DNA of 64,000 nt from the NCBI RefSeq assembly GCF_003060825.1, contig NZ_CP028922.1:697001-761000 (forward strand). Reading direction: 5' to 3'. Source of the stretch: Paenibacillus sp. CAA11. Lineage in GTDB: Bacteria > Bacillota > Bacilli > Paenibacillales > Paenibacillaceae. Below the pieces are notes generated by a model. That model had not been told where the DNA came from. It made no database searches and saw nothing but the letters and a program-made list of their open reading frames with translations. Positions 1 to 64,000 of the stretch are shown here, in pieces. The position numbers and the translations under genes were made by a program. Within the stretch, counting starts at the first letter, position 1. The number at the start of each line of letters is the position of its first letter.

Positions 1-291
1 CTGTTCGTTGTCATCGACGGCAGACAGCCGGGCTACAGCATCGGAGCGAATCTGTATGATATGCAGAATATTTTGCTGGAGCGGGGAGCGGTCATTGCGG
101 CCAATCTGGATGGCGGTTCCTCATCTGTACTGGTGAAGGATAATGAGATTGTGAACAAGCCATCCTCGGAGTATGGAGAGCGTTATCTGCCAACAGCGTT
201 CCTTGTTTTCGAGCATCCCGAACAGGTAGACATCCCTAATATCTGGAAAGGGCTGAATCCGAAGGATATTGATCCAGGCAAGAAAAAGTAG
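1..291 (+). CDS. Phosphodiester glycosidase family protein, C-terminal part
   Basis: The reading frame is open from base 1 and ends at a TAG at 289-291, so about 96 C-terminal residues are visible and the start lies outside the window. The segment GANLYDMQNILLERGA followed by NLDGGSSS is the typical end of the NAGPA/phosphodiester glycosidase domain, where the conserved NLDGG motif belongs to the active site. Family members are usually secreted and act on cell-surface or extracellular glycans. No domain follows the NAGPA fold; the last 20 residues are lysine- and proline-rich. Family assignment is fairly sure, substrate unknown. Confidence 0.8.
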   Translation: MFVVIDGRQPGYSIGANLYDMQNILLERGAVIAANLDGGSSSVLVKDNEIVNKPSSEYGERYLPTAFLVFEHPEQVDIPNIWKGLNPKDIDPGKKK

Positions 292-330
292 GAATTATCC
301 ATAAGAATCGTATATGAATAAGAATCGAAT

Positions 331-386
331 AAGAATCGTCCCGAAGAGGCTCACAAGCCTCGCTTCTACGGGGCGGTTCTTTTTTG
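331..386 (+). terminator. Rho-independent terminator after the glycosidase gene
   Basis: A long hairpin pairs AAGAATCGTCCCG with CGGGGCGGTTCTT (two G-U pairs). It has an inner GAGGCT/GCCTC stem and ends in a run of six T. It closes the glycosidase transcript and separates it from the ABC operon. Confidence 0.8.
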
Positions 387-587
387 TAAGAAATCAAGAA
401 AATGCATAGAAGTCAGAAATGTACACGTGTGAATAGCGCAGTTATGTTCAGGAAGCTTGGAAAGCTTCACTATCTGAGGAACCGGCCCTGCTCTTATACT
501 TTGACTTAAAGACAAGAGAGAGCGGCCGCTGCTCACAGGTCTTGGGGTTATCCCAAAATTGAATAGAAGGGAGATGAAGACTGGGCC

Positions 588-1508
588 ATGAAGAAGAAGG
601 GCTTTCTGCATGAGCTGGTGACCAACCGGGTCATGTTCCTGATGCTGCTGCCGGCACTGTTGTTTTTTCTCGTGAACAGCTACTTTCCTATGGTCGGCAT
701 TTACTACGCTTTTACCCGCTTTGACTTCAACACCGGCTTGTTCGACAGTCCCTTCGTGGGATTTGAGAATTTCAAGTATTTATGGACCTCCGGCGTGCTG
801 ATGAAGCTGACGATGAATACACTCGGATATAATGCGGCTTTCATTGTGCTCGGCAATGTGCTAGCAATTGCCTGTGCGGTCCTGCTTAGCGAGCTGAGGG
901 TAAAGTGGTTTAAGAAGCTGACACAGTCCGTAATGTTCCTGCCTTATTTCATTTCTTTTGTAATCCTTAGCGTCATTGCTTACAATCTGTTCAATTATGA
1001 AAGCGGATTCCTGAATACGGCACTAAAACAGCTGAGCATGAACCCTATCGACGTATACAACACGCCCTGGATTTGGGTGATCCTGATCATTCTATTTTAT
1101 CTATGGAAAAATCTCGGCTACAGCATGGTCATCTACCTGGCCTCCATTACAGGGATCAGTGATGAATATTATGAGGCGGCCAAAATGGACGGGGCCAATA
1201 TCTTTCAGCGAATTTGGTACATTACGCTGCCCATGCTGAAAAATACGTTCGTGATGCTGCTCCTGTTCGCTCTCGGTTCGATCATGAAAGGGCAGTTCGA
1301 CCTGTTCTACCAACTGATCGGGAATAACGGGGTGCTGTATAACGCCACAGATATTCTGGATACGTATGTATACCGTTCCCTGAAGGTTACGTTTGATATC
1401 GGGATGGCTACGGCCGCAGGGCTGTACCAATCCATGTTCGGGTTTATTCTGATTATGACCGTGAATTACATCATCCGCAGAATCAATGATGAATACGCTC
1501 TATTCTAG
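588..1508 (+). CDS. LplB-type sugar ABC transporter permease
   Basis: A 306-residue inner-membrane permease of the binding-protein-dependent sugar importer class (LplB/PotB-like). About six hydrophobic helices are visible, and the cytoplasmic EAA loop reads EAAKMDGANIFQRIW near residue 196, the site that docks the ATPase. The sequence NSYFPMVGIYYAFTRF near the N terminus is typical of Paenibacillus LplB proteins. It is followed after 12 bases by a second permease and then a solute-binding lipoprotein. No ATPase gene is linked, which is usual for this class because a shared MsmX-like ATPase serves several importers. The only ATG in the open stretch is at 588. Confidence 0.9.
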   Translation: MKKKGFLHELVTNRVMFLMLLPALLFFLVNSYFPMVGIYYAFTRFDFNTGLFDSPFVGFENFKYLWTSGVLMKLTMNTLGYNAAFIVLGNVLAIACAVLLSELRVKWFKKLTQSVMFLPYFISFVILSVIAYNLFNYESGFLNTALKQLSMNPIDVYNTPWIWVILIILFYLWKNLGYSMVIYLASITGISDEYYEAAKMDGANIFQRIWYITLPMLKNTFVMLLLFALGSIMKGQFDLFYQLIGNNGVLYNATDILDTYVYRSLKVTFDIGMATAAGLYQSMFGFILIMTVNYIIRRINDEYALF

Positions 1509-1520
1509 AGGAGGGAGACG

Positions 1521-2414
1521 ATGAAGGTGAAGCAAGAGAAGTACTACAGGTCCTTTCAGGTGGGGGCCTACCTGATCATCACGCTCATTGCACTCCTATG
1601 CCTGTTCCCGTTCCTGCTGATTATATCCGCTTCACTGACGCAGAATGAATCCATCGTTCGGGACGGTTATCATCTTCTGCCCCAGGCCTGGTCCCTGGAA
1701 GGCTACAGGATGGTATTCCGCTTTCCTGAGCAGGTGCTGAGAGCTTATGGGGTTACTATTATGACCACGGTGCTGGGAACGCTTGGCGGCCTGTTTCTGA
1801 TTACCATGGCAGGCTATGTGCTGCAGCGCAAGGATTTTAAATACCGCAATGTATTTTCCTTCTATATTTACTTCACCACGCTCTTTGGCGGCGGCCTGGT
1901 TCCCTGGTACATCATGATCACCAAATATCTGCAGTTGACCGATACGTATGCCGTGCTGATTTTGCCAGGGCTGATGACACCCTTTCTGGTGATCCTTATG
2001 AAGAATTTTATCCGATCGGCCGTTCCTGAAGAGCTTATTGAGTCTGCCAAGATCGATGGGGCGGGGGACTTTCGGATTTATTATAGGATCGTGCTCCAGC
2101 TGTCTATGCCGGGTATTGCGACCGTCGGCCTGTTCCTGGCGCTTGCTTACTGGAATGACTGGTTCACCTCATCCTTATTTATTAACGATCAGAGTAAATT
2201 CCAGCTTCAATACTATCTCTACAACGTGATGAATGCGATGCAGTTCGTGAATCAGATGGGGGCTGGCTCGGGGGTATCTCTGGGAACCGACATCCCTACA
2301 GAATCGACCAAGATGGCGATGGCCATCGTGGTGACAGGCCCTATTCTGTTCCTTTATCCGTTTGTGCAGCGTTATTTTGTAAAGGGCTTAACGATTGGGG
2401 CAGTCAAAGGATAG
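1521..2414 (+). CDS. YtcP/LplC-type sugar ABC transporter permease
   Basis: The second membrane subunit of the importer, 297 residues, with six predicted helices and the EAA loop ESAKIDGAGDFRIYY near residue 173. The start is preceded by GAGGAGGGAG at ideal distance. Families of this type (LplC, YtcP) pair with an LplB-like partner and move oligosaccharides. The next gene begins about 55 bases downstream, so the three genes should be one transcript. The GH88/heparinase operon on the far side of the regulator suggests the cargo is a uronic-acid-containing oligosaccharide; that is inference from context. Confidence 0.9.
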   Translation: MKVKQEKYYRSFQVGAYLIITLIALLCLFPFLLIISASLTQNESIVRDGYHLLPQAWSLEGYRMVFRFPEQVLRAYGVTIMTTVLGTLGGLFLITMAGYVLQRKDFKYRNVFSFYIYFTTLFGGGLVPWYIMITKYLQLTDTYAVLILPGLMTPFLVILMKNFIRSAVPEELIESAKIDGAGDFRIYYRIVLQLSMPGIATVGLFLALAYWNDWFTSSLFINDQSKFQLQYYLYNVMNAMQFVNQMGAGSGVSLGTDIPTESTKMAMAIVVTGPILFLYPFVQRYFVKGLTIGAVKG

Positions 2415-2469
2415 ATGCGTGGAACGATCAGGCTTCATAAATTTTTTACGAAAAAGGAGAGAGCGAAGG

Positions 2470-4044
2470 ATGCGGAAGAGAACGGGAAGGCTCATGGCCT
2501 TAGCCATGGCCGTGCTGCTTACAGCAAGTGTACTAACAGGCTGCGGAGGAGCCAACAATACACCCATATCGGCTGACGGGGAATCCACGGGAGCCAGCGG
2601 GAAGACGACAGATAACGGACTCGATATTTCCAAGAAGGTTACGCTGCAGTTCTATATGCTGGGCGATGCGCCCAAGGACCTGCCGGTGATTGAAGAGGAA
2701 ATTAATAAGCTGGCCGAGCGTGACCTAAATGCCAAGGTGAAATTTAACTACACCTCCTGGACGGATTGGGATCAGAAATACAAGCTGCTGCTTTCCTCCG
2801 GACAGCCGGTGGACCTGATCTTTACGGCCGACTGGACAGGATTCCAGTCTTATGCGAAGAAGGGAGCGTTCCAGCCCTTGGATGAACTGCTTCCTAAGGC
2901 CTCGCCCAAGCTGTATGAGTATGTGCCGAAGGACATGTGGGAGGCGGTAAAGGTGGATGGCAAAACCTATACCGTTCCTGCAACCTACAAGGAGTACGTC
3001 ACCAACGGTTTTGTATATCGTGAGGATTTAAGGAAGAAGTATAATCTGCCGGTGCCCAAAGATATTCCCAGCTATGAGGCCTACATGGACGGAATCAAGG
3101 CAAATGAACCGGATATGATGGCTCTTGCCACAACTTCAGACCCCAGCCGCAATCTGATGGATCAATTCAGGGAAATTTCCCACAACCCCATCGGCGGGCC
3201 GCTTCCTTATGGGATCGGCATTAAATATGATCAGCCTGGAGAGGTGTATTCCTACTGGGGCTCTGAGGAGCAAATTGAGGACCTGAAGACAGTCAAGCGC
3301 TGGGCGGAGAAGGGCTTCTTCCCGAAAAATGTACTGAACCAAAAGGATACGATGCAGGATCAGCTTACCAGTGGCAAAGCAGCCAGTATCCTGGGAGACA
3401 ATCCGACCCGCTTTAATGATGCGGTGATTAAGCTCGCGACCACTCATCCGGATTGGGAGCTGGGGTATTATCCTTATCCGCTAACCCGTGGATTTGCATC
3501 ACCCGTTCATCCGATCCACAATGGCTTTGCGGTGCCGAAGAGCAGTAAGAATCCGGAACGCGCTCTGGCATTCTACGAGAAGCTGGTCACGGATAAAGAG
3601 TACAATTGGCTGACCGAATACGGGATTGAAGGCAAGAACTTCGAAGTGGATCAGGACGGTTATTACAAAATGCTGGGCGACAAGAACTCCAACGGCTTTG
3701 CCCGCGAAGGCATGAACGGATGGGCCTGGCGGAATCCGGAATATATGCTGTTTGACAAGACATTTGACCGGGTGAAGGAGATTTTTGCCGAGCTGGACAA
3801 AATTCAGAAGCCCGATATCTTCACAGGCTTTGCCGAGGATTATACGGCGTATCAATCGGAAAGGGCGGCGCTTGAGCAGGTGGAGAAGCAGTACTTATAT
3901 CCCCTTGAGGCCGGTTTGATCGAGAATGTGGAGGAGGGGGTTCGGAACTTCATGGAGAAGGCCAAGCAAGCAGGGCTGGAGAAAGCACAGGCGGGTTTTA
4001 AAGAGCAGTGGCTGAAATATGTGCAGGAAAAGGGGGTGAATTAA
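2470..4044 (+). CDS. Extracellular solute-binding lipoprotein (LipO-like)
   Basis: A 524-residue family 1 extracellular solute-binding protein. The start is placed at 2470 because AAAAAGGAGAG lies just upstream and because the protein then opens with a lipoprotein signal: MRKRTGR, a hydrophobic stretch, then the lipobox LTGC with Cys at about residue 25. An earlier in-frame ATG at 2395 would put 25 charged residues ahead of the signal. The mature protein has the long DUF3502/LipO-style architecture common beside LplB/LplC permeases. It would catch oligosaccharides outside the membrane and deliver them to the two upstream permeases. Confidence 0.9.
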   Translation: MRKRTGRLMALAMAVLLTASVLTGCGGANNTPISADGESTGASGKTTDNGLDISKKVTLQFYMLGDAPKDLPVIEEEINKLAERDLNAKVKFNYTSWTDWDQKYKLLLSSGQPVDLIFTADWTGFQSYAKKGAFQPLDELLPKASPKLYEYVPKDMWEAVKVDGKTYTVPATYKEYVTNGFVYREDLRKKYNLPVPKDIPSYEAYMDGIKANEPDMMALATTSDPSRNLMDQFREISHNPIGGPLPYGIGIKYDQPGEVYSYWGSEEQIEDLKTVKRWAEKGFFPKNVLNQKDTMQDQLTSGKAASILGDNPTRFNDAVIKLATTHPDWELGYYPYPLTRGFASPVHPIHNGFAVPKSSKNPERALAFYEKLVTDKEYNWLTEYGIEGKNFEVDQDGYYKMLGDKNSNGFAREGMNGWAWRNPEYMLFDKTFDRVKEIFAELDKIQKPDIFTGFAEDYTAYQSERAALEQVEKQYLYPLEAGLIENVEEGVRNFMEKAKQAGLEKAQAGFKEQWLKYVQEKGVN

Positions 4045-4067
4045 CATCTTGCCCTAATGGGAGTGAC

Positions 4068-4111
4068 AGGCAGGCCGAGGCACGTAGGCTTCGGCTTTGC
4101 CTATTTCTATT
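4068..4111. terminator. Hairpin between converging genes
   Basis: Between the binding-protein gene and the converging AraC gene, AGGCA and GCCGA pair with TCGGC and TGCCT, followed by a T-rich stretch. It probably ends the importer transcript, and possibly the opposite one too, but the T run is interrupted. Confidence 0.5.
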
Positions 4112-4113
4112 CT

Positions 4114-6369
4114 TTAGGAGGAGCCGAGGGTATGAGAACGGCGATATTCCGTGGGAGTGACGCCGAGGTGTTTCTTGAACATCCGGTAGAAATAAGAGCT
4201 GTTGGTGTAACCTATAGACTCTGCAATTTCTGCAATGGAGCTGTCGCCTGTAATGAGCAGCTTTTTGGCGTGCTCCAGGCGTGTGGCTGCGATCCGGTCG
4301 ATGATCGTCCTCGCCGTATGCTGTTTGTAGATTCTGCTGATATAGACCGGAGACATGCCTAAGAGGCTGGCAATCCAGTTGACGGACAAATTCACATTTG
4401 TGTAGTCCTCCTCAATGATCCGCTCAATTCTTCGCACTAAGTCTTCCTGCTTGCTGCCGCGCTTCTCGGCAAGGTGGTGAATGATCTTATCGAAGAACCG
4501 ATGGAAGGCGCCGATAAATTCAGCTGCTGTCGCATACTGCTCCATTTGTGGAAGCAGATGCTCCTCCTCGTCCAGCTCAAATTCCAGCGGACTGTTTCTC
4601 CTGGCGGTCATCAGGGCGGAGTGAATGGTTGAGCCGAGGTGGGCAGCTGCCGTTTGAGCTGCAGGATAGCCTCTTTGTGCGGCTTCCATCATAATTTCTG
4701 TGAACAGCTGCTTGGCAGGTAAGGCTTTTCCGCTCATCAGCGCCTCCAGCATTCTCTTCTCTTGTTCAAGTGGAAATACATAGCTCGCGGAGCAGGCAGC
4801 CTGCACTTCTTCTGCATCAATCAAGGAACCGTGACCCAGGCAAAACCGCTGGCGGGCCGCTTGCTTAACTTCCCTAAGGAGCATAGGCAGCTTCGAGGCT
4901 TGAGCTGTAACGGGACTGTAGGTACCGGACAGGCTAAGCTTCAGGTATTCAGACGCGGCCTGCTGTACTTGCTGCAGCAAGGCAAGCAGCTGGGCGTTAT
5001 CCATCTGCTTGATGAGCAGGGAGTCCTTCAGATTTAACAGGAGGAGGACCCCTTCATCTGACAGGTCCACGGTCTCGACATGATAAGCCGGTGAGAGAAT
5101 CTCGCTCGCGATGTTCATCACCGCAAACTGGTAGAGCAGAGCATCCTGGCTGTGAGTCTGCTTGAAGGTGCTCGCTTGATCTAGTTGCAGCAGTACCAGC
5201 CGATAGGGGGCATGAAAGTTAAAGGTGATCCCTACCTGCTTCAGCTGCCCGGGGTCTCGCCTCGCTAGAGGCGTCCCTACCCCTTGAACAAGGTCGCGGA
5301 GCAAATTCTGCTTGAGCGTATAGAGGCTGTCCCGCTTCTCACAGGCAAGCTGTTCGGACTGGCGCATAATTTGGCGGATCGGCCCATACAGCACGCGTGA
5401 GACAAGGAGAGACAGAAGGAGACCGGCCAATAGGATGATAGAGGCAAGTATCAGCGTTGTAGTCCGAATGCTGCGGATCTTCTCCATCACCAAGGTGTAG
5501 GGAGTAATGCGAACATATTGCCAGCCTAAGGTATCAGGTGCCGTATAGGTGATTAGGTGCTTGGCGTCTTTCAGGTTGGCGGTATGGTATCCGGAGGTCT
5601 CCTGCCCGCGGACATGTTCATTAATATAGGTTTGAAATGCAGAATCCAGAGGATAAGGCGTTAAGTTTGGGCCGGAGAAGAGTCTACCGTTATTGTCCAT
5701 GATGTAGGTGACGCCTGCCGTGGGATCCATTTCTCCCGCCATGTTATGGTTGATCCAGTCTGCTGAGATGTTCACCACGACTGCGGAGTTCAGGCTCTGA
5801 TCCGAACTGATGGCATCAAAGCACAGATAGGAATAAACCCCGAAGCTGCCTTGTCTTGAATTATGTACCGTTCTTGGGATCGGGGTGAATGGCTTATATT
5901 GCTGGAAATTATCCAGAACCTCAGCGATGCTGGCATCCTCCAGCTCATAACGTCCAAACGTGCCGGATTCGCCCTTGGCAGAGGCTACATAGTATTGGCT
6001 GCTCTTGGCATTGTAAATATAGATGGAGTCGATAAAGGGCATAGAGTTCAAATAATTGGACAGCTCCAGCATAGTAGCCGTAGTATCATATACCGACGGC
6101 TTCGTATAGAACATCAGCTTGGAGATCGTTGCATTTCTGTAAATCTGGAAAGAAAGAGCCTGCGCACTCTCCGTGGTTCCGATGATCTCTCTGCTCGTTT
6201 TGGTTAGATCGCTCAAGTCAGACTGGTATACCTGTTTCAACTGGATACGCTGGTAGTTCACAAAATAAATATAAGAGGACAGCACAAGAGTAAGAACAAT
6301 GCATAGCGTAAGGCTAAGCAGGATCATGACATAGAGCTTTCGATTTTTGGACAGCTGAAATTCACGCAA
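4114..6369 (-). CDS. Membrane AraC-family regulator with extracellular sensor domain
   Basis: A transcription factor of about 751 residues. It has an N-terminal membrane helix (VMILLSLTLCIVLTLVLSSY), an extracytoplasmic Cache-like domain of about 230 residues, a second helix (ILASIILLAGLLLSLLV) with a HAMP-like stretch, a linker, and a C-terminal AraC/XylS double helix-turn-helix (NWIASLLGMSPVYISRIYK and IAESIGYTNSSYFYRMFKK). The start is probably the TTG at 6369, which has GGGGGA seven bases upstream; an ATG at 6384 lies five codons earlier without a site. Proteins of this build in Paenibacillus sit beside LplB/LipO importers and sense the extracellular sugar. It lies between the importer and the GH88/heparinase operon and probably controls both. 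Confidence 0.85.
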   Translation of the reverse strand: MREFQLSKNRKLYVMILLSLTLCIVLTLVLSSYIYFVNYQRIQLKQVYQSDLSDLTKTSREIIGTTESAQALSFQIYRNATISKLMFYTKPSVYDTTATMLELSNYLNSMPFIDSIYIYNAKSSQYYVASAKGESGTFGRYELEDASIAEVLDNFQQYKPFTPIPRTVHNSRQGSFGVYSYLCFDAISSDQSLNSAVVVNISADWINHNMAGEMDPTAGVTYIMDNNGRLFSGPNLTPYPLDSAFQTYINEHVRGQETSGYHTANLKDAKHLITYTAPDTLGWQYVRITPYTLVMEKIRSIRTTTLILASIILLAGLLLSLLVSRVLYGPIRQIMRQSEQLACEKRDSLYTLKQNLLRDLVQGVGTPLARRDPGQLKQVGITFNFHAPYRLVLLQLDQASTFKQTHSQDALLYQFAVMNIASEILSPAYHVETVDLSDEGVLLLLNLKDSLLIKQMDNAQLLALLQQVQQAASEYLKLSLSGTYSPVTAQASKLPMLLREVKQAARQRFCLGHGSLIDAEEVQAACSASYVFPLEQEKRMLEALMSGKALPAKQLFTEIMMEAAQRGYPAAQTAAAHLGSTIHSALMTARRNSPLEFELDEEEHLLPQMEQYATAAEFIGAFHRFFDKIIHHLAEKRGSKQEDLVRRIERIIEEDYTNVNLSVNWIASLLGMSPVYISRIYKQHTARTIIDRIAATRLEHAKKLLITGDSSIAEIAESIGYTNSSYFYRMFKKHLGVTPTEYRRSHTLGSS

Positions 6370-6403
6370 AGCAGGTCCCCCCATAACTTATAATTCATAT
6401 TTG

Positions 6404-6415
6404 GTAAGCGCTTAC
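6404..6415. promoter_or_regulatory. Candidate catabolite-responsive (cre-like) palindrome
   Basis: GTAAGCGCTTAC is a perfect 12-bp palindrome matching the core of CcpA sites. It sits about 35 bases upstream of the AraC start in the divergent gap between the regulator and the GH88 operon. The flanking bases differ from the full consensus. The 263-base gap around it (6385-6647) shows no gene. Confidence 0.5.
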
Positions 6416-6647
6416 TTCACAGCAACCATTATATCGTCTAAATTATGAACCTCATACTGAACTCCCGTTATATTACTGGCTATTTCTAAGGTTGCGCCTG
6501 TGAACAAATCTGATCGGTATGAACATTTCTATCCTATGAACATTAGGGACTGACAAAGCGCGGTCAGGGTCTTAAAATAGGTGCGTAAGGCAAATATTGT
6601 AATTCTGGTGAGATAAACCATTCTTTGAATGAACGGGGTGGGAACAT

Positions 6648-7802
6648 TTGAAGTCTTCTGAAAGCGTAATCAAAGAGCGGGAGCACAGCTGGGTGCAGGA
6701 AGCCTGGGATCGGAGCCGGGAGAAGGTGCACCGGCTTGGCCAGCGTATCGGCTCGGCTTTCCCTCATGCCACACAGCAGGGCAGCTATGTTTGCGAGCCG
6801 CCAGGATGGTGGACCGCCGGCTTCTGGCCTGGGCTGCTGTGGTTGCTATACCGGGACGACAGGGCAGAGCCGTGGAAGCTCTGGGCACAGGGCTGTGAGG
6901 AACAGATGGATGCGGCACTCCGGGACATTTATCGTCTGGATCACGACCTGGGCTTTATGTGGAGTCTCACTTCCGTTGCGCAGTATAAGCTGCTCGGAAG
7001 TGAGGCGTCCAGGCGCCGGGCTGTGACGGCGGCGACCCTGCTGCTCGGCAGGCTGAATGTTAAGGGCGGCTACATACGGGCCTGGAATCCGTGGACCGAG
7101 GGTGAGGACAATGCCGGCATTGCAATTATCGATTGTATGATGAATCTTCCCTTGCTCCACTGGGCTTCAGAAGTGACAGGAGACCCGCGCTTCCGGCATG
7201 CGGCGGTGATGCATGCGGACACGGTGCTTCAGCACTTTATGCGGGGAGATGGCTCGGTCAGTCACATCATTCGCTTCGATCCCGAGACCGGGGGGCGGCA
7301 GGAGGAATTGGGCGGTCAGGGCTATGCGCCCGGATCGGCCTGGGCCAGGGGAACGGCCTGGGCTATGTACGGCTTCGCGCTCTCCTACAGCTATACAGGC
7401 CGGAAGGCGGATCTGGAGGCATCGCTTCGAGCCTCCAACTTCTTCCTTGCCCAGCTGCCGGAGGACGGCCTGCCCGAGTGGGACTTTCGCCTGCCGGAGG
7501 GGGCGCTGCGCGCCAAGGACTCCTCCGCTGCGGCCTGCGCAGCGTCCGCCCTGCTTGAGCTGGGCAGGCTGCTCCCAGCTCATGAGGGCGGAGCCGCCTA
7601 TGGACGGCAAGGAGCCGAATTGGTCCGGCGGCTGTATGAGCAAAGCGCCGCTTGGGACCGTCCAAGCGAGGAGGCGCTGCTGCTGCATGGCACGGGGCAT
7701 GGGCCGCACCGGCACAATATCGATGTCTCCTTAATTTATGGAGACTACTTCTTCATGGAGGCTCTGGCCAAGCTGCGGGGCCAGACCGAGCTGTTCTGGT
7801 AA
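6648..7802 (+). CDS. Glycoside hydrolase family 88, unsaturated glucuronyl hydrolase
   Basis: A 384-residue enzyme of the GH88 (UGL) family, which removes the unsaturated 4,5-uronic acid left by polysaccharide lyases at the non-reducing end. Family features visible are GWWTAGFWPGLLW near the N terminus, HDLGFMW with Asp100, and EDNAGIAIIDCMMNLPLL with Asp162, corresponding to the two catalytic aspartates, plus the late segments GSAWARGTAWAMYGF and DSSAAACAASALLEL. Start is TTG at 6648 behind GGGGTGGG. There is no signal peptide, so it works in the cytoplasm on imported oligosaccharides. It precedes a heparinase-type lyase by 38 bases in the same operon. Confidence 0.9.
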   Translation: MKSSESVIKEREHSWVQEAWDRSREKVHRLGQRIGSAFPHATQQGSYVCEPPGWWTAGFWPGLLWLLYRDDRAEPWKLWAQGCEEQMDAALRDIYRLDHDLGFMWSLTSVAQYKLLGSEASRRRAVTAATLLLGRLNVKGGYIRAWNPWTEGEDNAGIAIIDCMMNLPLLHWASEVTGDPRFRHAAVMHADTVLQHFMRGDGSVSHIIRFDPETGGRQEELGGQGYAPGSAWARGTAWAMYGFALSYSYTGRKADLEASLRASNFFLAQLPEDGLPEWDFRLPEGALRAKDSSAAACAASALLELGRLLPAHEGGAAYGRQGAELVRRLYEQSAAWDRPSEEALLLHGTGHGPHRHNIDVSLIYGDYFFMEALAKLRGQTELFW

Positions 7803-7840
7803 CCCGTGACGCTGTATTCGGGAAGGAGGCGAAGCTGCCC

Positions 7841-9730
7841 ATGAACATGCTTGAGGCTCTTCAAGCAGGAACAAAGCATGCCGGGGGCGATGGCCGTAGA
7901 CTGCTGTTTTCCGAAGGAAGGACGCAGGAAGCGTGGGAGCATATCGCAAGCTCTGCGCTCCATGCGCCGCTCTTGCAGGAACTGCGGGCTGCAGGGGAAG
8001 CGTTCATACTGGAGCCCATCCCTGAGCTTCCTTATTCTTTATATAAGCTGTTTGATACGAACGGAGACCGCGTGCTGTTCGAGCAGGCTTATTTTCAGCG
8101 GCGCAAGCGGCTGGCAGTCTTCGCGATGCTTGCGCTGGCACAGCCTGAAGTGAGATGGCTGGAAGTTCTTGAGGATGTAATCTGGGCCATCTGCGGGGAG
8201 TACAGCTGGTGTCTCCCCGCTCACCTGGGCGGGCAGAGTCTGGCCGAGCCTAACCGGCAAATCGGCGGCTCCGGGCGCACAGCGAGAACCCAGCTGGATT
8301 TGTTCTCTGCAGAAACAGCCTTCTATCTCGGCGAGATTACAGCCTTGCTGGAAGGCCGGCTTGCTCCCGCCGTTCTGCATAGGGTGCGCTTTGAGGTGTG
8401 GGAGCGTGTGCTGGGTTCGTACGCCGATACGGATTCTGCGCCGAAGCCTTGGTGGGAGCAGACGGATATGAACTGGGCGGCCGTTTGCGCCGGCTCGATT
8501 GGCGCAGCGGCGATGTATTTAATTCAGGACGATCAGAAGCTGACGCCGCTGCTGGAGCGGGTGCTGTCCACCATGGATGGTTATCTGTCAGGATTCCCCG
8601 AAGACGGGGCCTGCCTGGAGGGAATGAATTACTGGGGCTACGGCTTTGGATTTTTTGTCTATTTTGCAGAGCTGCTTCGGCAGCGAACCTGTGGAGCGAT
8701 CGATCTTATGGCCGGGGAGAAGGTTCGCAGCATCGCCGAGTTTCAGCAGAAGAGCTATCTGACAGGCGGGCGTGTCCTTAGCTATGCTGACACGTCGCTG
8801 CATTATGAGTACCCGCCGGGGCTGACCCATCGGCTCAGGCAGCGCCTGCGCGGTATCGAGGTGCCGGATGTGCGATATGCTTCCGGCATCTGGAGCGATT
8901 CCTGCTTCAGATACGCCCATGCCATGCGCAATCTGGTATGGAGCCAGTCGGAGCTGTCCGGAAGCCGCCTGCCTTCCGGTGCCGTCAGCTGGTTCAAGGA
9001 TGCGCAAATTCTGGTCAGCCGTACCGAATGGAACGGCCATGAGTTAGCCTTCTCAGTCAAAGGGGGGCACAACGGAGAGCCCCATAACCATAATGACCTG
9101 GGCAGCTTCATCCTGCATGCGGACGGCCAGATGCTGCTCGCCGATCCGGGGAGCGGGATCTACACCAAGGAGTATTTTGGGGACCGCAGATATGAACTGA
9201 TCTTCAACGGCTCTCATGGGCATTCGGTCCCGCTTGTGAATGGGGCGCCCCAGCAGGAAGGCCGGGAGAGGGCTGCGGAGCTTCGCAGGATCAGTCTGAC
9301 CAACGAAGTGGATGAGCTGGAGCTGGATTTAAGCAGGGCTTACGACTCCTTGGAGCCCGACTCCTTGGTGCGTACCTTCAGCTTTGATAAGCGGGCAGCC
9401 CGGGTTCAGGTCCTGGATGCCTTCAGATTTACAGGGGAGCGATCATCATGGACAGAACGATTCGTCACTTTCTACGCTCCCACCCCCGCAGAAGAGGGCA
9501 GACTGGTCATCCGAACTGGCAGCGGAGCAGAGGTAGAGCTTCATTATCAAGCCGAGCTTTTGGCATGTGAAGTAGGGGAGGCGGACTTCCTCCCCGGCCA
9601 GCCAGGGTTGGAGAAGCTGTACTGGGTAGACTTTCAGCCTAAGCTGCAGCTGGAGAACGAGGTGAATTTGAGCTTTGAGTTTGTCTTTTATCCGGGGGAA
9701 GAACGAGAGCGTGAGAGAGTCACCTGCTAA
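7841..9730 (+). CDS. Heparinase II/III family lyase
   Basis: A 629-residue heparinase II/III-like protein with an N-terminal alpha/alpha toroid and a C-terminal beta-sandwich. The signature GEPHNHNDLGSFILHADGQM followed by LADPGSG and a Tyr-rich segment carries the His and Tyr expected at the catalytic centre of PL12/PL15/PL21-type lyases. The start is ATG 7841 behind GGAAGGAGG; the frame is open further upstream but overlaps GH88. No secretion signal is visible, so it may act on imported oligosaccharides. Which uronate polymer it cuts cannot be read from sequence. It is operonic with GH88 and the gene at 9811. Confidence 0.88.
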   Translation: MNMLEALQAGTKHAGGDGRRLLFSEGRTQEAWEHIASSALHAPLLQELRAAGEAFILEPIPELPYSLYKLFDTNGDRVLFEQAYFQRRKRLAVFAMLALAQPEVRWLEVLEDVIWAICGEYSWCLPAHLGGQSLAEPNRQIGGSGRTARTQLDLFSAETAFYLGEITALLEGRLAPAVLHRVRFEVWERVLGSYADTDSAPKPWWEQTDMNWAAVCAGSIGAAAMYLIQDDQKLTPLLERVLSTMDGYLSGFPEDGACLEGMNYWGYGFGFFVYFAELLRQRTCGAIDLMAGEKVRSIAEFQQKSYLTGGRVLSYADTSLHYEYPPGLTHRLRQRLRGIEVPDVRYASGIWSDSCFRYAHAMRNLVWSQSELSGSRLPSGAVSWFKDAQILVSRTEWNGHELAFSVKGGHNGEPHNHNDLGSFILHADGQMLLADPGSGIYTKEYFGDRRYELIFNGSHGHSVPLVNGAPQQEGRERAAELRRISLTNEVDELELDLSRAYDSLEPDSLVRTFSFDKRAARVQVLDAFRFTGERSSWTERFVTFYAPTPAEEGRLVIRTGSGAEVELHYQAELLACEVGEADFLPGQPGLEKLYWVDFQPKLQLENEVNLSFEFVFYPGEERERERVTC

Positions 9731-9810
9731 GGGCCCCGTGGAAGAGACCCGTATTTCGTGACTATGCAGCGGACCCTAGTGGCAGCAGCAGGGGAAGGAG
9801 GAGAATGCGT

Positions 9811-11712
9811 GTGGAACTGAAGGAATATGGTTGGAAGGACGAAATTCAGCGCTTTATCGAGGAGGCGGAGAAGGTTTCTATTCAGCCGTCCGGCTGGGAT
9901 CGGGAGAAGAAGGCCGGACTGCTGGAGGGGATTGTTCGGTATTATGCTAAGCACCAGCAGGAAGATGGAGGGATTGTGGACCCTTTTTCAGGCGCCGAGC
10001 GTTATTATTCGACCCCATCTTATGCAGCGGCCGCCGCTGCCTTGGTCGCCGAGGGAAGGGAAGACCTGCTGTCTTCCGCTGCGGCGGCTCTGACACACAG
10101 CATCGAGCTGGTGGTGGGCCGGGCTGTGCCCGATCACCATCCTGATTTCTACCCGGTGATGATTATGGCGGCTTACCGTCTCCTGAAGGACCGGGTTGCC
10201 GGGGCACAGGCGGAGAGCTGGCGCGCGATGCTTGCCCGGATTGATCCTGAGGAGGATTACATCTTCACGATGAGCCGGATGAAGAATATCAACCGGATGA
10301 TCAATTGGAATGCGATTATGCTGTCCGGCGAATACCTGCGCTTCGCGGAAGGGATATCAGAAGATGGCGCATGGCTGGAGCGTTATTTGCAGGAGAGTCA
10401 TCTGCTGCGCCTGACCCTGCTGGGCCTGTATCAGGACGGCCCATTGGACCTGCCTAACAGTCCCTTTGCCTATGACATCGTGACTCGGATGCATCTCTCC
10501 CTGATGATCCAGGCTGGCTACAATGGGCCATCCGCAGCAGAGCTGCGGGAAAAGCTGCGGCGCGGCGCTCTCAGCTCGCTGCTGATGCTGTCCCCGCTGG
10601 GGGAAATTCCCCCGCGCGGCCGCAGTGCACAGCACCAGTGGAATGAAGCCGCCGCTGCCTGTGTCTTCACGCTGGCCGCGGGCGAAGCTTGGCGGAGCGG
10701 CGAGCGCGTGCTGGCTGGAGCCTTCCGGCGGGCCGCCGGACTCTGCTTTGAGGCGATTCATGCCTGGCAGACCGAGGAGGGCTGCCTGCAAATTGTTCGC
10801 AATCATTATCCGCCCAGCGCCAGGCACGGCTTCGAGGTCTATACGAACCATACCTGCTATAATCTTTGGACGGCTGCCGCGCTGGCCTTTGCGCTGCAGG
10901 ATGCAGAAGTGGAAGAGATCCCCGAGACGCCTATTCCCGCCGAGGCTGGCAGCCGGGTGCTGGAAGTGGACGGCTGGTTCCAGACGGTCATCTCTTCCGT
11001 TCCCGGCAGCCAGGTGGCCGTGCAGACCTCATTAAATGACCCCTATAACATTCCGGGGATCGTTAGGGTTCAAGAGCATGGCCTTCCGCGGGCTATTGGC
11101 CCCAGCGCCTCTGGGCACAGCGATCAGGGATTTACGGAATACGCGGAAGGAGAGGTTCTGCCCTTAAGCTACAGCCCGATGTGGCAGACTTCAGATGGCG
11201 TCTGGCATTCATTGTCTGAGGGGGTGCCATCCGGTAAGGAATTTGACCGGGATGCAGGTATTGATCCTGCCGCCGGCGGCGTGAGTGTTCAATTGGAGGA
11301 GGCCGCTGTTCAGGAAGGCCATACCTCTTGGATGCTTCGGTGGAGGGGGCCCTTCCCGGGAGTGAAGGAAATCGTGACAAGATACTCTCACCAGCGGGGG
11401 AGCATTGAGGCGGTTTACAGTATCATTCCTCAAGAAGAGGAGGGGCTGCTTGCGGCAGGGGCACTGTTCCCTGTCCTTGTCTCTGACGGGAGTGAGCGGA
11501 GTGAGACCGTGCGGACTGGGGAACAGGGTCTCTGCACTGTAATTCGCGGTGCCGCGGCCGCAATTGCTCCGCTTACGGAGGGAGCCGCGCTTGAGCTGCC
11601 TGAACCGGCACGTGAGGCAGCTTCCCGCAGCGGGCTGCTGCGGGAAGCTAGGCTGGTGAAGCCAGGGGCGCTGGAGATCGGCTGGCGCCTGACCTTGTCA
11701 CCTCAAGCGTAA
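9811..11712 (+). CDS. Unrecognised protein of a uronate-degradation operon, possibly toroidal
   Basis: About 633 residues; I do not recognise the family. The first 350 residues are rich in helix with repeated aromatic/Ala segments (YYSTPSYAAAAAALVAEG, HPDFYPVMIMAAYRLL, MKNINRMINWNAIMLSGEYL), which resembles the alpha/alpha-barrels of polysaccharide lyases. The last 270 residues look beta-rich. There is no signal peptide. It is the last gene of the operon with GH88 and the heparinase-like lyase, so a second lyase or glycan hydrolase is a reasonable guess, not a finding. AAGGAGGAG at 9795-9803 is too close to ATG 9805 and fits GTG 9811 better, so that start is preferred. Confidence 0.7.
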   Translation: MELKEYGWKDEIQRFIEEAEKVSIQPSGWDREKKAGLLEGIVRYYAKHQQEDGGIVDPFSGAERYYSTPSYAAAAAALVAEGREDLLSSAAAALTHSIELVVGRAVPDHHPDFYPVMIMAAYRLLKDRVAGAQAESWRAMLARIDPEEDYIFTMSRMKNINRMINWNAIMLSGEYLRFAEGISEDGAWLERYLQESHLLRLTLLGLYQDGPLDLPNSPFAYDIVTRMHLSLMIQAGYNGPSAAELREKLRRGALSSLLMLSPLGEIPPRGRSAQHQWNEAAAACVFTLAAGEAWRSGERVLAGAFRRAAGLCFEAIHAWQTEEGCLQIVRNHYPPSARHGFEVYTNHTCYNLWTAAALAFALQDAEVEEIPETPIPAEAGSRVLEVDGWFQTVISSVPGSQVAVQTSLNDPYNIPGIVRVQEHGLPRAIGPSASGHSDQGFTEYAEGEVLPLSYSPMWQTSDGVWHSLSEGVPSGKEFDRDAGIDPAAGGVSVQLEEAAVQEGHTSWMLRWRGPFPGVKEIVTRYSHQRGSIEAVYSIIPQEEEGLLAAGALFPVLVSDGSERSETVRTGEQGLCTVIRGAAAAIAPLTEGAALELPEPAREAASRSGLLREARLVKPGALEIGWRLTLSPQA

Positions 11713-11748
11713 TCCTATTTATTTCAGCTGGACTGACATATACAAAAC

Positions 11749-11800
11749 ACGGCAGCCGCCAGGGGAGAAGCTAGAACTTCTTCCACAGGCGGCTGCCGCC
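11749..11800. terminator. Hairpin between converging genes
   Basis: GGCAGCCGCC pairs with GGCGGCTGCC across a 28-base loop. The T tract is poor on the plus strand and modest (GTGTTTTG) on the minus strand, where it would close the AIM24 gene. Confidence 0.55.
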
Positions 11801-11804
11801 CCGA

Positions 11805-12509
11805 TTATTTGATAAATACTCCGCCAAAAGGAATGACTTCGCGCAGGATTCGTTTAAACAGTCCCTCATCCTTCATGTCGTTCTCCAGCCGCTGGCTCTC
11901 GCGCCCGGCCTGCAGCAGCACCGTCCCTCGTCCCGTCATCTTCCAGTGGTAGCTCATATGCTGACTGGCCAGGTGATTGCCGTAGACGGACAGCTCCATA
12001 TGGGCGTTCTCCGGGTAAGCAATGACGCTGCCTACATTAACATAGAGCGGTTCCTCAGGATGAAGCTCGACCTCAATGACATGGCCTTCTGTCAGGATGC
12101 CGATTTGCCCGTTTCCGGAAAATTTCATCTTCACGGCGTCCCGGGTAATCAGCATGCTCTTCACGCTCAAGATGCGGGTCTGCATCTGAACTCCGTGAGT
12201 GTAGAAGAACAGATGCCTGTAATCATACAGCAGGTCGCTGCCCCTCGTTAGCGGGATGGGCTTGAGGCTGTAGGAAGGTGGGATGGCGGCTATAAATTCG
12301 CATGTTCCCGTAATATCCGCACGAATCAGCTTTTTCTTCCGGTACATGCCTTTGACGTTCATCAGCCGGTCGATACGGCTCTCCGAAGGCCCGCGGTAAG
12401 CTATAATTTGTCCAGGGTGAAGCACATGGGCCGTCTCCCCTTCATCCAGTTGAAAGGTGACGGCCTGTCCATTGGTATAGGCACTTTCGCTGTCCATTGT
12501 AATGTTCAA
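11805..12509 (-). CDS. AIM24 family protein
   Basis: A 234-residue beta-rich protein of the AIM24/TIGR00266 family. Recognisable parts are the N-terminal half with the HPGQIIAYRG and LIRADITG segments and the middle ending in VEVELHPEEPLYVNVGSVIAY. The last residues, VIPFGGVFIK, resemble the family's glycine-rich end. Start is TTG at 12509, nine bases after AAAGGAGAG. The molecular role of bacterial AIM24 proteins is not established. The next gene upstream on the same strand (a secreted coiled-coil protein) is about 110 bases away. Confidence 0.75.
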   Translation of the reverse strand: MNITMDSESAYTNGQAVTFQLDEGETAHVLHPGQIIAYRGPSESRIDRLMNVKGMYRKKKLIRADITGTCEFIAAIPPSYSLKPIPLTRGSDLLYDYRHLFFYTHGVQMQTRILSVKSMLITRDAVKMKFSGNGQIGILTEGHVIEVELHPEEPLYVNVGSVIAYPENAHMELSVYGNHLASQHMSYHWKMTGRGTVLLQAGRESQRLENDMKDEGLFKRILREVIPFGGVFIK

Positions 12510-12622
12510 CGGTCCATACTCTCCTTTGCAGCCTAAGTTTCGTGTTGATCAAGGCGGCTGCCCAGCACTGGTACCGACAATTTCTAATTCGGTTAGCGGC
12601 AGGGTCAGCTTTGGCTATATTC

Positions 12623-13033
12623 TTAGCGGCGGAGAAGCACCCGAAGTACCCGCATAAAGATAAAATAACCCACAAAGAGTCCGATTACGGTGTACAGGAT
12701 GATGCGAAGTCTCCGTGAGCTGGCTTCCCGAGCCTCCTGGGCAGCATTCAGAGTCTTCACCGTCTCGGTTAGCTCCTGATTCTGTTTGACCAGCTCCTCG
12801 TTCTGATTCTGATAGGCTTCAAGCGTGCTCTGCGCCTCGCTCAGCTGCTTCGCAGCATCCTGATATTCCTGCTTTAACTGATTCATATCTGACGGAATTT
12901 CGGAGAAGGTCTTGATTCCGTTATATACATCGTTGAAGTATCCCGCCTTGGCTTGTGGGGCGGACAAGAGAATTCCCAAGGACAAAATCGGCAGGACCAT
13001 AAGAAACCGGGTTAACATTTTCCGGGAGTTCAC
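12623..13033 (-). CDS. Secreted or membrane-anchored coiled-coil protein
   Basis: Unrecognised protein of about 136 residues. It opens with a signal-like segment (MLTRFLMVLPILSLGILL then SAPQAKA). Next comes a coiled coil of about 55 residues rich in Gln, Glu, Leu and Asn (QLKQEYQDAAKQLSEAQSTL), an RR patch, and a C-terminal membrane helix (IILYTVIGLFVGYFIFM) ending in arginines. The GTG at 13033 has GGCGGTG nine bases upstream; a longer open frame back to 13108 lacks a convincing ribosome site. The layout suggests an extracellular coiled coil tethered by its C terminus. No function is claimed. Confidence 0.6.
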   Translation of the reverse strand: MNSRKMLTRFLMVLPILSLGILLSAPQAKAGYFNDVYNGIKTFSEIPSDMNQLKQEYQDAAKQLSEAQSTLEAYQNQNEELVKQNQELTETVKTLNAAQEAREASSRRLRIILYTVIGLFVGYFIFMRVLRVLLRR

Positions 13034-13202
13034 TATCGATTTCACCGCCTTTAGTTCATAATGGCTGCCTTTTGGAAAAACAGGCAATCTGTAGAGTAAT
13101 ACGAGCATTTGTCCCTAAAAGTTTCCCCTATTTCAAAGATATTTCGACAAAATTCTTCTTCGTCCTCAAAGCTCAGTCAAAGCTCAGCCCAAGCTCATAT
13201 TC

Positions 13203-14081
13203 TTAGGCGAATTGCTGACGGTACCTGCGAGGAGAGATGCCTTCGTATTTAACGAAGCAGGAGGTGAAATAGGCGGCTTGGTTGAAGCCGACCTCCTCGG
13301 CAATTCGTCCTACGCTAAGGTCGGTCTGCTGCAGCAGCAGCTTGGCCCGCTCGATGCGGTAGCGCATCAAGTAGGCGGCGGGAGAGCAGCCGAAGGTCTT
13401 CTGCATGCAGCGGGCAATATAGACCGGATGGAAATTGATGCTCTCTCCGAGTGCTTTCGAGGTCACCTCTTCCCGGTAGTGCTCGCGAAGGTAGGCAGCC
13501 GCCCGTTCGGCACACAGTACTTGAGCGGAAGGCGCCTCAGAGCTGCGAGGCTCGGTTAGCTGGCGGATCAGCTCCTGGAAGAGCACCTGCTGCTTCAGTC
13601 TTGCCCCCTGCAGATGGAGGCCCTTGCCAATCAGCGTAAGCTCCCGCAGAACCTCAGCAAACCTCTCGGGCTGAGACACCCGGCAGAACTGAGGCAGCAG
13701 TTCTGTGAAGGGGGCTGCGCTCAGGGTGGAGGGGAAGACGTCGGCTTCAGAGCAGCCGTCCTCCGTGCATGCTCCATGGGATTCCTCAAGGCTGCGCCAA
13801 GGCCCGCCGGCTTCAAAGTGCAGCCAATAATAGGTTGTATTCTCCTGGCAAGCAGAGCTGCCGTAATGATAGCGGTCTGGACGCAGGATGAACACATGGC
13901 CTGCTGATACATCATACCGCTGCTCATCCTCTCCCATGTACAGACAGCCTCGTAGCACAAAGAGCAGATCGAAGACGCCAAGATTCCGGCGGCTGGCGTG
14001 CCTGCTTCCGGCAGGCATCAGCTCCTGGTCGCTGGCAATGTAATAAGGAAGAGGCGGAAAGGTGAATTGGAGAAGTGTCAT
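13203..14081 (-). CDS. AraC family regulator with cupin sensor domain
   Basis: A 292-residue cytoplasmic activator-type regulator. The N-terminal half is a cupin-like ligand domain (VFDLLFVLRGCLYMGEDEQ, VSAGHVFILRPDRYHYG). The C-terminal 100 residues form the AraC double helix-turn-helix (SKALGESINFHPVYIARCMQ, VGRIAEEVGFNQAAYFTSCF). Start ATG 14081 follows GAGGTG. The neighbour on the other strand is a MATE exporter 185 bases away, which may be its target; sugar metabolism is the commoner job of this subfamily. Effector unknown. Confidence 0.85.
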   Translation of the reverse strand: MTLLQFTFPPLPYYIASDQELMPAGSRHASRRNLGVFDLLFVLRGCLYMGEDEQRYDVSAGHVFILRPDRYHYGSSACQENTTYYWLHFEAGGPWRSLEESHGACTEDGCSEADVFPSTLSAAPFTELLPQFCRVSQPERFAEVLRELTLIGKGLHLQGARLKQQVLFQELIRQLTEPRSSEAPSAQVLCAERAAAYLREHYREEVTSKALGESINFHPVYIARCMQKTFGCSPAAYLMRYRIERAKLLLQQTDLSVGRIAEEVGFNQAAYFTSCFVKYEGISPRRYRQQFA

Positions 14082-14266
14082 AGAGCACCTCGGCTTGAGA
14101 TTTTATATTAAACCCATAAGCTATAACATGGTTGGAAAAATGATAGTTAAAGTTGTGAATGTGATATTCCTGTTTCATTATACCATCTATAATTTGTTAC
14201 AGACACTTAGATGATGGAGAAATGAACTTCATGAAAGTTACATTTCTTTCCCTTCGGGAGGTTGAA

Positions 14267-15676
14267 ATGTTAATGAAACAGGAAAAGAATAAGTATTCGC
14301 TGTGGGTGCTGTCCTGGCCTATTTTTATCGAGCTGTTCCTGCAATTTTTGCTGGGGGCCGTGGATACGCTCATGGTAAGCCGGCTGTCCGATGATGCTGT
14401 TGCTGTAGTTGGATTCTCGAATCAGTTGTTCAACGCATTGACGACTCTTTTCGCTACGGTAGCCAGTGGCGCAGGCATTGTTATTGCCCAGAAAATCGGC
14501 TCGCGCAGGGAAGAGGAAGGCCGCACGGTTGCCGTGATTGCCTTCAAGGTCACTTTGGTGATCGGAGCGCTGCTGAGCATCCTGTTGATCGCGGTGCCAG
14601 GACCGATTGCAAGAGTGCTGCAATTGCCTGAGGAGCTGCTGCCTTTGGCTCAATCGTATATCTCTATTGTGGGCGGCGGCATGGTGCTGACAGCAATCAT
14701 GTCCACACTTAGCACGGCCATTCGTAACACAGGGAATACCAAAGGGCCAATGGTGACGGCGATCGGCATGAACCTGATTCATATCGGCTTAAACTACTGT
14801 TTTATCTTTGGAGCAATGGGATTTCCTCAGTGGGGGATCACCGGTGTGGCCATCTCAACCGTTACAAGCCGGTTCTTGGCCTCGATCGTCTTATTTTTGA
14901 TTTTCCTAGGGGCCTTTGAGCGGAAGATTGGCCTGCGGGATATCCGTTTGTTTGACCGCAAATTGTTCAAGGAGATTATGGAGATCGGTTGGCCGCTTGG
15001 CGTCAACATGGCATGCTGGGTGTTCTCGCAGCTGGCGATCTTCTCCTTCTTGGCCATGCTGGGCTCCAAGGAGCTGGCTGCCAGAACCTATATGAATACG
15101 CTGGAGTCATTCTGCTTCCTGCTGGGCTATTCACTTGCTTTGGCCGCCCAAATCCAGATTGCCCATCTGTTCGGGGCAGGGAAGACTAAGCAGGCTTATC
15201 GTGCAGCTTACCGCGCCTTGGCGATCGGCATGCCGCTGGTGACCTTGAATGCCTTGCTGCTGCTGCTGTTTGGAAAATACCTGCTTAGCCTGTTTACGAG
15301 CGATCCTGAGATTTTGGCGATTGGGGTGTCCCTGCTGTGGCTGAATCTGCTGCTGCAGCCGGGGAAGATGCTGAACATGGCGCTCGGAGATGCGCTCAAT
15401 GCCCTTGGGGATACCCGCTTTACAATGAACATCTCTCTCTTGTCCATGTGGCTGGTGGCTACGGCCGGGTCTTACTGGCTTGGAGTGTCCTTAGGCTGGG
15501 GCATCGTGGCGATCTATGGCTGCATGATCGCGGATGAATACTTCCGCGGCGCATTATCCTGGATGCGCTGGAGAGGCCGGAAGCGTCTGCGCGCTAAGGA
15601 GCGAGAGCTGGAGCTGGAGTGGAGCGGGCAGACGGTGTCCTTGCAGACCGTGCCGCTTGCGGGAGCAGAGAGCTGA
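14267..15676 (+). CDS. MATE family efflux transporter
   Basis: A 469-residue inner-membrane multidrug/toxin extrusion protein with twelve predicted helices. The opening helix carries WPIFIELFLQFLLGAVDTLM, and the two homologous halves are recognisable by their G-N/D-rich loops (STAIRNTGNTKGPM in the first, ALGDALNALGDTRFTM in the second). GGGAGG at 14256-14262 supports ATG 14267 or ATG 14273; the frame extends to 14222 without a site. Exported substrate cannot be inferred. Confidence 0.9.
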   Translation: MLMKQEKNKYSLWVLSWPIFIELFLQFLLGAVDTLMVSRLSDDAVAVVGFSNQLFNALTTLFATVASGAGIVIAQKIGSRREEEGRTVAVIAFKVTLVIGALLSILLIAVPGPIARVLQLPEELLPLAQSYISIVGGGMVLTAIMSTLSTAIRNTGNTKGPMVTAIGMNLIHIGLNYCFIFGAMGFPQWGITGVAISTVTSRFLASIVLFLIFLGAFERKIGLRDIRLFDRKLFKEIMEIGWPLGVNMACWVFSQLAIFSFLAMLGSKELAARTYMNTLESFCFLLGYSLALAAQIQIAHLFGAGKTKQAYRAAYRALAIGMPLVTLNALLLLLFGKYLLSLFTSDPEILAIGVSLLWLNLLLQPGKMLNMALGDALNALGDTRFTMNISLLSMWLVATAGSYWLGVSLGWGIVAIYGCMIADEYFRGALSWMRWRGRKRLRAKERELELEWSGQTVSLQTVPLAGAES

Positions 15677-15692
15677 TCTCATAACAATATAG

Positions 15693-15735
15693 AAAATGCC
15701 CCTTGGTTCGTGAAATGAACCAAGGGGCATTCTTT
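15693..15735. terminator. Bidirectional terminator between MATE gene and sodA
   Basis: A perfect 15-bp stem pairs AATGCCCCTTGGTTC with GAACCAAGGGGCATT, flanked by T-rich sequence on the plus side and A-rich sequence on the other. It serves the two converging genes. Confidence 0.85.
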
Positions 15736-15747
15736 ATAGGCAAATTC

Positions 15748-16359
15748 TTATTTTGCAGCGTTATAACGAGCTTCAACTGCATCCCAGTTGACTACGTTCC
15801 AGAAAGCAGCAATGTAGTCAGGGCGTTTGTTTTGGTATTTCAGGTAGTAAGCATGCTCCCAAACGTCCAGGCCGAGGATTGGAGTCTGTCCGTCCATCAG
15901 CGGGCTGTCTTGGTTAGGTGTGCTGGTTACTGCCAGTTTGCCGTCTTTGCCGACAACCAGCCAAGCCCAGCCGCTGCCAAAGCGGGTTGCTGCTGCTTTA
16001 GCGAAGTCTTCTTTGAACTTGTCAAATCCGCCAAGCTCGCTGTCGATAGCAGCCGCTACGTTGCCTTTAGGAGCGCCGCCGCCGTTAGGTCCAATGATTT
16101 CCCAGAACAGGGAGTGGTTCGCATGTCCGCCGCCATTGTTGCGAACAGCTGTGCGAATGCCTTCCGGCACGCTGTCGATTGCGGAGATCAGTTCTTCTAC
16201 GCTCTTGCTTTGCAGTTCAGGAGCGCTTTCCAGTGCAGCGTTAAGGTTCGTCACGTATGTATTGTGGTGACGATCATGATGGATATTCATCGTTTGTTCG
16301 TCGATATGCGGTTCAAGAGCATTTGCAGGGTAGGGAAGTGGTGGCAGTTGATGAGCCAT
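15748..16359 (-). CDS. sodA: Superoxide dismutase, Mn/Fe type (first copy)
   Basis: A 203-residue cytoplasmic superoxide dismutase that converts superoxide to peroxide and oxygen. The four metal ligands are in place: His27 in NIHHDRHH, His82 in [10 protein letters not shown], and Asp165 and His169 in LDVWEHAYY. The sequence GGGHANH and GSGWAWLVV fits the manganese-preferring class. AAGGAGGAA lies seven bases before the ATG. It has its own promoter. A second, very similar copy lies at 47627 and a fused third SOD domain at 54055. Confidence 0.95.
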
Positions 16360-16407
16360 AGTAAATTCCTCCTTAGGAAATGTGATAAATTAAATTGATC
16401 TATTAGC

Positions 16408-16436
16408 ATTGTAAAAAACTTTACCGACTTAGTCAA
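16408..16436 (-). promoter_or_regulatory. SigA-type promoter of sodA
   Basis: On the minus strand TTGACT (16431-16436) and TACAAT (16408-16413) are separated by exactly 17 bases, about 50 bases upstream of the sodA start. Confidence 0.75.
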
Positions 16437-16464
16437 CATGAATGTATAATAAGTCGGCTCATTT

Positions 16465-17118
16465 TTATGATGTAGGCTTGGCATTCTCAGGGTACGGAGA
16501 GATAACATATGCACAGCAGGAACCGCCTTTTGCAAGGCATTCGGTGCGTGTCACCTTCGTATCCAGCAGGGATTCGAACAGCTCCAGCTCACAGCTGCAG
16601 GCATGATTATAATGGTCTGCCACTTCATAAATGGGACAGTTATATTCCTTCAGAACATAATCCCCATTCTCGCTTTGTCCGCATTCGGCCATGTAGCCGC
16701 CTTCATTTTGCATTTCAGTTAGAATACGCACCTTGGCAGGAAGGTCACGCCCCTCCATCCTGGCTTCATATTTCTTCATCAGCTTGAATTTCCGGCGTTC
16801 AAACAGTCTGCCGATCATTGCTTCGCCGGCTTCTTCCTTCAGTTCGTTCAGGAGCTCCAATGTCACCTTATGATAAGTCTTTGGGAAAAATCCCTCTGCT
16901 TCTTCAGTGAGTGCGTAAACAGAGGTAGGCCTACCCATTGTCTGCCGCTGCAGCTTCGGCTCGATCAGCCCGTCACGCTCCAAGGTTCCGAGGTGGCGTC
17001 TGACCGCCATCTCGGTAATTTGCAGCTGCACGGTCATTTCGCGTGCGGTTAAGGGTCCCAAAGTCTTGAGAAGATGAAGGATATGCTCCCGGGTAGGGAG
17101 ATCTTTCATTTTGTTCAA
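16465..17118 (-). CDS. Winged-helix regulator with cysteine cluster (SufR-like)
   Basis: A 217-residue regulator of the DeoR/ArsR-like COG2345 group. The N-terminal winged helix is clear ([20 protein letters not shown] then a wing [10 protein letters not shown]). The C-terminal half holds cysteines spaced C-x12-C-x-C, then about 17 residues, C-x6-CC. In cyanobacterial SufR a similar domain binds an iron-sulfur cluster, so a redox- or Fe-S-sensing role is plausible but inferred. TTG 17118 overlaps the stop of trhO (CTTGA), which implies translational coupling. SodA follows about 105 bases downstream on the same strand. Confidence 0.75.
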
Positions 17119-18035
17119 GGCTGCATCCCCACTTCATGATGAGAATGGGTATGGCTAACCGGTGCGGCATCTCTGCACTCGGAAGAGCAGAACTGCTCGT
17201 GTGTGTCTTCACATTCTTCACAACATACATACTGAAGGTTGCAGGTCGGGCAGTTGATGTAGCGGTCATGTGTCTTTCCGCAATGATAGCAGGTGGCAAT
17301 CACGACGTCTTCGTCCGTGCGGTTAATCGGTACGGAGATTCGCTCGTCAAAGACATAGCATTTTCCGTCGAACAGTCTTCCTTGCACTTCAGGGTCCTTT
17401 CCGTAGGTAACGATACCGCCCTCAAGCTGGGCCACGTCCTCAAAGCCTTCGGTTAAGAGGAAGCCGGTCAGCTTCTCGCAACGAATACCGCCTGTGCAAT
17501 ATGTGAGGACCTTCTTGTCCTTGAACTCGCTCAAGTTGTCGCGGATCCATTCCGGAAACTCGCGAAATGATTTGACGTCAGGGCGGATGGCGTTGCGGAA
17601 ATGCCCGATTTCATACTCATAATCGTTACGTCCGTCGATCACGACAACGTCGTCCTGTTGAAGCTGTTCGTAGAACTCTGCCGGGGACAGACGTTTGCCG
17701 CTCAGCGTGTTAGGGTCCAACTCCTTGTCGTAGCGGAAGGTTACAAGTTCCTTCTTATGGCGTACGAACATTTTCTTAAACGCATGGCCTTCGACCTCGT
17801 CAATCTTGAACCACATATCCTTGAACAGCGGATTAGCGCGCATGTGATTCATGTACTCCTCTGTCTGTTCCCAAGTTCCCGAGACAGTCCCATTAATGCC
17901 TTCTGACGCGATAAGAATCCGCCCCTTAAGTCCGAGCTCTTTACAGTACTGTAGATGCTCTGCTGTAAAGGCTTCAGGATTCTCAATAGGCGTAAATTTA
18001 TAGTATAAAAGAACACGGTATGCATTTGTCTCCAT
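17115..18035 (-). CDS. trhO: Oxygen-dependent tRNA uridine(34) hydroxylase
   Basis: A 306-residue protein of the YceA/TrhO rhodanese family, which hydroxylates U34 of certain tRNAs using molecular oxygen. Residues 1-100 form the N-terminal acylphosphatase-like domain. The rhodanese domain follows, with the active loop [10 protein letters not shown] (Cys180 and Cys185). The tail contains a CxxC-rich segment ([18 protein letters not shown]-x3-C) that may bind zinc. It shares a transcript with the cysteine-rich regulator directly downstream, linking an O2-using enzyme with a probable redox regulator and sodA. Confidence 0.9.
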
Positions 18036-18250
18036 GAAGTAAATTCTCCTAATCTATGCTATAGAATCCTCAAACGTCAAGAAGCAGTGACAAAAAGGGA
18101 GAAACCTCTTGTTCACTGCACTTTCAGATATGAAGTTATTATTAGTCAATAATGTCCGATTTTAAGGCAATAAGCATAGTTAGTCAACATAAAAGTATAG
18201 TAAGTATTAAATTGGCATCTTAGGGGAATAGCGCCTTTTAGGGCCAAAAG

Positions 18251-18290
18251 AAATACAGCCACTATGGATTGCTCCATAATGGCTGTATTT
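18251..18290 (-). terminator. Terminator of the LTA synthase gene
   Basis: AAATACAGCCATTATGG pairs with CCATAGTGGCTGTATTT (one mismatch) across a six-base loop on the minus strand, followed by CTTTT. The rest of the gap up to trhO (18036-18250) holds only upstream sequence of trhO, with nothing else recognised. Confidence 0.8.
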
Positions 18291-18301
18291 GAAGTGAGAT
18301 T

Positions 18302-20170
18302 CTATTTATCCACACGGTTCGGAAGCTGCTTCACATAGCTGTCCGAGAGGTGGAGCAGATCGAGTGCACGATTATATTCATTTTCCGTAGTCAGTGCCTG
18401 GTTCACTCCATTTCCGGATAACGGAATTTGGTCCCCGTCATCGTACCATACCCCTGGCATGAACAAGGCCTTGTCGTTAAGGAACGATCCCGAAGGCAGG
18501 TAATAACGCTGCGGAAGCAGGTTATAGTCCTGATTCAGAATATCTTGACCAAAGTGGATATGGTTCTGAAGTGAAATGCCAAGCAGATTAGCTACAGTCG
18601 GCATGATATCTACCTCGCCGCCAACCTGATTGAATTTGGCTGGCTGCTGTCCCGGGACGGAGATGACAAGCGGAATATTGATCATATCGATATTTCCGTA
18701 GGTGCGGCCATAAATTTCTTCCATCAGTGCTTTTTCGTCTTTGTCGAGTGAGTATTTGGGCAAGCCTTGATGATCGCCATACAGCACGATCACGCTGTTA
18801 TCATAGAGCCCTTTGGCTTTAAGGTCCTCGATGAACAGCCCCAGACAGTAATCGGCGTAATTCTGAGCACGGAGATAGTCGCCAACCATTGTATCCTGGT
18901 ACCGTTCAGGTAGCGTAATCTTGTCCTTCTCATGAGGTATGGTGAACGGATGATGCGAACTCATGGAAATAATCTGAGCATAGAACGGCTTGCCGCTTTG
19001 CTGCATCTTCTGAAGCTCCGGCATCGTTTTCTTGTATAGGACCTCATCCGACGGCCCGAAGAAGACCATATCCTCCTTGCCGTAGAACTCCTGATCATAA
19101 TACCGGTTCCAGCCAAGAGCCTTATACAGCTCGCCGCGATTCCAGAAGTTTACCACGTTAGTATGGAATGTTGCGGTATCGTAGCCGTTCTCCTGCATTA
19201 ATCTAGGCAGGCTGGGCAGCTGCTTATCCGGATAATTCTGAGTGGCAGCCTCGTTTGGCGGAATATAGAAGGACGTGTTCACCACAAATTCAGCATCAGA
19301 GGTATTTCCTTGGCCGACCATCTGGTAGAAATGATCAAAGTAAAGGCTCTGACTGACCAGCTTGTTCATATTCGGTGTAATTTCCTGACCATCAATCTTC
19401 AGATTAATGAGGAAGTTCTGGAAGGACTCGAGCTGAAGGATAATTAGATTCTTCCCCTTGGCCACCCCTTGATACTTGGGAGCCACCGGCTCTGTCGTTC
19501 CTTTCAGCTTGTCGATGGCGGGCTGGGTGATCTTGCTCATGTCCACCAGCTCTTCCTTCTTGTTGGACAGAATCGTATAAGCTTCATAATTCAAGATCCC
19601 CATGGATTCGGCTTTCTTGATCTCGTTCATGCTGGCACGATTGGGCCAGATGTTAAATATGCACAGAGCCAAGGAGAGAACGAATACGGTGGAGACAACG
19701 CTGGAGCGTACGCGCCGCTTATTCAGCTCAGTTACTCTCGGTGTCTTCCTGCCGCGGATGACCAGAAATCCAATGACCAAAATATCCAGGAAAATCAGCA
19801 GATAGTAAGGATCAAGCAGGGAGAAGACGCTGTTCTTGACGGCCGTTACCTGGTTCACCTGCTGAAGTGCGCGATAATCCACGATAACACCGTAATATTT
19901 ATAGTACATAATGGCGGCAAAGAAAATGCCGGTTAAGAGCAGGTTAACTGCCAGATAATAGGCCATCTTCCGCTTGGAAGCGAACCATTCGATCAGGCAG
20001 AAGATAATCCAGATGAACGGTATCTCCTTAAGGAGCGGAGACAGGGGAGGAATACCGTCAAAAATGGCCATCCAAGCCAAATAGCTCTTCACAATCATCA
20101 GAACTGAGAACAATACGAACGGTTTGGTAGGTCCCAGCCGCTTGAAGAGGGATTCATTTAGAACGGACAC
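18302..20170 (-). CDS. Lipoteichoic acid synthase family protein
   Basis: A 622-residue LtaS/YfnI-type membrane phosphatase-fold enzyme. Five N-terminal helices occupy roughly residues 15-185 and the extracellular sulfatase-fold domain follows. GQGNTSDAEF contains the Thr nucleophile, and YGDHQGLP and SSHHPF carry metal- and lipid-site residues. These enzymes polymerise glycerol phosphate from phosphatidylglycerol on the outer membrane face. Bacillota often have several paralogues; which one this is cannot be said. It is divergent from the mutS2-like gene, with the long leader between them. Confidence 0.9.
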   Translation of the reverse strand: MSVLNESLFKRLGPTKPFVLFSVLMIVKSYLAWMAIFDGIPPLSPLLKEIPFIWIIFCLIEWFASKRKMAYYLAVNLLLTGIFFAAIMYYKYYGVIVDYRALQQVNQVTAVKNSVFSLLDPYYLLIFLDILVIGFLVIRGRKTPRVTELNKRRVRSSVVSTVFVLSLALCIFNIWPNRASMNEIKKAESMGILNYEAYTILSNKKEELVDMSKITQPAIDKLKGTTEPVAPKYQGVAKGKNLIILQLESFQNFLINLKIDGQEITPNMNKLVSQSLYFDHFYQMVGQGNTSDAEFVVNTSFYIPPNEAATQNYPDKQLPSLPRLMQENGYDTATFHTNVVNFWNRGELYKALGWNRYYDQEFYGKEDMVFFGPSDEVLYKKTMPELQKMQQSGKPFYAQIISMSSHHPFTIPHEKDKITLPERYQDTMVGDYLRAQNYADYCLGLFIEDLKAKGLYDNSVIVLYGDHQGLPKYSLDKDEKALMEEIYGRTYGNIDMINIPLVISVPGQQPAKFNQVGGEVDIMPTVANLLGISLQNHIHFGQDILNQDYNLLPQRYYLPSGSFLNDKALFMPGVWYDDGDQIPLSGNGVNQALTTENEYNRALDLLHLSDSYVKQLPNRVDK

Positions 20171-20448
20171 TGTAGTTCCTTCCTTTCACTAAGATGATTT
20201 CATAAGAGTTCCATATATAAAACACAACACACACATCATACTCCAAAACGAAGTGTGAATAAAATGAGGTATTGCCTGCTAAAACGGAATTATTGTTAAC
20301 AAAGTTGAGGTTCTATTGTGAAAATTGCGTAAAAGAGGCTAAAATGGCACTGCCTGTCCCTATGCAGGCGCTTCCAAACTTTTCTAATATGTAAACTATA
20401 ACAATAATATTAAATCACTTTCAACGTTCTTCAGGCCTAATAACCCGC

Positions 20449-20478
20449 TTGACTTAGGTCATGGGTTGCTGGTAAATT
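20449..20478 (+). promoter_or_regulatory. Promoter of the mutS2-like leader RNA
   Basis: TTGACT (20449-20454) and TAAATT (20473-20478) are 18 bases apart, placing transcription start near 20485. This gives a 5' leader of about 340 bases before the MutS2-like start. The 280 bases between here and the LTA synthase gene hold no gene. Confidence 0.65.
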
Positions 20479-20510
20479 TAAGGTATCTTTCGCATAAAGG
20501 AGAAATTTTG

Positions 20511-20534
20511 ATGACGGTGGTTGTTCTTAACTAG
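20511..20534 (+). CDS. Leader peptide MTVVVLN
   Basis: Seven codons, ATG ACG GTG GTT GTT CTT AAC then TAG. AAAGGAGA lies seven bases upstream, one of the best ribosome sites in the window. The last codons form one arm of a 12-bp inverted repeat whose partner lies 100 bases downstream. A ribosome stalled here would free that partner arm. Too short to be a working protein; role inferred as a stall sensor. Confidence 0.7.
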   Translation: MTVVVLN

Positions 20535-20698
20535 TAACTTCATAAGACGCGTTTTGATGTTTAGGAAGGGATTTCGCTTTTTTTATGAAGGCGAAGCTCC
20601 TTAATTTCCTGTACCTCGAAACGGCTCTATGATGTAGTTAAGAACACGCGGGATATCATTGTCGCCTGATTGCGGCCTTGTATCGGAGCTTACCCAGT

Positions 20699-20727
20699 AA
20701 CCGTGCTGATTCTCAGCACGGTTTTTT
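20699..20727 (+). terminator. Leader terminator 1
   Basis: Perfect stem AACCGTGCTGA/TCAGCACGGTT with a three-base loop, followed by T6 (20722-20727). It lies inside the 5' leader, about 100 bases before the coding region, so it should cut off transcription unless antiterminated. Confidence 0.9.
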
Positions 20728-20758
20728 GGTATATCCGAATGCAGGCTTAAGACTCTAG

Positions 20759-20797
20759 GGGCAAGGAATGCTTGTGTGTATTCCTTGCCCTTTTTTT
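20759..20797 (+). terminator. Leader terminator 2
   Basis: GGGCAAGGAAT pairs with ATTCCTTGCCC across ten bases, followed by T7 (20791-20797). It ends less than 30 bases before the mutS2-like start codon. A second strong terminator in tandem, still upstream of the gene, is hard to explain except as regulation. Confidence 0.9.
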
Positions 20798-20824
20798 ATT
20801 TTAATGAGGGGGGCTTATGAACAA

Positions 20825-22891
20825 ATGGATGAGCAGACACTGCGCACCTTGGAGTATGGAGACATTATTGCGGAGGCATCGCGATATGCCGTGTCATATG
20901 AAGGAAGGAGAAGAATCAGCGAGCTTCAGCCGATGAGCAAGCTCAGTCAAATTGCAAGAAGCTTGGAGGAGACGGAGGAGGCCAAGCGCCTCCTCAGCAA
21001 AGGGGCAAGTGTGCCGCTGCCTTCATTAGAAGGGGTCGAGACCGTGGTGTCTCTGCTTGGCTCGGGCTATATGTTCGGAGAGCAGGATCTGACCTCGGTC
21101 GGCGTATTTTTACACAGCTGCACACAGCTTAAGAAGTATATGGCCGGTAAGCGGGAGATCGCTCCTGGCATCGCTTCTTTTGCCGCATCTTTGGAGGATC
21201 TGCCGGGGCTGCAGTCGGAAATTCTCCGCTGTATTCGTCATGGCCGTGTAACGAACGAGGCCAGTCGGGAACTGGAGAAGGTGCGCCGCAAAATGGAGCA
21301 GGTGAAGGAGCGAATCCAGAAGCGAATGCAGTCGATCATGTCCAGGTATAGCGGAATTCTTCAGGAGCAGCTGGTTAGCGTCCGCGCAGGGAGATATGTG
21401 ATCCCGGTGAGGAAGGAGTTTTACAAGCAGGTAAAAGGACGGGTGCATGATCAGTCGACCAGCGGCCAGACGGTGTTCGTGGAGCCGGAGGAGATCTCTG
21501 CCCTGCAGTCAGAGCTGGAAGGCTTGTCGGCAGAGGAAGGACGGGAGGAGGCCAAGGTGCTCTCCGCCTTGTCAGAGCGCGTGGAAGCCTCGGCGAGTGA
21601 GCTGAAACTGAATATTGACATTACGGGGACTTATGATTTCCTGTTTGCCAAAGCCAAGTATGCTGTATCCATCGGCGGGGAGCACGTCCAGGTGAATGAT
21701 ACGGGAGTTACCCGCATGCTGGAAGCTAGGCATCCGAAGCTGCTGGAGCGCATGGTGCCCTTGGATCTTGAGCTAAGTGCCGCAGCAAGAATCATGATTA
21801 TTACAGGGCCTAATACGGGCGGAAAGACGGTTGTGCTGAAGACACTGGGGCTGCTCACTTTAATGGTGCAGTCCGGACTGCTGGTTCCCGTACGGGCAGG
21901 GAGCTGCTTTGCCGTATTCGAGAATATCCGGGCTGTGGTTGGCGACGGACAAAGTCTGGAGCAGTCGCTGAGCACCTTCTCGGCCCAGATGGCAAGCCTC
22001 GTGCAGATGCTGAATACGGCCGACTCGCGAAGCCTGATGCTGATTGATGAGCTGGCGGCGGGTACGGACCCGGGGGAAGGCATGGCTCTCTCTGTGGCGA
22101 TCTTAGAAGAGCTAAGTCAGAGACAGGCAGCCGTGCTGGTGACGACGCACTTCAATGAGCTTAAGACCTTTGCAGCCCAGACACCAGGCTTCGTGAATGC
22201 CCGGATGGAATTCGACCCGGTCTCGTTAAGACCGCTATATCAGCTCACAATCGGTGAGGCGGGGCAGAGCTATGCACTGGAGATTGCGCAGCGCCTCGGA
22301 ATGTCGCAGCATGTGATCGAACGGTCCCGCAAGTGGATGACGGGGCGGATGGTTAAGGAGACCGCCCCGCAGAATAGCCCAAGCGCTGTCCCCGAGCCGC
22401 CTGTAGAACTCGAGCAAGGAGAGAAGGAGGCAGGGCAGCGGGCTGATAAAGGATGCCAAGAGGAGGAGGTGAAGACGTCGGTTTCTTTAGCCTCTAATAT
22501 AGAACATAGCCGCGATCCAGCTCCAGCTTCCACCAGGCAGGAATCTCGCCATCCAGTGAAAGGAGAGGACCAGAAGGAGGAACGGACCGCAGCTAAGAAA
22601 GGGTATGAGCCGGGTGACGCGGTGTGGGTAACCTCGCTGAACCGTCCCGGAATTGTCATCGAGCCTCAAGACCACCGCGGCACGCTGCTTGTGATGATCC
22701 AGAAGCAACAGATTCGCGTGAATCACAAACGGATCAAGCCATACATCTCCAAAAAGGAGCTGTATCCGGATGATTATGATCTTGATATTGTGTTCGAATC
22801 GAAAGAGAATCGTAAGAAGAAGAAGCAGATGTCTAAGCATCATATGGAAGGCATGCAAATCGTGAAGCCATCTGAAGACAGAAGCAAATAA
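20825..22891 (+). CDS. MutS2 paralogue lacking the Smr domain
   Basis: A 688-residue MutS-family ATPase. The MutS2-type core and coiled-coil region come first, then Walker A GPNTGGKT at about 328-335, Walker B LMLIDE near 405-409, the signature region STFSAQMASLVQM, and TTHFNELKTFA. An acidic low-complexity linker (about 515-590) leads to a KOW-like segment GDAVWVTSLNRPGIV. It ends in a lysine-rich tail instead of the Smr nuclease/ribosome-binding domain of ordinary MutS2 (about 785 residues). Bacterial MutS2 has been reported to act on collided ribosomes, so this paralogue may too; inference. Start ATG 20825 has GGGGGG upstream; the frame is open to 20768 but that overlaps terminator 2. Confidence 0.85.
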   Translation: MDEQTLRTLEYGDIIAEASRYAVSYEGRRRISELQPMSKLSQIARSLEETEEAKRLLSKGASVPLPSLEGVETVVSLLGSGYMFGEQDLTSVGVFLHSCTQLKKYMAGKREIAPGIASFAASLEDLPGLQSEILRCIRHGRVTNEASRELEKVRRKMEQVKERIQKRMQSIMSRYSGILQEQLVSVRAGRYVIPVRKEFYKQVKGRVHDQSTSGQTVFVEPEEISALQSELEGLSAEEGREEAKVLSALSERVEASASELKLNIDITGTYDFLFAKAKYAVSIGGEHVQVNDTGVTRMLEARHPKLLERMVPLDLELSAAARIMIITGPNTGGKTVVLKTLGLLTLMVQSGLLVPVRAGSCFAVFENIRAVVGDGQSLEQSLSTFSAQMASLVQMLNTADSRSLMLIDELAAGTDPGEGMALSVAILEELSQRQAAVLVTTHFNELKTFAAQTPGFVNARMEFDPVSLRPLYQLTIGEAGQSYALEIAQRLGMSQHVIERSRKWMTGRMVKETAPQNSPSAVPEPPVELEQGEKEAGQRADKGCQEEEVKTSVSLASNIEHSRDPAPASTRQESRHPVKGEDQKEERTAAKKGYEPGDAVWVTSLNRPGIVIEPQDHRGTLLVMIQKQQIRVNHKRIKPYISKKELYPDDYDLDIVFESKENRKKKKQMSKHHMEGMQIVKPSEDRSK

Positions 22892-22918
22892 TCATGCTTC
22901 AATGAAGAGGAATGTACA

Positions 22919-22967
22919 GAAAAAAGCTGTCATCCAGGCGCAAGGACCGGATGGCAGCTTTTTTTGA
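22919..22967. terminator. Bidirectional terminator
   Basis: AAAAAGCTG-CATCC pairs with GGATG-CAGCTTTTT, with T7 on the plus strand and A-rich sequence on the other. It closes the mutS2-like gene and the converging GAF gene. Confidence 0.85.
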
Positions 22968-23011
22968 TAGGTGACCTTCGGATCAGAGGTCAATTCTTCC
23001 TGGGGGACCCT

Positions 23012-23500
23012 TTAGGGGAGCATGAGATCTTTAACAAGAATCTCGACGAACTGTTCCAGGAAGCCCTGTTCGACTTCGTCGAACCTACCCTTTAGCGGGC
23101 TGTCGATATCAAGGACGCCAAGCAGCTCGCCGTCCTTGACCATAGGAACCACAATCTCGCTGTTCGAGGCGGCATCGCAGGCGATATGTCCGGGGAAGGC
23201 ATGAACATCTTCCACGAGTACAGTGGTCCGCTGTTCAGCAGCTGTGCCGCATACTCCGCGGCCCAGTGGAATTCGGATGCAGGCAGGGAGTCCTTGGAAC
23301 GGGCCGAGTACCAGCTCCTTGCCGTCATACAAGTAGAATCCAGCCCAGTTAATATCTTGTAAAGTTAAATTCAGCAAAGCGGAGGCATTGGAAAGATTGG
23401 CGATGGCGCTAGGCTCATCCATAATTAGGCCTTGAAGCTGCGTCAGTGCGGCTTGGTACCGTTCCTCCCGTGATCCCTCCACTGTAGTCCCATTAAACAT
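23012..23500 (-). CDS. Free methionine-(R)-sulfoxide reductase (GAF domain)
   Basis: A 162-residue single-domain GAF protein of the fRMsr/YtsP family, which reduces free methionine-R-sulfoxide. The catalytic pattern is complete: two cysteines nine residues apart in ACIRIPLGRGVCGTAAE and a third in GHIACDAAS, matching Cys84/94/118 of the E. coli enzyme. The sequence INWAGFYLYDG and DIDSP at the end of the fold are also typical. Cytoplasmic. Monocistronic by its position between a shared terminator and its own upstream region. Confidence 0.9.
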   Translation of the reverse strand: MFNGTTVEGSREERYQAALTQLQGLIMDEPSAIANLSNASALLNLTLQDINWAGFYLYDGKELVLGPFQGLPACIRIPLGRGVCGTAAEQRTTVLVEDVHAFPGHIACDAASNSEIVVPMVKDGELLGVLDIDSPLKGRFDEVEQGFLEQFVEILVKDLMLP

Positions 23501-23690
23501 GCTGTTCCCTCTTTTCCAATAGGCATCATTAATCCATTACATTAGTACAGTTCTTTTTGTTCTGTCAACATAATGAATGACCTGGTTAGGAAAAACTTGT
23601 AAATCCCCTTGTTCCTGGCTTGTTTCCTTGCCTTCCTCAAGGGGTAAGTACAACTTGTATGAGAACAATGCCGGAAGGGAGAGAGAAGCG

Positions 23691-23990
23691 ATGCGTGCTG
23701 ATGTTCAAAACCTATTCATCCGGATTCATATGCTGTATAACGCCAAGCAGCAGGATCTGACGACCGGAGATGCTCTTGTACTGCTGGAGAAGCGGGGGTA
23801 CAAGGTTGGAGAACGGGAAGTTAAGCAGGAATTGGAGCATTTGACAGAGGATAATTTCCTCACCCCCCATGACGACATGTTTTCAATTACTGGCGCTGGG
23901 TTAGAAGAACTGAAGGAGATTCAGACTGTACTTGCTGAACTGTGCAGTGAGGTGCTTCAACCTGAGCAGCAGGAGAAAGCAGGCGCGTAA
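23691..23990 (+). CDS. Small conserved-looking protein, winged-helix-like
   Basis: A 99-residue protein I do not recognise. The start is ATG 23691 with GAAGGGAGAG just upstream; the open frame continues back to 23577 without a ribosome site. The sequence has short helices and a segment (GDALVLLEKRGYKVGEREVK, then a NFLTPHDDMFSITGAGLEEL stretch) that resembles small winged-helix proteins of replication or regulation, but no family motif is certain. Probably cytoplasmic and acidic. Confidence 0.65.
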   Translation: MRADVQNLFIRIHMLYNAKQQDLTTGDALVLLEKRGYKVGEREVKQELEHLTEDNFLTPHDDMFSITGAGLEELKEIQTVLAELCSEVLQPEQQEKAGA

Positions 23991-24046
23991 ATACTGACGA
24001 AGAGAGACGAGATGCGAAATTATAACATGATGTGAAGATGAAAAAC

Positions 24047-24078
24047 GTTAGCACTCCCGCTGGGAGTGCTCATTTATT
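24047..24078 (+). terminator. Possible terminator
   Basis: GCACTCCC pairs with GGGAGTGC across three bases, followed only by TCATTTATT. Hairpin is clear; termination is uncertain. Confidence 0.4.
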
Positions 24079-24206
24079 AGATACAGAAATAGAACAGACA
24101 ATACTAGAAGAGAGGATGCCATGAGTCGATTTTTTTTATTTTTTCAAAAATTTGTTTTTTGGCATCATCGGTTACAATATTAGGAAGATAGGAGACAGGA
24201 GAGAAG

Positions 24207-24428
24207 GTGAGCATAATGGCTATGACAGTTTCATATACATTAAACCGCCCGGCTGTCCGCAGCAAGGTCAATGAAGATTTGCTGGCCACGATTGAGAGGC
24301 TGAGAAGCGAACTGGTTGCCCTCTCGGCAGATCGCAGCTTTAGCAGTGACAGTGTGCTGGAATTAAGTCAGCGGTTAGATAAATATATTGTTCTCGCCCA
24401 GAGGCAAATGCGTAAAGCATGCAGTTAA
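24207..24428 (+). CDS. Spo0E family aspartyl-phosphate phosphatase
   Basis: A 73-residue two-helix protein. IERLRSELVAL followed by LSQRLDKYIVLAQRQ carries the S-Q-x-L-D signature of Spo0E/YisI/YnzD phosphatases, which remove phosphate from Spo0A~P and so delay sporulation. The GTG at 24207 and ATG at 24216 both have usable purine-rich sites (GGAGAGAAGG). Free-standing gene. Its presence supports a spore-forming host. Confidence 0.8.
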   Translation: MSIMAMTVSYTLNRPAVRSKVNEDLLATIERLRSELVALSADRSFSSDSVLELSQRLDKYIVLAQRQMRKACS

Positions 24429-24463
24429 TGGACCGTTGATTACAAAATAGATGTGTTATAAGA

Positions 24464-24523
24464 ACAGGACAAGCTGTCTATTTCGGCATAAGGTGCCAAA
24501 GAGAATGCTCGTCCTTTTTGGTG
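24464..24523 (+). terminator. Branched terminator after the Spo0E-like gene
   Basis: AGGAC-AGC pairs with GCT-GTCCT, enclosing an inner GGCA/TGCC stem, and is followed by TTTTT. Confidence 0.5.
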
Positions 24524-24542
24524 CGGGAATAGAAAGCTGCCC

Positions 24543-25520
24543 TTAGACAAGAGCTTCAGCCGGGTCGGCTGATACGGAAGCAAGGTGCTGCTTCGCAAAT
24601 GCGGCTACAGTCTCCTTATAACGCTTGGGATCTGTCTCATAGGCGTTGGCATGCACGGCACCCGGCACGAGCAGAAGCTCTTTGGGCCCGGTCTTAACAT
24701 CGTACATATTCTGACTCATCCAGGTTGGCACATAGCGGTCCTCAGTACCATGAATGAACAATACTGGAATTTGGCTGGCCTGGACGTTTCTGATCGGGCT
24801 CACCTGTGCTAGCCTGAAGCCCGCTTTGCTGCCCAGACGACGATCAATCAGCCGCAAGAACGGAAAAGCGGGAAGCTTGTTGAGAACGGTCAGCTGGTAA
24901 TGGATAAGCTCAGTTAGATCAGAGTATGGGCAATCCGCTACCACGAATTTTATAGCAGGATGAGCTATCCCCAAGTATTCGAGCACAGTGCCTCCGCCGA
25001 GCGATTGGCCGTGCAGACCCACCTGGCAATCCTCCCCATAATGCTCTAAAATCCACTCAACCCAGCTTTCTACATCATGCTTCTCATGATATCCATAGGT
25101 TGTATATTTTCCCTCGCTTTGGCCGTGCCGGCGCTGGTCGATCAGCAGCACATTGAAGCCGGCCTCCTCATATATTCCGGCAAAGGGAATGGACTGCAGC
25201 AGAGAGCAAGTAATTCCATGCACCAGGATTACCCAGTCTTTGGAGTCCGGGTGGGCCTCAAGAACCTGACCGCTCAGCCGAGTGCCGTCATGTGAAGTGA
25301 CCTGCACCTGGCGTGGGGACATGGAATCGTATTTATCTATGGTAAATATGCCGGTGCGTTCGAGGTAGTTCGTGATATTCTCCGCTGGCCGGAGGCGCAT
25401 GCGTGTCATCTGATGGAAGCCAAAGCGTGTGATTCCGCTGACCGTAAGGATGAGAATTAACAGCACGATGGCGATAATGATTGTATAAAGCAAGAAATTT
25501 TCCTCCTTAAGGATAGGCAT
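24543..25520 (-). CDS. Alpha/beta hydrolase with N-terminal membrane anchor
   Basis: A 325-residue alpha/beta-hydrolase of the YqkD/BEM46-like group. One N-terminal membrane helix (TIIIAIVLLILILTVSGI) is followed by the hydrolase fold: oxyanion region LVHGITCS, nucleophile elbow GLHGQSLGGG with Ser, acid in HGTEDRYVP and His in PGAVHANAY. The catalytic domain may face outward. Natural substrate unknown. A related anchored hydrolase lies at 55344. Confidence 0.85.
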   Translation of the reverse strand: MPILKEENFLLYTIIIAIVLLILILTVSGITRFGFHQMTRMRLRPAENITNYLERTGIFTIDKYDSMSPRQVQVTSHDGTRLSGQVLEAHPDSKDWVILVHGITCSLLQSIPFAGIYEEAGFNVLLIDQRRHGQSEGKYTTYGYHEKHDVESWVEWILEHYGEDCQVGLHGQSLGGGTVLEYLGIAHPAIKFVVADCPYSDLTELIHYQLTVLNKLPAFPFLRLIDRRLGSKAGFRLAQVSPIRNVQASQIPVLFIHGTEDRYVPTWMSQNMYDVKTGPKELLLVPGAVHANAYETDPKRYKETVAAFAKQHLASVSADPAEALV

Positions 25521-25632
25521 GGAAGAGAGCTAAACAGGTCTTCTTGATTAGTTAATAGTATCGCACATAGGCCTTAAAATAAATCGGGATATTCGGAAGA
25601 AATTTGTAAATTTACAGAACGGTATTTCAACT

Positions 25633-25648
25633 TTTGACGTTCGTCAAA
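25633..25648. promoter_or_regulatory. Short palindrome upstream of the GNAT-ecfT genes
   Basis: TTTGACG-TT-CGTCAAA is a perfect 7-bp inverted repeat. It lies just ahead of a TATAAT-like box at about 25673-25678, some 80 bases before the GNAT start. It could be an operator; the regulator is unknown. Confidence 0.4.
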
Positions 25649-25714
25649 GAATATGTTTTGCTTGTATAAGATGTATAATCCTGGTGTTTTTATTATAGAT
25701 GGAGGCGATAATTT

Positions 25715-26296
25715 TTGAGTTTTATTTGTGCAGGTCATATTCCAGTCTTAGAAACAGCCCGCTTGAGGCTTCGAAAAATGGGGCGTGAGGATGCTCCGGC
25801 TTTGTTTACATACTGGAGCGACAGGGATGTTGTGAGATATATGAACGTTCCTCCGTTTGGTTCTGAAGAAGAGGCATGGGAGATGATCAATCTGCTGAAC
25901 GGCTTGTCTGAGACGGAGGACGCCATGCGGTGGGGAATCGAACTCAAGGACGGCGGCCTCCTGATTGGCAGCTGCGGGTTTAACAATTGGGAGCTGGATG
26001 GGGCTTACCGGGCTGAAATTGGTTATGAAATCGGTCAGGAGCACTGGGGGCAGGGCTATATGTCCGAGGCGCTGACCGCACTGCTTGAGTATGGATACAA
26101 CACGATGGGCCTAAACCGGATCGAAGGTCTGGTGGACCCCCGGAATGAAGGCTCCATCCGTTTGCTGGAGCGCGTGGGCTTTAAGAATGAAGGGCTTCTT
26201 CGAGAATACCAGCAGTCTCAGGGAGAATTCGTTGATCTATACATGTTCTCACTGCTGAAGCGGGAATATCAACGAGGCGAAGGACATGAGGGCTGA
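25715..26296 (+). CDS. GNAT family acetyltransferase (RimJ/RimL-like)
   Basis: A 193-residue GNAT enzyme of the RimJ/RimL-type group. The N terminus LETARLRLRKM and the acetyl-CoA loop region EIGYEIGQEHWGQGYMSEAL, followed by RIEGLVDPRNEGSIRLLERV, are diagnostic. Start is TTG 25715, seven bases after GGAGGCG. It overlaps the following ecfT gene by 11 bases, so the two are cotranscribed, though a functional link is not evident. Acceptor unknown. Confidence 0.85.
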   Translation: MSFICAGHIPVLETARLRLRKMGREDAPALFTYWSDRDVVRYMNVPPFGSEEEAWEMINLLNGLSETEDAMRWGIELKDGGLLIGSCGFNNWELDGAYRAEIGYEIGQEHWGQGYMSEALTALLEYGYNTMGLNRIEGLVDPRNEGSIRLLERVGFKNEGLLREYQQSQGEFVDLYMFSLLKREYQRGEGHEG

Positions 26297-27047
26297 TTCT
26301 GATACGAAGGCGTATCTTCTACAGCGAATCGATCCGCTCAGCAAGCTTGCGCTACTGCTGTGCATGGCCGTTTTGTCCATGCACTGGGAGAAGCCGGCCG
26401 AGCAAGCTTCACTCTTGGTAGCTGCGCTACTATCCGCGCGCTTTGCCGGGGGGATGCCATGGCGGCAAATCTATAAGGGCATGGCTTATATCATAATTTT
26501 TGCCCTGCCGCTTTTTATAGTCACCTTGATTGCAGCCCCAGCTGAGGGACGGAACTTGCTTGAAGCCGGACCGCTGTCCTTGAGCAGTGGAGGAATAGAC
26601 GCCGCAGGCGGGGCTGCCCTTCGCCTGCTTGTCTTGTTCCTGTCTTCGCTCATCTATATCCGCACGACAGAGCCGCGTGACTTTGTATACATGCTTACAG
26701 TCCGTCTAAAGGTTCCTTACAGACTGGCATTTGGTGTCTCCATCGCCCTGACCTTTGTGCCTCTGCTGGAGGCTGAGGCGAGAAATGCCTCGGCTGCAAG
26801 GCGGATTCGCAGGGGGTACCCGGTGACGGGAATATCCGGGCGAATGGCGCATCTGCTAGGCCTAGCTGCTGCAGTATTCACGGCAGCGATTCGTAGGGTG
26901 CAGCAGACGGCAGGAGCTATGGATGCCAAGGGCTTTGGTGCTTTTGCGGAGAGGACCTTTTTGCGGGTCCCTAAGTATCCGGTACATGGGAGGATTTTTG
27001 TGATTTGCGGGCTTGGGGTAACCGTGGGACTATGGCTGCTTGGATAA
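26286..27047 (+). CDS. ECF transporter transmembrane protein EcfT (YkoC-like)
   Basis: A 253-residue energy-coupling factor T subunit with about five helices. The late cytoplasmic segment carries the two Ala-Arg-Gly-type signatures that couple to the ATPases (SAARRIRRGYPVTG and AMDAKGFGAF). Its S-component and double ATPase follow downstream (27118, 27751), separated by a promoter-operator, so this gene is transcribed with the GNAT gene while the other two may be separately controlled. In B. subtilis the order is ykoE-D-C; here C comes first. Confidence 0.85.
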   Translation: MRADSDTKAYLLQRIDPLSKLALLLCMAVLSMHWEKPAEQASLLVAALLSARFAGGMPWRQIYKGMAYIIIFALPLFIVTLIAAPAEGRNLLEAGPLSLSSGGIDAAGGAALRLLVLFLSSLIYIRTTEPRDFVYMLTVRLKVPYRLAFGVSIALTFVPLLEAEARNASAARRIRRGYPVTGISGRMAHLLGLAAAVFTAAIRRVQQTAGAMDAKGFGAFAERTFLRVPKYPVHGRIFVICGLGVTVGLWLLG

Positions 27048-27054
27048 AAAGTGC

Positions 27055-27083
27055 TTGACGTCTTTTGATTGTTAACCTAATAT
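27055..27083 (+). promoter_or_regulatory. Promoter of the ykoE-D-like genes
   Basis: TTGACG (27055-27060) and TAATAT (27078-27083) are exactly 17 bases apart. The -10 region lies inside the BirA-like palindrome, so binding there would block transcription. Confidence 0.6.
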
Positions 27084-27109
27084 TCAATTTTAGGTTAACA
27101 ATTAAAAGA
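27061..27109. promoter_or_regulatory. BirA-like operator
   Basis: TTGTTAACC, 15 bases, GGTTAACAA (27069-27077 and 27093-27101) matches the form of Bacillus biotin-repressor operators as I recall it. The palindrome extends to 20-base half-sites (27061-27080, 27090-27109) with 19 of 20 positions pairing. It overlaps the promoter of the S-component gene. Binding by BirA is inferred from the match, not shown. Confidence 0.65.
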
Positions 27110-27117
27110 CGAAAGAT

Positions 27118-27732
27118 GTGATGAACTTGGGTACAATGAAGAAGACGAAAGCCGGAATATCCCGTTTTACAACGATGGACATTGTGCTGATGGCCATGCT
27201 GGCAACGGCTAACGCGGTCATGACAATGTATCTTTCTTCCGTCAATCAGGCGCTGAACAGCCTCGGCGGTCCAATTGCCACATCGACTATAACGGGGATT
27301 TATATGGTGTATGGACTGCTTGCCTATTATATAATCCGCAAGCCGGGAACCGGACTTATCACTTACGGAATTGGCGCAGTAGTACAGTCTTTTATGGGGA
27401 GCGCTTATGGAATTGCCTCCTGCTTTGCTGCAGCAGCTTGCTATATCGTGATCGTGGAAGGCTTGTTCGGTCTGCTGCGCTACCGTACCTGGAATCGGGG
27501 AGTCCTCCTGCTGGCAGGCGGGGCCATGGTGCCGCTTTGGTTCTTCTTTGCTGCCCATATGTTTGGTTATACCAAATGGGGGATGCCTGTGCTGCTGTCA
27601 GCCCTGGTGGTCCGGATTGTGAGCGGTATCGTGCTGAGCGGATGGCTGGCTAAGGTGATCGGAGATGCCTTGAGCCGCACCGGATTGCTGCGCTCGTTTG
27701 CGATATCTCGCAAGGATGCAACCTCTCGCTAG
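27118..27732 (+). CDS. ECF transporter S component, YkoE family
   Basis: About 200 residues, six hydrophobic helices. It aligns by eye with B. subtilis YkoE over most of its length: the shared pattern GP..GIYMVYGLLAYYIIRKPG, the LAGGAM segment, and the end VRIVSGIVLSGWLAKVIGD. YkoE is the substrate-binding subunit of a thiamine-precursor (hydroxymethylpyrimidine) or thiamine transporter in B. subtilis. The start is ambiguous (GTG 27118, ATG 27121 or ATG 27136), with only weak ribosome sites. The upstream BirA-like operator makes the true ligand worth questioning. Confidence 0.8.
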   Translation: MMNLGTMKKTKAGISRFTTMDIVLMAMLATANAVMTMYLSSVNQALNSLGGPIATSTITGIYMVYGLLAYYIIRKPGTGLITYGIGAVVQSFMGSAYGIASCFAAAACYIVIVEGLFGLLRYRTWNRGVLLLAGGAMVPLWFFFAAHMFGYTKWGMPVLLSALVVRIVSGIVLSGWLAKVIGDALSRTGLLRSFAISRKDATSR

Positions 27733-27750
27733 GAAAGGATATGAGGACTG

Positions 27751-29295
27751 TTGGATGCAAGCCTAGTGCTTAAGCGGATTACATATACGTACGAGAGTGA
27801 GGAAGCACCTGCTTTGCAGGATTTGTCTCTGGTCGTCAGGCCAGGGGAATGGGTCGCAATTGCCGGGAGGAACGGAAGCGGAAAGTCGACCCTCTGCGGG
27901 CTTATGACAGGCTATCTGCCGCGAATTGCAGGCGGGAAGCGTGAAGGGGTGCTCCAGGTAGGAGGGGTGGACCCGGCTGAAGCGGATATTGCGGATCTTG
28001 CTGTTCGCGTAGGGATGGTATTCCAAGACCCAGATGCCCAGCTCGTGCAGGGGGTCGTTCAGGATGAGGTTGCCTTTGGCCCCGAAAATTTATGTGTCTC
28101 GCCGCAGGAGATTGAGCAGCGGCTTCAGCTCGCGCTAAGGGATGTACAGCTTGAGCAGCAGCGCGCAAGTAAGGTGCGCGAGCTCTCAGGCGGCCAGCGG
28201 CAGCGCACAGCCATTGCCGCCGTCTTGTCCATGGAGACGCCGATCCTCATCTTCGATGAGCCGGCGGCCAGCCTGGACAAGTCGGCACGGCAGCGCCTGA
28301 TTGCCGTCCTGCGGCGCCTGCACGGCGAGGGACGCACCGTGCTGACCGTGTCTGCGCGGCTTGACGAGATCGCCGGCGCTGCCGAGCGGCTCGTTGTGCT
28401 GGAGCGCGGCCGTGTGGCGCTGGACGGCAAGGCGGAGCAGCTGCTTAAGGAGCAGCGCCCGCGCCTGCAGCAGCTGGGCGTGCTGCCCGCAGGCCCCCCG
28501 TCTGTAGCAGGCGGCGGGACGAACCGCAGCATAGGGCAGGCGGCGAGCTCCTCGGCCGCCCCTGCCGCCTCGGGCCGGGAGCCGCTGCTGGAGCTGCGGC
28601 AGCTGAGTTTCCGCTACCCGGGCGGGCAGCAGCAGGCTCTGCGGGACGTAAGCCTGAGCTTAAGGCCTGGGAGCTGGACGCTGCTCTGCGGTGAGAATGG
28701 CTCCGGCAAGACGACCCTCTCCCGGCTGCTGATGGGCCTGCTTCCTCTTCCCAAGGGCAGCGTGTATTGGGACGGGCAGGATGCGGCACGCCTGGGAACG
28801 GATCGTCTGGCTGGCGAGATTGGCTATGTCTTTCAGGAGCCGGACGATCAATTCGTTGCAGGTACGGTGCTGGAGGAGATGCTGTACGGCCCTTTGGCAT
28901 CCCGTCAGCGGCGGCGATTTGCCAGAAGACGCAAGGAAGTCCCTGGCGCCGAGCTTGAGGCGCTGAAGACGCGTGCGCTTTTGCTGCTTCACAGCGCGGG
29001 GCTCGCAGGGAAGGAGAACGCTTCACCATACTTGCTAAGCGGCGGGGAGAAGCGGCTGTTAAGCGCAGCAGCTCAGTTCATGGTTCCGAAGCGGCTGTAT
29101 ATCCTGGATGAGCCTACGAGTGGGACTGATTATGCGGCTTGCGGGCTTATGAAACAGCTTTGTCTGCAAGCTATAGAGAAGGGCGCTGCCCTGCTTATGA
29201 TCACCCATGAGCCTGAGCAGTTTGCAGCGGCGGCGGATACAGTGATCACCTTGGACCAGGGAAGGGTCTTAAAATGCAAGAGTCACGGGTTATGA
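27751..29295 (+). CDS. ECF transporter double ATPase (YkoD-like)
   Basis: A 514-residue protein with two ABC ATPase domains in tandem. First: Walker A GRNGSGKST (about residue 37), signature LSGGQRQRTAIA, Walker B ILIFDEPAASLD. Second (from about 270): GENGSGKTT, LSGGEKRLLSAAAQF, LYILDEPTSGTD. A Gly/Ala/Ser-rich linker around residues 245-270 lies in markedly GC-rich DNA. TTG start with AGGAAAGG and GAGG upstream. It powers the YkoE-like S-component together with the EcfT at 26286. Confidence 0.9.
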   Translation: MDASLVLKRITYTYESEEAPALQDLSLVVRPGEWVAIAGRNGSGKSTLCGLMTGYLPRIAGGKREGVLQVGGVDPAEADIADLAVRVGMVFQDPDAQLVQGVVQDEVAFGPENLCVSPQEIEQRLQLALRDVQLEQQRASKVRELSGGQRQRTAIAAVLSMETPILIFDEPAASLDKSARQRLIAVLRRLHGEGRTVLTVSARLDEIAGAAERLVVLERGRVALDGKAEQLLKEQRPRLQQLGVLPAGPPSVAGGGTNRSIGQAASSSAAPAASGREPLLELRQLSFRYPGGQQQALRDVSLSLRPGSWTLLCGENGSGKTTLSRLLMGLLPLPKGSVYWDGQDAARLGTDRLAGEIGYVFQEPDDQFVAGTVLEEMLYGPLASRQRRRFARRRKEVPGAELEALKTRALLLLHSAGLAGKENASPYLLSGGEKRLLSAAAQFMVPKRLYILDEPTSGTDYAACGLMKQLCLQAIEKGAALLMITHEPEQFAAAADTVITLDQGRVLKCKSHGL

Positions 29296-29330
29296 GAGAT
29301 GAAGTCTCTGTCCTGAGGCTCTTTTTTTTG
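29293..29330 (+). terminator. Probable terminator of the ECF operon
   Basis: A run of seven to eight T follows a short, imperfect AGAG...CTCT hairpin just past the ATPase stop codon. Confidence 0.45.
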
Positions 29331-29437
29331 CGTATCTACAAATAGACTTAACCGGGTTATATAACTATAATAGAAGCTTGTGGATTATCCTTCCACCTCT
29401 ATGGAAGATGATGTGAAAAGAAGGGTGGACAATCGGT

Positions 29438-30937
29438 ATGACAATGAATATGAAGCGAGGCTATATTCTGGCTGGGCTTCTGCTGTCGACGTTTTTGGCA
29501 GCAATTGAGGGCACCGTTATCGGTCCGGCCGGGCCTCGAATTGTTGGTGATTTGGGCGGTGTGGAGCTGCTTAGCTGGGTGTTTACAGCCTACTTGCTGA
29601 CGATGGCAGTGACAACGCCGATTTTTGGCAAGATCAGTGACTTATATGGAAGGAAGCCGGTATTTGTGATCGGCTCGGTGCTGTTTCTGGCTGGTTCCGT
29701 AATGTGTGGACTTGCACAAGGCATGGAGCAGCTGATTATCTTCCGTGCAATTCAAGGCATTGGCGCCGGAGGGCTCATTCCGGTTACCTTTACAATTATT
29801 GGGGATATTTATCCTATCGAAGAGCGGGGGAAGATTCAGGGCTATATCAGCTCAGTGTGGGGGATCTCCTCATTAGTAGGTCCGCTGCTTGGGGGGTATG
29901 TGGTGGATTCACTGAACTGGCGCTGGGTCTTCGGCTTCAACGTTCCCTTCGGCCTGCTGTCTTTGTACTTTATTCTTCGTTACTTCCATGAACAAATGGA
30001 GCGCCGCAAAGTTAAAATTGATTATGCCGGAGCAGTAACCTTTACGGTGGGGGTAGCGGCCTTGTTGTTCGGACTAGCTACCGGCGGGCAGCAGTTTGCC
30101 TGGAATTCGCCCATCCTGTTGACGGTGTTTGCTGTAGCCATTCTTATGCTGGCAGCCTTTTTTATTGTGGAGAATAAGGCAGAGGAGCCGCTTGTTCCGC
30201 TGAGGCTGTTCCGGATCCGGGACGTTGCCTATTCCAATGTGGCCAGCTTGCTGGCGAGTGCACTCTTGATTGGTCTGACTTCTTATTTTCCGCTGTGGGT
30301 TCAGGGTGTTCTCGGAGAGAATGCTACACGTTCGGGTCTGCTGCTTGCTCCGATGTCTGTCTGCTGGCTGGTAGGCTCAGTGATCGGCGGACGCTGGATT
30401 GTGAGCCGGGGCTCTCGCTTTACTTCGCTAATCGGACTCTTATTGATTGCGATAGGGGCCATCGGCCTTGTCTTTGTAACGGACGGCACGCCTGAGGCTA
30501 TGCTCATGGTATGGAACGCAGTTTACGGCCTTGGCTTCGGTCTGTCGTTCACAGTATTCACGATCATTGCTCAAAGCTCGGTGGGCTATCAGCTGCGGGG
30601 CGCGTCAACCGCTCTGAACTCCTTTGTCAAATCACTGGGCCAGACGATTGGCGTAGCGGTATTTGGGGCGCTGATTAACCAGCATATTGCGAAGGAGACG
30701 GCTTCAGGGAGCGTGATGGGCGTTAAGGTGACTCAAGAGGATGTGAACAGCCTGCTGTCACCTGAGAAGGTGCAGCAGCTCCCCTTAGAGCTGTGGAATA
30801 CGCTTCGTCATGTGCTTGAGAACGGTCTTCATGTGCTATATATTGTTATGGCTGCAATTGCGGCAGCTGGGGTCATCAGTGTGCTTGGACTGCGCAACCG
30901 TGCCCCTGAAGCGGAAGGGTCCAGAGAGGAAGCTTGA
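29438..30937 (+). CDS. DHA2-family multidrug efflux MFS transporter
   Basis: A 499-residue membrane protein with the motifs of the 14-helix EmrB/QacA group. Helix 1 ends with LAAIEGTVIGPAGPRI, motif A reads GKISDLYGRKPVF, and motif C is GAGGLIPVTFTIIGD followed by GPLLGGYVVD. It would export drugs in exchange for protons. The start follows GGTGG at proper distance. A promoter-like TATAAT lies about 70 bases upstream. No linked regulator on this side; the MarR gene at 33527 is separated by other genes. Confidence 0.88.
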   Translation: MTMNMKRGYILAGLLLSTFLAAIEGTVIGPAGPRIVGDLGGVELLSWVFTAYLLTMAVTTPIFGKISDLYGRKPVFVIGSVLFLAGSVMCGLAQGMEQLIIFRAIQGIGAGGLIPVTFTIIGDIYPIEERGKIQGYISSVWGISSLVGPLLGGYVVDSLNWRWVFGFNVPFGLLSLYFILRYFHEQMERRKVKIDYAGAVTFTVGVAALLFGLATGGQQFAWNSPILLTVFAVAILMLAAFFIVENKAEEPLVPLRLFRIRDVAYSNVASLLASALLIGLTSYFPLWVQGVLGENATRSGLLLAPMSVCWLVGSVIGGRWIVSRGSRFTSLIGLLLIAIGAIGLVFVTDGTPEAMLMVWNAVYGLGFGLSFTVFTIIAQSSVGYQLRGASTALNSFVKSLGQTIGVAVFGALINQHIAKETASGSVMGVKVTQEDVNSLLSPEKVQQLPLELWNTLRHVLENGLHVLYIVMAAIAAAGVISVLGLRNRAPEAEGSREEA

Positions 30938-31007
30938 ATCACGGGTAAGGCAAGGTATAAAATCGCTTCTCCCTCCACACCTTATGGAAAAGGGGAGGTG
31001 GATGGAT

Positions 31008-31352
31008 TTGAACGAACCGCTAAACACAGATCAAGGGACATTGGTACAGGCTTGGCAGCAGATGCTGCCCTCTATGCTGAGTCCGGGAGACTCGGCCCAA
31101 GTTTTGGCGGATAACGCCGATCCGGCATGCCTTAGGGTTCATATTAATGTAGCGGGTCATCAGATGTATTCATTTGATTTCCAGTGCATTTATCAGGACA
31201 CAAGAGAGCTGGAGGTTAAGCTGGTCGATGTGGAACGCTCGGGACGATCGGTAGACGAGCACAGCGACGTTATTCAGGAGCTGGCCGAGGATTATGCCCG
31301 GCATATTCATGAATGCGCCCAGCAGCTTCAGGTTGTGACCAACCCTTCTTAG
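31008..31352 (+). CDS. Small acidic protein, unrecognised
   Basis: About 114 residues. The start is TTG 31008, eight bases after GGGGAGGTG; an ATG two codons earlier is closer to the site, and the frame runs open into the upstream gene. The sequence is acidic and soluble (HINVAGHQMYSFDFQCIYQD, then a C-terminal helix ELAEDYARHIHECAQQLQ). I recognise no family. It is followed 23 bases later by a second small gene, so the two are probably cotranscribed. Confidence 0.65.
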   Translation: MNEPLNTDQGTLVQAWQQMLPSMLSPGDSAQVLADNADPACLRVHINVAGHQMYSFDFQCIYQDTRELEVKLVDVERSGRSVDEHSDVIQELAEDYARHIHECAQQLQVVTNPS

Positions 31353-31375
31353 GGAGAAAGCGAGGTATACCAGCT

Positions 31376-31549
31376 ATGACCAAGGCTCCATCTGGTGTAG
31401 ACAAGAACCTGCTTAATGAAGTAGAGGCGCTGGAGACGGATCCGGTGAACAGCCATCAGGCCCAGCAGCTTCATCAGGATCGCAATGACCGCAGGCATCA
31501 GGATGCTAAGCATCATTACAAGAAGAAGGATATGGATCCGACGCATTAA
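31376..31549 (+). CDS. Small hydrophilic protein, unrecognised
   Basis: Fifty-seven residues, highly charged and low in complexity, rich in His, Gln, Asp, Lys (QAQQLHQDRNDRRHQDAKHH). GAGGT stands ten bases before ATG 31376. It ends just before a strong terminator. It could be a small spore- or stress-associated protein, but there is no motif to support that. Confidence 0.55.
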   Translation: MTKAPSGVDKNLLNEVEALETDPVNSHQAQQLHQDRNDRRHQDAKHHYKKKDMDPTH

Positions 31550-31580
31550 TAGCTCGGAGATAACCTTATATGTAAGATAT

Positions 31581-31615
31581 AAGAACCCTCGGATTTCCTA
31601 TCCGAGGGTTCTTTT
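31581..31615. terminator. Terminator used as intron target
   Basis: Perfect 14-bp stem AAGAACCCTCGGAT/ATCCGAGGGTTCTT with a five-base loop and TTTT on the plus strand. It serves the small genes upstream and, before the intron arrived, probably the converging MarR gene. The group II intron begins five bases after it. Confidence 0.85.
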
Positions 31616-31908
31616 GAGCGTGCGCCCGGCATGGGCGATAACTCGGCGGTGAAAGTCCGCTACAGGCTTGGCAGTAGGAACTGTTAGCTGAAGGCAAGGG
31701 TGTCCGCCGCGAGGCGGAATCTGAAGGAAGCCGGAGGCAAACCCTCGGTCTGACGAACAGAAATCACATAGAAGGCATCATGGGACGGACGAGCTTGCAC
31801 TACAAAGCAAAGTCCAATACTGCCCGAATCCCATGGTGTAAATGTGGCAGATAGATGAGGGGAAGGTTATCGCTCTTACCCGGGGAGGTCTCACAGACGA
31901 CAAGTAGG

Positions 31909-31987
31909 AAAAAAAAAACCGAAAGACGGAGTAAAGCTTGCTGTGAGAAGTCAGCAGAGGCCATAGTACCCGGAAGGTTTTTTTTTT
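31909..31987 (+). repeat. A10/T10 paired arms inside the intron
   Basis: AAAAAAAAAACC (31909-31920) and GGTTTTTTTTTT (31976-31987) are perfectly complementary over 12 bases, about 55 bases apart. They probably form a helix of an intron RNA domain ahead of the ORF. Homopolymers this long could also cause slippage. Confidence 0.6.
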
Positions 31988-32045
31988 CGGGGAAGGGCCG
32001 AACAATCGTAAGTCTCGAGTACATACCGAAAGGAGAGCTGACGCG

Positions 32046-33446
32046 ATGAAAGCAGAATACCGAAAGGGCTACCTGCAAAGGGATAGCGTGGAACGCGAAG
32101 AGCATGCGGGAGTGCGGAGCGCCGGTACTCGGGAACGTAAAGAAAGAGGCGGTGCAACAGACCTGCTGGAGCAGATTCTGGACAGAGACAATCTGAACAG
32201 AGCCTACAAACAGGTCAAACGCAACCATGGAGCGCCAGGAATCGACGGAATGACCGTAGAAGACGCGCTACCCTGGCTGCAGGAACATAGAGACGAGCTG
32301 TTGCAAAAGATCCGGGAAGGCAGATACAAGCCCAGCCCAGTACGGCGCAAGGAAATTCCCAAAGCAGATGGAAGCGGAGTACGGAAGCTTGGCATACCCA
32401 CGGTCGTAGACCGAGTGATTCAGCAGGCAGTCGCCCAGCAGCTCCAGCCCCTGTTCGAGCCGCTCTTCTCGGAGGGAAGCTATGGCTACCGCCCCGGTCG
32501 GAGCGCACAACAGGCCATTCGCAAGGTGAAAGACTATGCAGAACAGGGATACGGCTACGCAGTAGAAATCGACCTCTCCAAATACTTCGACACGCTGAAT
32601 CATGAGCTGCTTATGCATCTTTTGCGCAAACAAATTCAGGACAGACGCGTAACCGAACTGATTAAGAGATACCTGAAAAGTGGGGTTATGGAGAACGGGG
32701 TGCACTGCAAAACAGAAGAAGGCTCCCCTCAGGGAGGCCCCCTGTCGCCGCTTCTGGCGAACATCTACCTGAACGAATTTGACCAAGAGATGAAAGGCCG
32801 CGGAGTGAACGTCATCCGCTATGCGGACGATATTGTGGTGCTTGCCAAAAGCAAACGGGCAGCGGTGCGGCTACTGGAATCCTGCGGAAAGTACCTGGAG
32901 ACCAAACTGAGACTCCAGATCAATACGCAGAAAAGTAAGGTCGGTAGCGTAGTGGCTCGAAAGCACTTCAAATTTCTCGGCTTTGCCCTGGGAAAGAACA
33001 AGAACGGCATGTATATCCGTGCCCATGGACAATCCCTCGCAAAAGCGAAGAAGAAGTTGAAAGAACTCACAAGTCGCAGCCAGGGCAGAAATGTTCGCCA
33101 AGTCATGGAAAAGGTAAAAGTCTACATTCGGGGATGGATTGGTTACTACTATGTGGCCGACATGAAACGGATCCTGCAAAGCTGGAGCGAATGGTTGCGA
33201 AGACGACTGCGGATGTACATCTGGAAACAGTGGAAAAAGCCGCGAACAAAAGTACAAAACCTGCGGAAGCTGGGGATACCGGAATGGCAGGCTTACCAGT
33301 GGGGCAATTCCCGTCTCGGGTACTGGCGCATCGCCGGAAGTCCAGTGTTGTCTCGTTCCATAACAAACAAAAAGCTCGTACAGGCAGGATATTATGACTT
33401 TCCTGCGCAATACGAGCGTTTACGTAAATTGCACTTATGCGGTTGA
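32046..33446 (+). CDS. ltrA: Group II intron reverse transcriptase/maturase
   Basis: A 466-residue intron-encoded protein. The reverse transcriptase domain carries the palm motifs GSYGYRPGRSAQQAI, EIDLSKYFDTLNHELL, QGGPLSPLLANIYLNEFD and the catalytic YADD at residues 259-262. The maturase X domain follows (about 330-440; IRGWIGYYYVADMKRIL). The C-terminal part lacks an HNH endonuclease, as in class C introns, which target hairpins without cleaving the second strand. ATG 32046 follows AAAGGAGAG. All catalytic residues are present, so it is probably active. Confidence 0.93.
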   Translation: MKAEYRKGYLQRDSVEREEHAGVRSAGTRERKERGGATDLLEQILDRDNLNRAYKQVKRNHGAPGIDGMTVEDALPWLQEHRDELLQKIREGRYKPSPVRRKEIPKADGSGVRKLGIPTVVDRVIQQAVAQQLQPLFEPLFSEGSYGYRPGRSAQQAIRKVKDYAEQGYGYAVEIDLSKYFDTLNHELLMHLLRKQIQDRRVTELIKRYLKSGVMENGVHCKTEEGSPQGGPLSPLLANIYLNEFDQEMKGRGVNVIRYADDIVVLAKSKRAAVRLLESCGKYLETKLRLQINTQKSKVGSVVARKHFKFLGFALGKNKNGMYIRAHGQSLAKAKKKLKELTSRSQGRNVRQVMEKVKVYIRGWIGYYYVADMKRILQSWSEWLRRRLRMYIWKQWKKPRTKVQNLRKLGIPEWQAYQWGNSRLGYWRIAGSPVLSRSITNKKLVQAGYYDFPAQYERLRKLHLCG

Positions 33447-33526
33447 ACCGCCGTATACCGAACGGTACGTACGGTGGTGTGAGAGGTCGGCTACTCATCT
33501 AATGAATAGCCTCCTACTCGATTTCA

Positions 33527-33997
33527 TTATTTGCGGGTCAAGGGAGCCAGCTTCTCGGCTTCTCTTCCCATCTTCTTCAGCAGCGCGATCAGTGTCTCCT
33601 TCTCGGCAGCATCCAGGCCGCTTAGCGCATGGTCAATCCGATCTCCAAATTCGGGGTACAGCCGATCCATCAAGGCTTTACCCTGAGGGGTAAGCTCTGC
33701 AAAGATCACACGGCGATCCCGGGCACAAGGGGTGCGGTGCAGATATCCGGCGGCTTCAAGTTTATCAATGACATAAGTAACGTTTCCGCTCTGAAGCAGC
33801 AGCTTGGCCCCGATCTGCTGGATCGGCTGCTGTCCCTTGTAGTAGAGTACCTCCAATACGGCGAAGGCTGTAGGATTAAACCCCTGAATTTTGCTTCCAG
33901 TCACGGCATGCTCATTGACGCTCTTGAATGATTTTGCCAGCACACGGTATAGGTGCAGAGACAACTCCGTTCGCTCCTCGGTCTTTATCATATTCAT
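33527..33997 (-). CDS. MarR family transcriptional regulator
   Basis: A 156-residue winged-helix regulator. QQPIQQIGAKLLLQSGNVTYVIDKLEA is the recognition-helix region and RRVIFAELTPQGKALMD the wing. By eye it resembles B. subtilis MhqR/YkvE (quinone and diamide stress) more than OhrR: it has Cys in HRTPCARDRR but no N-terminal peroxidatic Cys. The stop codon lies five bases from the group II intron. It diverges from an MFS gene 250 bases away, which it may regulate. Confidence 0.85.
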   Translation of the reverse strand: MNMIKTEERTELSLHLYRVLAKSFKSVNEHAVTGSKIQGFNPTAFAVLEVLYYKGQQPIQQIGAKLLLQSGNVTYVIDKLEAAGYLHRTPCARDRRVIFAELTPQGKALMDRLYPEFGDRIDHALSGLDAAEKETLIALLKKMGREAEKLAPLTRK

Positions 33998-34248
33998 CCC
34001 GCCTCATGGTATATTTTGGTTGAAAGGTTATAAATTTATCGAGTTATTAGTATCTTAGTGCAATTGGCGAGTTGGAAAAAATATAATTTATCACAATTTT
34101 GGCTTTTTTCTAAGACGGAGGACTAAAAAAAATTCATTCTGCAATCCCTTGTTCATCTCATTCGCAGGTCGGATGGAGAAATGCCGCTGCTAAGTTACGA
34201 TAGGGTTACCAATCAAAAAGGGAGTTAATAGGGATGGAGTGAAGGAGT

Positions 34249-35574
34249 GTGCAACAACAAACCGCGAAGCGCCCGGAATCTTTGCTGAAGAATCGGGCAT
34301 ATCTGGCACTGGTGGGGTCACAGCTTATCTCAAATCTAGGAGACTGGCTGCATATTTTGGCGCTATTGACTTTGTTTGGGCTGAAATGGCAGGCGACGCC
34401 GTGGCAAATTACCGGGGCTACACTTTGCATAATGCTTCCCACCTTGCTCGGCGGGCCTCTGGCCGGCATGCTTGCTGACCGGGTTGAGCGAAAGAAGCTG
34501 ATGATTTTATCGGATGGAGTTCGGGTAATCCTTGTGCTTGGCATGGTGTTTGTTCAGGATATATGGCAAATGTATGGGCTTCTTGTGGCAAAAGGGTTAT
34601 TTGATGTTATCTTTTCCCCGGCAAAAAGTGGTAAGATAAAGGAAATTGTCGAACGGGATCAACTCGATCAGGCGGTCTCTTATAGCGCGATTATCGAGCA
34701 AGGGAGCAAAATCGTTGGCCCGGCTTTAGGCGGGCTGTTAACCGCTGCTTTTGGCATCGGCGCATGCTTTCTAATCGACGCAGGCTCATTCCTGTTGTCC
34801 GGGCTGCTGCTGATCCTGGTGCCTGGAAGAAGGAATGGCGGGACCCGAATGGCGAATGAGCGGTCTGACGGTGCAGATCAGAGAGAGGGATTTTGGCGTG
34901 AGCTCTCTGCGGGGATGCGGACGATTGCTGAAATTCCAGTGATTGCGTATGGTTTGCTTGCGCTAGCTCTAGTGCTTCTGGTGCTGCAAATTGCGGATTC
35001 GCAGACGGTGGTGTTGTTCCGGGAGATCCCCGGAATTCCTGAAGATTTGCTCGGCTGGTGCATCGCATTAAGCGGTGCGGGTACCCTGCTGGCTGCGGGA
35101 TTGGTTAAGCTGTTCCGGGGCTTCTCTCCCTTGGCCAAGATGGGCGCTGGGGGAACTGTGATGGGTGCCGTCTTTGCAGGAGCGGGGCTGATGGCGGAAT
35201 ATGGACCGTATGGGTCGGCGGGGCATGTCTTGATGGCTTGTACCTTCTTCGCGGCGGGTCTCGGTGCGGGCATGACCTTCATTCCGTTTCAGATCGAGCT
35301 TCAGCGCCGGACACCGGAACGATTGACTGGCCGTGTGTTCGGCACCGTCAGCAGTGTCACCTCAGCAGCAGCTCTGCTCGGGCCGGTCTGCGGCGGGTAT
35401 CTCGTAACGACATTTGGAGCTTCGCCTGCTTTCCTGATTTCAGGCTCTTTGATGGGGTTGACGGGGCTTGCACTGCTAATGCTGAAGCAGAGCATTATGA
35501 AGAGGGACCTGAAGCAGGCGGAAAACATGTGTAATGAAGGAGGAGCTGCGGGAGGTGCGGCTGTAGAGAGCTGA
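34249..35574 (+). CDS. MFS transporter (MFS_3/EntS-like)
   Basis: A 441-residue, about twelve-helix major facilitator protein of the EntS/TetV-like group. Motif-A region reads GPLAGMLADRVERKKLMILS. The conserved FSPAKSGKIKEIV and IIEQGSKIVGPALGG segments after helix 4 are typical. The start is a GTG at 34249 with GGGATGGAG and GAAGGAG upstream, the only plausible one before the hydrophobic segment. It is followed by an ATP-binding cassette gene 15 bases later, and the three genes to 37598 may be one operon. Substrate unknown. Confidence 0.82.
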   Translation: MQQQTAKRPESLLKNRAYLALVGSQLISNLGDWLHILALLTLFGLKWQATPWQITGATLCIMLPTLLGGPLAGMLADRVERKKLMILSDGVRVILVLGMVFVQDIWQMYGLLVAKGLFDVIFSPAKSGKIKEIVERDQLDQAVSYSAIIEQGSKIVGPALGGLLTAAFGIGACFLIDAGSFLLSGLLLILVPGRRNGGTRMANERSDGADQREGFWRELSAGMRTIAEIPVIAYGLLALALVLLVLQIADSQTVVLFREIPGIPEDLLGWCIALSGAGTLLAAGLVKLFRGFSPLAKMGAGGTVMGAVFAGAGLMAEYGPYGSAGHVLMACTFFAAGLGAGMTFIPFQIELQRRTPERLTGRVFGTVSSVTSAAALLGPVCGGYLVTTFGASPAFLISGSLMGLTGLALLMLKQSIMKRDLKQAENMCNEGGAAGGAAVES

Positions 35575-35589
35575 ACGCAGCAGGAATGA

Positions 35590-36300
35590 ATGTCACAGAT
35601 CAATACCGTATTAAAAGTTCAGATTCATGAAGCCGGTTATGAGCCGGCAGAGACTAAAATTCGTAACATATCATTTGACGTACAGCCTGGCAGTTTGACC
35701 GGATTAATTGGGCCTAACGGGGCAGGGAAGAGTACAACGATCAAGACGATTCTCGGTTTAATGCCTTATGCCAATGCCGAGATTGAATTTGGAGACGGTA
35801 CAGGTACCTATGCCTATGTTCCCGAACAGCCCGTATTCTATGAGACGCTCACCCTGTGGGAGCACCTCTCCCTGGCTGCTGCTGTAAATGAGCTGGATGC
35901 CGAGAGCTGGGAAGCGGATGCGACCCGGCTATTGGAGCGCTTCCGAATGACGGAAGCAAAGCATCTGCTGCCCGGCGGCTTCTCCAAAGGGATGCAGCAG
36001 AAGATGATGCTGATGCTGGGATTTCTGGTTCGGCCTGATGTTTACATTGTAGACGAGCCCTTCATTGGCCTAGATCCTCGGGCGACCATGGACTTCTTAG
36101 AGCTTCTTCAGGAGGAGTGCCGCCGCGGTGCAGGTGTGCTCATGTCTACCCATGTGCTGGATACGGCCGAGAGAATTTGTGAGAAGTTTGTACTGATTCA
36201 CGAAGGACGTGTAGCGGCAGCTGGTCATTTGGATGAGATCCGGCTGCAGAGCGGGTTGCCGCAGGCTACCTTGTTCGAATGCTTCAGTGCCTTAACTTAA
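35590..36300 (+). CDS. ABC transporter ATP-binding protein (EcsA-like)
   Basis: A 236-residue cytoplasmic ATPase with Walker A GPNGAGKST, signature FSKGMQQKMMLMLG (LSGGQ replaced by FSKGM, typical of the EcsA group), Walker B VYIVDEPFIGLDP, and switch His in STHVLDTAERICEK. It pairs with the EcsB-like membrane protein whose gene starts 20 bases after this stop. In B. subtilis EcsAB affects secretion, competence and regulated membrane proteolysis; function here is inferred from that. Confidence 0.88.
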   Translation: MSQINTVLKVQIHEAGYEPAETKIRNISFDVQPGSLTGLIGPNGAGKSTTIKTILGLMPYANAEIEFGDGTGTYAYVPEQPVFYETLTLWEHLSLAAAVNELDAESWEADATRLLERFRMTEAKHLLPGGFSKGMQQKMMLMLGFLVRPDVYIVDEPFIGLDPRATMDFLELLQEECRRGAGVLMSTHVLDTAERICEKFVLIHEGRVAAAGHLDEIRLQSGLPQATLFECFSALT

Positions 36301-36320
36301 GGAAGGGGAGAAACGCGAAA

Positions 36321-37598
36321 TTGAGACTTGTCATGAGTACCGATCATCCCCGCCGTCTGTTCAGGCGAAGGCTTCAAGATTATGTTATCAAGCAATATCG
36401 CAATATTCGAGCAGTGATCGATCTTATTGTACTGCTGTATATTTTTGTTCCCGGATTGCTCCTTGGGGGATGGCTATATATCGGGCTTTGGGATGAAGGG
36501 TTACCGCGGGAGCTGGAATCCTTCCCTTATTCGATATGGCCTGCCCTGCTCTATTTCTTGGTTAGAATCATGGCAGGCGGGCTTGTTCTATTCGTAGAGG
36601 ACGCGGATGTGCTGTTTCTCCGTAGAGGTGGATGGCTGCAGGCAGTTATGATCCGGAGTATGGTATTCTCTGCCCTGACCCTGCTGCTGGCTGGAGCACT
36701 GGGGCTTGGCCTGTTGGCCCCCGTGCTCGTACGCATATATGGCTTGGGCATAGAAGATATCTGGGTGTTAATGCTAGGAACTGTAATGCTCCTCTGGATG
36801 GAGCAGCTGACCATACACCTCATCCAGGTGAAGCGGTCAGGCGTGCGCAGGTTCGTTCTACGCTATGGGACGCAGACCGGGTTTATCGCCGCCTATGTGG
36901 CACTAGCGCAGGCGGGCCGTTTATCGCCTGCCTGGCTGCTGGGCGGAGCGGCAGCTGCATTTCTGGCCAGCATGATTCTTATGCGGTACAGACTTCGGCT
37001 GCAGGGCACCTTCGATGCGGATGTTCGGGAGGATGCCCGGCAGAAGGAGCGGCTTACCGCCTTCCTTCTGTCTTCTGCGGTGGACAAGCCTAGCCGCACA
37101 GCCGCCAGGCCGTGGATCTTCAGGCATTCCAACCGGCTGCTGAAATCAGGGGATGCTGCCGTACGATTTGCGGAGCTGGGGGCAAAATCCTTCTACCGCA
37201 GCTGGGTCTATCTGAGGTTGTATGTGCTCTATTCCGTGCTGGGCGCCGTGCTGCTGCAGCTTCCGCCTTACCCGGCAAATCTGCTGGTTTATGCCGGACT
37301 GGTCCTTCTGCTTGCCTACTGGATGAACAGCTATCGTCTGCTGTTCATCCAGCGAAGCTTTATGAAGATGCTTCCGCTAGATGAGCAGCTTCCTTTCCGG
37401 GCAGGAGCTCCTTTTATGTTCCTCCTGATGCTGCCGGGAGTAGTCCTGCTTACTCTCGGCGTTGGACTTTCCTTGTTCCACGCGTGGTGGGGAGCCGTCC
37501 TTGGCCTTGCAGCGGGCATCTTTATCACATGGTGGATATCCTCATGGATTTGGAAGGTGTTTGGCGGATGGAAGGGAAGAAGGCTTAAATTGAAATAA
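36321..37598 (+). CDS. EcsB-like ABC transporter membrane protein
   Basis: A 425-residue membrane protein of the EcsB family. It has several pairs of helices (DLIVLLYIFVPGLLLGGWLY, VLVRIYGLGIEDIWVLMLG and others) and a large cytoplasmic loop with AVRFAELGAKSFYRSWVYLR. The start is set at TTG 36321, eleven bases after GGGGAG; the open frame begins at 36279 but overlaps the ATPase gene. It supplies the membrane half of the ABC system with the gene upstream. Confidence 0.8.
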   Translation: MRLVMSTDHPRRLFRRRLQDYVIKQYRNIRAVIDLIVLLYIFVPGLLLGGWLYIGLWDEGLPRELESFPYSIWPALLYFLVRIMAGGLVLFVEDADVLFLRRGGWLQAVMIRSMVFSALTLLLAGALGLGLLAPVLVRIYGLGIEDIWVLMLGTVMLLWMEQLTIHLIQVKRSGVRRFVLRYGTQTGFIAAYVALAQAGRLSPAWLLGGAAAAFLASMILMRYRLRLQGTFDADVREDARQKERLTAFLLSSAVDKPSRTAARPWIFRHSNRLLKSGDAAVRFAELGAKSFYRSWVYLRLYVLYSVLGAVLLQLPPYPANLLVYAGLVLLLAYWMNSYRLLFIQRSFMKMLPLDEQLPFRAGAPFMFLLMLPGVVLLTLGVGLSLFHAWWGAVLGLAAGIFITWWISSWIWKVFGGWKGRRLKLK

Positions 37599-37608
37599 GC
37601 AAGAATGC

Positions 37609-37662
37609 AGAAGGCTGTTCCCCTTGCCATCTAATGATGAGAAGAGGAACAGCCTTTTTTTG
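37609..37662. terminator. Bidirectional terminator
   Basis: AAGGCTGTTCC pairs with GGAACAGCCTT across 24 bases, followed by T7 on the plus strand. It ends the ecsAB-like operon and the converging oxidoreductase. Confidence 0.85.
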
Positions 37663-37670
37663 CGCATAAG

Positions 37671-38942
37671 TTATAAATGAACTGAGCCCGCAGCTGCGTG
37701 GCTCCCGGCGGTGAAGCCGGTGGCGAAAGCAGCGGTGATATTATATCCGCCCGTATAGCCGTGAACATCTAGAATTTCGCCGCAGAAATAGAGCCCGGGC
37801 ATCAGCTTGGACTGCATCGTGCTGGGGTCAATCTCTTTCAGGTTCACCCCACCACCTGTAACGAAAGCCTCCTCGAAGGGCCGAGTGCCGGATGCCGACA
37901 GCTGAAAGCCCTTCAGGCAGCCGATAAAGGCAAGCCAAGGCTCTTTGGGCAGATGCTCAAAGGTTGTATCAGGAGCTAGGCCCCCCCGTTCGAACAGAAG
38001 GGGGAGCAGCCGCTCGGGGAGGGTTCCCTTCAGCACATTCTTCAGTGCTTTCTTCGGTTCGGCTGCCGCCATCCTGCGCAGCTCTGTCTCAAGATCCGCT
38101 TTGGAGCGGTCGGGGAACAGGTCGATCGACAGGGTGACCTCGGAGGTGTCAAATTTCCGTTTGACCTGGCGGATAAATTGGCTGCAGCGCAGCGCAATCG
38201 GGCCTGACAGTCCGAAGTGGGTGAAGATCATATCCCCGCGGTGAGCAATAACGGATTTCCCCTTTGGATTCAGGACAGACAGCTCAACATCCCGGAGTGA
38301 TAGTCCCTGAAGCTCCCGGCTAAGTATAAAGGGCTCTCGGGAGGTAATTGGCACCTCTGTAGGGTACAGCTCTGTGATGGTGTGTCCTGCGGCCTTAGCC
38401 CAAGGATAACCGTCCCCGGTTGAACCGGTATGCGGTACCGAGCGCCCGCCAGTGGCAACGACGACAGAATGGGCTTTTATCGTTGTGCCGGAATCGAGTT
38501 CAACACCTGCAACGCCTTCCGGCCCGAACAAAATCTGCTTCACAGGTGAATGCACTTTAAGCTCTACACCAAGCGCTGATGCTCGTCCAATCAAAGCATC
38601 GACGACCGTCTTGGCCTTGTCGGATATAGGGAACATCCGGCCGTTATCCTCTTCCTTCAAGGCGATACCCAGGCCTTCGAAGAAGGCGATAATCTCCCTG
38701 CTGCCGAATTGATTAAGCGCACTGTATAGAAAACGGCCGTTGCCAGGAATGTGGCGGATCAGCTCGTCCATCTCCTTGGCATTGGTCACATTACAGCGTC
38801 CTCCGCCCGATATGCCAAGCTTCCTTCCCAGTTTGTTCCCTTTGTCGACCAGCAGGACGGAGGCTCCCTGCATGGCTGCCGAGATGCTGGCCATCAGGCC
38901 CGAGGGCCCGCCGCCAATAACGATAACATCATATGTTTTCAT
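37671..38942 (-). CDS. HI0933-family FAD-dependent oxidoreductase
   Basis: A 423-residue flavoprotein of the YhiN/HI0933 (BaiN-like) family. The FAD-binding Rossmann motif GGGPSGLMASISAAMQGA is at residues 11-28, followed by LVDKGNKLGRKLGISGGGRC and NVTNAKE, which are diagnostic. The second half contains ATGGRSVPHTGSTGDGY and a closing GEILDVHGYTGGYNI with the flavin-contacting loop. The physiological reaction is not settled for Bacillota members. A copy of the 96-bp palindromic repeat lies just upstream. Confidence 0.88.
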   Translation of the reverse strand: MKTYDVIVIGGGPSGLMASISAAMQGASVLLVDKGNKLGRKLGISGGGRCNVTNAKEMDELIRHIPGNGRFLYSALNQFGSREIIAFFEGLGIALKEEDNGRMFPISDKAKTVVDALIGRASALGVELKVHSPVKQILFGPEGVAGVELDSGTTIKAHSVVVATGGRSVPHTGSTGDGYPWAKAAGHTITELYPTEVPITSREPFILSRELQGLSLRDVELSVLNPKGKSVIAHRGDMIFTHFGLSGPIALRCSQFIRQVKRKFDTSEVTLSIDLFPDRSKADLETELRRMAAAEPKKALKNVLKGTLPERLLPLLFERGGLAPDTTFEHLPKEPWLAFIGCLKGFQLSASGTRPFEEAFVTGGGVNLKEIDPSTMQSKLMPGLYFCGEILDVHGYTGGYNITAAFATGFTAGSHAAAGSVHL

Positions 38943-38981
38943 AGGGGTTCCTTTCCTTTTTGAACAGCGATAACAGTCTAG

Positions 38982-39077
38982 ATATATAGAATGAACTAAA
39001 GAAATGAACGTTATAGGACCGTATTAGGCCGTGATAACAGAAAATTCAATGTAAAACTTTAGTTCAATCTATATAGC
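38982..39077. repeat. 96-bp palindromic repeat, copy 1
   Basis: Terminal inverted repeats TATATAGA-TGAACTAAAG / CTTTAGTTCAATCTATATA enclose an inner part that begins GAAATGAACGTTATAGGACC and continues GTATTAGGCCGTGATAAC. Nearly the same sequence recurs at 44767 and 63707. No ORF inside. The rest of the gap to the ComA gene (39078-39327) holds only AT-rich upstream sequence with a TGTAGGTTA tandem pair. Confidence 0.85.
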
Positions 39078-39327
39078 TATAAATTACATCAAGTTTTTTT
39101 CCATGATTGGAAGTATAGGAATTATAGCATGGAATTGGCTAGAGTCCTATTTGCAGGAGTCGTTAGCCGCATTCGTGCTCTATGTAGGTTATGTAGGTTA
39201 TCCATTGGAGTTTAAATTAATTACATTGGATTTAGTCTAAAATTCCGAAAGTCACAAAAGGCTTAGAGCTTCAATTAGCTGCATATATTAGCCCCATGAA
39301 ACAGATATAACTTTGAGGAGGCTTACT

Positions 39328-40194
39328 ATGGAAAAAGCTCAATCGGACTGGTGGGATGCCAAGCTTCAGGACCCTGTAGGCGGCCGAACTGGCGGAGCCG
39401 GGTGCACCGGAAAAACGATGGTCATTGACAAAGGGCTTGGTCCGGGAACATTTACTGATTTAATAAGTATGTCGGCTCCTTATATCGATATTATAAAACT
39501 AGGCTTTGGCACAGCTGCCCTGACCCCGTATGATATTCTACAGTTCAAAATAGAGCAGGCCAAAATGAAAGGAATCACCATCACCCCCGGCGGCACCTTT
39601 CTTGAGATCGCCTTGAAATTAGGTTTGGAGAACGAATTTCTGGCCCAAGTCCATAGACTGGGGTTTAATGGCCTGGAGATTTCTGACGGGAGCTTTCCGA
39701 TGTCACGGGAAAAACGTTCGGAGTTAATTCAGCGTGGAGTGGATATGGGATTAACCATCTACACAGAGTATGGTAAAAAGCTGGGCGGAAGCTCTCTGGA
39801 AATAGAGCACTTTGTTGAAACTGCTGTAGCAGATCTCAAAGTTGGGGCAGAGCTGGTGATTATCGAAGGCCGTGAATCAGGCAGCGGCGCGGGCGTCTAT
39901 CATGCGGATGGAAGCTTGAAAAAAGATGATTTTATGAGCATCTTGCAGACTATGCCTCTACCCGAAAAAGTGATGTGGGAGGCTCCTCGCAAAGAGCAGC
40001 AGGTCTTTCTAATCAAGACGCTTGGGGCCAATGTCCATTTAGGTAATATTCCTTATGAGGATGTAATCGCATTGGAAGCCTTGCGAAGGGGGCTCCGGGC
40101 TGACACAGCCGTGTTGATGGATCAAATAAGCCAAGAATCCTCTGGAATTGACGCAGCTCTACCGGATCCTGGTGAATTTGGATATCTCAAGTAG
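39328..40194 (+). CDS. comA: Phosphosulfolactate synthase
   Basis: A 288-residue (beta/alpha)8 enzyme of the ComA family, which adds sulfite to phosphoenolpyruvate to make (2R)-phospho-3-sulfolactate. Typical segments are DKGLGPGTFTDLI, DIIKLGFGTAAL, the strand with GITITPGGTFLEIA, LGFNGLEISDGS, and LVIIEGRESGSG. Start is ATG 39328 behind GAGGAGG; a TTG five codons earlier is less likely. In Bacillus a homologue (YitD) sits with a phosphatase and dehydrogenase making sulfolactate for spores; here no such partners are adjacent. Confidence 0.9.
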   Translation: MEKAQSDWWDAKLQDPVGGRTGGAGCTGKTMVIDKGLGPGTFTDLISMSAPYIDIIKLGFGTAALTPYDILQFKIEQAKMKGITITPGGTFLEIALKLGLENEFLAQVHRLGFNGLEISDGSFPMSREKRSELIQRGVDMGLTIYTEYGKKLGGSSLEIEHFVETAVADLKVGAELVIIEGRESGSGAGVYHADGSLKKDDFMSILQTMPLPEKVMWEAPRKEQQVFLIKTLGANVHLGNIPYEDVIALEALRRGLRADTAVLMDQISQESSGIDAALPDPGEFGYLK

Positions 40195-40324
40195 ATAGGA
40201 CTCTATCAATATACTGTTCATGCTGGAGGTGGCTCTCAATAAAGAGAGTTATTGTAAAATATTGTCGCCTATGTTTTAATTCAAGTTAAGTAAGGCCTCT
40301 ATGGGGAGGGAAGACGTCAGCGAC

Positions 40325-42001
40325 ATGAACGAAATTTTGCTATTGCTTTTGATAGCCAGCTTGCCAGCCCTAGTCTATCCGCTGCTTTATGAACTGGGAG
40401 GGGAGCTGCTCCGGCGTATAGGTATTCACGGGGAGACAGCCCATCATTCTGCTGCGCTGGTTGTATCCTGTTCCATTAGCCTGCTCCTCTGCTTTGCCTT
40501 TAGAACAGAGGTCTATGGGGTAATCTCTTTTAATTTCGGGATGGCGCCTTTATTTGTCGGTATACTGTGCGGAACCGTGTGGGATGGTGCAATACTGGCG
40601 ATTCTGCAGCTTCTTCTATATGGCTGGTCGTTCATAGAGACACCTTCGGTGACTTGTCTTATTCTGGACACAGGCCTGCTGCTTTATCCTCTTCTTTTCT
40701 TATCTTCTTCGAAGTTTAAAGTATATGCCCGCTCGGGCAAATACGCGCTCCTTAGTCTGTTCTTGCTGGTTGGAGGATCCATCTCGACCTTCTGGCCGCT
40801 TCTGATAAGAAAGAATAGTATCAAGTGGGAAACTTATCTTCTATTAACAGCCTTCCTAATTACAATCTTCATCATGATCATTGGATTAAGTGTACTTTAT
40901 AGCATAGAAAGCCTCAAAGAGAAAGACAAGCTGCGCCAGCAGATCCAGACGATGTCAGACAGATGTGTTCAGCGTACAGAGCGTTTTCAGCAGCTGATGG
41001 ATGCTCTTCCGATCTCCATTGTTCTGACAGACTCCCAAGGTACAATCTATCATATGAACAGGGCGTGCCAAGCGCTCTTTATGAGTTTTAGCCCTGCGGT
41101 AGAAGAAGGGAGCTTCATCGGCAGAAATTTGGAAATATTGCTGAAGTCCTATCATTTTGAAACAGATTTTCTGCAGAAGAATCTTCAAGAATCTCTGACT
41201 TCGGCAGGTAAGCTGACTCCATATGAGGAGCGGGTGTTCTATGTAAATACCTGCCGAATTGAAGGTAAACCTCCTTTGGAAGAAGGGGTAATGGTGACCA
41301 TTCAGGATATGACTGAGCTGGAGTCGTTTCGCAGCGAGCTTAACAATCTTGACCGGCTTAATCTTGTTGGGCAAATGGCCGCAGGGATCACCCATGAGAT
41401 TAGAAACCCTATGGCTGTAGTTCGCGGATTTTTGCAGCTGATGAGAGAGAAGAGCCCTTCCACATTGGATCATTATTACCGAATCGTGATGGAGGAATTG
41501 GACCGGGCTAACGGGATTATCAGCGACTTTCTGTCCTTAGCGCAGAACCGTCCGGTCTATAAAGAGACGGCCAGTCTGCAGAAGATTATTCATGAGCTTA
41601 TTCCCTTGGTACAGGCTGATGCGAATCTTCGGGGACAGAGCATAGAGGTGGATATTGAGGAACAGGTGCCCGAATTCGAAATGAACGCCAGAGAGATTAA
41701 ACAGCTGATTCTGAATCTATGCCGAAATGCTATGGAGGCGATGGAGGACCATGGACAGTTGCGGCTGCGGACCAGCCTGCTCTCCGGTGCTGTTCAGCTG
41801 GAGGTTGCGGATACGGGGCCAGGAATACCCGAGGCTAAGCTCGATAAGCTGTTTCAACCGTTCTACACAACGAAGGCGAAGGGAACTGGGCTTGGACTTG
41901 TTCTGTGCCGCAGCATTGTGGAACGCCATAACGGGCAGATCAGCGTTCGCTCAGAGGAGGGGACAGGCACCACGTTTCTTGTTGTTTTTCCGATATCTTA
42001 A
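40325..42001 (+). CDS. Sensor histidine kinase, sporulation-kinase-like, orphan
   Basis: A membrane-bound histidine kinase of about 558 residues. Residues 1-205 carry six or so helices in the 5TM-5TMR-like arrangement seen in KinB. A PAS domain follows (about 225-335; LMDALPISIVLTDSQGTIYH). Then come the HisKA box with phospho-acceptor His in GITHEIRNPMAVVRGF and HATPase motifs (NLCRNAMEAM, DTGPGIPE, GTGLGLVLCRSIVERH). No response regulator gene is adjacent, so it probably feeds a phosphorelay such as Spo0F/Spo0A; inferred. ATG 40325 is preferred, with GGGAGGGAAG upstream. Confidence 0.88.
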   Translation: MNEILLLLLIASLPALVYPLLYELGGELLRRIGIHGETAHHSAALVVSCSISLLLCFAFRTEVYGVISFNFGMAPLFVGILCGTVWDGAILAILQLLLYGWSFIETPSVTCLILDTGLLLYPLLFLSSSKFKVYARSGKYALLSLFLLVGGSISTFWPLLIRKNSIKWETYLLLTAFLITIFIMIIGLSVLYSIESLKEKDKLRQQIQTMSDRCVQRTERFQQLMDALPISIVLTDSQGTIYHMNRACQALFMSFSPAVEEGSFIGRNLEILLKSYHFETDFLQKNLQESLTSAGKLTPYEERVFYVNTCRIEGKPPLEEGVMVTIQDMTELESFRSELNNLDRLNLVGQMAAGITHEIRNPMAVVRGFLQLMREKSPSTLDHYYRIVMEELDRANGIISDFLSLAQNRPVYKETASLQKIIHELIPLVQADANLRGQSIEVDIEEQVPEFEMNAREIKQLILNLCRNAMEAMEDHGQLRLRTSLLSGAVQLEVADTGPGIPEAKLDKLFQPFYTTKAKGTGLGLVLCRSIVERHNGQISVRSEEGTGTTFLVVFPIS

Positions 42002-42138
42002 CATTGTCTGCTCAAAGCTAACAGCCTGTGGGAGAAGAGGTCAGAGAGTTGATTTCCTTACTTAGGATTGTATAATAAAAAAGAATGGGACGTTAGAGCC
42101 TAGGTTATGCATGATAAGTCAGAAGGAGTGAATTATAA

Positions 42139-42573
42139 ATGTCAATGTCTTTTGATCAATATATGAAAGATATGGTACAGCCTATGCGCGATGAGCTGAC
42201 ACGCATTGGTATTGAAGAGCTGCGCACCTCGGAAGAAGTGGAAGCGAAGCTGCCAGAGATGAAGGGAACCTCGCTTGTTGTAGTGAACTCGGTTTGCGGC
42301 TGTGCAGCGGGACAATGCCGTCCAGGTGTAGCTCGGGCGCTTCAGCATGAAGCAACCCCAGACCATCTGTTCACCGTGTTTGCTGGCCAGGATAAGGAAG
42401 CAACAGCCAAAGCACGTGAGTACTTTGCGCCTTATCCGCCATCCTCCCCTTCCATCGCCTTGCTGAAGGACGGAGAGCTTGTTCATTTTATTGAGCGTCA
42501 TCAAATTGAGGACCGTTCGGCGGAAGAGATTGCGGCTGATTTGACCAGCGCTTTCGATCGCTTTTGCCGTTAA
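42139..42573 (+). CDS. Bacilliredoxin, BrxA/BrxB family
   Basis: A 144-residue thioredoxin-like protein with the CGC active site in VNSVCGCAAGQCRPGV and the second conserved region FAPYPPSSPSIALL. BrxA/BrxB remove bacillithiol from protein cysteines after oxidative stress. The sequence alone does not decide between the two paralogues. GAAGGAG stands ten bases before the ATG. Free-standing gene. Confidence 0.92.
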   Translation: MSMSFDQYMKDMVQPMRDELTRIGIEELRTSEEVEAKLPEMKGTSLVVVNSVCGCAAGQCRPGVARALQHEATPDHLFTVFAGQDKEATAKAREYFAPYPPSSPSIALLKDGELVHFIERHQIEDRSAEEIAADLTSAFDRFCR

Positions 42574-42584
42574 TTGATTGATCA

Positions 42585-42629
42585 GCGCCCTGCGGGCCGG
42601 TTTATCCGGCTATTCTCGCGGGGCGTTTG
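42585..42629 (+). terminator. Probable terminator after bacilliredoxin
   Basis: CGCCCTGCG pairs with CGCGGGGCG, with an inner GCCGG/CCGGC stem, followed by only three T. The rest of the gap to nadE (to 42846) holds no recognisable gene. Confidence 0.5.
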
Positions 42630-42846
42630 CTATACATAACGACCTGGCATCATGGCTGAGGGGATGAAGGGCTTTCTTAAGCATGCTGTCGTTTCTATTT
42701 TTTAAAATGGCTTTATTGTATATAGAATGGCTGAAGTCGACAGCGATGTGTATGTTTCCTATGGGAAAATACCATACTGCAACAGATTTCAAGTCTAATT
42801 CCGTATGTGATGAATACCCAGTTAAAACCAAAGGAGTGAGCGGAAT

Positions 42847-43656
42847 ATGAGTTTGCAGCAGGAGATTATTTCAAGATTGGGCGTACAGCCGCACATTAAT
42901 GTAGAGGCCGAGATTCGCAAGCGTGTAGATTTCTTGAAGAAGCATGTACTGGATTCCAAGACCAGTGGTCTCTTGATCGCGATCAGCGGCGGGATTGACA
43001 GTGCGGTAGCAGCCGCACTCTGCAAGCAGGCTACAGACGAGCTGACTAAGGAGAACGGGCAGGAATACATGACGCTTGGCGTATTTCAGCCTTATGGCAC
43101 ACAAGAAGATATCGAGCATAGCTACGCGGTGGCTAAGGCGTTTGGCCTTACTCACACCGTGGAGACGAATATCGAGGATGCGGTGAACGAACTGGCTCTG
43201 GAAACAGAGCAAGGGCTTAAAGATGTAGGCCAGCATCGGCATATGACTCCGCAGGGCAAGGGCAACATCAAAGCCCGGACTCGGATGGTTCTTCAATACG
43301 CCTTGGCGTTCGAGCTGAAGCTGCTTGTTGTGGGGACAGATCATGCTTCCGAGGCTCTTACCGGATTCTATACGAAATGGGGAGACGGAGCTGTGGATAT
43401 TACACCGCTCAGTTCTTTGAACAAGCGCCAAGTTCGCCAGATCGCCGCATATGTTGGCGTACCGCAGGAAATTCTCGATAAGGCGCCGACTGCAGGGCTT
43501 TGGGAAGGACAGACGGATGAAGGCGAGCTTGGGGTCACTTACGAAGACAATAGCGATTATCTGGAGGGCAAGGATATTAATCCGAAGGCCAAAGAAGTTC
43601 TTGAAGCTTTGTATAAGAAGACAGAACATAAACGCAGCCCGATTCCGGGTATCTAG
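42847..43656 (+). CDS. nadE: NAD synthetase, ammonia-dependent
   Basis: A 269-residue NH3-dependent NAD+ synthase, which amidates deamido-NAD with ATP at the end of NAD biosynthesis. The P-loop-like pyrophosphatase motif ISGGIDSAVAAAL is at residues 44-56. GNIKARTRMVLQYALA and VVGTDHASEALTGFYTKWGD carry dimer-interface and substrate residues. There is no glutaminase domain, so free ammonia is used. AAAGGAG lies twelve bases upstream of the ATG. Confidence 0.95.
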   Translation: MSLQQEIISRLGVQPHINVEAEIRKRVDFLKKHVLDSKTSGLLIAISGGIDSAVAAALCKQATDELTKENGQEYMTLGVFQPYGTQEDIEHSYAVAKAFGLTHTVETNIEDAVNELALETEQGLKDVGQHRHMTPQGKGNIKARTRMVLQYALAFELKLLVVGTDHASEALTGFYTKWGDGAVDITPLSSLNKRQVRQIAAYVGVPQEILDKAPTAGLWEGQTDEGELGVTYEDNSDYLEGKDINPKAKEVLEALYKKTEHKRSPIPGI

Positions 43657-43667
43657 AGTTTATATAG

Positions 43668-43706
43668 AACCACCCTTCTTCGGCCTGGCTGAAGAGGGGT
43701 GGTTTT
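43668..43706. terminator. Bidirectional terminator after nadE
   Basis: AACCACCC-TTCTTC pairs with GAAGA-GGGGTGGTT across nine bases, followed by TTTTG. Confidence 0.75.
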
Positions 43707-43727
43707 GATTCGGGAAGGTTAACTTTT

Positions 43728-44624
43728 TTACAATGCAGGTTTTACGGGGATATAAATATCCATCTGCTTGTTTGTCGTGCCGCTCGAGCGTTCATCATAC
43801 CATTCAATGTCCGGAGCTTTAGCGTACTCATAGCCTGACTCAGGGAACCAGTTCCGAAAAATAAGATCCCAGGTATGCTGAATCGTGGAGGAGAATTCGG
43901 CCTCATCCGCTGGCGGCGTAGTAAATACGGCATATTGGGCTTCCTGTAAATGAAACTCTACCAATCCTTCAGGCACAGCCTCATCCTCGCTCGTCTCAAA
44001 CCCAATAATGTACCTAAATCGACCTTCATTATCTGCCGGCGTACAGATGCCCAGCTCCACATATGGCGGCTGCTTGCCGGGAATTTGTTCCCATAGTTTA
44101 TTCTGAATGTAATGCTGCCAGAAGGCAGGGATCTCCTTAAAGTTTTGTCCTTCAGCAACATTGGTATGAAGTGCATACCCGATAACTCTTTTGGCTGGTA
44201 ATGTAATAATTTTTGGCTGCATAGCGAACTCTCTCCATTCTTTTAAGTGTGGAGCTGCACTTGAAGCCGGGAGCCACACGGGGGCAATCAGGAAAGGCAC
44301 GGTGCCGAGCTGGCGGCACTCTGTGGGAAGCATCCCGTACATTTTCCGAAAAGCCCGGGAAAAGGTCTCTGGATTCCGGAATCCGCATTCCAAGGCGATA
44401 TCCAGCACCCTGCGCTCAGTTCCCGTAAGCTGTTCGGCTGCTTTGGACAAGCGTCTTCTCCTGATGTAGGACATGACCGTATCTCCGACAAAATGCTGAA
44501 AGATGCGGTGGTAGTGGTATTCGGAGTAAAATGCCGCTTGTGCCAGCCCGCTTAAAGTGAGCTCCTCGGACAAGTGCTTCTCAATATAGTCAATACTCTG
44601 TCTGATCTTATCGATACTGTTCAT
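43728..44624 (-). CDS. AraC-family regulator with GyrI-like effector domain
   Basis: A 298-residue Rob/SoxS-like regulator. The helix-turn-helix domain comes first (residues 1-105: LTLSGLAQAAFYSEYHYHRIF and ALECGFRNPETFSRAFRKMYG). The rest is a GyrI/BmrR-like small-molecule-binding domain (VIGYALHTN, GICTPADNEGRFRYIIG, VFTTPPADEAEF). Such proteins sense hydrophobic compounds and control export or detoxification genes. No obvious target adjoins it. Start ATG 44624 with GAGGAAC upstream. Confidence 0.85.
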   Translation of the reverse strand: MNSIDKIRQSIDYIEKHLSEELTLSGLAQAAFYSEYHYHRIFQHFVGDTVMSYIRRRRLSKAAEQLTGTERRVLDIALECGFRNPETFSRAFRKMYGMLPTECRQLGTVPFLIAPVWLPASSAAPHLKEWREFAMQPKIITLPAKRVIGYALHTNVAEGQNFKEIPAFWQHYIQNKLWEQIPGKQPPYVELGICTPADNEGRFRYIIGFETSEDEAVPEGLVEFHLQEAQYAVFTTPPADEAEFSSTIQHTWDLIFRNWFPESGYEYAKAPDIEWYDERSSGTTNKQMDIYIPVKPAL

Positions 44625-44766
44625 GAACTTTTGTTCCTCCAGACCGGTCTGATATGAGTATAGAGAACTGGAGAGTTCGCTTCTTGATGTTTCTTGCTAC
44701 CTCGTAAAGGGCGGCGTCGGGCCTTCTTGAAGTTGAAGGCCGGGGGATAATGAATAACACGTGCGG

Positions 44767-44861
44767 CTAGATAGAATGAATTAAAGAAATGAATGTTATA
44801 GGGCCGTATTAGGCCGGTAAATATAGAAAGATCAATGTAAAACTTTAGTTCAATCTATATC
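44767..44861. repeat. 96-bp palindromic repeat, copy 2
   Basis: Begins CTAGATAGAATGAATTAAAG, contains AATGTTATAGGGCCGTATTA and ends CTTTAGTTCAATCTATAT. It is the most diverged of the three copies, with an altered centre. It stops two bases from the stop codon of the hydrolase gene, so it lies at that gene's 3' end and could serve as its terminator-like hairpin. Confidence 0.8.
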
Positions 44862-44862
44862 G

Positions 44863-45678
44863 TTAGGATAGATGCTGCTCTATAAATTGAAAGCTGGCGG
44901 CAAGAGCGGCTTCCAGCTGTGGCGTTGTGCCAGTGAAGGGATGTACAGTATTAAAAGTATGGCTGCCTTCTTCGATCTGGACCCAGGCAATGTCCGGGCG
45001 GGCTTTTGTAATATGAGCAGAACCCTCCCGCAATCGGCTGCTGTCGGCAGTACCCTGAATCAGAATGGCCGGGAAGGTGGATTTGCTAAGGCGGCTAACT
45101 ATGTCGTAGCGCTCCCGCTGCTGCTCGAGGTCTTCCAGAATAACCACATCCAGCGGCATTTGCTGTCCTGTCCGTCCGTTAAGTACATAACTTCGTCCTT
45201 GCTCCCGCATCTGTTGTTTCTGTTCAGGGGTGAACAGGTCGAGGTTGGCTACTCCGTTCCAGGATAGAACGCCAGCAATGTGATCCGGATGATCCAGGGC
45301 GTACACCAGACAGGTGCCGGCCCCGCGGCTGTGGCCGATTAGGAATAATGGCAGCTTGTGCAGATTCGGGTCCTGATGGATGTATTTTATAAGTGCGGAC
45401 AGATCCTTCTGTTCTTGGTCATAGGTGTTTCTGGCGAACTTGTCCAGTTCGGTGAACTGCATGGGGTCTTCGCCTATGCCGTTGTGGGAGAAATTAAAGG
45501 TAATGACTTCATGATGAACGCTTAGAGCTCCTGCAGCATAAGGGAACATTCCCCAGTCTTTGAAGCCTTTGTATCCGTGGGCGATTATAATGAGGCTCTT
45601 CGGTGGATGAACAGCGGAAAACCGGGTGCATTGAAGCTTGTTGCCATCTTCCATCGGAATAAGGAAATCATGAGACAA
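44863..45678 (-). CDS. Alpha/beta hydrolase, cytoplasmic
   Basis: A 271-residue alpha/beta-hydrolase without signal or anchor. The oxyanion region is IIAHGYKGFKDWG, the nucleophile elbow LIGHSRGAGTCL with Ser, the acid in LIQGTADS and His in EEGSHTFNTVHPF. By eye it belongs to the broad dienelactone-hydrolase/YhhN-like serine-peptidase group; substrate unknown. AGGAGTGACC precedes the ATG. Confidence 0.82.
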   Translation of the reverse strand: MSHDFLIPMEDGNKLQCTRFSAVHPPKSLIIIAHGYKGFKDWGMFPYAAGALSVHHEVITFNFSHNGIGEDPMQFTELDKFARNTYDQEQKDLSALIKYIHQDPNLHKLPLFLIGHSRGAGTCLVYALDHPDHIAGVLSWNGVANLDLFTPEQKQQMREQGRSYVLNGRTGQQMPLDVVILEDLEQQRERYDIVSRLSKSTFPAILIQGTADSSRLREGSAHITKARPDIAWVQIEEGSHTFNTVHPFTGTTPQLEAALAASFQFIEQHLS

Positions 45679-45829
45679 ATGAGGTCACTCCTTCATCAGT
45701 TTATCGGATCAGGGCGGGCCTGAAATTATGGTTTATTATAGCATAAGGCTATTAGGGTCGCGTATTGCGTCCCTCCTTTGCTACAATGGATAATGCCTAA
45801 TCTAAGGTGAAGAGAAAGAAGGGTGAACG

Positions 45830-46228
45830 TTGATCTACGGAATCGGGCATGACCTGGTGGAAATAGAACGGATGGACAAGATCCTAAGCGGCAGCGCAGG
45901 AAAGCGCCTGCTGCAGCGGATCTTAACGCCGGCCGAGCAAGAGCTGGCGAGCTTGCGGGGACGAACCTCTGAATTCGCAGCCGGACGCTTCGCGGCCAAA
46001 GAGGCCATCTCGAAGGCGCTGGGCTGCGGTATTGGCGGGGTTCTTGGCTTTCAGGATATAGAGGTATTACCGGATGCCTTAGGCAAACCGGGAGTGACGA
46101 TTAGCGAAGAGGCTTGGGTTAGGTTAGGTCTAAGCAGACAAGCTGGATACAACGTACATTTGAGCATTACACATGAACGCAAGCTGGCCTCTGCTTATGC
46201 TGTGATAGAGCACGTCAGCGGCGTATAA
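45830..46228 (+). CDS. acpS: Holo-[acyl-carrier-protein] synthase
   Basis: A 132-residue 4'-phosphopantetheinyl transferase that activates acyl carrier protein with coenzyme A. Both signatures are present: GIGHDLVEIERM at the N terminus (metal-binding Asp) and FAAKEAISKALGCGIG with the catalytic Glu-Lys pair. Start is TTG 45830 with AAGAAGGG upstream. It is followed 16 bases later by mutY. Confidence 0.95.
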   Translation: MIYGIGHDLVEIERMDKILSGSAGKRLLQRILTPAEQELASLRGRTSEFAAGRFAAKEAISKALGCGIGGVLGFQDIEVLPDALGKPGVTISEEAWVRLGLSRQAGYNVHLSITHERKLASAYAVIEHVSGV

Positions 46229-46244
46229 GATAAGGGAGAAGAGT

Positions 46245-47429
46245 ATGACGGAGATCGACATCAAGACATTTTTCAGCAGGGAACTGCTGTTATGGTATGA
46301 ACAAGCGAAGCGGGATCTGCCGTGGCGCAGACATCGCGATCCGTATTATATCTGGATATCGGAGATTATGCTTCAGCAGACGCGCGTCGATACGGTCATT
46401 CCTTACTTCAACCGCTTCATTCAGCGCTTCCCGACCATTCAGTCGCTGGCGGAGGCGCCGGAAGAAGATGTCCTGAAATGCTGGGAGGGGCTTGGCTATT
46501 ATTCGAGAGCACGCAACCTGCAGGCAGCAGCAAGACAGGTCGTTGAACGGCATGGCGGGGAGATGCCAAGAGATAAGGCCAGTGTATCTGCACTTAAGGG
46601 AGTAGGGCCTTACACTACTGGAGCCATTCTCAGCATTGCCTTTGGCCAGCCCGAGCCCGCCGTGGACGGTAATGTAATGCGGGTGCTGTCCCGTTACTTC
46701 TTGATCGAGGATGATATTATGAAATCAGGCACACGGGCCCGGATGGAGATTCTGGCCGCAGAGCTGATTCCAGCGGGCAGAGCTTCTGACTTTAATCAGG
46801 CGCTGATGGAGCTTGGCGCCCTTGTATGCACGCCTAAGTCTCCGCACTGCTTGACCTGCCCGGTCATGGAGCACTGCCAGGGGCGACTAGCGGGGATGGA
46901 GGAATCGCTTCCGGTGAAGACCAAGGCTAAGCCGCCGCGCCCCGAGAACCGCTTTGTAGCGCTTGTGGAAGGGGCCGGCCCGGAAGCGGGCAAGGTGCTG
47001 GTGCGCCGCCGCCCTGCGACCGGGCTGCTCGCGAGTATGTGGGAGCTGCCGCATCTGGCGGAGCTGGAGCCGGCGAAGCAGCCTAAGGCAGCACCTCACG
47101 GATCGCTGTCGGCTGATGAGGCAGCGATGAGCCGGCTCGCCAGGGAGCTGGCCGCCCAGGGCATCTTCGCCCGCCCGGCTGGAGCCTATATAGACGCGGA
47201 GCACACGTTCAGTCATATCCACTGGAACCTGCGCGTCTACAAATTCAGACAGGCCTCCGAGCTGGCTGGGATTGCCGCTGAGGCAAGTGCTACCTATGAG
47301 GCCGGGCTGGAGGAAGGCCCGAAGGAGCCGGGCGAATACCGTTGGATTACCCGGGAAGACATGGCCGACTTGGCCTTCCCAAATGTATTTCTGCGCATCC
47401 TGAACCGGTATTTCGAGGAGAGAGCATAG
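46245..47429 (+). CDS. mutY: A/G-specific adenine glycosylase
   Basis: A 394-residue DNA repair glycosylase that removes adenine paired with 8-oxoguanine. MLQQTRVDTVIPYF contains the catalytic region with the helix-hairpin-helix LKGVGPYTTGAILSIAFG and the catalytic Asp in VDGNVMRVLSR. The iron-sulfur cluster site is C-x6-C-x2-C-x5-C (CTPKSPHCLTCPVMEHC). The C-terminal NUDIX-like domain (from about 225) recognises oxidised guanine. The insert between the domains is Pro/Lys-rich. Cotranscribed with acpS. Confidence 0.95.
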   Translation: MTEIDIKTFFSRELLLWYEQAKRDLPWRRHRDPYYIWISEIMLQQTRVDTVIPYFNRFIQRFPTIQSLAEAPEEDVLKCWEGLGYYSRARNLQAAARQVVERHGGEMPRDKASVSALKGVGPYTTGAILSIAFGQPEPAVDGNVMRVLSRYFLIEDDIMKSGTRARMEILAAELIPAGRASDFNQALMELGALVCTPKSPHCLTCPVMEHCQGRLAGMEESLPVKTKAKPPRPENRFVALVEGAGPEAGKVLVRRRPATGLLASMWELPHLAELEPAKQPKAAPHGSLSADEAAMSRLARELAAQGIFARPAGAYIDAEHTFSHIHWNLRVYKFRQASELAGIAAEASATYEAGLEEGPKEPGEYRWITREDMADLAFPNVFLRILNRYFEERA

Positions 47430-47555
47430 AGAGTAAGGGAATAGAGCTTCCTATTTGGAGCTTAGATGAGCTTGGATCATTCGGCTCCAAAAGTTCAATG
47501 GGTGAACATGGGCAGCAGTAGCATTATGGGCTGCAAGGCTGCCGAGGAACAAGGA

Positions 47556-47613
47556 AAAAGAGGGTGTCCCAAAAGTCATCATAGATGACAAAGGGACGAC
47601 CCTCTTTTCTTTG
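47556..47613. terminator. Strong bidirectional terminator
   Basis: AAAAGAGGGTGTCCC pairs with GGGAC-ACCCTCTTTT, with an inner GTCATC/GATGAC stem, flanked by T-rich DNA on the plus strand. It closes mutY and the second sodA. Confidence 0.9.
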
Positions 47614-47626
47614 TGAATTAAAGTTA

Positions 47627-48238
47627 TTACTTCGCCGCCGCATAGCGCTTGCTGACTTCATCCCAGTTAACCACATTCCAGAAAGCTGAGATATAATCCG
47701 GGCGTTTGTTCTGGTATTTCAAGTAGTAGGCATGCTCCCACACATCGAGCCCCAGAATAGGAGTCAGTCCTTCCATCAGCGGGCTATCCTGATTCGGGGT
47801 GCTGGTGACTGCCAGCTTGCCGTCTTTGCCGACGACGAGCCAAGCCCAGCCGCTGCCAAATCGGGTTGTCGCTGCTTTTGTAAAATCTTCTTTGAATTTG
47901 TCGAATCCTCCGAGCTCATTGTCAATCGCTGAAGCCAGATCTCCGCTTGGCTTTCCGCCGTCGCCTGGCCCAATAACTGTCCAGAATAAGGTGTGGTTCG
48001 CATGGCCTCCGCCGTTGTTGCGTACCGCGGTACGGATCGATTCCGGTACGGCATTCAGATCCGAGATTAGTTCCTCCACACTTTTCCCTTGCAGCTCGGG
48101 TGCGTTCTCAAGTGCGTTATTTAAGTTCGTTACATAAGTATTATGGTGGCGGTCATGGTGAATGTTCATGGTCTGTTCGTCGATATGCGGCTCTAGAGCG
48201 TTTGCCGGATAAGGCAGTGCAGGCAATTCATACGCCAT
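47627..48238 (-). CDS. sodA: Superoxide dismutase, Mn/Fe type (second copy)
   Basis: A 203-residue superoxide dismutase very similar to the copy at 15748; His27, His82, Asp165 and His169 are all present ([27 protein letters not shown]). The start is ATG 48238 behind TAGGAGGG; an ATG 45 bases earlier is unsupported. Differences from the first copy are scattered, not clustered, which suggests an older duplication rather than a recent one. Two intact cytosolic SODs in one genome segment is unusual for this group. Confidence 0.95.
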
Positions 48239-48509
48239 TTTAGAAATCCCTCCTAGGTTCTTTGGAAAGTTATAAAGCACCACACAAGCAAAGAACGGCG
48301 CAGCTCACCTGTAGAGGGCGGCTCATCCGTTCTGGGCCTGGGATCTTTACTATATATTACCCGAATATGCGAAAGGAAAATCACGGATTTCCTCTTTGTT
48401 CCTATTTTTACTTTAATTTAATGGTGATGCTTGAGTTTACACAAAATCAATAATTGTTGCAGGGAAAAGAATCACACGATATATCCAGTTTTATGCACAA
48501 GTGCTTAAA

Positions 48510-48554
48510 TTGACAAAAACAAGAATGAAAGCGCTTAATAAAAAGCGCTTTCAT
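48510..48554. promoter_or_regulatory. Double cre-like palindrome next to a promoter
   Basis: ATGAAAGCGCTT (48525-48536) and AAGCGCTTTCAT (48543-48554) form a perfect 12-bp inverted repeat around AATAAA. Each half resembles a catabolite-responsive element (TGAAAGCGCTT). TTGACA at 48510-48515 lies just upstream. The remainder of this 470-base gap (48239-48709) holds no gene I can support. Confidence 0.55.
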
Positions 48555-48709
48555 AAGAAAATGCGTGAAATCGGGAGATAAATATGTTTTAATTATCGAT
48601 GAAGCAGTTTTTTATCGGTTTTTGTCGGGATTTCCGTATTTGATGAATGTAAATTCTGTCCTGGGATTTACATTTCTCTATCAAGCAGAAGAAGAGGGAG
48701 ATAAGAAGC

Positions 48710-49147
48710 ATGCGGGTTCGTTCCTTTCAGTTGAGCGATGTCAATCAAGTGACTGAGCTTTTGCAGATGGCGTTATCGGAAGAATGCTACGAAGATACAA
48801 AGCGTGCATTCGCTAGACAGCTGTCTTATGATTCTGAACTGATTATGGTTACGGAAGTTGAAGGCGAGATTGTCGGCGCACTCATCGGCACCATTGATCA
48901 AAATTTCGGGTGTATTTACCGGGTTGCCGTTCATCCTGACTATCGCCGCAGAGGAGTTGGCAAAGCGCTTGTTACAGCTATGGAACAGCGTTTCCAGCAG
49001 CGCAAGGTCAGCCACATTATGGTTGCGGGAGACGAGCATAACCAAGCTGCTATGCCGCTGTATGAGGCGATGGGCTACGCCAATCGGATCCTAGAAGCTT
49101 TTCAGAAACTGAGCATTGCTGCTGTATCATCTTTATCCAGATCTTAA
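48710..49147 (+). CDS. GNAT family N-acetyltransferase
   Basis: A 145-residue acetyltransferase of the RimI-like group. VAVHPDYRRRGVGKALVTAM contains the acetyl-CoA-binding Arg/Gly-x-Gly loop, and the conserved VGALIGTIDQ strand and AAMPLYEAMGY end are typical. Start ATG 48710 behind GAGGGAG. The upstream double cre-like palindrome may control it. Acceptor unknown. Confidence 0.87.
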   Translation: MRVRSFQLSDVNQVTELLQMALSEECYEDTKRAFARQLSYDSELIMVTEVEGEIVGALIGTIDQNFGCIYRVAVHPDYRRRGVGKALVTAMEQRFQQRKVSHIMVAGDEHNQAAMPLYEAMGYANRILEAFQKLSIAAVSSLSRS

Positions 49148-49373
49148 GTCTTAAGTTGAGCAGCTATAATCTTCTATTATGAAGCATATCTCCATCCGTT
49201 GCGTTTACGGTGGTCGGTATGCTTTTCTATTTATGTAGGGCTCAGGGAAGAATAATAATGTATAGGAACGGGCTTTCTACTGCCTGTTAAATATAAAGTG
49301 TGGGAAGGCTATAAATAATGAGGTGAATAATGAAGTGACGCTGTCTAATTCTGCCCATACAGGTGAAGCGGCC

Positions 49374-51086
49374 ATGTGGGAGAGGCTCAAACAAGAAATC
49401 AAAGAAGCTGCATCTGATTTAGGTATCGATGATATCGGATTTGCCACGGCAGATCCGTTTCTATCTTTGAAGGCGGCGCTAGAATTCAGCCGCAGCATGG
49501 GCTATGAGTCTGGATTTGAAGAGCCTGATATCGACAAGCGGGTCTATCCTGAATTAAGTCTGAATGGAGCGGCATCGATTATTTCAATTGCTGTTGCCTA
49601 TCCTTCCAAGATGAAGAATCCGCCGAAATCCGAGCCTGGAAAGAACAGGGGAATTCTGGCCAGATCCGCCTGGGGCAAGGACTACCATCATGTGCTTCGC
49701 GAAGCTCTGGGAAAGCTTGAGGCGTTGATTCTCTCCAAGGTACCAGAAGCGCGGGTTGAAAGCATGGTGGATACAGGCGTGCTGAACGACCGTGCCGTGG
49801 CCCGTCGGGCGGGAATAGGCTTTGGCGGGAAGAATGGTCTGATTATTTCCCCGAAATGGGGCTCCTGGATTTATCTCGGGGAGATGATTACGAACATTCC
49901 GTTTCCGCCCGACAGTCCGGTTACCGAGGATTGCGGCGAATGCACGAAGTGTCTTGATGCGTGTCCTACCGGAGCCTTGGTTGGAGACGGGGTGCTGAAC
50001 GCACAGCGCTGCGTATCCTTCCTAACCCAGACCAAGGGTCTGCTGGAGGATGAGTTCATGCTGAAGATCGGTAACCGTTTGTACGGATGTGATACTTGCC
50101 AAATTGTCTGTCCTAAGAACAGGGGCAAGCATTGGGAGCATCGTCCTGAGCTTCAGCCCGATCCGGAGGTGGCGAAGCCTCTGCTGCTGCCGCTGCTTGA
50201 TCTGTCGAACCGGGAATTCAAGGAACGGTTCGGTCACAGTGCTGCGGCGTGGCGCGGCAAGAAGCCGATCCAGCGAAATGCAGTAATTGCGCTGGGGAAC
50301 TTCAAAGATGCCTCCGCTGTGCCGAAATTAATAGATATATTAAATAATGATCCGCGTCCCGAGCTTAGAGGGACTGCGGCATGGGCACTAGGCCGAATCG
50401 GGGGGAATGAAGCAATGCACGCCATTGAAATGGCATTACAGACAGAGAAGGACGATTCGGTAATCTCTTATCAGCAGAAGGCGCTGAGCAAGCTGAGAAC
50501 AGAGCTCTCAGCTGAGCAGAAGCCAGAGCGGCAGCCTGGGGACGAACCGGGGAATCATCGAGAGCAGAAGCAACCTCGGGTTCACTACAATGAGGTTCAG
50601 TCACCGATTGGAACGCTGACCTTATACCGTACGGAGAAGGGGCTGTGCCTCATCGAATTTGGCAGCTTTGCCGATACAGAGCAGCTGAGCCGGGCATGGC
50701 TGGACAAGAGGGTTCCCGGAGCAGAACTTATCCGCTCTAAGGAAGCTCTCCAGCCAGCTGCAGAGCAGCTGGCCGAATATTTTACCGGCAGACGCAAGGC
50801 TTTTGAGTTGGAGCTCGATCTCTACGGAACGCCATTCCAACTGAAGGTATGGAAGGAGCTTTGCAGCATTCCTTATGGAGAGACAGCCTCGTATAAGGAC
50901 ATTGCAGAGCGAATTGGCCAGCCGTCTGCCGTCCGTGCTGTGGGCGGGGCCAACAACAAGAATCCAATTTCAATTATTATCCCGTGCCATCGGGTCATCG
51001 GAGTTAGCGGCAAGCTTGTAGGCTACGGAGGCGGACTATCTATTAAGGAGCAGCTCCTTGCCTTGGAGCAGGGGAGCCCTGAATGA
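49374..51086 (+). CDS. queG: Epoxyqueuosine reductase fused to O6-alkylguanine-DNA alkyltransferase
   Basis: A 570-residue fusion. Residues 1-385 are QueG, which reduces epoxyqueuosine to queuosine in tRNA: VDTGVLNDRAVARRAGIGF, two ferredoxin-like clusters (CGECTKCLDACPTGAL and CDTCQIVCPKNRG), then a HEAT-like pair (KLIDILNNDPRPELRGTAAW, WALGRIGGNEAM). After a charged Gln/Pro/Glu linker (about 385-410) comes an Ogt/MGMT domain ending in IIIPCHRVIG with acceptor Cys538 and the Asn-Asn-Lys helix VRAVGGANNKNP. Start set at ATG 49374 (AGGTGA upstream); GTG 49323 and 49335 are possible. It overlaps the next gene by four bases. Confidence 0.9.
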   Translation: MWERLKQEIKEAASDLGIDDIGFATADPFLSLKAALEFSRSMGYESGFEEPDIDKRVYPELSLNGAASIISIAVAYPSKMKNPPKSEPGKNRGILARSAWGKDYHHVLREALGKLEALILSKVPEARVESMVDTGVLNDRAVARRAGIGFGGKNGLIISPKWGSWIYLGEMITNIPFPPDSPVTEDCGECTKCLDACPTGALVGDGVLNAQRCVSFLTQTKGLLEDEFMLKIGNRLYGCDTCQIVCPKNRGKHWEHRPELQPDPEVAKPLLLPLLDLSNREFKERFGHSAAAWRGKKPIQRNAVIALGNFKDASAVPKLIDILNNDPRPELRGTAAWALGRIGGNEAMHAIEMALQTEKDDSVISYQQKALSKLRTELSAEQKPERQPGDEPGNHREQKQPRVHYNEVQSPIGTLTLYRTEKGLCLIEFGSFADTEQLSRAWLDKRVPGAELIRSKEALQPAAEQLAEYFTGRRKAFELELDLYGTPFQLKVWKELCSIPYGETASYKDIAERIGQPSAVRAVGGANNKNPISIIIPCHRVIGVSGKLVGYGGGLSIKEQLLALEQGSPE

Positions 51087-52117
51087 AATATGTCGTCATG
51101 GAGGATGTTGAACCCGGACAGAAGCTGGGCAAGACAGTCTATTCTGCCAATGGAACCGTATTGCTGTCCGCAGGTGTTCAATTAACGGTATATATGATTA
51201 ACACGCTGAATCGAATTGGCGTGACGAATTTGTATATCGAGGATGAGCTTTTTGCAGATGTGGAAATACCGGAGCTGCTTAGCGAACAAACCAAGCGGGC
51301 GGTGTACCGGGAAATGAATCAAGCGATGCAGGCCGTGCGATCAGGCAAGGAGTGGAGTACCCGCAAAGTATCCGGCAGTGTGGATGATCTGCTGAAGGAC
51401 GTGCTGAACCAGAAGGACGTGATGCTTCAGCTGACCGAGATTCGAACCGAAGACAATGCGGAGTATGTTCATGCCATTAACGTGTGCTTGATCTCGGTGA
51501 TGATCGGCGCGAATATGGGTCTGAATCAAGGGCAGCTCAAGGATCTTGCCATAGGCGCCCTGCTGCATGATATAGGGAAGAGCGGGATTCTTCACGGACA
51601 AACCGATGAGCAGGGGAAGGGCCATCATACCTGGCGCGGCTTTGAGACGCTTAAGAACAAGCGGGAATGGAACCTTCTAATCGCCCATACGGCTCTTCAG
51701 CATCATGAGAAGCTGAATGGAACCGGTCATCCGCGCGGCCTGTCGGGACAGGATATTCATCTCTATCCCCGAATTGTCGCCATTGCCAACATGTATGATA
51801 ATCTTCTTGGCGGAGGCTCTGGGGGAGTGGACGTCGCTCTTCAACCTCATGAAGCCTGTGAACGGCTTATGGCGGCTTCAGAACAGGAGCTTGACCATCA
51901 GGCACTGATTGAATTTACAAGAATCATCTCCATTTATCCTAATGGAACGCCCGTAAGACTCTCCAACAAAGAGACCGGGGTTGTCATCAGTCAGCATCGG
52001 GGTCTTCCAAGCCGTCCGGTCATTCGGGTGGTCAGAGGCTATGAGGGAGATCTGGAGATTAAAGAAGTGGATTTGTCCTCGGAAACGACACTGTTTATTG
52101 AAGCGGTTCTGGCTTGA
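51083..52117 (+). CDS. HD-GYP-like domain protein
   Basis: A 344-residue protein with an N-terminal segment of about 100 residues and an HD-GYP-type domain. HD is in LLHDIGKSG; the downstream motif HHEKLNGTGHP reads GHP instead of GYP, and LYPRIVAIANMYDNLLGGG follows. HD-GYP proteins are cyclic di-GMP phosphodiesterases; with the changed Tyr, activity is uncertain. The ATG overlaps the QueG-Ogt stop (ATGA), so translation is coupled. Cytoplasmic; no membrane helix. Confidence 0.8.
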   Translation: MKYVVMEDVEPGQKLGKTVYSANGTVLLSAGVQLTVYMINTLNRIGVTNLYIEDELFADVEIPELLSEQTKRAVYREMNQAMQAVRSGKEWSTRKVSGSVDDLLKDVLNQKDVMLQLTEIRTEDNAEYVHAINVCLISVMIGANMGLNQGQLKDLAIGALLHDIGKSGILHGQTDEQGKGHHTWRGFETLKNKREWNLLIAHTALQHHEKLNGTGHPRGLSGQDIHLYPRIVAIANMYDNLLGGGSGGVDVALQPHEACERLMAASEQELDHQALIEFTRIISIYPNGTPVRLSNKETGVVISQHRGLPSRPVIRVVRGYEGDLEIKEVDLSSETTLFIEAVLA

Positions 52118-52204
52118 ATATCATTTGCCTCGTCCTATGAGGAATGCTATTATAATTTAGTGCATTACACTAGGTACTAATTTGGATTACAGGGGTGGCT
52201 AACC

Positions 52205-52438
52205 ATGTGGGATGTTATTATTCCGATCATTACGTTGATCGTTGGTCTGATTGCCGGATTTGCAATCGGAGTTTTCTACCTGCGCAAGCAATTGACCAAG
52301 ATGCAGAGTGACCCGCAAATGCTTCAGAAGATGGCTAAGCAGATGGGCTATAATCTGAACGGCAAGCAAATGCAGCGCGCTCAGCAAATGATGAAGAATC
52401 AAAGTACTAAACCGGGAGCAAACCGGAGAAAAAAATAA
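52205..52438 (+). CDS. yneF: YneF family small membrane protein
   Basis: A 77-residue UPF0154/YneF protein. One N-terminal helix (IIPIITLIVGLIAGFAIGVF) is followed by a cytoplasmic tail of basic/Gln-rich helix (MLQKMAKQMGYNLNGKQ). GGGGTGG lies just upstream of ATG 52205. Conserved in Bacillota, function unknown. Confidence 0.85.
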   Translation: MWDVIIPIITLIVGLIAGFAIGVFYLRKQLTKMQSDPQMLQKMAKQMGYNLNGKQMQRAQQMMKNQSTKPGANRRKK

Positions 52439-52478
52439 AAGCCAACAAACTTAGATGCAGGAAGGAGGGGCACAAAAG

Positions 52479-53072
52479 ATGGCAGGACTCAAAGATTATG
52501 TAAATTTACAGGTGGGCGATAACCGCGAGAAGATCGAGCACCATGTTCGTGAGATTCTGAAGCTGATCGGTGAGGATGTAGAACGCGAAGGGCTTCTAGA
52601 GACACCCGCACGAGTAACCCGGATGTACGAAGAGATATTCGGCGGCTATGCTGTGGACCCTCGTGAGGCGCTAGGCGTTACCTTTGAAGAGAATCATCAG
52701 GAGCTGGTAATTGTTAAGGACATTGTCTATTACAGCCAGTGTGAGCACCATATGGCGCCTTTCTTCGGGAAAGCGCATATTGGGTATATTCCTAGCGGAA
52801 GAATCGCCGGGCTTAGTAAGCTGGCTCGTCTGGTAGAGGCAGTAACCCGTCGTCTGCAGGTTCAAGAGCGTATCACTTCACAGATTGCGGACATTATGGA
52901 CGAGGTGCTTAAGCCAGAAGGCGTTATGGTCGTTGTGGAAGGGGAGCATCTGTGCATGTGCGCACGGGGCGTAAAGAAACCTGGAAGCAAGACGATGACC
53001 TCCGCTGTACGCGGCAGCTTCCGCACAGATGCGGCATCGAGAGCCGAATTCCTGTCTCTCATTAAAGGTTAA
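52479..53072 (+). CDS. folE: GTP cyclohydrolase I
   Basis: A 197-residue enzyme that makes dihydroneopterin triphosphate from GTP, the first step of folate synthesis. Zinc ligands are seen in [11 protein letters not shown] and [34 protein letters not shown] is the GTP-binding strand. Start ATG 52479 behind GGAAGGAGG; the frame is open to 52455. It is the FolE (type IA) form, not FolE2. Confidence 0.95.
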
Positions 53073-53087
53073 GATTCGAATTGACTT

Positions 53088-53117
53088 AGGCCTTGCCCCT
53101 TGGGGCGGGGCCTTTTA
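53088..53117 (+). terminator. Terminator after folE
   Basis: GGCCTTGCCCC pairs with GGGGCGGGGCC, followed by TTTT, just ahead of the lipL ribosome site. Confidence 0.7.
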
Positions 53118-53141
53118 TCTTATCGAAAGGAGTGCAGGGAG

Positions 53142-53966
53142 ATGAGCTTAGCTAAGTGGATGGAAGATTGGCAGCTGCCCGGTCTTGAGATCTGGGAGGC
53201 TCCTCTGTATGACGGCACAACTGATGCGGTGTACCCGTTCGCCTGGGAGGAATGGATGTGCAGACAGGTAGGGCAGGGCTATCCGCCGCTGCTTCATGTT
53301 TGGCGACATCCCCGGGCGTTTGTCGCTGGGCTTAGGGACCGCAGATTGCCTATGGCACAGCAGGCGCTTGACCGGCTGCGGAATGAGGGCTGGTCTGTGG
53401 CCGTCCGGCCGTCGGGCGGGGCAGCGGTTCCGCTGACCGCAGGCATCGTGAATCTTTCGATGATTCTGCCGAATCCCGGCAGATCGGTAAATATTCATGA
53501 CGATTTTAAAAGGCTGTCCGGCTTGATCGGGCGGGCGCTCCTGCCGTGGACAGAAGAGGCTCGCGCTGGGGAAATCAGCGGTGCCTTTTGTCCCGGAGAC
53601 TATGATTTAAGCGTGGCTGGCCAGAAGTTCTGCGGGATTGCCCAGCGCAGATTGGCTAAGGCTTATATTGTCAGCGCCTTCGTCATTGTAGAGGGAAGCG
53701 GAGATGACCTTGCCCGGCAGGTGCGGAGCTTCTATGAGGAGGCGGCGGGCGATCTGGATACAGGCTATCCTCAGGTGGAGCTGGGGACCATGGGCAGCCT
53801 GCAGGAGCTGGCTGGCGTTCGGAGCACAGCTGACTTTACGGATGCCCTGCTTGTAGCGGCAGCGGAATGCTTCGGCGGCCGGATACTGCAGGTACCGCCT
53901 CAAGTACCGGCTGACGTTATAGAAGAAATGACAGAGAAGATGAAGCAAAGATACGATGCTGATTAG
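53142..53966 (+). CDS. lipL: Octanoyl-[GcvH]:protein N-octanoyltransferase
   Basis: A 274-residue lipoate-ligase-fold amidotransferase of the LipL class, which moves octanoyl from GcvH to E2 subunits. Cys150 in GAFCPGDYDLSVAG matches the catalytic Cys150 of B. subtilis LipL; VRPSGGAAVPL and GQKFCGIAQRR are the other family motifs. Start ATG 53142 after GGAGTGCAGGGAG; the 14 codons before it have no ribosome site. Function rests on the cysteine motif; LipM-like octanoyltransferase is the alternative. Confidence 0.88.
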   Translation: MSLAKWMEDWQLPGLEIWEAPLYDGTTDAVYPFAWEEWMCRQVGQGYPPLLHVWRHPRAFVAGLRDRRLPMAQQALDRLRNEGWSVAVRPSGGAAVPLTAGIVNLSMILPNPGRSVNIHDDFKRLSGLIGRALLPWTEEARAGEISGAFCPGDYDLSVAGQKFCGIAQRRLAKAYIVSAFVIVEGSGDDLARQVRSFYEEAAGDLDTGYPQVELGTMGSLQELAGVRSTADFTDALLVAAAECFGGRILQVPPQVPADVIEEMTEKMKQRYDAD

Positions 53967-53998
53967 ACTTCAGGGTCATTATATTTGATATATAACGC

Positions 53999-54040
53999 AA
54001 AAAAGGCCTCTCTTAGAAATAAAATCAAGGGGCCTTTTCG
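53999..54040. terminator. Bidirectional terminator
   Basis: AAAAGGCC-TCT pairs with AGG-GGCCTTTT across about 17 bases. It ends lipL and the converging SOD-fusion gene. Confidence 0.75.
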
Positions 54041-54054
54041 CTCTAAACCGGAAA

Positions 54055-55272
54055 TCAGTAAGGAGTCCATCTCAGTTTTTCTGCCTGCTCGAAGCGTTCT
54101 TGAACCTTTGGCCAATAGACGATATTCCACCAATCAGCAATATAATTCTTACGCTGGTTCTGATGCTTCAAATAGTAGGAATGTTCCCAGACATCGAGCG
54201 GAAGCAGAGGAACTACGTCCCACTGGGATAGATTCTGATGCTTCTCGGCTTGTAAAATCTCCAGCCGGTGGCTGCGCGGGCTCCAGACAAGAATTGCCCA
54301 GCCTCCGCCCTCGACCTTCTCGGCGGCCTGCGAGAATTGCTTGCGGAAGGCTTCATAGCTTCCGAAGTCTTTGCGGATCTGCTGAGCCAGCGCGCCTTCG
54401 GGCTTGCCTCCGCCCTTGGGGTTCATCGTGTCCCAATAGATGGTATGCAGGTAGTGCCCGGCTCCGTTGAAGGCAAGCTCACGTTCCCAGTGCTTGATCA
54501 GGTCAAAATTGCCTGTCTTGCGGGCCTCCTCCAGCTTCTTCTCTGCTAGGTTAAGACCATCTACATAACTGAGATGGTGTACGTCATGGTGAATGCGAAC
54601 GGTTTTCTCGTCAATATAAGGCTCAAGCGCGTTGTAAGGGTAGGGAAGCGGCGGAAGCTTGTGCCCGCCAATCGGGACAGGAGGACCAGATGGGCTTTGG
54701 CCCGCTGGCTCCCGGCTGGCTGCCGGCTCTTGCGCATCCGGTGCCGCCGGAGCAGAAGCAGCTGGCTGCTGCGCAGACGACGGGTCTCTATGCCGGAATT
54801 CATGAAGTTCCCGGCCTCCTGCTGCTGCCTGAGCAGCGATCCTGCCGGGATGATTCAGCGCCTCCAGCACCTGGAGGAAGTACTCGGATTCCCTGATGAT
54901 ATGGAGCAGAACCACTCGGGCAAGCGGGATGGATTGAACGGCTTTGCTTTGCTCCAGTAAAATGTAAAGCTGTCTAATCCATTCCCTGGATTGACGGCAG
55001 GATACGGCCAGCAGCCTTTCGGTCTGGCGAATGAACTCAGGATGCGGCGCAGCATAGATGCCTTGCTGGATACCGTGGCGGAGCAGCGCATCTGCTGCTT
55101 CTTCGGTGTCGCCGAACACCTTGGCCCACTCGTCAAGCAATTTGACATAGGGGGGCTCAAGGGATGGAACAATGGCCTTGATGACGTCGACATGCTCTCT
55201 CTCCTGCTGTTTCCAAAAGCGAATCTCTTCTAGAATTCGTACGGGTAAATAGGACCCGTAAACAAAAAGCAT
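54055..55272 (-). CDS. DUF2935-like helical domain fused to superoxide dismutase domain
   Basis: A 405-residue fusion. Residues 1-135 form a helical segment with metal-type residues (EEIRFWKQQEREHVDVI and HIIRESEYFLQVL), which I read as half of a DUF2935-like fold. About 60 residues of Ala/Pro/Gln linker follow. From about 205 a Mn/Fe SOD domain begins: HHDVHHLSYV, AGHYLHTIYW, LDVWEHSYYLKHQNQ, NIVYW, so all four metal ligands are kept. GG-H-A becomes AGHYLH, as in SodF-type proteins. Third SOD domain of the window. The linker's low complexity is normal for fusions of this type in Paenibacillus-like genomes. Confidence 0.82.
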   Translation of the reverse strand: MLFVYGSYLPVRILEEIRFWKQQEREHVDVIKAIVPSLEPPYVKLLDEWAKVFGDTEEAADALLRHGIQQGIYAAPHPEFIRQTERLLAVSCRQSREWIRQLYILLEQSKAVQSIPLARVVLLHIIRESEYFLQVLEALNHPGRIAAQAAAGGRELHEFRHRDPSSAQQPAASAPAAPDAQEPAASREPAGQSPSGPPVPIGGHKLPPLPYPYNALEPYIDEKTVRIHHDVHHLSYVDGLNLAEKKLEEARKTGNFDLIKHWERELAFNGAGHYLHTIYWDTMNPKGGGKPEGALAQQIRKDFGSYEAFRKQFSQAAEKVEGGGWAILVWSPRSHRLEILQAEKHQNLSQWDVVPLLPLDVWEHSYYLKHQNQRKNYIADWWNIVYWPKVQERFEQAEKLRWTPY

Positions 55273-55343
55273 AGACCGTACCTCCTCGGGTAGACATTCT
55301 TATTTTAGAATGTATGACGAGACAGGATTGGCCTATGCCTATT

Positions 55344-56366
55344 CTAGTAGGAACTTTGTGATGAAGAATTCAAGGAGGCATTTACCTGACTGAGGAAGGT
55401 AGACACCCTCCGCAGGTATTCCTTGGAATGCTCTCTGAAGATCAGCTCATGATGCGAGCCCTGTACGATCCAATGCTCTGAGAGCGGATTGGTCTGATTG
55501 GCAGCAAGCTTCTCTGCAATAGGGTAAGGAGCCTTAGCATCCTCTGTACCATGAATAAAGAAGATAGGGAATGGGTAGTCCTTCTTCTTCACTTCGGGAT
55601 ACGGGATCTGCCGCAGGCTAGTTCCGTTGAGCACCGGGAGCAGCAGCTCCATGATCTCAATAGAAGGATGCTCCGGAAGATTAAGCTTTTGGTGTATGTT
55701 GTGGTAAAGGGTGTCCGGTTCCAGCAAAAACGTGCTGTCCAGAATCATGGCATCCACGTCCTTCGTGGTCAGTCCTGCCTGCAGGGCGGTTCCAGCGCCC
55801 ATGGAGAAGCCCCATACAATGATCTGCTTAGCGCCGTGCTGCTTGGCATACTGAATTGCCCCCAGCAGCTGCTGGGCTTCCTTCTTGCCGCCTGTGGCGA
55901 CCTCTTTGCTGTCCTGCGCCGCAAAGCCATAGTCGAACATAATGACGTTGAAGTTCAGACGATGGGCGAAATGTGCCAAATCATACATAGGAATCCAGGA
56001 TTCCTCCCGATTAGCTCCATAACCATGGCTGAAGACGATCGTCTTGTTCGAGGAGCCTTCTGCCGGGATATACCATCCGTACATGGTGCGGCTGCCATCA
56101 ATAGCGCCAAAAGAAATATCTTCATATTTCATGCCTTTGGCAAGAAGCGGATTGGAATACAGCGGAGCGACCGTCGGATTGGAGAGAACCCAGGCAATGA
56201 AGCCATGCAGGGCGATAAAGCAGAACAAAAGAAAGAAGACAATAGACATGATGAACGCAATCAGAACATGCTTGAAACGAATGAGACGCGTGGACAGAAC
56301 GGGCTGCTGACCGGAATCCGTATCACGCACGCCCTGCAGGGGGGCGCCGCTGCGTGTTGTATTCAT
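55344..56366 (-). CDS. Membrane-anchored alpha/beta hydrolase
   Basis: A 340-residue protein with one strong membrane helix at about 30-52 (FIMSIVFFLLFCFIALHGFI) and an alpha/beta-hydrolase fold outside it. The oxyanion strand is VFSHGYGANRE, nucleophile elbow VWGFSMGAGTAL with Ser, acid and late His in HGTEDAKAPYP and GSHHELIF. The start at 56366 has AAGGAGGGCTACG; the seven codons further up are less supported. Relatives of this type occur as several copies in Bacillota; substrate unknown. Confidence 0.83.
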   Translation of the reverse strand: MNTTRSGAPLQGVRDTDSGQQPVLSTRLIRFKHVLIAFIMSIVFFLLFCFIALHGFIAWVLSNPTVAPLYSNPLLAKGMKYEDISFGAIDGSRTMYGWYIPAEGSSNKTIVFSHGYGANREESWIPMYDLAHFAHRLNFNVIMFDYGFAAQDSKEVATGGKKEAQQLLGAIQYAKQHGAKQIIVWGFSMGAGTALQAGLTTKDVDAMILDSTFLLEPDTLYHNIHQKLNLPEHPSIEIMELLLPVLNGTSLRQIPYPEVKKKDYPFPIFFIHGTEDAKAPYPIAEKLAANQTNPLSEHWIVQGSHHELIFREHSKEYLRRVSTFLSQVNASLNSSSQSSY

Positions 56367-56461
56367 CGTAGCCCTCCTTGAGTTCAAGATATGAAAAAGT
56401 CCGATGAATCGGATTTATGTCGAAAAAAGACGATTTATAGGTAATCGTTACAGAATATCGT

Positions 56462-56515
56462 AAGCCTGGTCCGCTTCAAAGTCAATGACCCAGGATTAAT
56501 TTGGAGGCCAGGCTT
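56462..56515. repeat. Hairpin upstream of the IclR gene
   Basis: AAGCCTGG pairs with CCAGGCTT across 37 bases, followed by TCTCTTA. Terminator or operator; undecided. Confidence 0.35.
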
Positions 56516-56523
56516 CTCTTATA

Positions 56524-56581
56524 TAGACGAAGTGTTGGTAATCGTATATAATTTATGTAACCAAGTTTCATACTGTGAAAC
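56524..56581 (+). promoter_or_regulatory. Promoter with IclR-type palindrome
   Basis: TATAAT (56547-56552) has TAGACG 17 bases before it. Just downstream, GTTTCA-TACTG-TGAAAC (56565-56581) is a perfect palindrome with a five-base spacer. Its place between the -10 box and the start codon suggests autorepression by the IclR protein. Confidence 0.5.
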
Positions 56582-56600
56582 TATTGAAGGGGTGCTCTTC

Positions 56601-57344
56601 TTGGAAGATCGAAAATTAACGGTTCGTGCGGTTGAGCGAGCGTTGGATATATTAATGTGCTTTACGACAGGCAGTGATCTTGGGCTGACCGAAATTTCAG
56701 GGCAAATCGGACTACATAAAAGCACGGTCCATAGGCTCCTGACTACGCTTGAAGAGCGGGGGTTCGTTATTCGGGATCAGGCGACGGACAAGTACAAGCT
56801 TGGGATGAAGATCTGGGAGCTGTCGATGCATCTGTCACACAGCGATGACCCGGCCATACTGCTGCTTCCGCAAATGGAGAAACTACGGGACCGGCTCGGG
56901 GAGACGGTCAGCTTATATGTGAGGGATGGCTATGACCGGCTGCGCATCCAGGCCGTCCAGAGCAATCAGGCGATCCGCCGGGTGGCTCCGGTTGGAGCAA
57001 GGCTGCCGCTCTATGTTGGTGCTTCCAGCAAGGTGCTGGTTGCCTTTGCCGATTCGGCCTTCCGGCAATCGCTGCTGGAGCAGCCCGATTGGCCTGAAGC
57101 CGTGAGCAGAGAAGCCTATCAGGCCCAGCTGGATCAGATTCGGCAGCAAGGCTATGCGATTAGCTATGAGGAGAGAGAGCCGGGCGCTTCGGCCGTATCG
57201 GCTCCTATCTACAGCCGCAGCGGCCAAGCGTTCTATGCGCTGTCCCTCTCCGGGCCGGTCAGCCGGCTTACGGTGGAGCGGCTGGATGAATATGGTCCTG
57301 TGCTGATTGAAGCCGCACGCGAGATGGGAATCATGTTGCCATAA
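56601..57344 (+). CDS. IclR family transcriptional regulator
   Basis: A 247-residue regulator: N-terminal winged helix (LTEISGQIGLHKSTVHRLLT and GFVIRDQATDKYKLG), then the IclR effector domain (RLPLYVGASSKVLVAFA, SYEEREPGASAVSAPIYS). Start is TTG 56601 with AAGGGGTG six bases upstream; the frame is open to 56532 but without a site. Family members usually control sugar-acid or aromatic catabolism genes; none lies adjacent, so the target is unknown. Confidence 0.87.
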   Translation: MEDRKLTVRAVERALDILMCFTTGSDLGLTEISGQIGLHKSTVHRLLTTLEERGFVIRDQATDKYKLGMKIWELSMHLSHSDDPAILLLPQMEKLRDRLGETVSLYVRDGYDRLRIQAVQSNQAIRRVAPVGARLPLYVGASSKVLVAFADSAFRQSLLEQPDWPEAVSREAYQAQLDQIRQQGYAISYEEREPGASAVSAPIYSRSGQAFYALSLSGPVSRLTVERLDEYGPVLIEAAREMGIMLP

Positions 57345-57467
57345 TAGTTCACCGGGCTGCAAGGCTAATGCTCTTTCTTATACGTATCTTATGAAGGAAC
57401 TGCGATGTCAGTCCATCCTTGATAGCTTTGAAATTTGCCTAATCCAAAAAATCATCTGAAAGTGTGC

Positions 57468-57514
57468 AATGGCGGTGCTTGGGGGTTGATCCCTGCACCG
57501 CCATTTCTTTGTTT
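57468..57514. terminator. Hairpin terminator 5' of the sigma cassette
   Basis: AATGGCGGTGC pairs with GCACCGCCATT across a 16-base loop, followed by TCTTTGTTTT. It is closely similar to the hairpin at 60438, including the loop end ATCCCTGCACCG. The rest of the gap 57345-57653 shows no gene. Confidence 0.7.
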
Positions 57515-57653
57515 TAAGCATAGGGTGAAATCGTCTTATTTGGCCGCATCCGTAAAAATATCACCAGAGGTAAAACTTTTTTTTCGTAAATATAACATTT
57601 TGGTATGCTCACCCATCTAATTCTATAGAGGGCCCTTAAAAGGAGTGAAATTC

Positions 57654-58211
57654 GTGCAGCAAGATATGGAACTGGAAGTCAAGCGTGCGCAGCGGGGAGA
57701 TCGTGAGGCATTTATTCGGCTATTCCGGAAGCTGGAGCCCGAGCTGTACAGTTTGGCGAAGTCCATTTTGAGACGTGATGAAGACTGTGCGGACGCATTT
57801 CAGGAAACGACGCTTAAAGCGTATAAATCAATATCGGCATTGCGCAAGCCAAAATATTTTAAAACCTGGGTTATTCGGATTCTGATCAATGAATGCAACC
57901 AGCTGCTTCGCGTTCGTAAAAGAGTCGTGACTATGGCGGAACTGCCGGAGGAGGCGGTAGCCTATCGTCCGTCATCTTATTTCGAGGACAGCCGCAAAGA
58001 TGATCTTAGGGAAGCCGTGGAGAATTTGGATGAGTCCTTACGTATTGTTGTTCACTTGTTCTATTATCAGGATTTATCGACCAAACAAATAGCCAGCGTT
58101 CTGGATATTTCCGAGGGAGCGGTCAGAGCGCGTCTTCATAGAGCCCGCGGAATATTGGTTGATATAGTAAAAACGATTCGGAAGGAGGGGCTGGCTTATG
58201 AAGGTGTTTGA
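57654..58211 (+). CDS. ECF-type RNA polymerase sigma factor
   Basis: A 185-residue extracytoplasmic-function sigma factor. Region 2 reads AFIRLFRKLEPELYSLAKSI and DCADAFQETTLKAYKSI; region 4 ends with SEGAVRARLHRARGIL. The start GTG 57654 lies ten bases after AAAGGAG; GTG 57645 sits directly on it. It overlaps the next gene, a membrane protein with the shape of its anti-sigma factor, by 14 bases. This is the SigV/YlaC-like style of ECF cassette. Confidence 0.88.
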   Translation: MQQDMELEVKRAQRGDREAFIRLFRKLEPELYSLAKSILRRDEDCADAFQETTLKAYKSISALRKPKYFKTWVIRILINECNQLLRVRKRVVTMAELPEEAVAYRPSSYFEDSRKDDLREAVENLDESLRIVVHLFYYQDLSTKQIASVLDISEGAVRARLHRARGILVDIVKTIRKEGLAYEGV

Positions 58212-59409
58212 TGTGGATAAAGAATTGCGGGAAATTGGCAAGGAGCCGTTGCCAGAGGTTCCGGAAATGATCCGCCGCCGGCAGGATGAAGTCTATGCCT
58301 CTTTGGTCGACCTTCCGATGAGAAGCAGAAGCGGCCAAACCTCCAAATTCCGCAGGACTCGCAAGGCTGCCTTAGTTACTGCGGCAGCGGCTATGATCGC
58401 TCTGATCGGGGGCCTAGGCGGCGCCATAATATCGCCGGCCATGGCGGATTCGCTGAAGAACATTCCGCTGATTGGCGGTATCTTCAAGCTGGCCAACGAT
58501 ATGGGATTACAGATAGCGGATGAAAGGGGGCTCACGACGAAGCTAGATGCCAGTGTGACCCATGAAGGGATCACGCTTAGCATCCCGCAGATTGTCTATG
58601 ATGGAACCCGGGTTTCTCTGGCGGTAACGCGTGAAGGAGAAGGGTTATTCGGTACAATCAACGACGTGAGATTGATAGGGAATGGGCAAAGGGAGGTTTA
58701 TCCTAGGGGGGCGATTAAATCCACTGATTTTTGGATTGACGGGAAGTCGATTGCCGACCATTCGGGCGGAAGGGAATTCAGTCTGGGTTCAAAAGGAACG
58801 TCCGACCCAAATTCAGTAATCTATGAATTGTCGGGCTTTCCTAGATCGGGCGAGACGGAGGAATTTCTACCGGACGAGTTTGAATTGAAGGTTGAATTCC
58901 GGCTTGAGGGAATTGCTGAGCCATATTCTTTTAATATTCCTGTGCGTAAAAATGTCGAGAATATGACGCAATCTTTCCAAGAAGTAAGGGAGTGGAGAGG
59001 AAACCAGGTTACCCTAGAACAAATCCAGTTTTCCCCGATAACAGCGAGAGTAAGCATCAATATCCGGTCAAGCGATAAGGAGGCTAAGCTGTGGAGAGAT
59101 CGTCTGCTCTTTGAGGTGTGGGATGATCGTGGCAGAAAGCTTGGTCTAGTCTCCGGGGTTGGGGGATACACGAACGATGACCAAATGGAACTGCATAACG
59201 AAGTATTGTTTGAAGGATTTACGGATACGCCGGAAACCGTGACACTCAAGGCATTCATTCCGGAGAAAGAGGATCCTTTAACCTTTTCTGGAGCCTTTAA
59301 AGTCGATTCTCATGGAGAGCTCATCAAAAATTATATCGAAGAATTGGAAATGACCGTCCAAGTGGATCGGACTAGGTTGGAAAAAATATATCAAACTTTA
59401 AATAAATAA
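58198..59409 (+). CDS. Membrane-anchored anti-sigma-like protein (DUF4179)
   Basis: A 403-residue single-pass protein. A short cytoplasmic part of about 55 residues (DVDKELREIGKEPLPEVPEM) precedes one membrane helix at about 57-79 (AALVTAAAAMIALIGGLGGA). The large outer part has a DUF4179/DUF5643-like beta-rich domain. The short N-terminal part would hold the sigma factor encoded just upstream; the overlap of 14 bases suggests coupled synthesis. What the outer domain senses is unknown. Its whole outer region resembles the secreted protein encoded next. Confidence 0.78.
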   Translation: MKVFDVDKELREIGKEPLPEVPEMIRRRQDEVYASLVDLPMRSRSGQTSKFRRTRKAALVTAAAAMIALIGGLGGAIISPAMADSLKNIPLIGGIFKLANDMGLQIADERGLTTKLDASVTHEGITLSIPQIVYDGTRVSLAVTREGEGLFGTINDVRLIGNGQREVYPRGAIKSTDFWIDGKSIADHSGGREFSLGSKGTSDPNSVIYELSGFPRSGETEEFLPDEFELKVEFRLEGIAEPYSFNIPVRKNVENMTQSFQEVREWRGNQVTLEQIQFSPITARVSINIRSSDKEAKLWRDRLLFEVWDDRGRKLGLVSGVGGYTNDDQMELHNEVLFEGFTDTPETVTLKAFIPEKEDPLTFSGAFKVDSHGELIKNYIEELEMTVQVDRTRLEKIYQTLNK

Positions 59410-59419
59410 TCTGGAGGAC

Positions 59420-60394
59420 TTGATGATGAAAAAAAGATTCAGAGTAATTACTACAGCAGCATTGGCAGGTATGCTTATTAGCGGAGCCGCGGGGGAGATG
59501 GCTTCCTCGACGGCTCATGCGGAGCAGGGCAAGGCACCGGCAGTTTTTGGCGCCGCGGCGCCAAAGGCAGTTAAGAGCATTAAACAAGATGGCATTACGC
59601 TAGGGGTTAGCCAGGCGATGTATGATGGGAACTATATTAAAGTTACACTGCAACGCAGCGGCCAGGGATTGGATGGAGGCGTAGCAGAAGGGGAATTTGA
59701 TGAGAAAACTCAGGATATGGTCTATAAAAAAGGTGCGATTAAACGTATAGAATTTTTAATAGACGGTAAGAAAATAGAGAATATCGGCAAAAACATGGGA
59801 GAAAGACCAATCGCGGGCTGGAGCCCTGGTTCCACCCCGGACCAGGCTGAAATTAATATAGTTGATCCTTCATGGCTTGGCGGTCAACAGTTTACCTTTG
59901 CGAACAAGTTCAAATTGACTGTAAAGGTCACGCTGCAGGGGGTTGCCAAACCTTATACATTTGATCTCGCGATGCAAAAGTCTGCCGGTACACCGATTGC
60001 CCTCAAGCCGAACTTATCCAAAAAATCGGGCAACCTAACCGTCAATTTTAGCAAGCTTAACGCGACCTCAACTTCTACCCGAGTTCAGTTGATCGAAAAA
60101 GGGCTTCCGAAGAATAAGCCATCGGATATTAGTTATGAGTTTGTGGATGATCAAGGCAAAGTGCTGAAATTGATTTCCGGGTTTGGAAGCGACCAGAACA
60201 CCAAAACTGGGGACATGTACAATGATTATGTGCTGGCTCCTTTGGGGAAAAATGTGAAGTCGATTACGCTGAAAGCATACAAACCGGAATTTGAAGAAAC
60301 CGGAGCAACCACTGGGGCGTATAAGTTGGACGAGAACGGCCAAATTATAAAACATTACGTGAAGGAAATAGAAATGACGGTAAAGGTGAAATAA
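59420..60394 (+). CDS. Secreted homologue of the anti-sigma outer domain
   Basis: A 324-residue exported protein. The signal peptide is RFRVITTAALAGMLISGAAG with an AHA-like cleavage site near residue 33; there is no lipobox or C-terminal anchor. The mature part is colinear with the outer domain of the upstream anti-sigma-like protein: DGITLGVSQAMYDGNYIKV against EGITLSIPQIVYDGTRVSL, GAIKRIEFLIDGK against GAIKSTDFWIDGK, and DENGQIIKHYVKEIEMTVKV against DSHGELIKNYIEELEMTVQV. GGAGGAC precedes the two ATGs. It may compete for or carry the signal; function unknown. Confidence 0.78.
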   Translation: MMMKKRFRVITTAALAGMLISGAAGEMASSTAHAEQGKAPAVFGAAAPKAVKSIKQDGITLGVSQAMYDGNYIKVTLQRSGQGLDGGVAEGEFDEKTQDMVYKKGAIKRIEFLIDGKKIENIGKNMGERPIAGWSPGSTPDQAEINIVDPSWLGGQQFTFANKFKLTVKVTLQGVAKPYTFDLAMQKSAGTPIALKPNLSKKSGNLTVNFSKLNATSTSTRVQLIEKGLPKNKPSDISYEFVDDQGKVLKLISGFGSDQNTKTGDMYNDYVLAPLGKNVKSITLKAYKPEFEETGATTGAYKLDENGQIIKHYVKEIEMTVKVK

Positions 60395-60437
60395 GACAGG
60401 AGCCTAGGAATAGTCGCAGGCGGTATCAAATACAAAG

Positions 60438-60479
60438 AAATGACGGTGTCGGGAGTGAATCCCTGCACCGTCATTTTTT
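60438..60479. terminator. Hairpin terminator 3' of the sigma cassette
   Basis: AAATGACGGTG pairs with CACCGTCATTT, followed by T6, with A-rich sequence on the other side, so it can stop both the cassette and the converging hydrolase gene. Very similar to the hairpin at 57468. Confidence 0.85.
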
Positions 60480-60491
60480 CATATCATATCA

Positions 60492-62105
60492 TTATTTTGT
60501 CTTCTTAATCCAGGCAGCAATATCTTGAATGATGGCAGGCGATACATTAAGGGGTTGCATATAATCCTGGCCGGTGGAGAGGGTATTTACCTCGCTGAGC
60601 AGATGATTCACTTTCGGATAGGATTTATACTCTACATCCTTACGATCCTTGAGCTCCTTTTTCCAGGTGTTGAACTCACTCATCGGCACCTGCCAGTCGT
60701 TTTCACCCTGGAGAATCAGCATTGGCCCCTGCTGCTGCTTAGCGAGATCGGTTGGCTTATAGTCCCGCTGCTCATACCACCAATACGCCGGGGAAAGCGG
60801 GAAATTGGCAGGCATATTGTCTGTGGAATACTGCGGGTCATTGACCATTTGTGCGATTGACTTCCAAACCGCAGCCTGCTGTTCATACGGAGCGGTGTCC
60901 TGTCCAAGCTGTTTGACCCGGCTGATCAGTTCATCCTGCTGCTTCACAGTCACATCTACAAATCTGGAGCTGGGCGCGGACAGCAGAATCGTTCCGGCAA
61001 TATTTCTAGTTGTATCTGCCTGCTCGATCAGCGGCATGGCGAAGCCGCCCTGGCTGTGTCCTGCGACGAAGATACGTGAAGCGTCAATGTCTTTTATCCC
61101 TTTGAGCAATTGCACGGCCGCAAGGGCATCCTTTACCGTCTCGTCCTTCAGCGTGAATTTGGGAAGGGCTGCTATTTTGAAAGTATGCTCATAGGTAATC
61201 TTGTCATAACGAAGTACGGCAATTCCTTCAGAGGCCAAGCCAGCAGCGAGGTCCCGCAGCGGCTTGCCGCCATAGGCACTAGAGTCCCGATCCTGCGGAC
61301 CGGAGCCGTGTACCAGCACAACAACCGGGAATGGGCCATTGCCTTTTGGCTTGGTGAGGGTTCCCGGCAGGGCAAAGGTGCCTTCCCCGATCGTCACTTC
61401 CTCCTCCGTGTAGGCGTCCTGATGGTCATAGGCCGGCTTTTGGTACAGCTCAGGCTGGGCCTGAGCGATATTCAGATCATCTACTAGATTGTCTTTATTG
61501 AGACGGACAGTAATTTGAAGAGGGGCAGCGGCTGCTTTTAGCGTGTAAGCCACGTTACGATGAACAGCATTCTCCTTTACCGCCTTGGCGGTTTGCTCGC
61601 CAATCTTGCCATACACCTTCTCGTAGTTGCTTAGCAGGCTGCTGAGTGCTTGAGCGGGAAGAGCCTGCTGAAGTGCCGGGCTCATCAGCTTAGCTGCACT
61701 GGCTCCATCCCCGGATTGCAGGTATTGAAGGAATTGGTCGGCCGTATCGGCTTGCGGTACAGAGGTCGTATTCGTAAACAATTTTGAGAGCCACTCCTTA
61801 GCAATTAGGGTTGTGCTGTCTGTAATTTGCAGCGGGCCAGTGGATTGGTAATTGACAGGTTGGCCGTTAAATTCAGCCTTGGCGTCTTTCAGATCCAAGA
61901 CTAGGCGCTTTGATCCCTGAGTGACGGTTATGCGCTTTGCTGCTGCATCCCAGGTCACTTTAGCTCCTGCTTGGGCAGCGGCCTCCCGGATCGGAATAAG
62001 AGCGGAAGAGGCGTCTTGCGCAATTGCACTGAGGGAAGGGACTGACATGCACAACGCTAGGGAGACGGCGATAGCGGATCTAACGGGTTTGCTCATTTTT
62101 TTCAT
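60492..62105 (-). CDS. Secreted alpha/beta hydrolase with stalk domain
   Basis: A 537-residue secreted enzyme. Signal peptide (SAIAVSLALCMSVPSLSAIA) is followed by a copper-amine-oxidase-N-like stalk (about 35-90; AAAQAGAKVTWDAAAKRITV), then a DUF3887-like region (about 120-215). From about 245 comes the hydrolase: VVLVHGSGPQDRD, nucleophile VAGHSQGGFAMP, acid in GENDWQVP, His in PKVNHLLSE. The stalk is a cell-wall or surface anchoring module in related bacteria. Substrate unknown; esterase or depolymerase activity is likely. Confidence 0.85.
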   Translation of the reverse strand: MKKMSKPVRSAIAVSLALCMSVPSLSAIAQDASSALIPIREAAAQAGAKVTWDAAAKRITVTQGSKRLVLDLKDAKAEFNGQPVNYQSTGPLQITDSTTLIAKEWLSKLFTNTTSVPQADTADQFLQYLQSGDGASAAKLMSPALQQALPAQALSSLLSNYEKVYGKIGEQTAKAVKENAVHRNVAYTLKAAAAPLQITVRLNKDNLVDDLNIAQAQPELYQKPAYDHQDAYTEEEVTIGEGTFALPGTLTKPKGNGPFPVVVLVHGSGPQDRDSSAYGGKPLRDLAAGLASEGIAVLRYDKITYEHTFKIAALPKFTLKDETVKDALAAVQLLKGIKDIDASRIFVAGHSQGGFAMPLIEQADTTRNIAGTILLSAPSSRFVDVTVKQQDELISRVKQLGQDTAPYEQQAAVWKSIAQMVNDPQYSTDNMPANFPLSPAYWWYEQRDYKPTDLAKQQQGPMLILQGENDWQVPMSEFNTWKKELKDRKDVEYKSYPKVNHLLSEVNTLSTGQDYMQPLNVSPAIIQDIAAWIKKTK

Positions 62106-62143
62106 AAAGAATCCTCCTTGTTATAGATAAAGGTATGAATTGC

Positions 62144-63241
62144 CTAATTAAATACAAGGACAACAATCACAATTAGCACGAGCGGCGCAAACAGAAACAC
62201 CCAAGCTAGTGGGCGGGCGAAGTTGACAGTCCAGCCGACTCCCATTCTTTTCTCCACAAAGACCGCAGGGTCCTTCGGGTTATAGTAGATGCTGCCGAGC
62301 TTCCAGGCATTGTCGTCATTGATTGGCGCTTCGGCGCCCAGGCTCCCTTTCTTCCCAATTCTGCTGCCGCCTTGGCCGGTATTAATAGATAGATATATGG
62401 CTCCAAATACAATGAGCAAAGGCATGCCCAGGCTGACCAGCAAGGAGACCTGCATGTTTACCGGATAAAGCATAGTCCACTGCATGAAAGCAAAGAGCAA
62501 AATTAGAACAAGGCTTGCCAGCAGGTTGAAGACAGACCAGCGATAACGGAATGCGGCATTCTGCCGGGCGGATTGTTCAGGATTCGATGGGCTCAGCTGC
62601 TGCTTGCTTCTAAGAATGATCAGGTTAATGAATAAGAGCAGTCCGGTCATCAGCAGCTGCATGATATTGGGGAATAGAATGGACCGGTAAGATTTCTCTA
62701 CACTGCGGGTGACCTGCCCCTGGAAGTCATATTGCATAGGAATCGTGTCTGGGAAGCGGTCATACAGGGCCAGTGCTGCACCGATACTAACTCCAATGAT
62801 TACGAGATGGATGAGATACCATCTGCTGGACAGGACCATACGGCGCTTTCGGAATGAAGTGTCCAGCGTCAGCTTGGCTGGTTGGGTTGCTTCGGCAGGC
62901 AGCTGTGCTTTGTAGTCCTTCATTTTGCGGTGGAACCGGATATGCAGAGCCGTAGAGCATCCAAGGATAAATAAGATATAGGCAGGGATGGCATAGGCCT
63001 GAATAGATTCATTTCCGGCAATGGTAACAGTAGCGAAGATCAGTAGAAGGGCACCGTTCAGCACAGCGCATGTGCGTGCATACTGCTTGCGCATTCTCAC
63101 CACAGGCTCACTATGATAGACCTCTTCGCTTACCGTGACGCCAAAGCTAATATTCTCTCGGGTCAAGTAAGGGAGGAATACTTGCATAGTAGCGACAGGA
63201 AGAAATAGCAAGACGATGAAGATACTCGGTAACAGGCTCAT
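62144..63241 (-). CDS. DUF1648/DUF5808 membrane protein
   Basis: A 365-residue polytopic membrane protein. Eight or so hydrophobic segments are visible. The DUF1648 signature is ALYDRFPDTIPMQYDFQG; the C-terminal DUF5808 signature is AWKLGSIYYNPKDPAVFVEK and GVGWTVNFARPLAW. Related B. subtilis-type proteins occur next to GntR/YtrA-like regulators. The ATG overlaps the stop of the GntR gene by four bases. SdpI immunity proteins share the DUF1648 element; an immunity role is only a suggestion. Confidence 0.82.
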   Translation of the reverse strand: MSLLPSIFIVLLFLPVATMQVFLPYLTRENISFGVTVSEEVYHSEPVVRMRKQYARTCAVLNGALLLIFATVTIAGNESIQAYAIPAYILFILGCSTALHIRFHRKMKDYKAQLPAEATQPAKLTLDTSFRKRRMVLSSRWYLIHLVIIGVSIGAALALYDRFPDTIPMQYDFQGQVTRSVEKSYRSILFPNIMQLLMTGLLLFINLIILRSKQQLSPSNPEQSARQNAAFRYRWSVFNLLASLVLILLFAFMQWTMLYPVNMQVSLLVSLGMPLLIVFGAIYLSINTGQGGSRIGKKGSLGAEAPINDDNAWKLGSIYYNPKDPAVFVEKRMGVGWTVNFARPLAWVFLFAPLVLIVIVVLVFN

Positions 63242-63639
63242 GGCAATAGCTCCTTTTCCTCGGGAAGGATATCCCGGTAGATACTTTGTACGATGCTGAG
63301 CAGCTCTTCTTGGCTCATTCCCCGGCAGATTGCTTCGGCGATGATCGGTTTCAGCTGATCATGCTGTTTGGCTGTGTACTCAGGGGTGACGGGAGGCATC
63401 CCGTCCGGATCGACCACGACGCCCTTCTGTCTGTGGATCTGAATATAGCCCTCCTGCTTAAGCAGGGTATAGGCTTTATTGACGGTATGCAGATTAATAC
63501 CGATGTCCGAGGCAAGGCTGCGAACGGATGGAAGGGCTTCTCCCGGAATAAGCCGGCCGCTGGCAATTCCTTCAATAATCTGATTGACCAGTTGTGTATA
63601 GATCGGCACATCCGACTGCATATCAAGCTGAATGAGCAT
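63238..63639 (-). CDS. GntR family regulator (YtrA-like)
   Basis: A 133-residue regulator with an N-terminal GntR winged helix (IYTQLVNQIIEGIASGRL, ALPSVRSLASDIGINLHTVN, GYIQIHRQKG) and only a short C-terminal part, as in YtrA subfamily members. Such proteins usually repress an adjacent transporter or membrane gene in response to envelope stress. It is translationally coupled to the DUF1648 protein. GAAGGGA precedes the ATG. Confidence 0.88.
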   Translation of the reverse strand: MLIQLDMQSDVPIYTQLVNQIIEGIASGRLIPGEALPSVRSLASDIGINLHTVNKAYTLLKQEGYIQIHRQKGVVVDPDGMPPVTPEYTAKQHDQLKPIIAEAICRGMSQEELLSIVQSIYRDILPEEKELLP

Positions 63640-63706
63640 GTAATCCCTTCTTATCTATGTTGTTTAACTGTTATACTACAAATATAACAGTTGTTTTTTT
63701 GTTTGT

Positions 63707-63802
63707 CTATATAGAAATGAACTAAAGAAATGAATGTTATAGGACCGTATTAGGCTGTGATAACAGAAAATTCAATGTTAAACTTTAGTTTAATCTATAT
63801 AG
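63707..63802. repeat. 96-bp palindromic repeat, copy 3
   Basis: Ends CTATATAGA-ATGAACTAAAG and CTTTAGTTTAATCTATATAG. The centre differs from copy 1 at only a few positions (GGCTGTGATAAC for GGCCGTGATAAC). It lies between the GntR gene and the next SdpI-like gene, about 45 bases before the latter's start. The remaining gap 63640-63706 holds an AACTGTTATA/TATAACAGTT-type inverted repeat (about 63666-63692), a possible GntR operator. Confidence 0.85.
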
Positions 63803-63844
63803 TATGTTGAATTAACTAATGAGGAGAGGAAGTGAGATTTAGCT

Positions 63845-64000
63845 TTGAGTAAGACTAAAGTATTGCGCATGGTTACCTGGCTGATTGCAGCAGTGCCGAT
63901 CGTGGTATATCTCTGGGTGTATCCTAAGCTGCCGGAGCAGATTCCTGTACACTTTAGTGATGGGCAGCCGGACCGGTATGCAAGTAAATCCGGTATAGAG
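63845..64000 (+). CDS. DUF1648/SdpI-like membrane protein, N-terminal part
   Basis: The first 52 codons of a gene that runs out of the window. TTG 63845 is preceded by GAGGAGAGGAAGTGAG. The first helix (MVTWLIAAVPIVVYLWVY) is followed by LPEQIPVHFSDGQPDRYASK, the DUF1648 signature of SdpI-family immunity and related proteins. With the DUF1648 gene and GntR regulator on the other strand it forms a small DUF1648 cluster. Confidence 0.78.
   Translation, partial: MSKTKVLRMVTWLIAAVPIVVYLWVYPKLPEQIPVHFSDGQPDRYASKSGIE

Follow-up and report, generated by a model that had tools for sequence, protein, structure and literature searches.

The stretch of DNA analyzed here (the window) comprises 64,000 nucleotides of Paenibacillus sp. 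CAA11. An initial annotation, made from the sequence alone, had proposed that it carries a stall-responsive attenuator in front of a MutS2 paralogue lacking the Smr domain. The main parts listed there ahead of the coding sequence (a promoter, a Shine-Dalgarno sequence, the leader peptide MTVVVLN, a 12-bp repeat and two terminators) were located on the + strand, together with an antiterminator that had not been described. The features are:

20449..20478, + strand: extended -10, sigma-A-type promoter (TTGACT-18-TGGTAAATT), from a consensus scan
20496..20503, + strand: Shine-Dalgarno sequence of the leader, AAAGGAGA, seven bases 5' of the ATG at 20511
20511..20534, + strand: predicted leader ORF, MTVVVLN and stop codon; consensus M-(S/T/L)-(V/A/G)-x-V-L-N
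20522..20533, + strand: arm 1 of the long repeat (perfect inverted repeat, 12 bp), formed by the final leader codons
20536..20544, + strand: conserved post-stop motif AAYTYCATA, from the alignment
20578..20584, + strand: TTNTTT in the stretch separating the arms, 56-57 nt 5' of arm 2; may act as a NusG-dependent pause motif
20635..20646, + strand: arm 2 of the long repeat, pairing with 20522-20533
20641..20651, + strand: antiterminator strand 1, the 3' part of arm 2 plus flank, whose partner is 20701-20713 when the leader is masked
20699..20723, + strand: intrinsic terminator T1, 11 pairs; the 5' arm and loop double as antiterminator strand 2
20757..20792, + strand: intrinsic terminator T2, 15 pairs, from a terminator scan
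20806..20813, + strand: Shine-Dalgarno sequence of the paralogue gene, GAGGGGGG
20825..22891, + strand: Smr-less MutS2 paralogue, 688 aa, with core/lever/clamp, ATPase, linker, KOW-like barrel and C-terminal tail
22610..22753, + strand: KOW/SH3-like (MSSS) barrel of the paralogue, from an MSSS match below cut-off and predicted strands
22754..22861, + strand: conserved C-terminal tail of the paralogue (LYPEDYDLDIVFESKENRKK...KHVEGL), where Smr would sit

The promoter boxes are TTGACT (20449-20454) and TAAATT (20473-20478), with an 18-nt spacer and a TG ahead of the -10, and look-alikes of TTGAC and TGGTAAATT are seen in many, not all, of the aligned congeners. The core of the perfect repeat is GTTCTTAACTA / TAGTTAAGAAC. 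Although the frame of the paralogue opens at 20768, within T2, its start is likely the ATG at 20825 behind GAGGGGGG. Over 20200-21200, both strands counted, five terminator-like sites were found against 1.0 (sd 0.8) in shuffled sequences, and five promoter-like sites against 1.7.

The initial annotation had staked its reading on conservation of the leader, repeats and terminators upstream of orthologues, and all are kept there. Orthologues (E below 1e-140) occur in 34 of 40 congeneric genomes, and ATGNNNNNNNNNGTTCTTAACTA lies 323-454 nt 5' of the matched protein start in 32 of the 33 that have upstream DNA, the 34th sitting at a contig edge. The lone exception (G008) has no leader within 900 nt upstream of its orthologue; there, a unit formed by the leader and bpsA is followed by the divergent paralogue in the same orientation. 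The leader pattern is absent from all six congeners without an orthologue. Across the family it was detected in 177 of 394 genomes, and a reversed-pattern control gave zero in every one of the 394 rows; the leader locus is thus not random. The start codon, the Shine-Dalgarno sequence and VLN are conserved across 50 aligned leaders, which is consistent with a short translatable ORF, and the Shine-Dalgarno sequence is kept as GGAG or GGGG in the alignments. The motif AAYTYCATA formed part of the search pattern and is therefore partly selected for, and it is also present in orthologues that were found by protein.

With covariance models, the leader was also found in other families, both within the class and across the phylum. 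Of 398 genomes searched at class level, 83 (25 of 145 genera) were matched by model R1 at E up to 0.01; of 398 searched at phylum level, 19 (14 of 267 genera) were matched by model R2 at E up to 0.001. The Paenibacillus sp. CAA11 genome has one R2 match. The paralogues of two genomes (G702 and G455) had no R1 match of their own. A protein search of named genomes with a single paralogue gave no match, and a pattern scan used in its place returned at least 119 stretches. Among the matches listed, most are from Paenibacillus, Brevibacillus and Saccharibacillus, and single matches include a Bacillus, Ectobacillus, Shimazuella, Acetivibrio and a Clostridiaceae MAG. A plasmid search recovered the element on one Paenibacillus plasmid, ahead of a gene annotated 'DNA mismatch repair protein MutS', and there was no exact match to it in viral contigs. 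No Rfam 15 family (T-box, riboswitches and described leaders included) exceeded its gathering score over the element, either in the window or at 13 further loci. A locus with GerA downstream (L261) was set aside as a false model match, its leader being unlike the others; at L106 and L165 the pattern is present and the leader start absent, and antisense model matches were ascribed to noise from the palindromic arms.

The same leader precedes different genes. Of the first ORFs after 155 distinct pattern matches, 141 were translatable, encoding 106 MutS2 paralogues, 27 BpsA-type proteins (PF01861) and 8 others that include GNATs and a transposase; because the fetched loci favored second leader copies, the ratio of 106 to 27 is not a frequency. 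BpsA, a branched-polyamine synthase, is the product of the sister gene behind this leader, and the BpsA_C domain was found in all five cluster members scanned (135.8-150.6 bits, cut-off 27). At 40 loci hand-picked from the R1 match list there are 25 MutS2 paralogues (one short, two with a split or shifted frame), 10 BpsA genes (one behind a decayed leader) and one case each of MFS plus GNAT, GNAT, an APH-like gene, a false match and no gene. Eleven R2 loci, those among the 19 R2-matched genomes that earlier searches had not given, comprise five MutS2 paralogues, three two-gene ABC exporters from one genus, one ABC-F gene (ribosomal-protection match of 463 bits, cut-off 380), one serine-hydrolase-like gene and one unclear case. 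Overall, the leader only rarely precedes a ribosomal-protection-like ABC-F gene, exporters, GNATs or an APH-like kinase.

Arm 2 can take part in two pairings. In an alignment of 50 sequences (from 66 representatives, themselves chosen from 113), arm 1 and arm 2 are paired in 98.7% of cells without covariation, a figure that is uninformative alone because exact arms were a search criterion. In 41 divergent sequences hand-chosen from the model matches (31 of which make up a further alignment), 94.6% of cells are paired and six double-change cells fall in four pairs. Double-change cells in the repeat and T1 of this set total 58 (52 of them within T1) against 18.6 in shuffles, and T1 has 27 against 10.8 in the 50-sequence alignment. 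When the arms of 19 divergent leaders were compared with 300 shuffles each, at most one shuffle was as low in L320, L322, L325, L321, L280, L278, L291 and L260, two and four were in L264 and L327, and 11-145 were in L329, L283, L324, L298, L319, L273, L277, L282 and L326.

The second pairing, the antiterminator, joins the 3' flank of arm 2 to the 5' arm and loop of T1, with compensatory changes present. Arm 2 was found in 148 of the 155 parsed matches, and in the 126 of these whose T1 a simple finder recognized, the duplex energy was -10.59 with a sequence's own partner, a value reached by none of 5000 permutations, and -9.90 with swapped partners, against -6.47 with shuffled flanks and -7.1 to -8.4 in control windows. 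The antiterminator is paired in 84.0% of its cells in the 50-sequence alignment, compared to 20-45% when slid, and 10 double-change cells are seen against 3.2 in shuffles (0 of 500). The number of pairs with a double change (3) and the number of further pair types (9) were not unusual in these 50 sequences (60 and 56 of 500 shuffles as high, respectively), and the two outer pairs are open in 15 and 21 of the 50. At least two terminator-like sites were recognized in 119 of the 148 relatives. In the 105 with both T1 and T2 recognized by the simple finder, T2 shows weak complementarity to arm 2 (own -8.68, swapped -8.33, permutation fraction 0.010, shuffled -6.95) and, in its loop and 3' arm, to the 3' arm of T1 (own -7.25, swapped -6.91, fraction 0.003, shuffled -5.77), figures that are hints only because several other region pairs were tried alongside. 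We therefore claim neither T2 as a second target of arm 2 nor a relay from T1 to T2.

We folded nascent transcripts of 125 sequences with and without masking, in which the leader and a few following bases are kept single-stranded to mimic a stalled ribosome. Unmasked transcripts ending past the T1 loop have on average 11.2 pairs between the arms and 0.60 in the antiterminator. Masking the leader, as the initial annotation had suggested, shifts the nascent RNA to the antiterminator (8.05 pairs on average), which reaches at least four pairs in 106 of the 125 sequences, compared to 5 of 125 unmasked. The anti-antiterminator, antiterminator and terminator are thus mutually exclusive; however, once the 3' arm of T1 is made, T1 still forms at equilibrium, with a mean probability of 0.94 unmasked and 0.92 masked. 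Since T1 wins the equilibrium in both states, the antiterminator must win kinetically. Of 148 leaders, 91 have a TTNTTT motif 75-20 nt 5' of arm 2, where 25.9 would be expected, and the commonest placement of the motif in the relatives is 34-36 nt before arm 2 (64 occurrences at -36 to -34).

During normal translation, a ribosome would complete the 7-codon leader and depart, and arm 1 would pair with arm 2; with arm 2 occupied, T1 would form and transcription would end at T1 or T2. A ribosome stalled within the leader would cover arm 1, leaving arm 2 and its 3' flank free to engage the T1 loop and 5' arm, so that polymerase would continue and the MutS2 paralogue would be made. The TTNTTT pause ahead of arm 2 may delay polymerase until the ribosome is placed. 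The paralogue, which keeps the ATPase/clamp core of MutS2 without Smr, would most likely rescue ribosomes blocked by translation inhibitors. We estimate a probability of about three in four that the 5' region is a ribosome-mediated transcription attenuator that, upon stalling in the leader, switches on a MutS2 paralogue rescuing inhibitor-blocked ribosomes. The anatomy, its conservation, the covariation, the alternative nascent folds and the sharing of the leader with other genes were computed; we infer stalling as the trigger, read-through and the rescue function. The attenuator first proposed for this locus is backed by the covarying antiterminator and by the presence of the leader ahead of a ribosomal-protection-like ABC-F gene and exporters.

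The protein was scanned as a 685-aa fragment starting at 20834. It matches TIGR01069 (MutS2) with 592 bits (cut-off 400) over model positions 4-513 of 790 only, and the paralogue profile aligns with Bacillus subtilis MutS2 as far as residue 683 of 785. The absence of Smr noted at the outset holds for all 24 paralogue members scanned, none of which gave a match to this domain. MSSS scored 21.1 bits in the window paralogue, under the Pfam cut-off of 26.8, and KOW/MSSS matches at E<=0.01 were obtained for 3 of the 24 members; beta strands are predicted at fragment residues 596-638, in the KOW-like region. Besides this weak MSSS match, all Pfam and NCBIfam matches of the window paralogue at E<=0.001 are to families of MutS type or to the related KamC ATPase. 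The genome encodes three MutS-type ATPases: a 935-aa frame, which by its size is MutS, a full-length MutS2 and the window paralogue. Paralogue and canonical MutS2 coexist in the genomes checked, and the paralogues group apart from canonical MutS2 in a tree of 59 hand-chosen proteins, computed by a quick method and without bootstrap.

Membership in the MutS family and the mismatch repair annotation of the plasmid copy could suggest that the switch makes a protein whose target is DNA (anti-recombination or repair) rather than ribosomes, and MutS2 has been described as a presumed suppressor of homologous recombination (excerpt of PMC3200294). However, no MutS domain I or II was detected in the paralogue with Pfam, its best solved-structure matches are to MutS2, one of them on a collided disome, and a role in translation is indicated by its placement under a leader ORF and by the ribosomal-protection-like ABC-F gene that shares this leader. 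We thus consider a DNA target unlikely; homology and regulon suggest a ribosome-rescue or resistance factor. Deletion of Smr strongly lowers the binding of MutS2 to collided ribosomes (excerpt of PMC10897456), so the Smr-less form must be recruited otherwise.

In 151 leaders the start codon is located four codons ahead of GTT. Their second codon encodes Ser 99 times, Leu 31 times and Thr 17 times (Ser or Thr in 116), and 142 of them carry Val, Ala or Gly at codon 3. As codons 2-3 are outside the repeat and more than one synonymous codon is used, selection on the peptide is plausible. The same attenuator might sense slow termination rather than elongation drugs, given that arm 1 ends at the stop codon and would be covered by a ribosome waiting there, but the unpaired Ser/Thr and small residues at codons 2 and 3 suggest selection on the early peptide and the stop codons vary (TGA in one leader, TAA or TAG in others), which makes this quite unlikely. 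Codons 5-7 encode V-L-N in nearly all leaders, and arm 1 keeps its GTT without exception in both the 50-sequence alignment (a set found using the motif) and the 41-sequence one, as might be expected if the leader sensed a shortage of charged tRNA (Val, Leu or Asn) in the manner of amino-acid operon leaders. Yet in 9 of the 19 divergent leaders, codons 6-7 carry a change (Q, H, I, K, R or S), giving VQN, VHN, VIN, VLK, VLR, VLS or VQI. Arm pairing is clearly retained in five of these nine, with at most 4 of 300 shuffles reaching so low a value, so that the choice of codons 6-7 seems to be governed by the RNA pairing. The identified downstream genes are also not biosynthetic for these amino acids, and we regard tRNA shortage as very unlikely; of the signals initially proposed, antibiotics and starvation, amino-acid starvation is accordingly rated the less likely. 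A conserved untranslated region whose strong terminators merely end an upstream transcript would fit the formation of T1 in both states at equilibrium but is highly improbable, given the conserved Shine-Dalgarno sequence and leader ORF, the covarying, mutually exclusive helices and the single architecture before unrelated genes.

For the ribosome-stalling attenuator, the residues at codon 2 may also hint at the inducer. Chloramphenicol favors Ala, and less so Ser/Thr, at the penultimate position of the nascent chain (excerpt of PMC11832420). Together with Ser/Thr at codon 2, this preference suggests that the inducer is perhaps a drug of the peptidyl-transferase center.

By all computed signs, the attenuator is a new sequence family that controls the paralogue and a few other genes fitting a response to translation inhibitors. 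A broader view, to which we give somewhat less than even odds, is that one ancient class of leader-peptide attenuator commands a translation-stress regulon in Bacillota. Its two main outputs would be unrecognized tolerance factors, namely an Smr-less 'stress MutS2' splitting inhibitor-blocked ribosomes and a branched-chain polyamine synthase remodeling the ionic environment of the ribosome, and the T1 3' arm released by the antiterminator may open T2 in a two-terminator relay. MutS2 is a recently recognized ribosome splitter, and the presence in many Bacillota of a second form, separately evolved and apparently inducible, would mirror the HflX/HflXr pair and provide a further, chromosomal route to survive ribosome-targeting drugs. 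The shared leader ties branched polyamines to translation stress, the covariance models provide a handle for finding further response genes, and genes annotated as mismatch repair, of which one was seen, could be re-annotated. In a literature search that excluded most subscription papers and all preprints, we found no report on MutS2 with transcription attenuation, and MutS2 with leader peptide and attenuation yielded nothing beyond a review on Pseudomonas. Judged by titles and the starts of abstracts, the papers listed on branched-chain polyamines and Paenibacillus concern other subjects only. Aminopropylspermidine is mentioned in none of the 20 papers listed, out of 814, on ribosomes or leader peptides, and no listed paper links branched polyamines to translation stress; the available passages of papers on uORFs do not mention MutS.

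HflX is a GTPase unrelated to MutS2, no HflX-type GTPase was matched by the window protein in Pfam or NCBIfam (E<=0.001), and the leader of bmrCD is much longer than the 7-codon leader described here. HflXr of Listeria (lmo0762) is, like the present paralogue, a paralogue of a ribosome-splitting factor under transcription attenuation with a small leader ORF; its leader, however, has 14 aa and an RLR motif, whereas the leader here has 7 aa (M-x-x-x-V-L-N) and no RLR (excerpt of PMC6310831). The B. subtilis vmlR region shares with the present attenuator a uORF within an anti-antiterminator, an antiterminator, an intrinsic terminator and a NusG TTNTTT pause, but differs in that the uORF is MIN, one attenuating terminator is combined with a hairpin sequestering the Shine-Dalgarno sequence, and the gene encodes an ABC-F protein (excerpt of PMC9226507). 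Ribosome-mediated attenuation before an ABC exporter, as at L321, L323 and L328, is known from B. subtilis bmrCD (excerpt of PMC4191407). Compared to B. subtilis MutS2 (excerpt of PMC10897456), the paralogue is without Smr, has its own conserved C-terminal tail and forms a separate group. The attenuator would operate in the same manner as those of HflXr and vmlR, and its sequence places it with neither; our reading is a ribosome-mediated attenuator, analogous to HflXr and VmlR, that would govern a translation-stress regulon.

At locus L331, in the congeneric genome G008, the leader is followed on the minus strand by the branched-polyamine synthase gene bpsA, two more ORFs and a divergent MutS2 paralogue, all in the same orientation, and perhaps this entire set, leader included, forms a single operon. 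A third, divergent MutS2-like group is represented in three congeneric genomes (L038, L039 and L040), and the leader is absent from the 900 nt upstream of these genes.

At several loci, including L263, L267 and L284, the sequence CCGT-AATTTCAT-ACGG could form an additional small hairpin immediately 3' of the leader stop codon. Loci with this potential hairpin span several genera.

A group II intron lies within the window, in a region with a putative transporter ORF on either side:

29438-30937, putative MFS transporter ORF on one side of the intron region, its likeness judged by eye
31703-33522, group II intron, matched by three Rfam models
32046-33446, reverse-transcriptase-like ORF within the intron, its identity assigned by eye
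34249-35574, putative MFS transporter ORF on the other side, likewise judged by eye

The attenuator and a MutS-annotated gene are also carried by pHD01 (L362), a 115-kb Paenibacillus plasmid, where a tyrosine recombinase gene is located about 1 kb away, separated from them by a single DinB-family gene.
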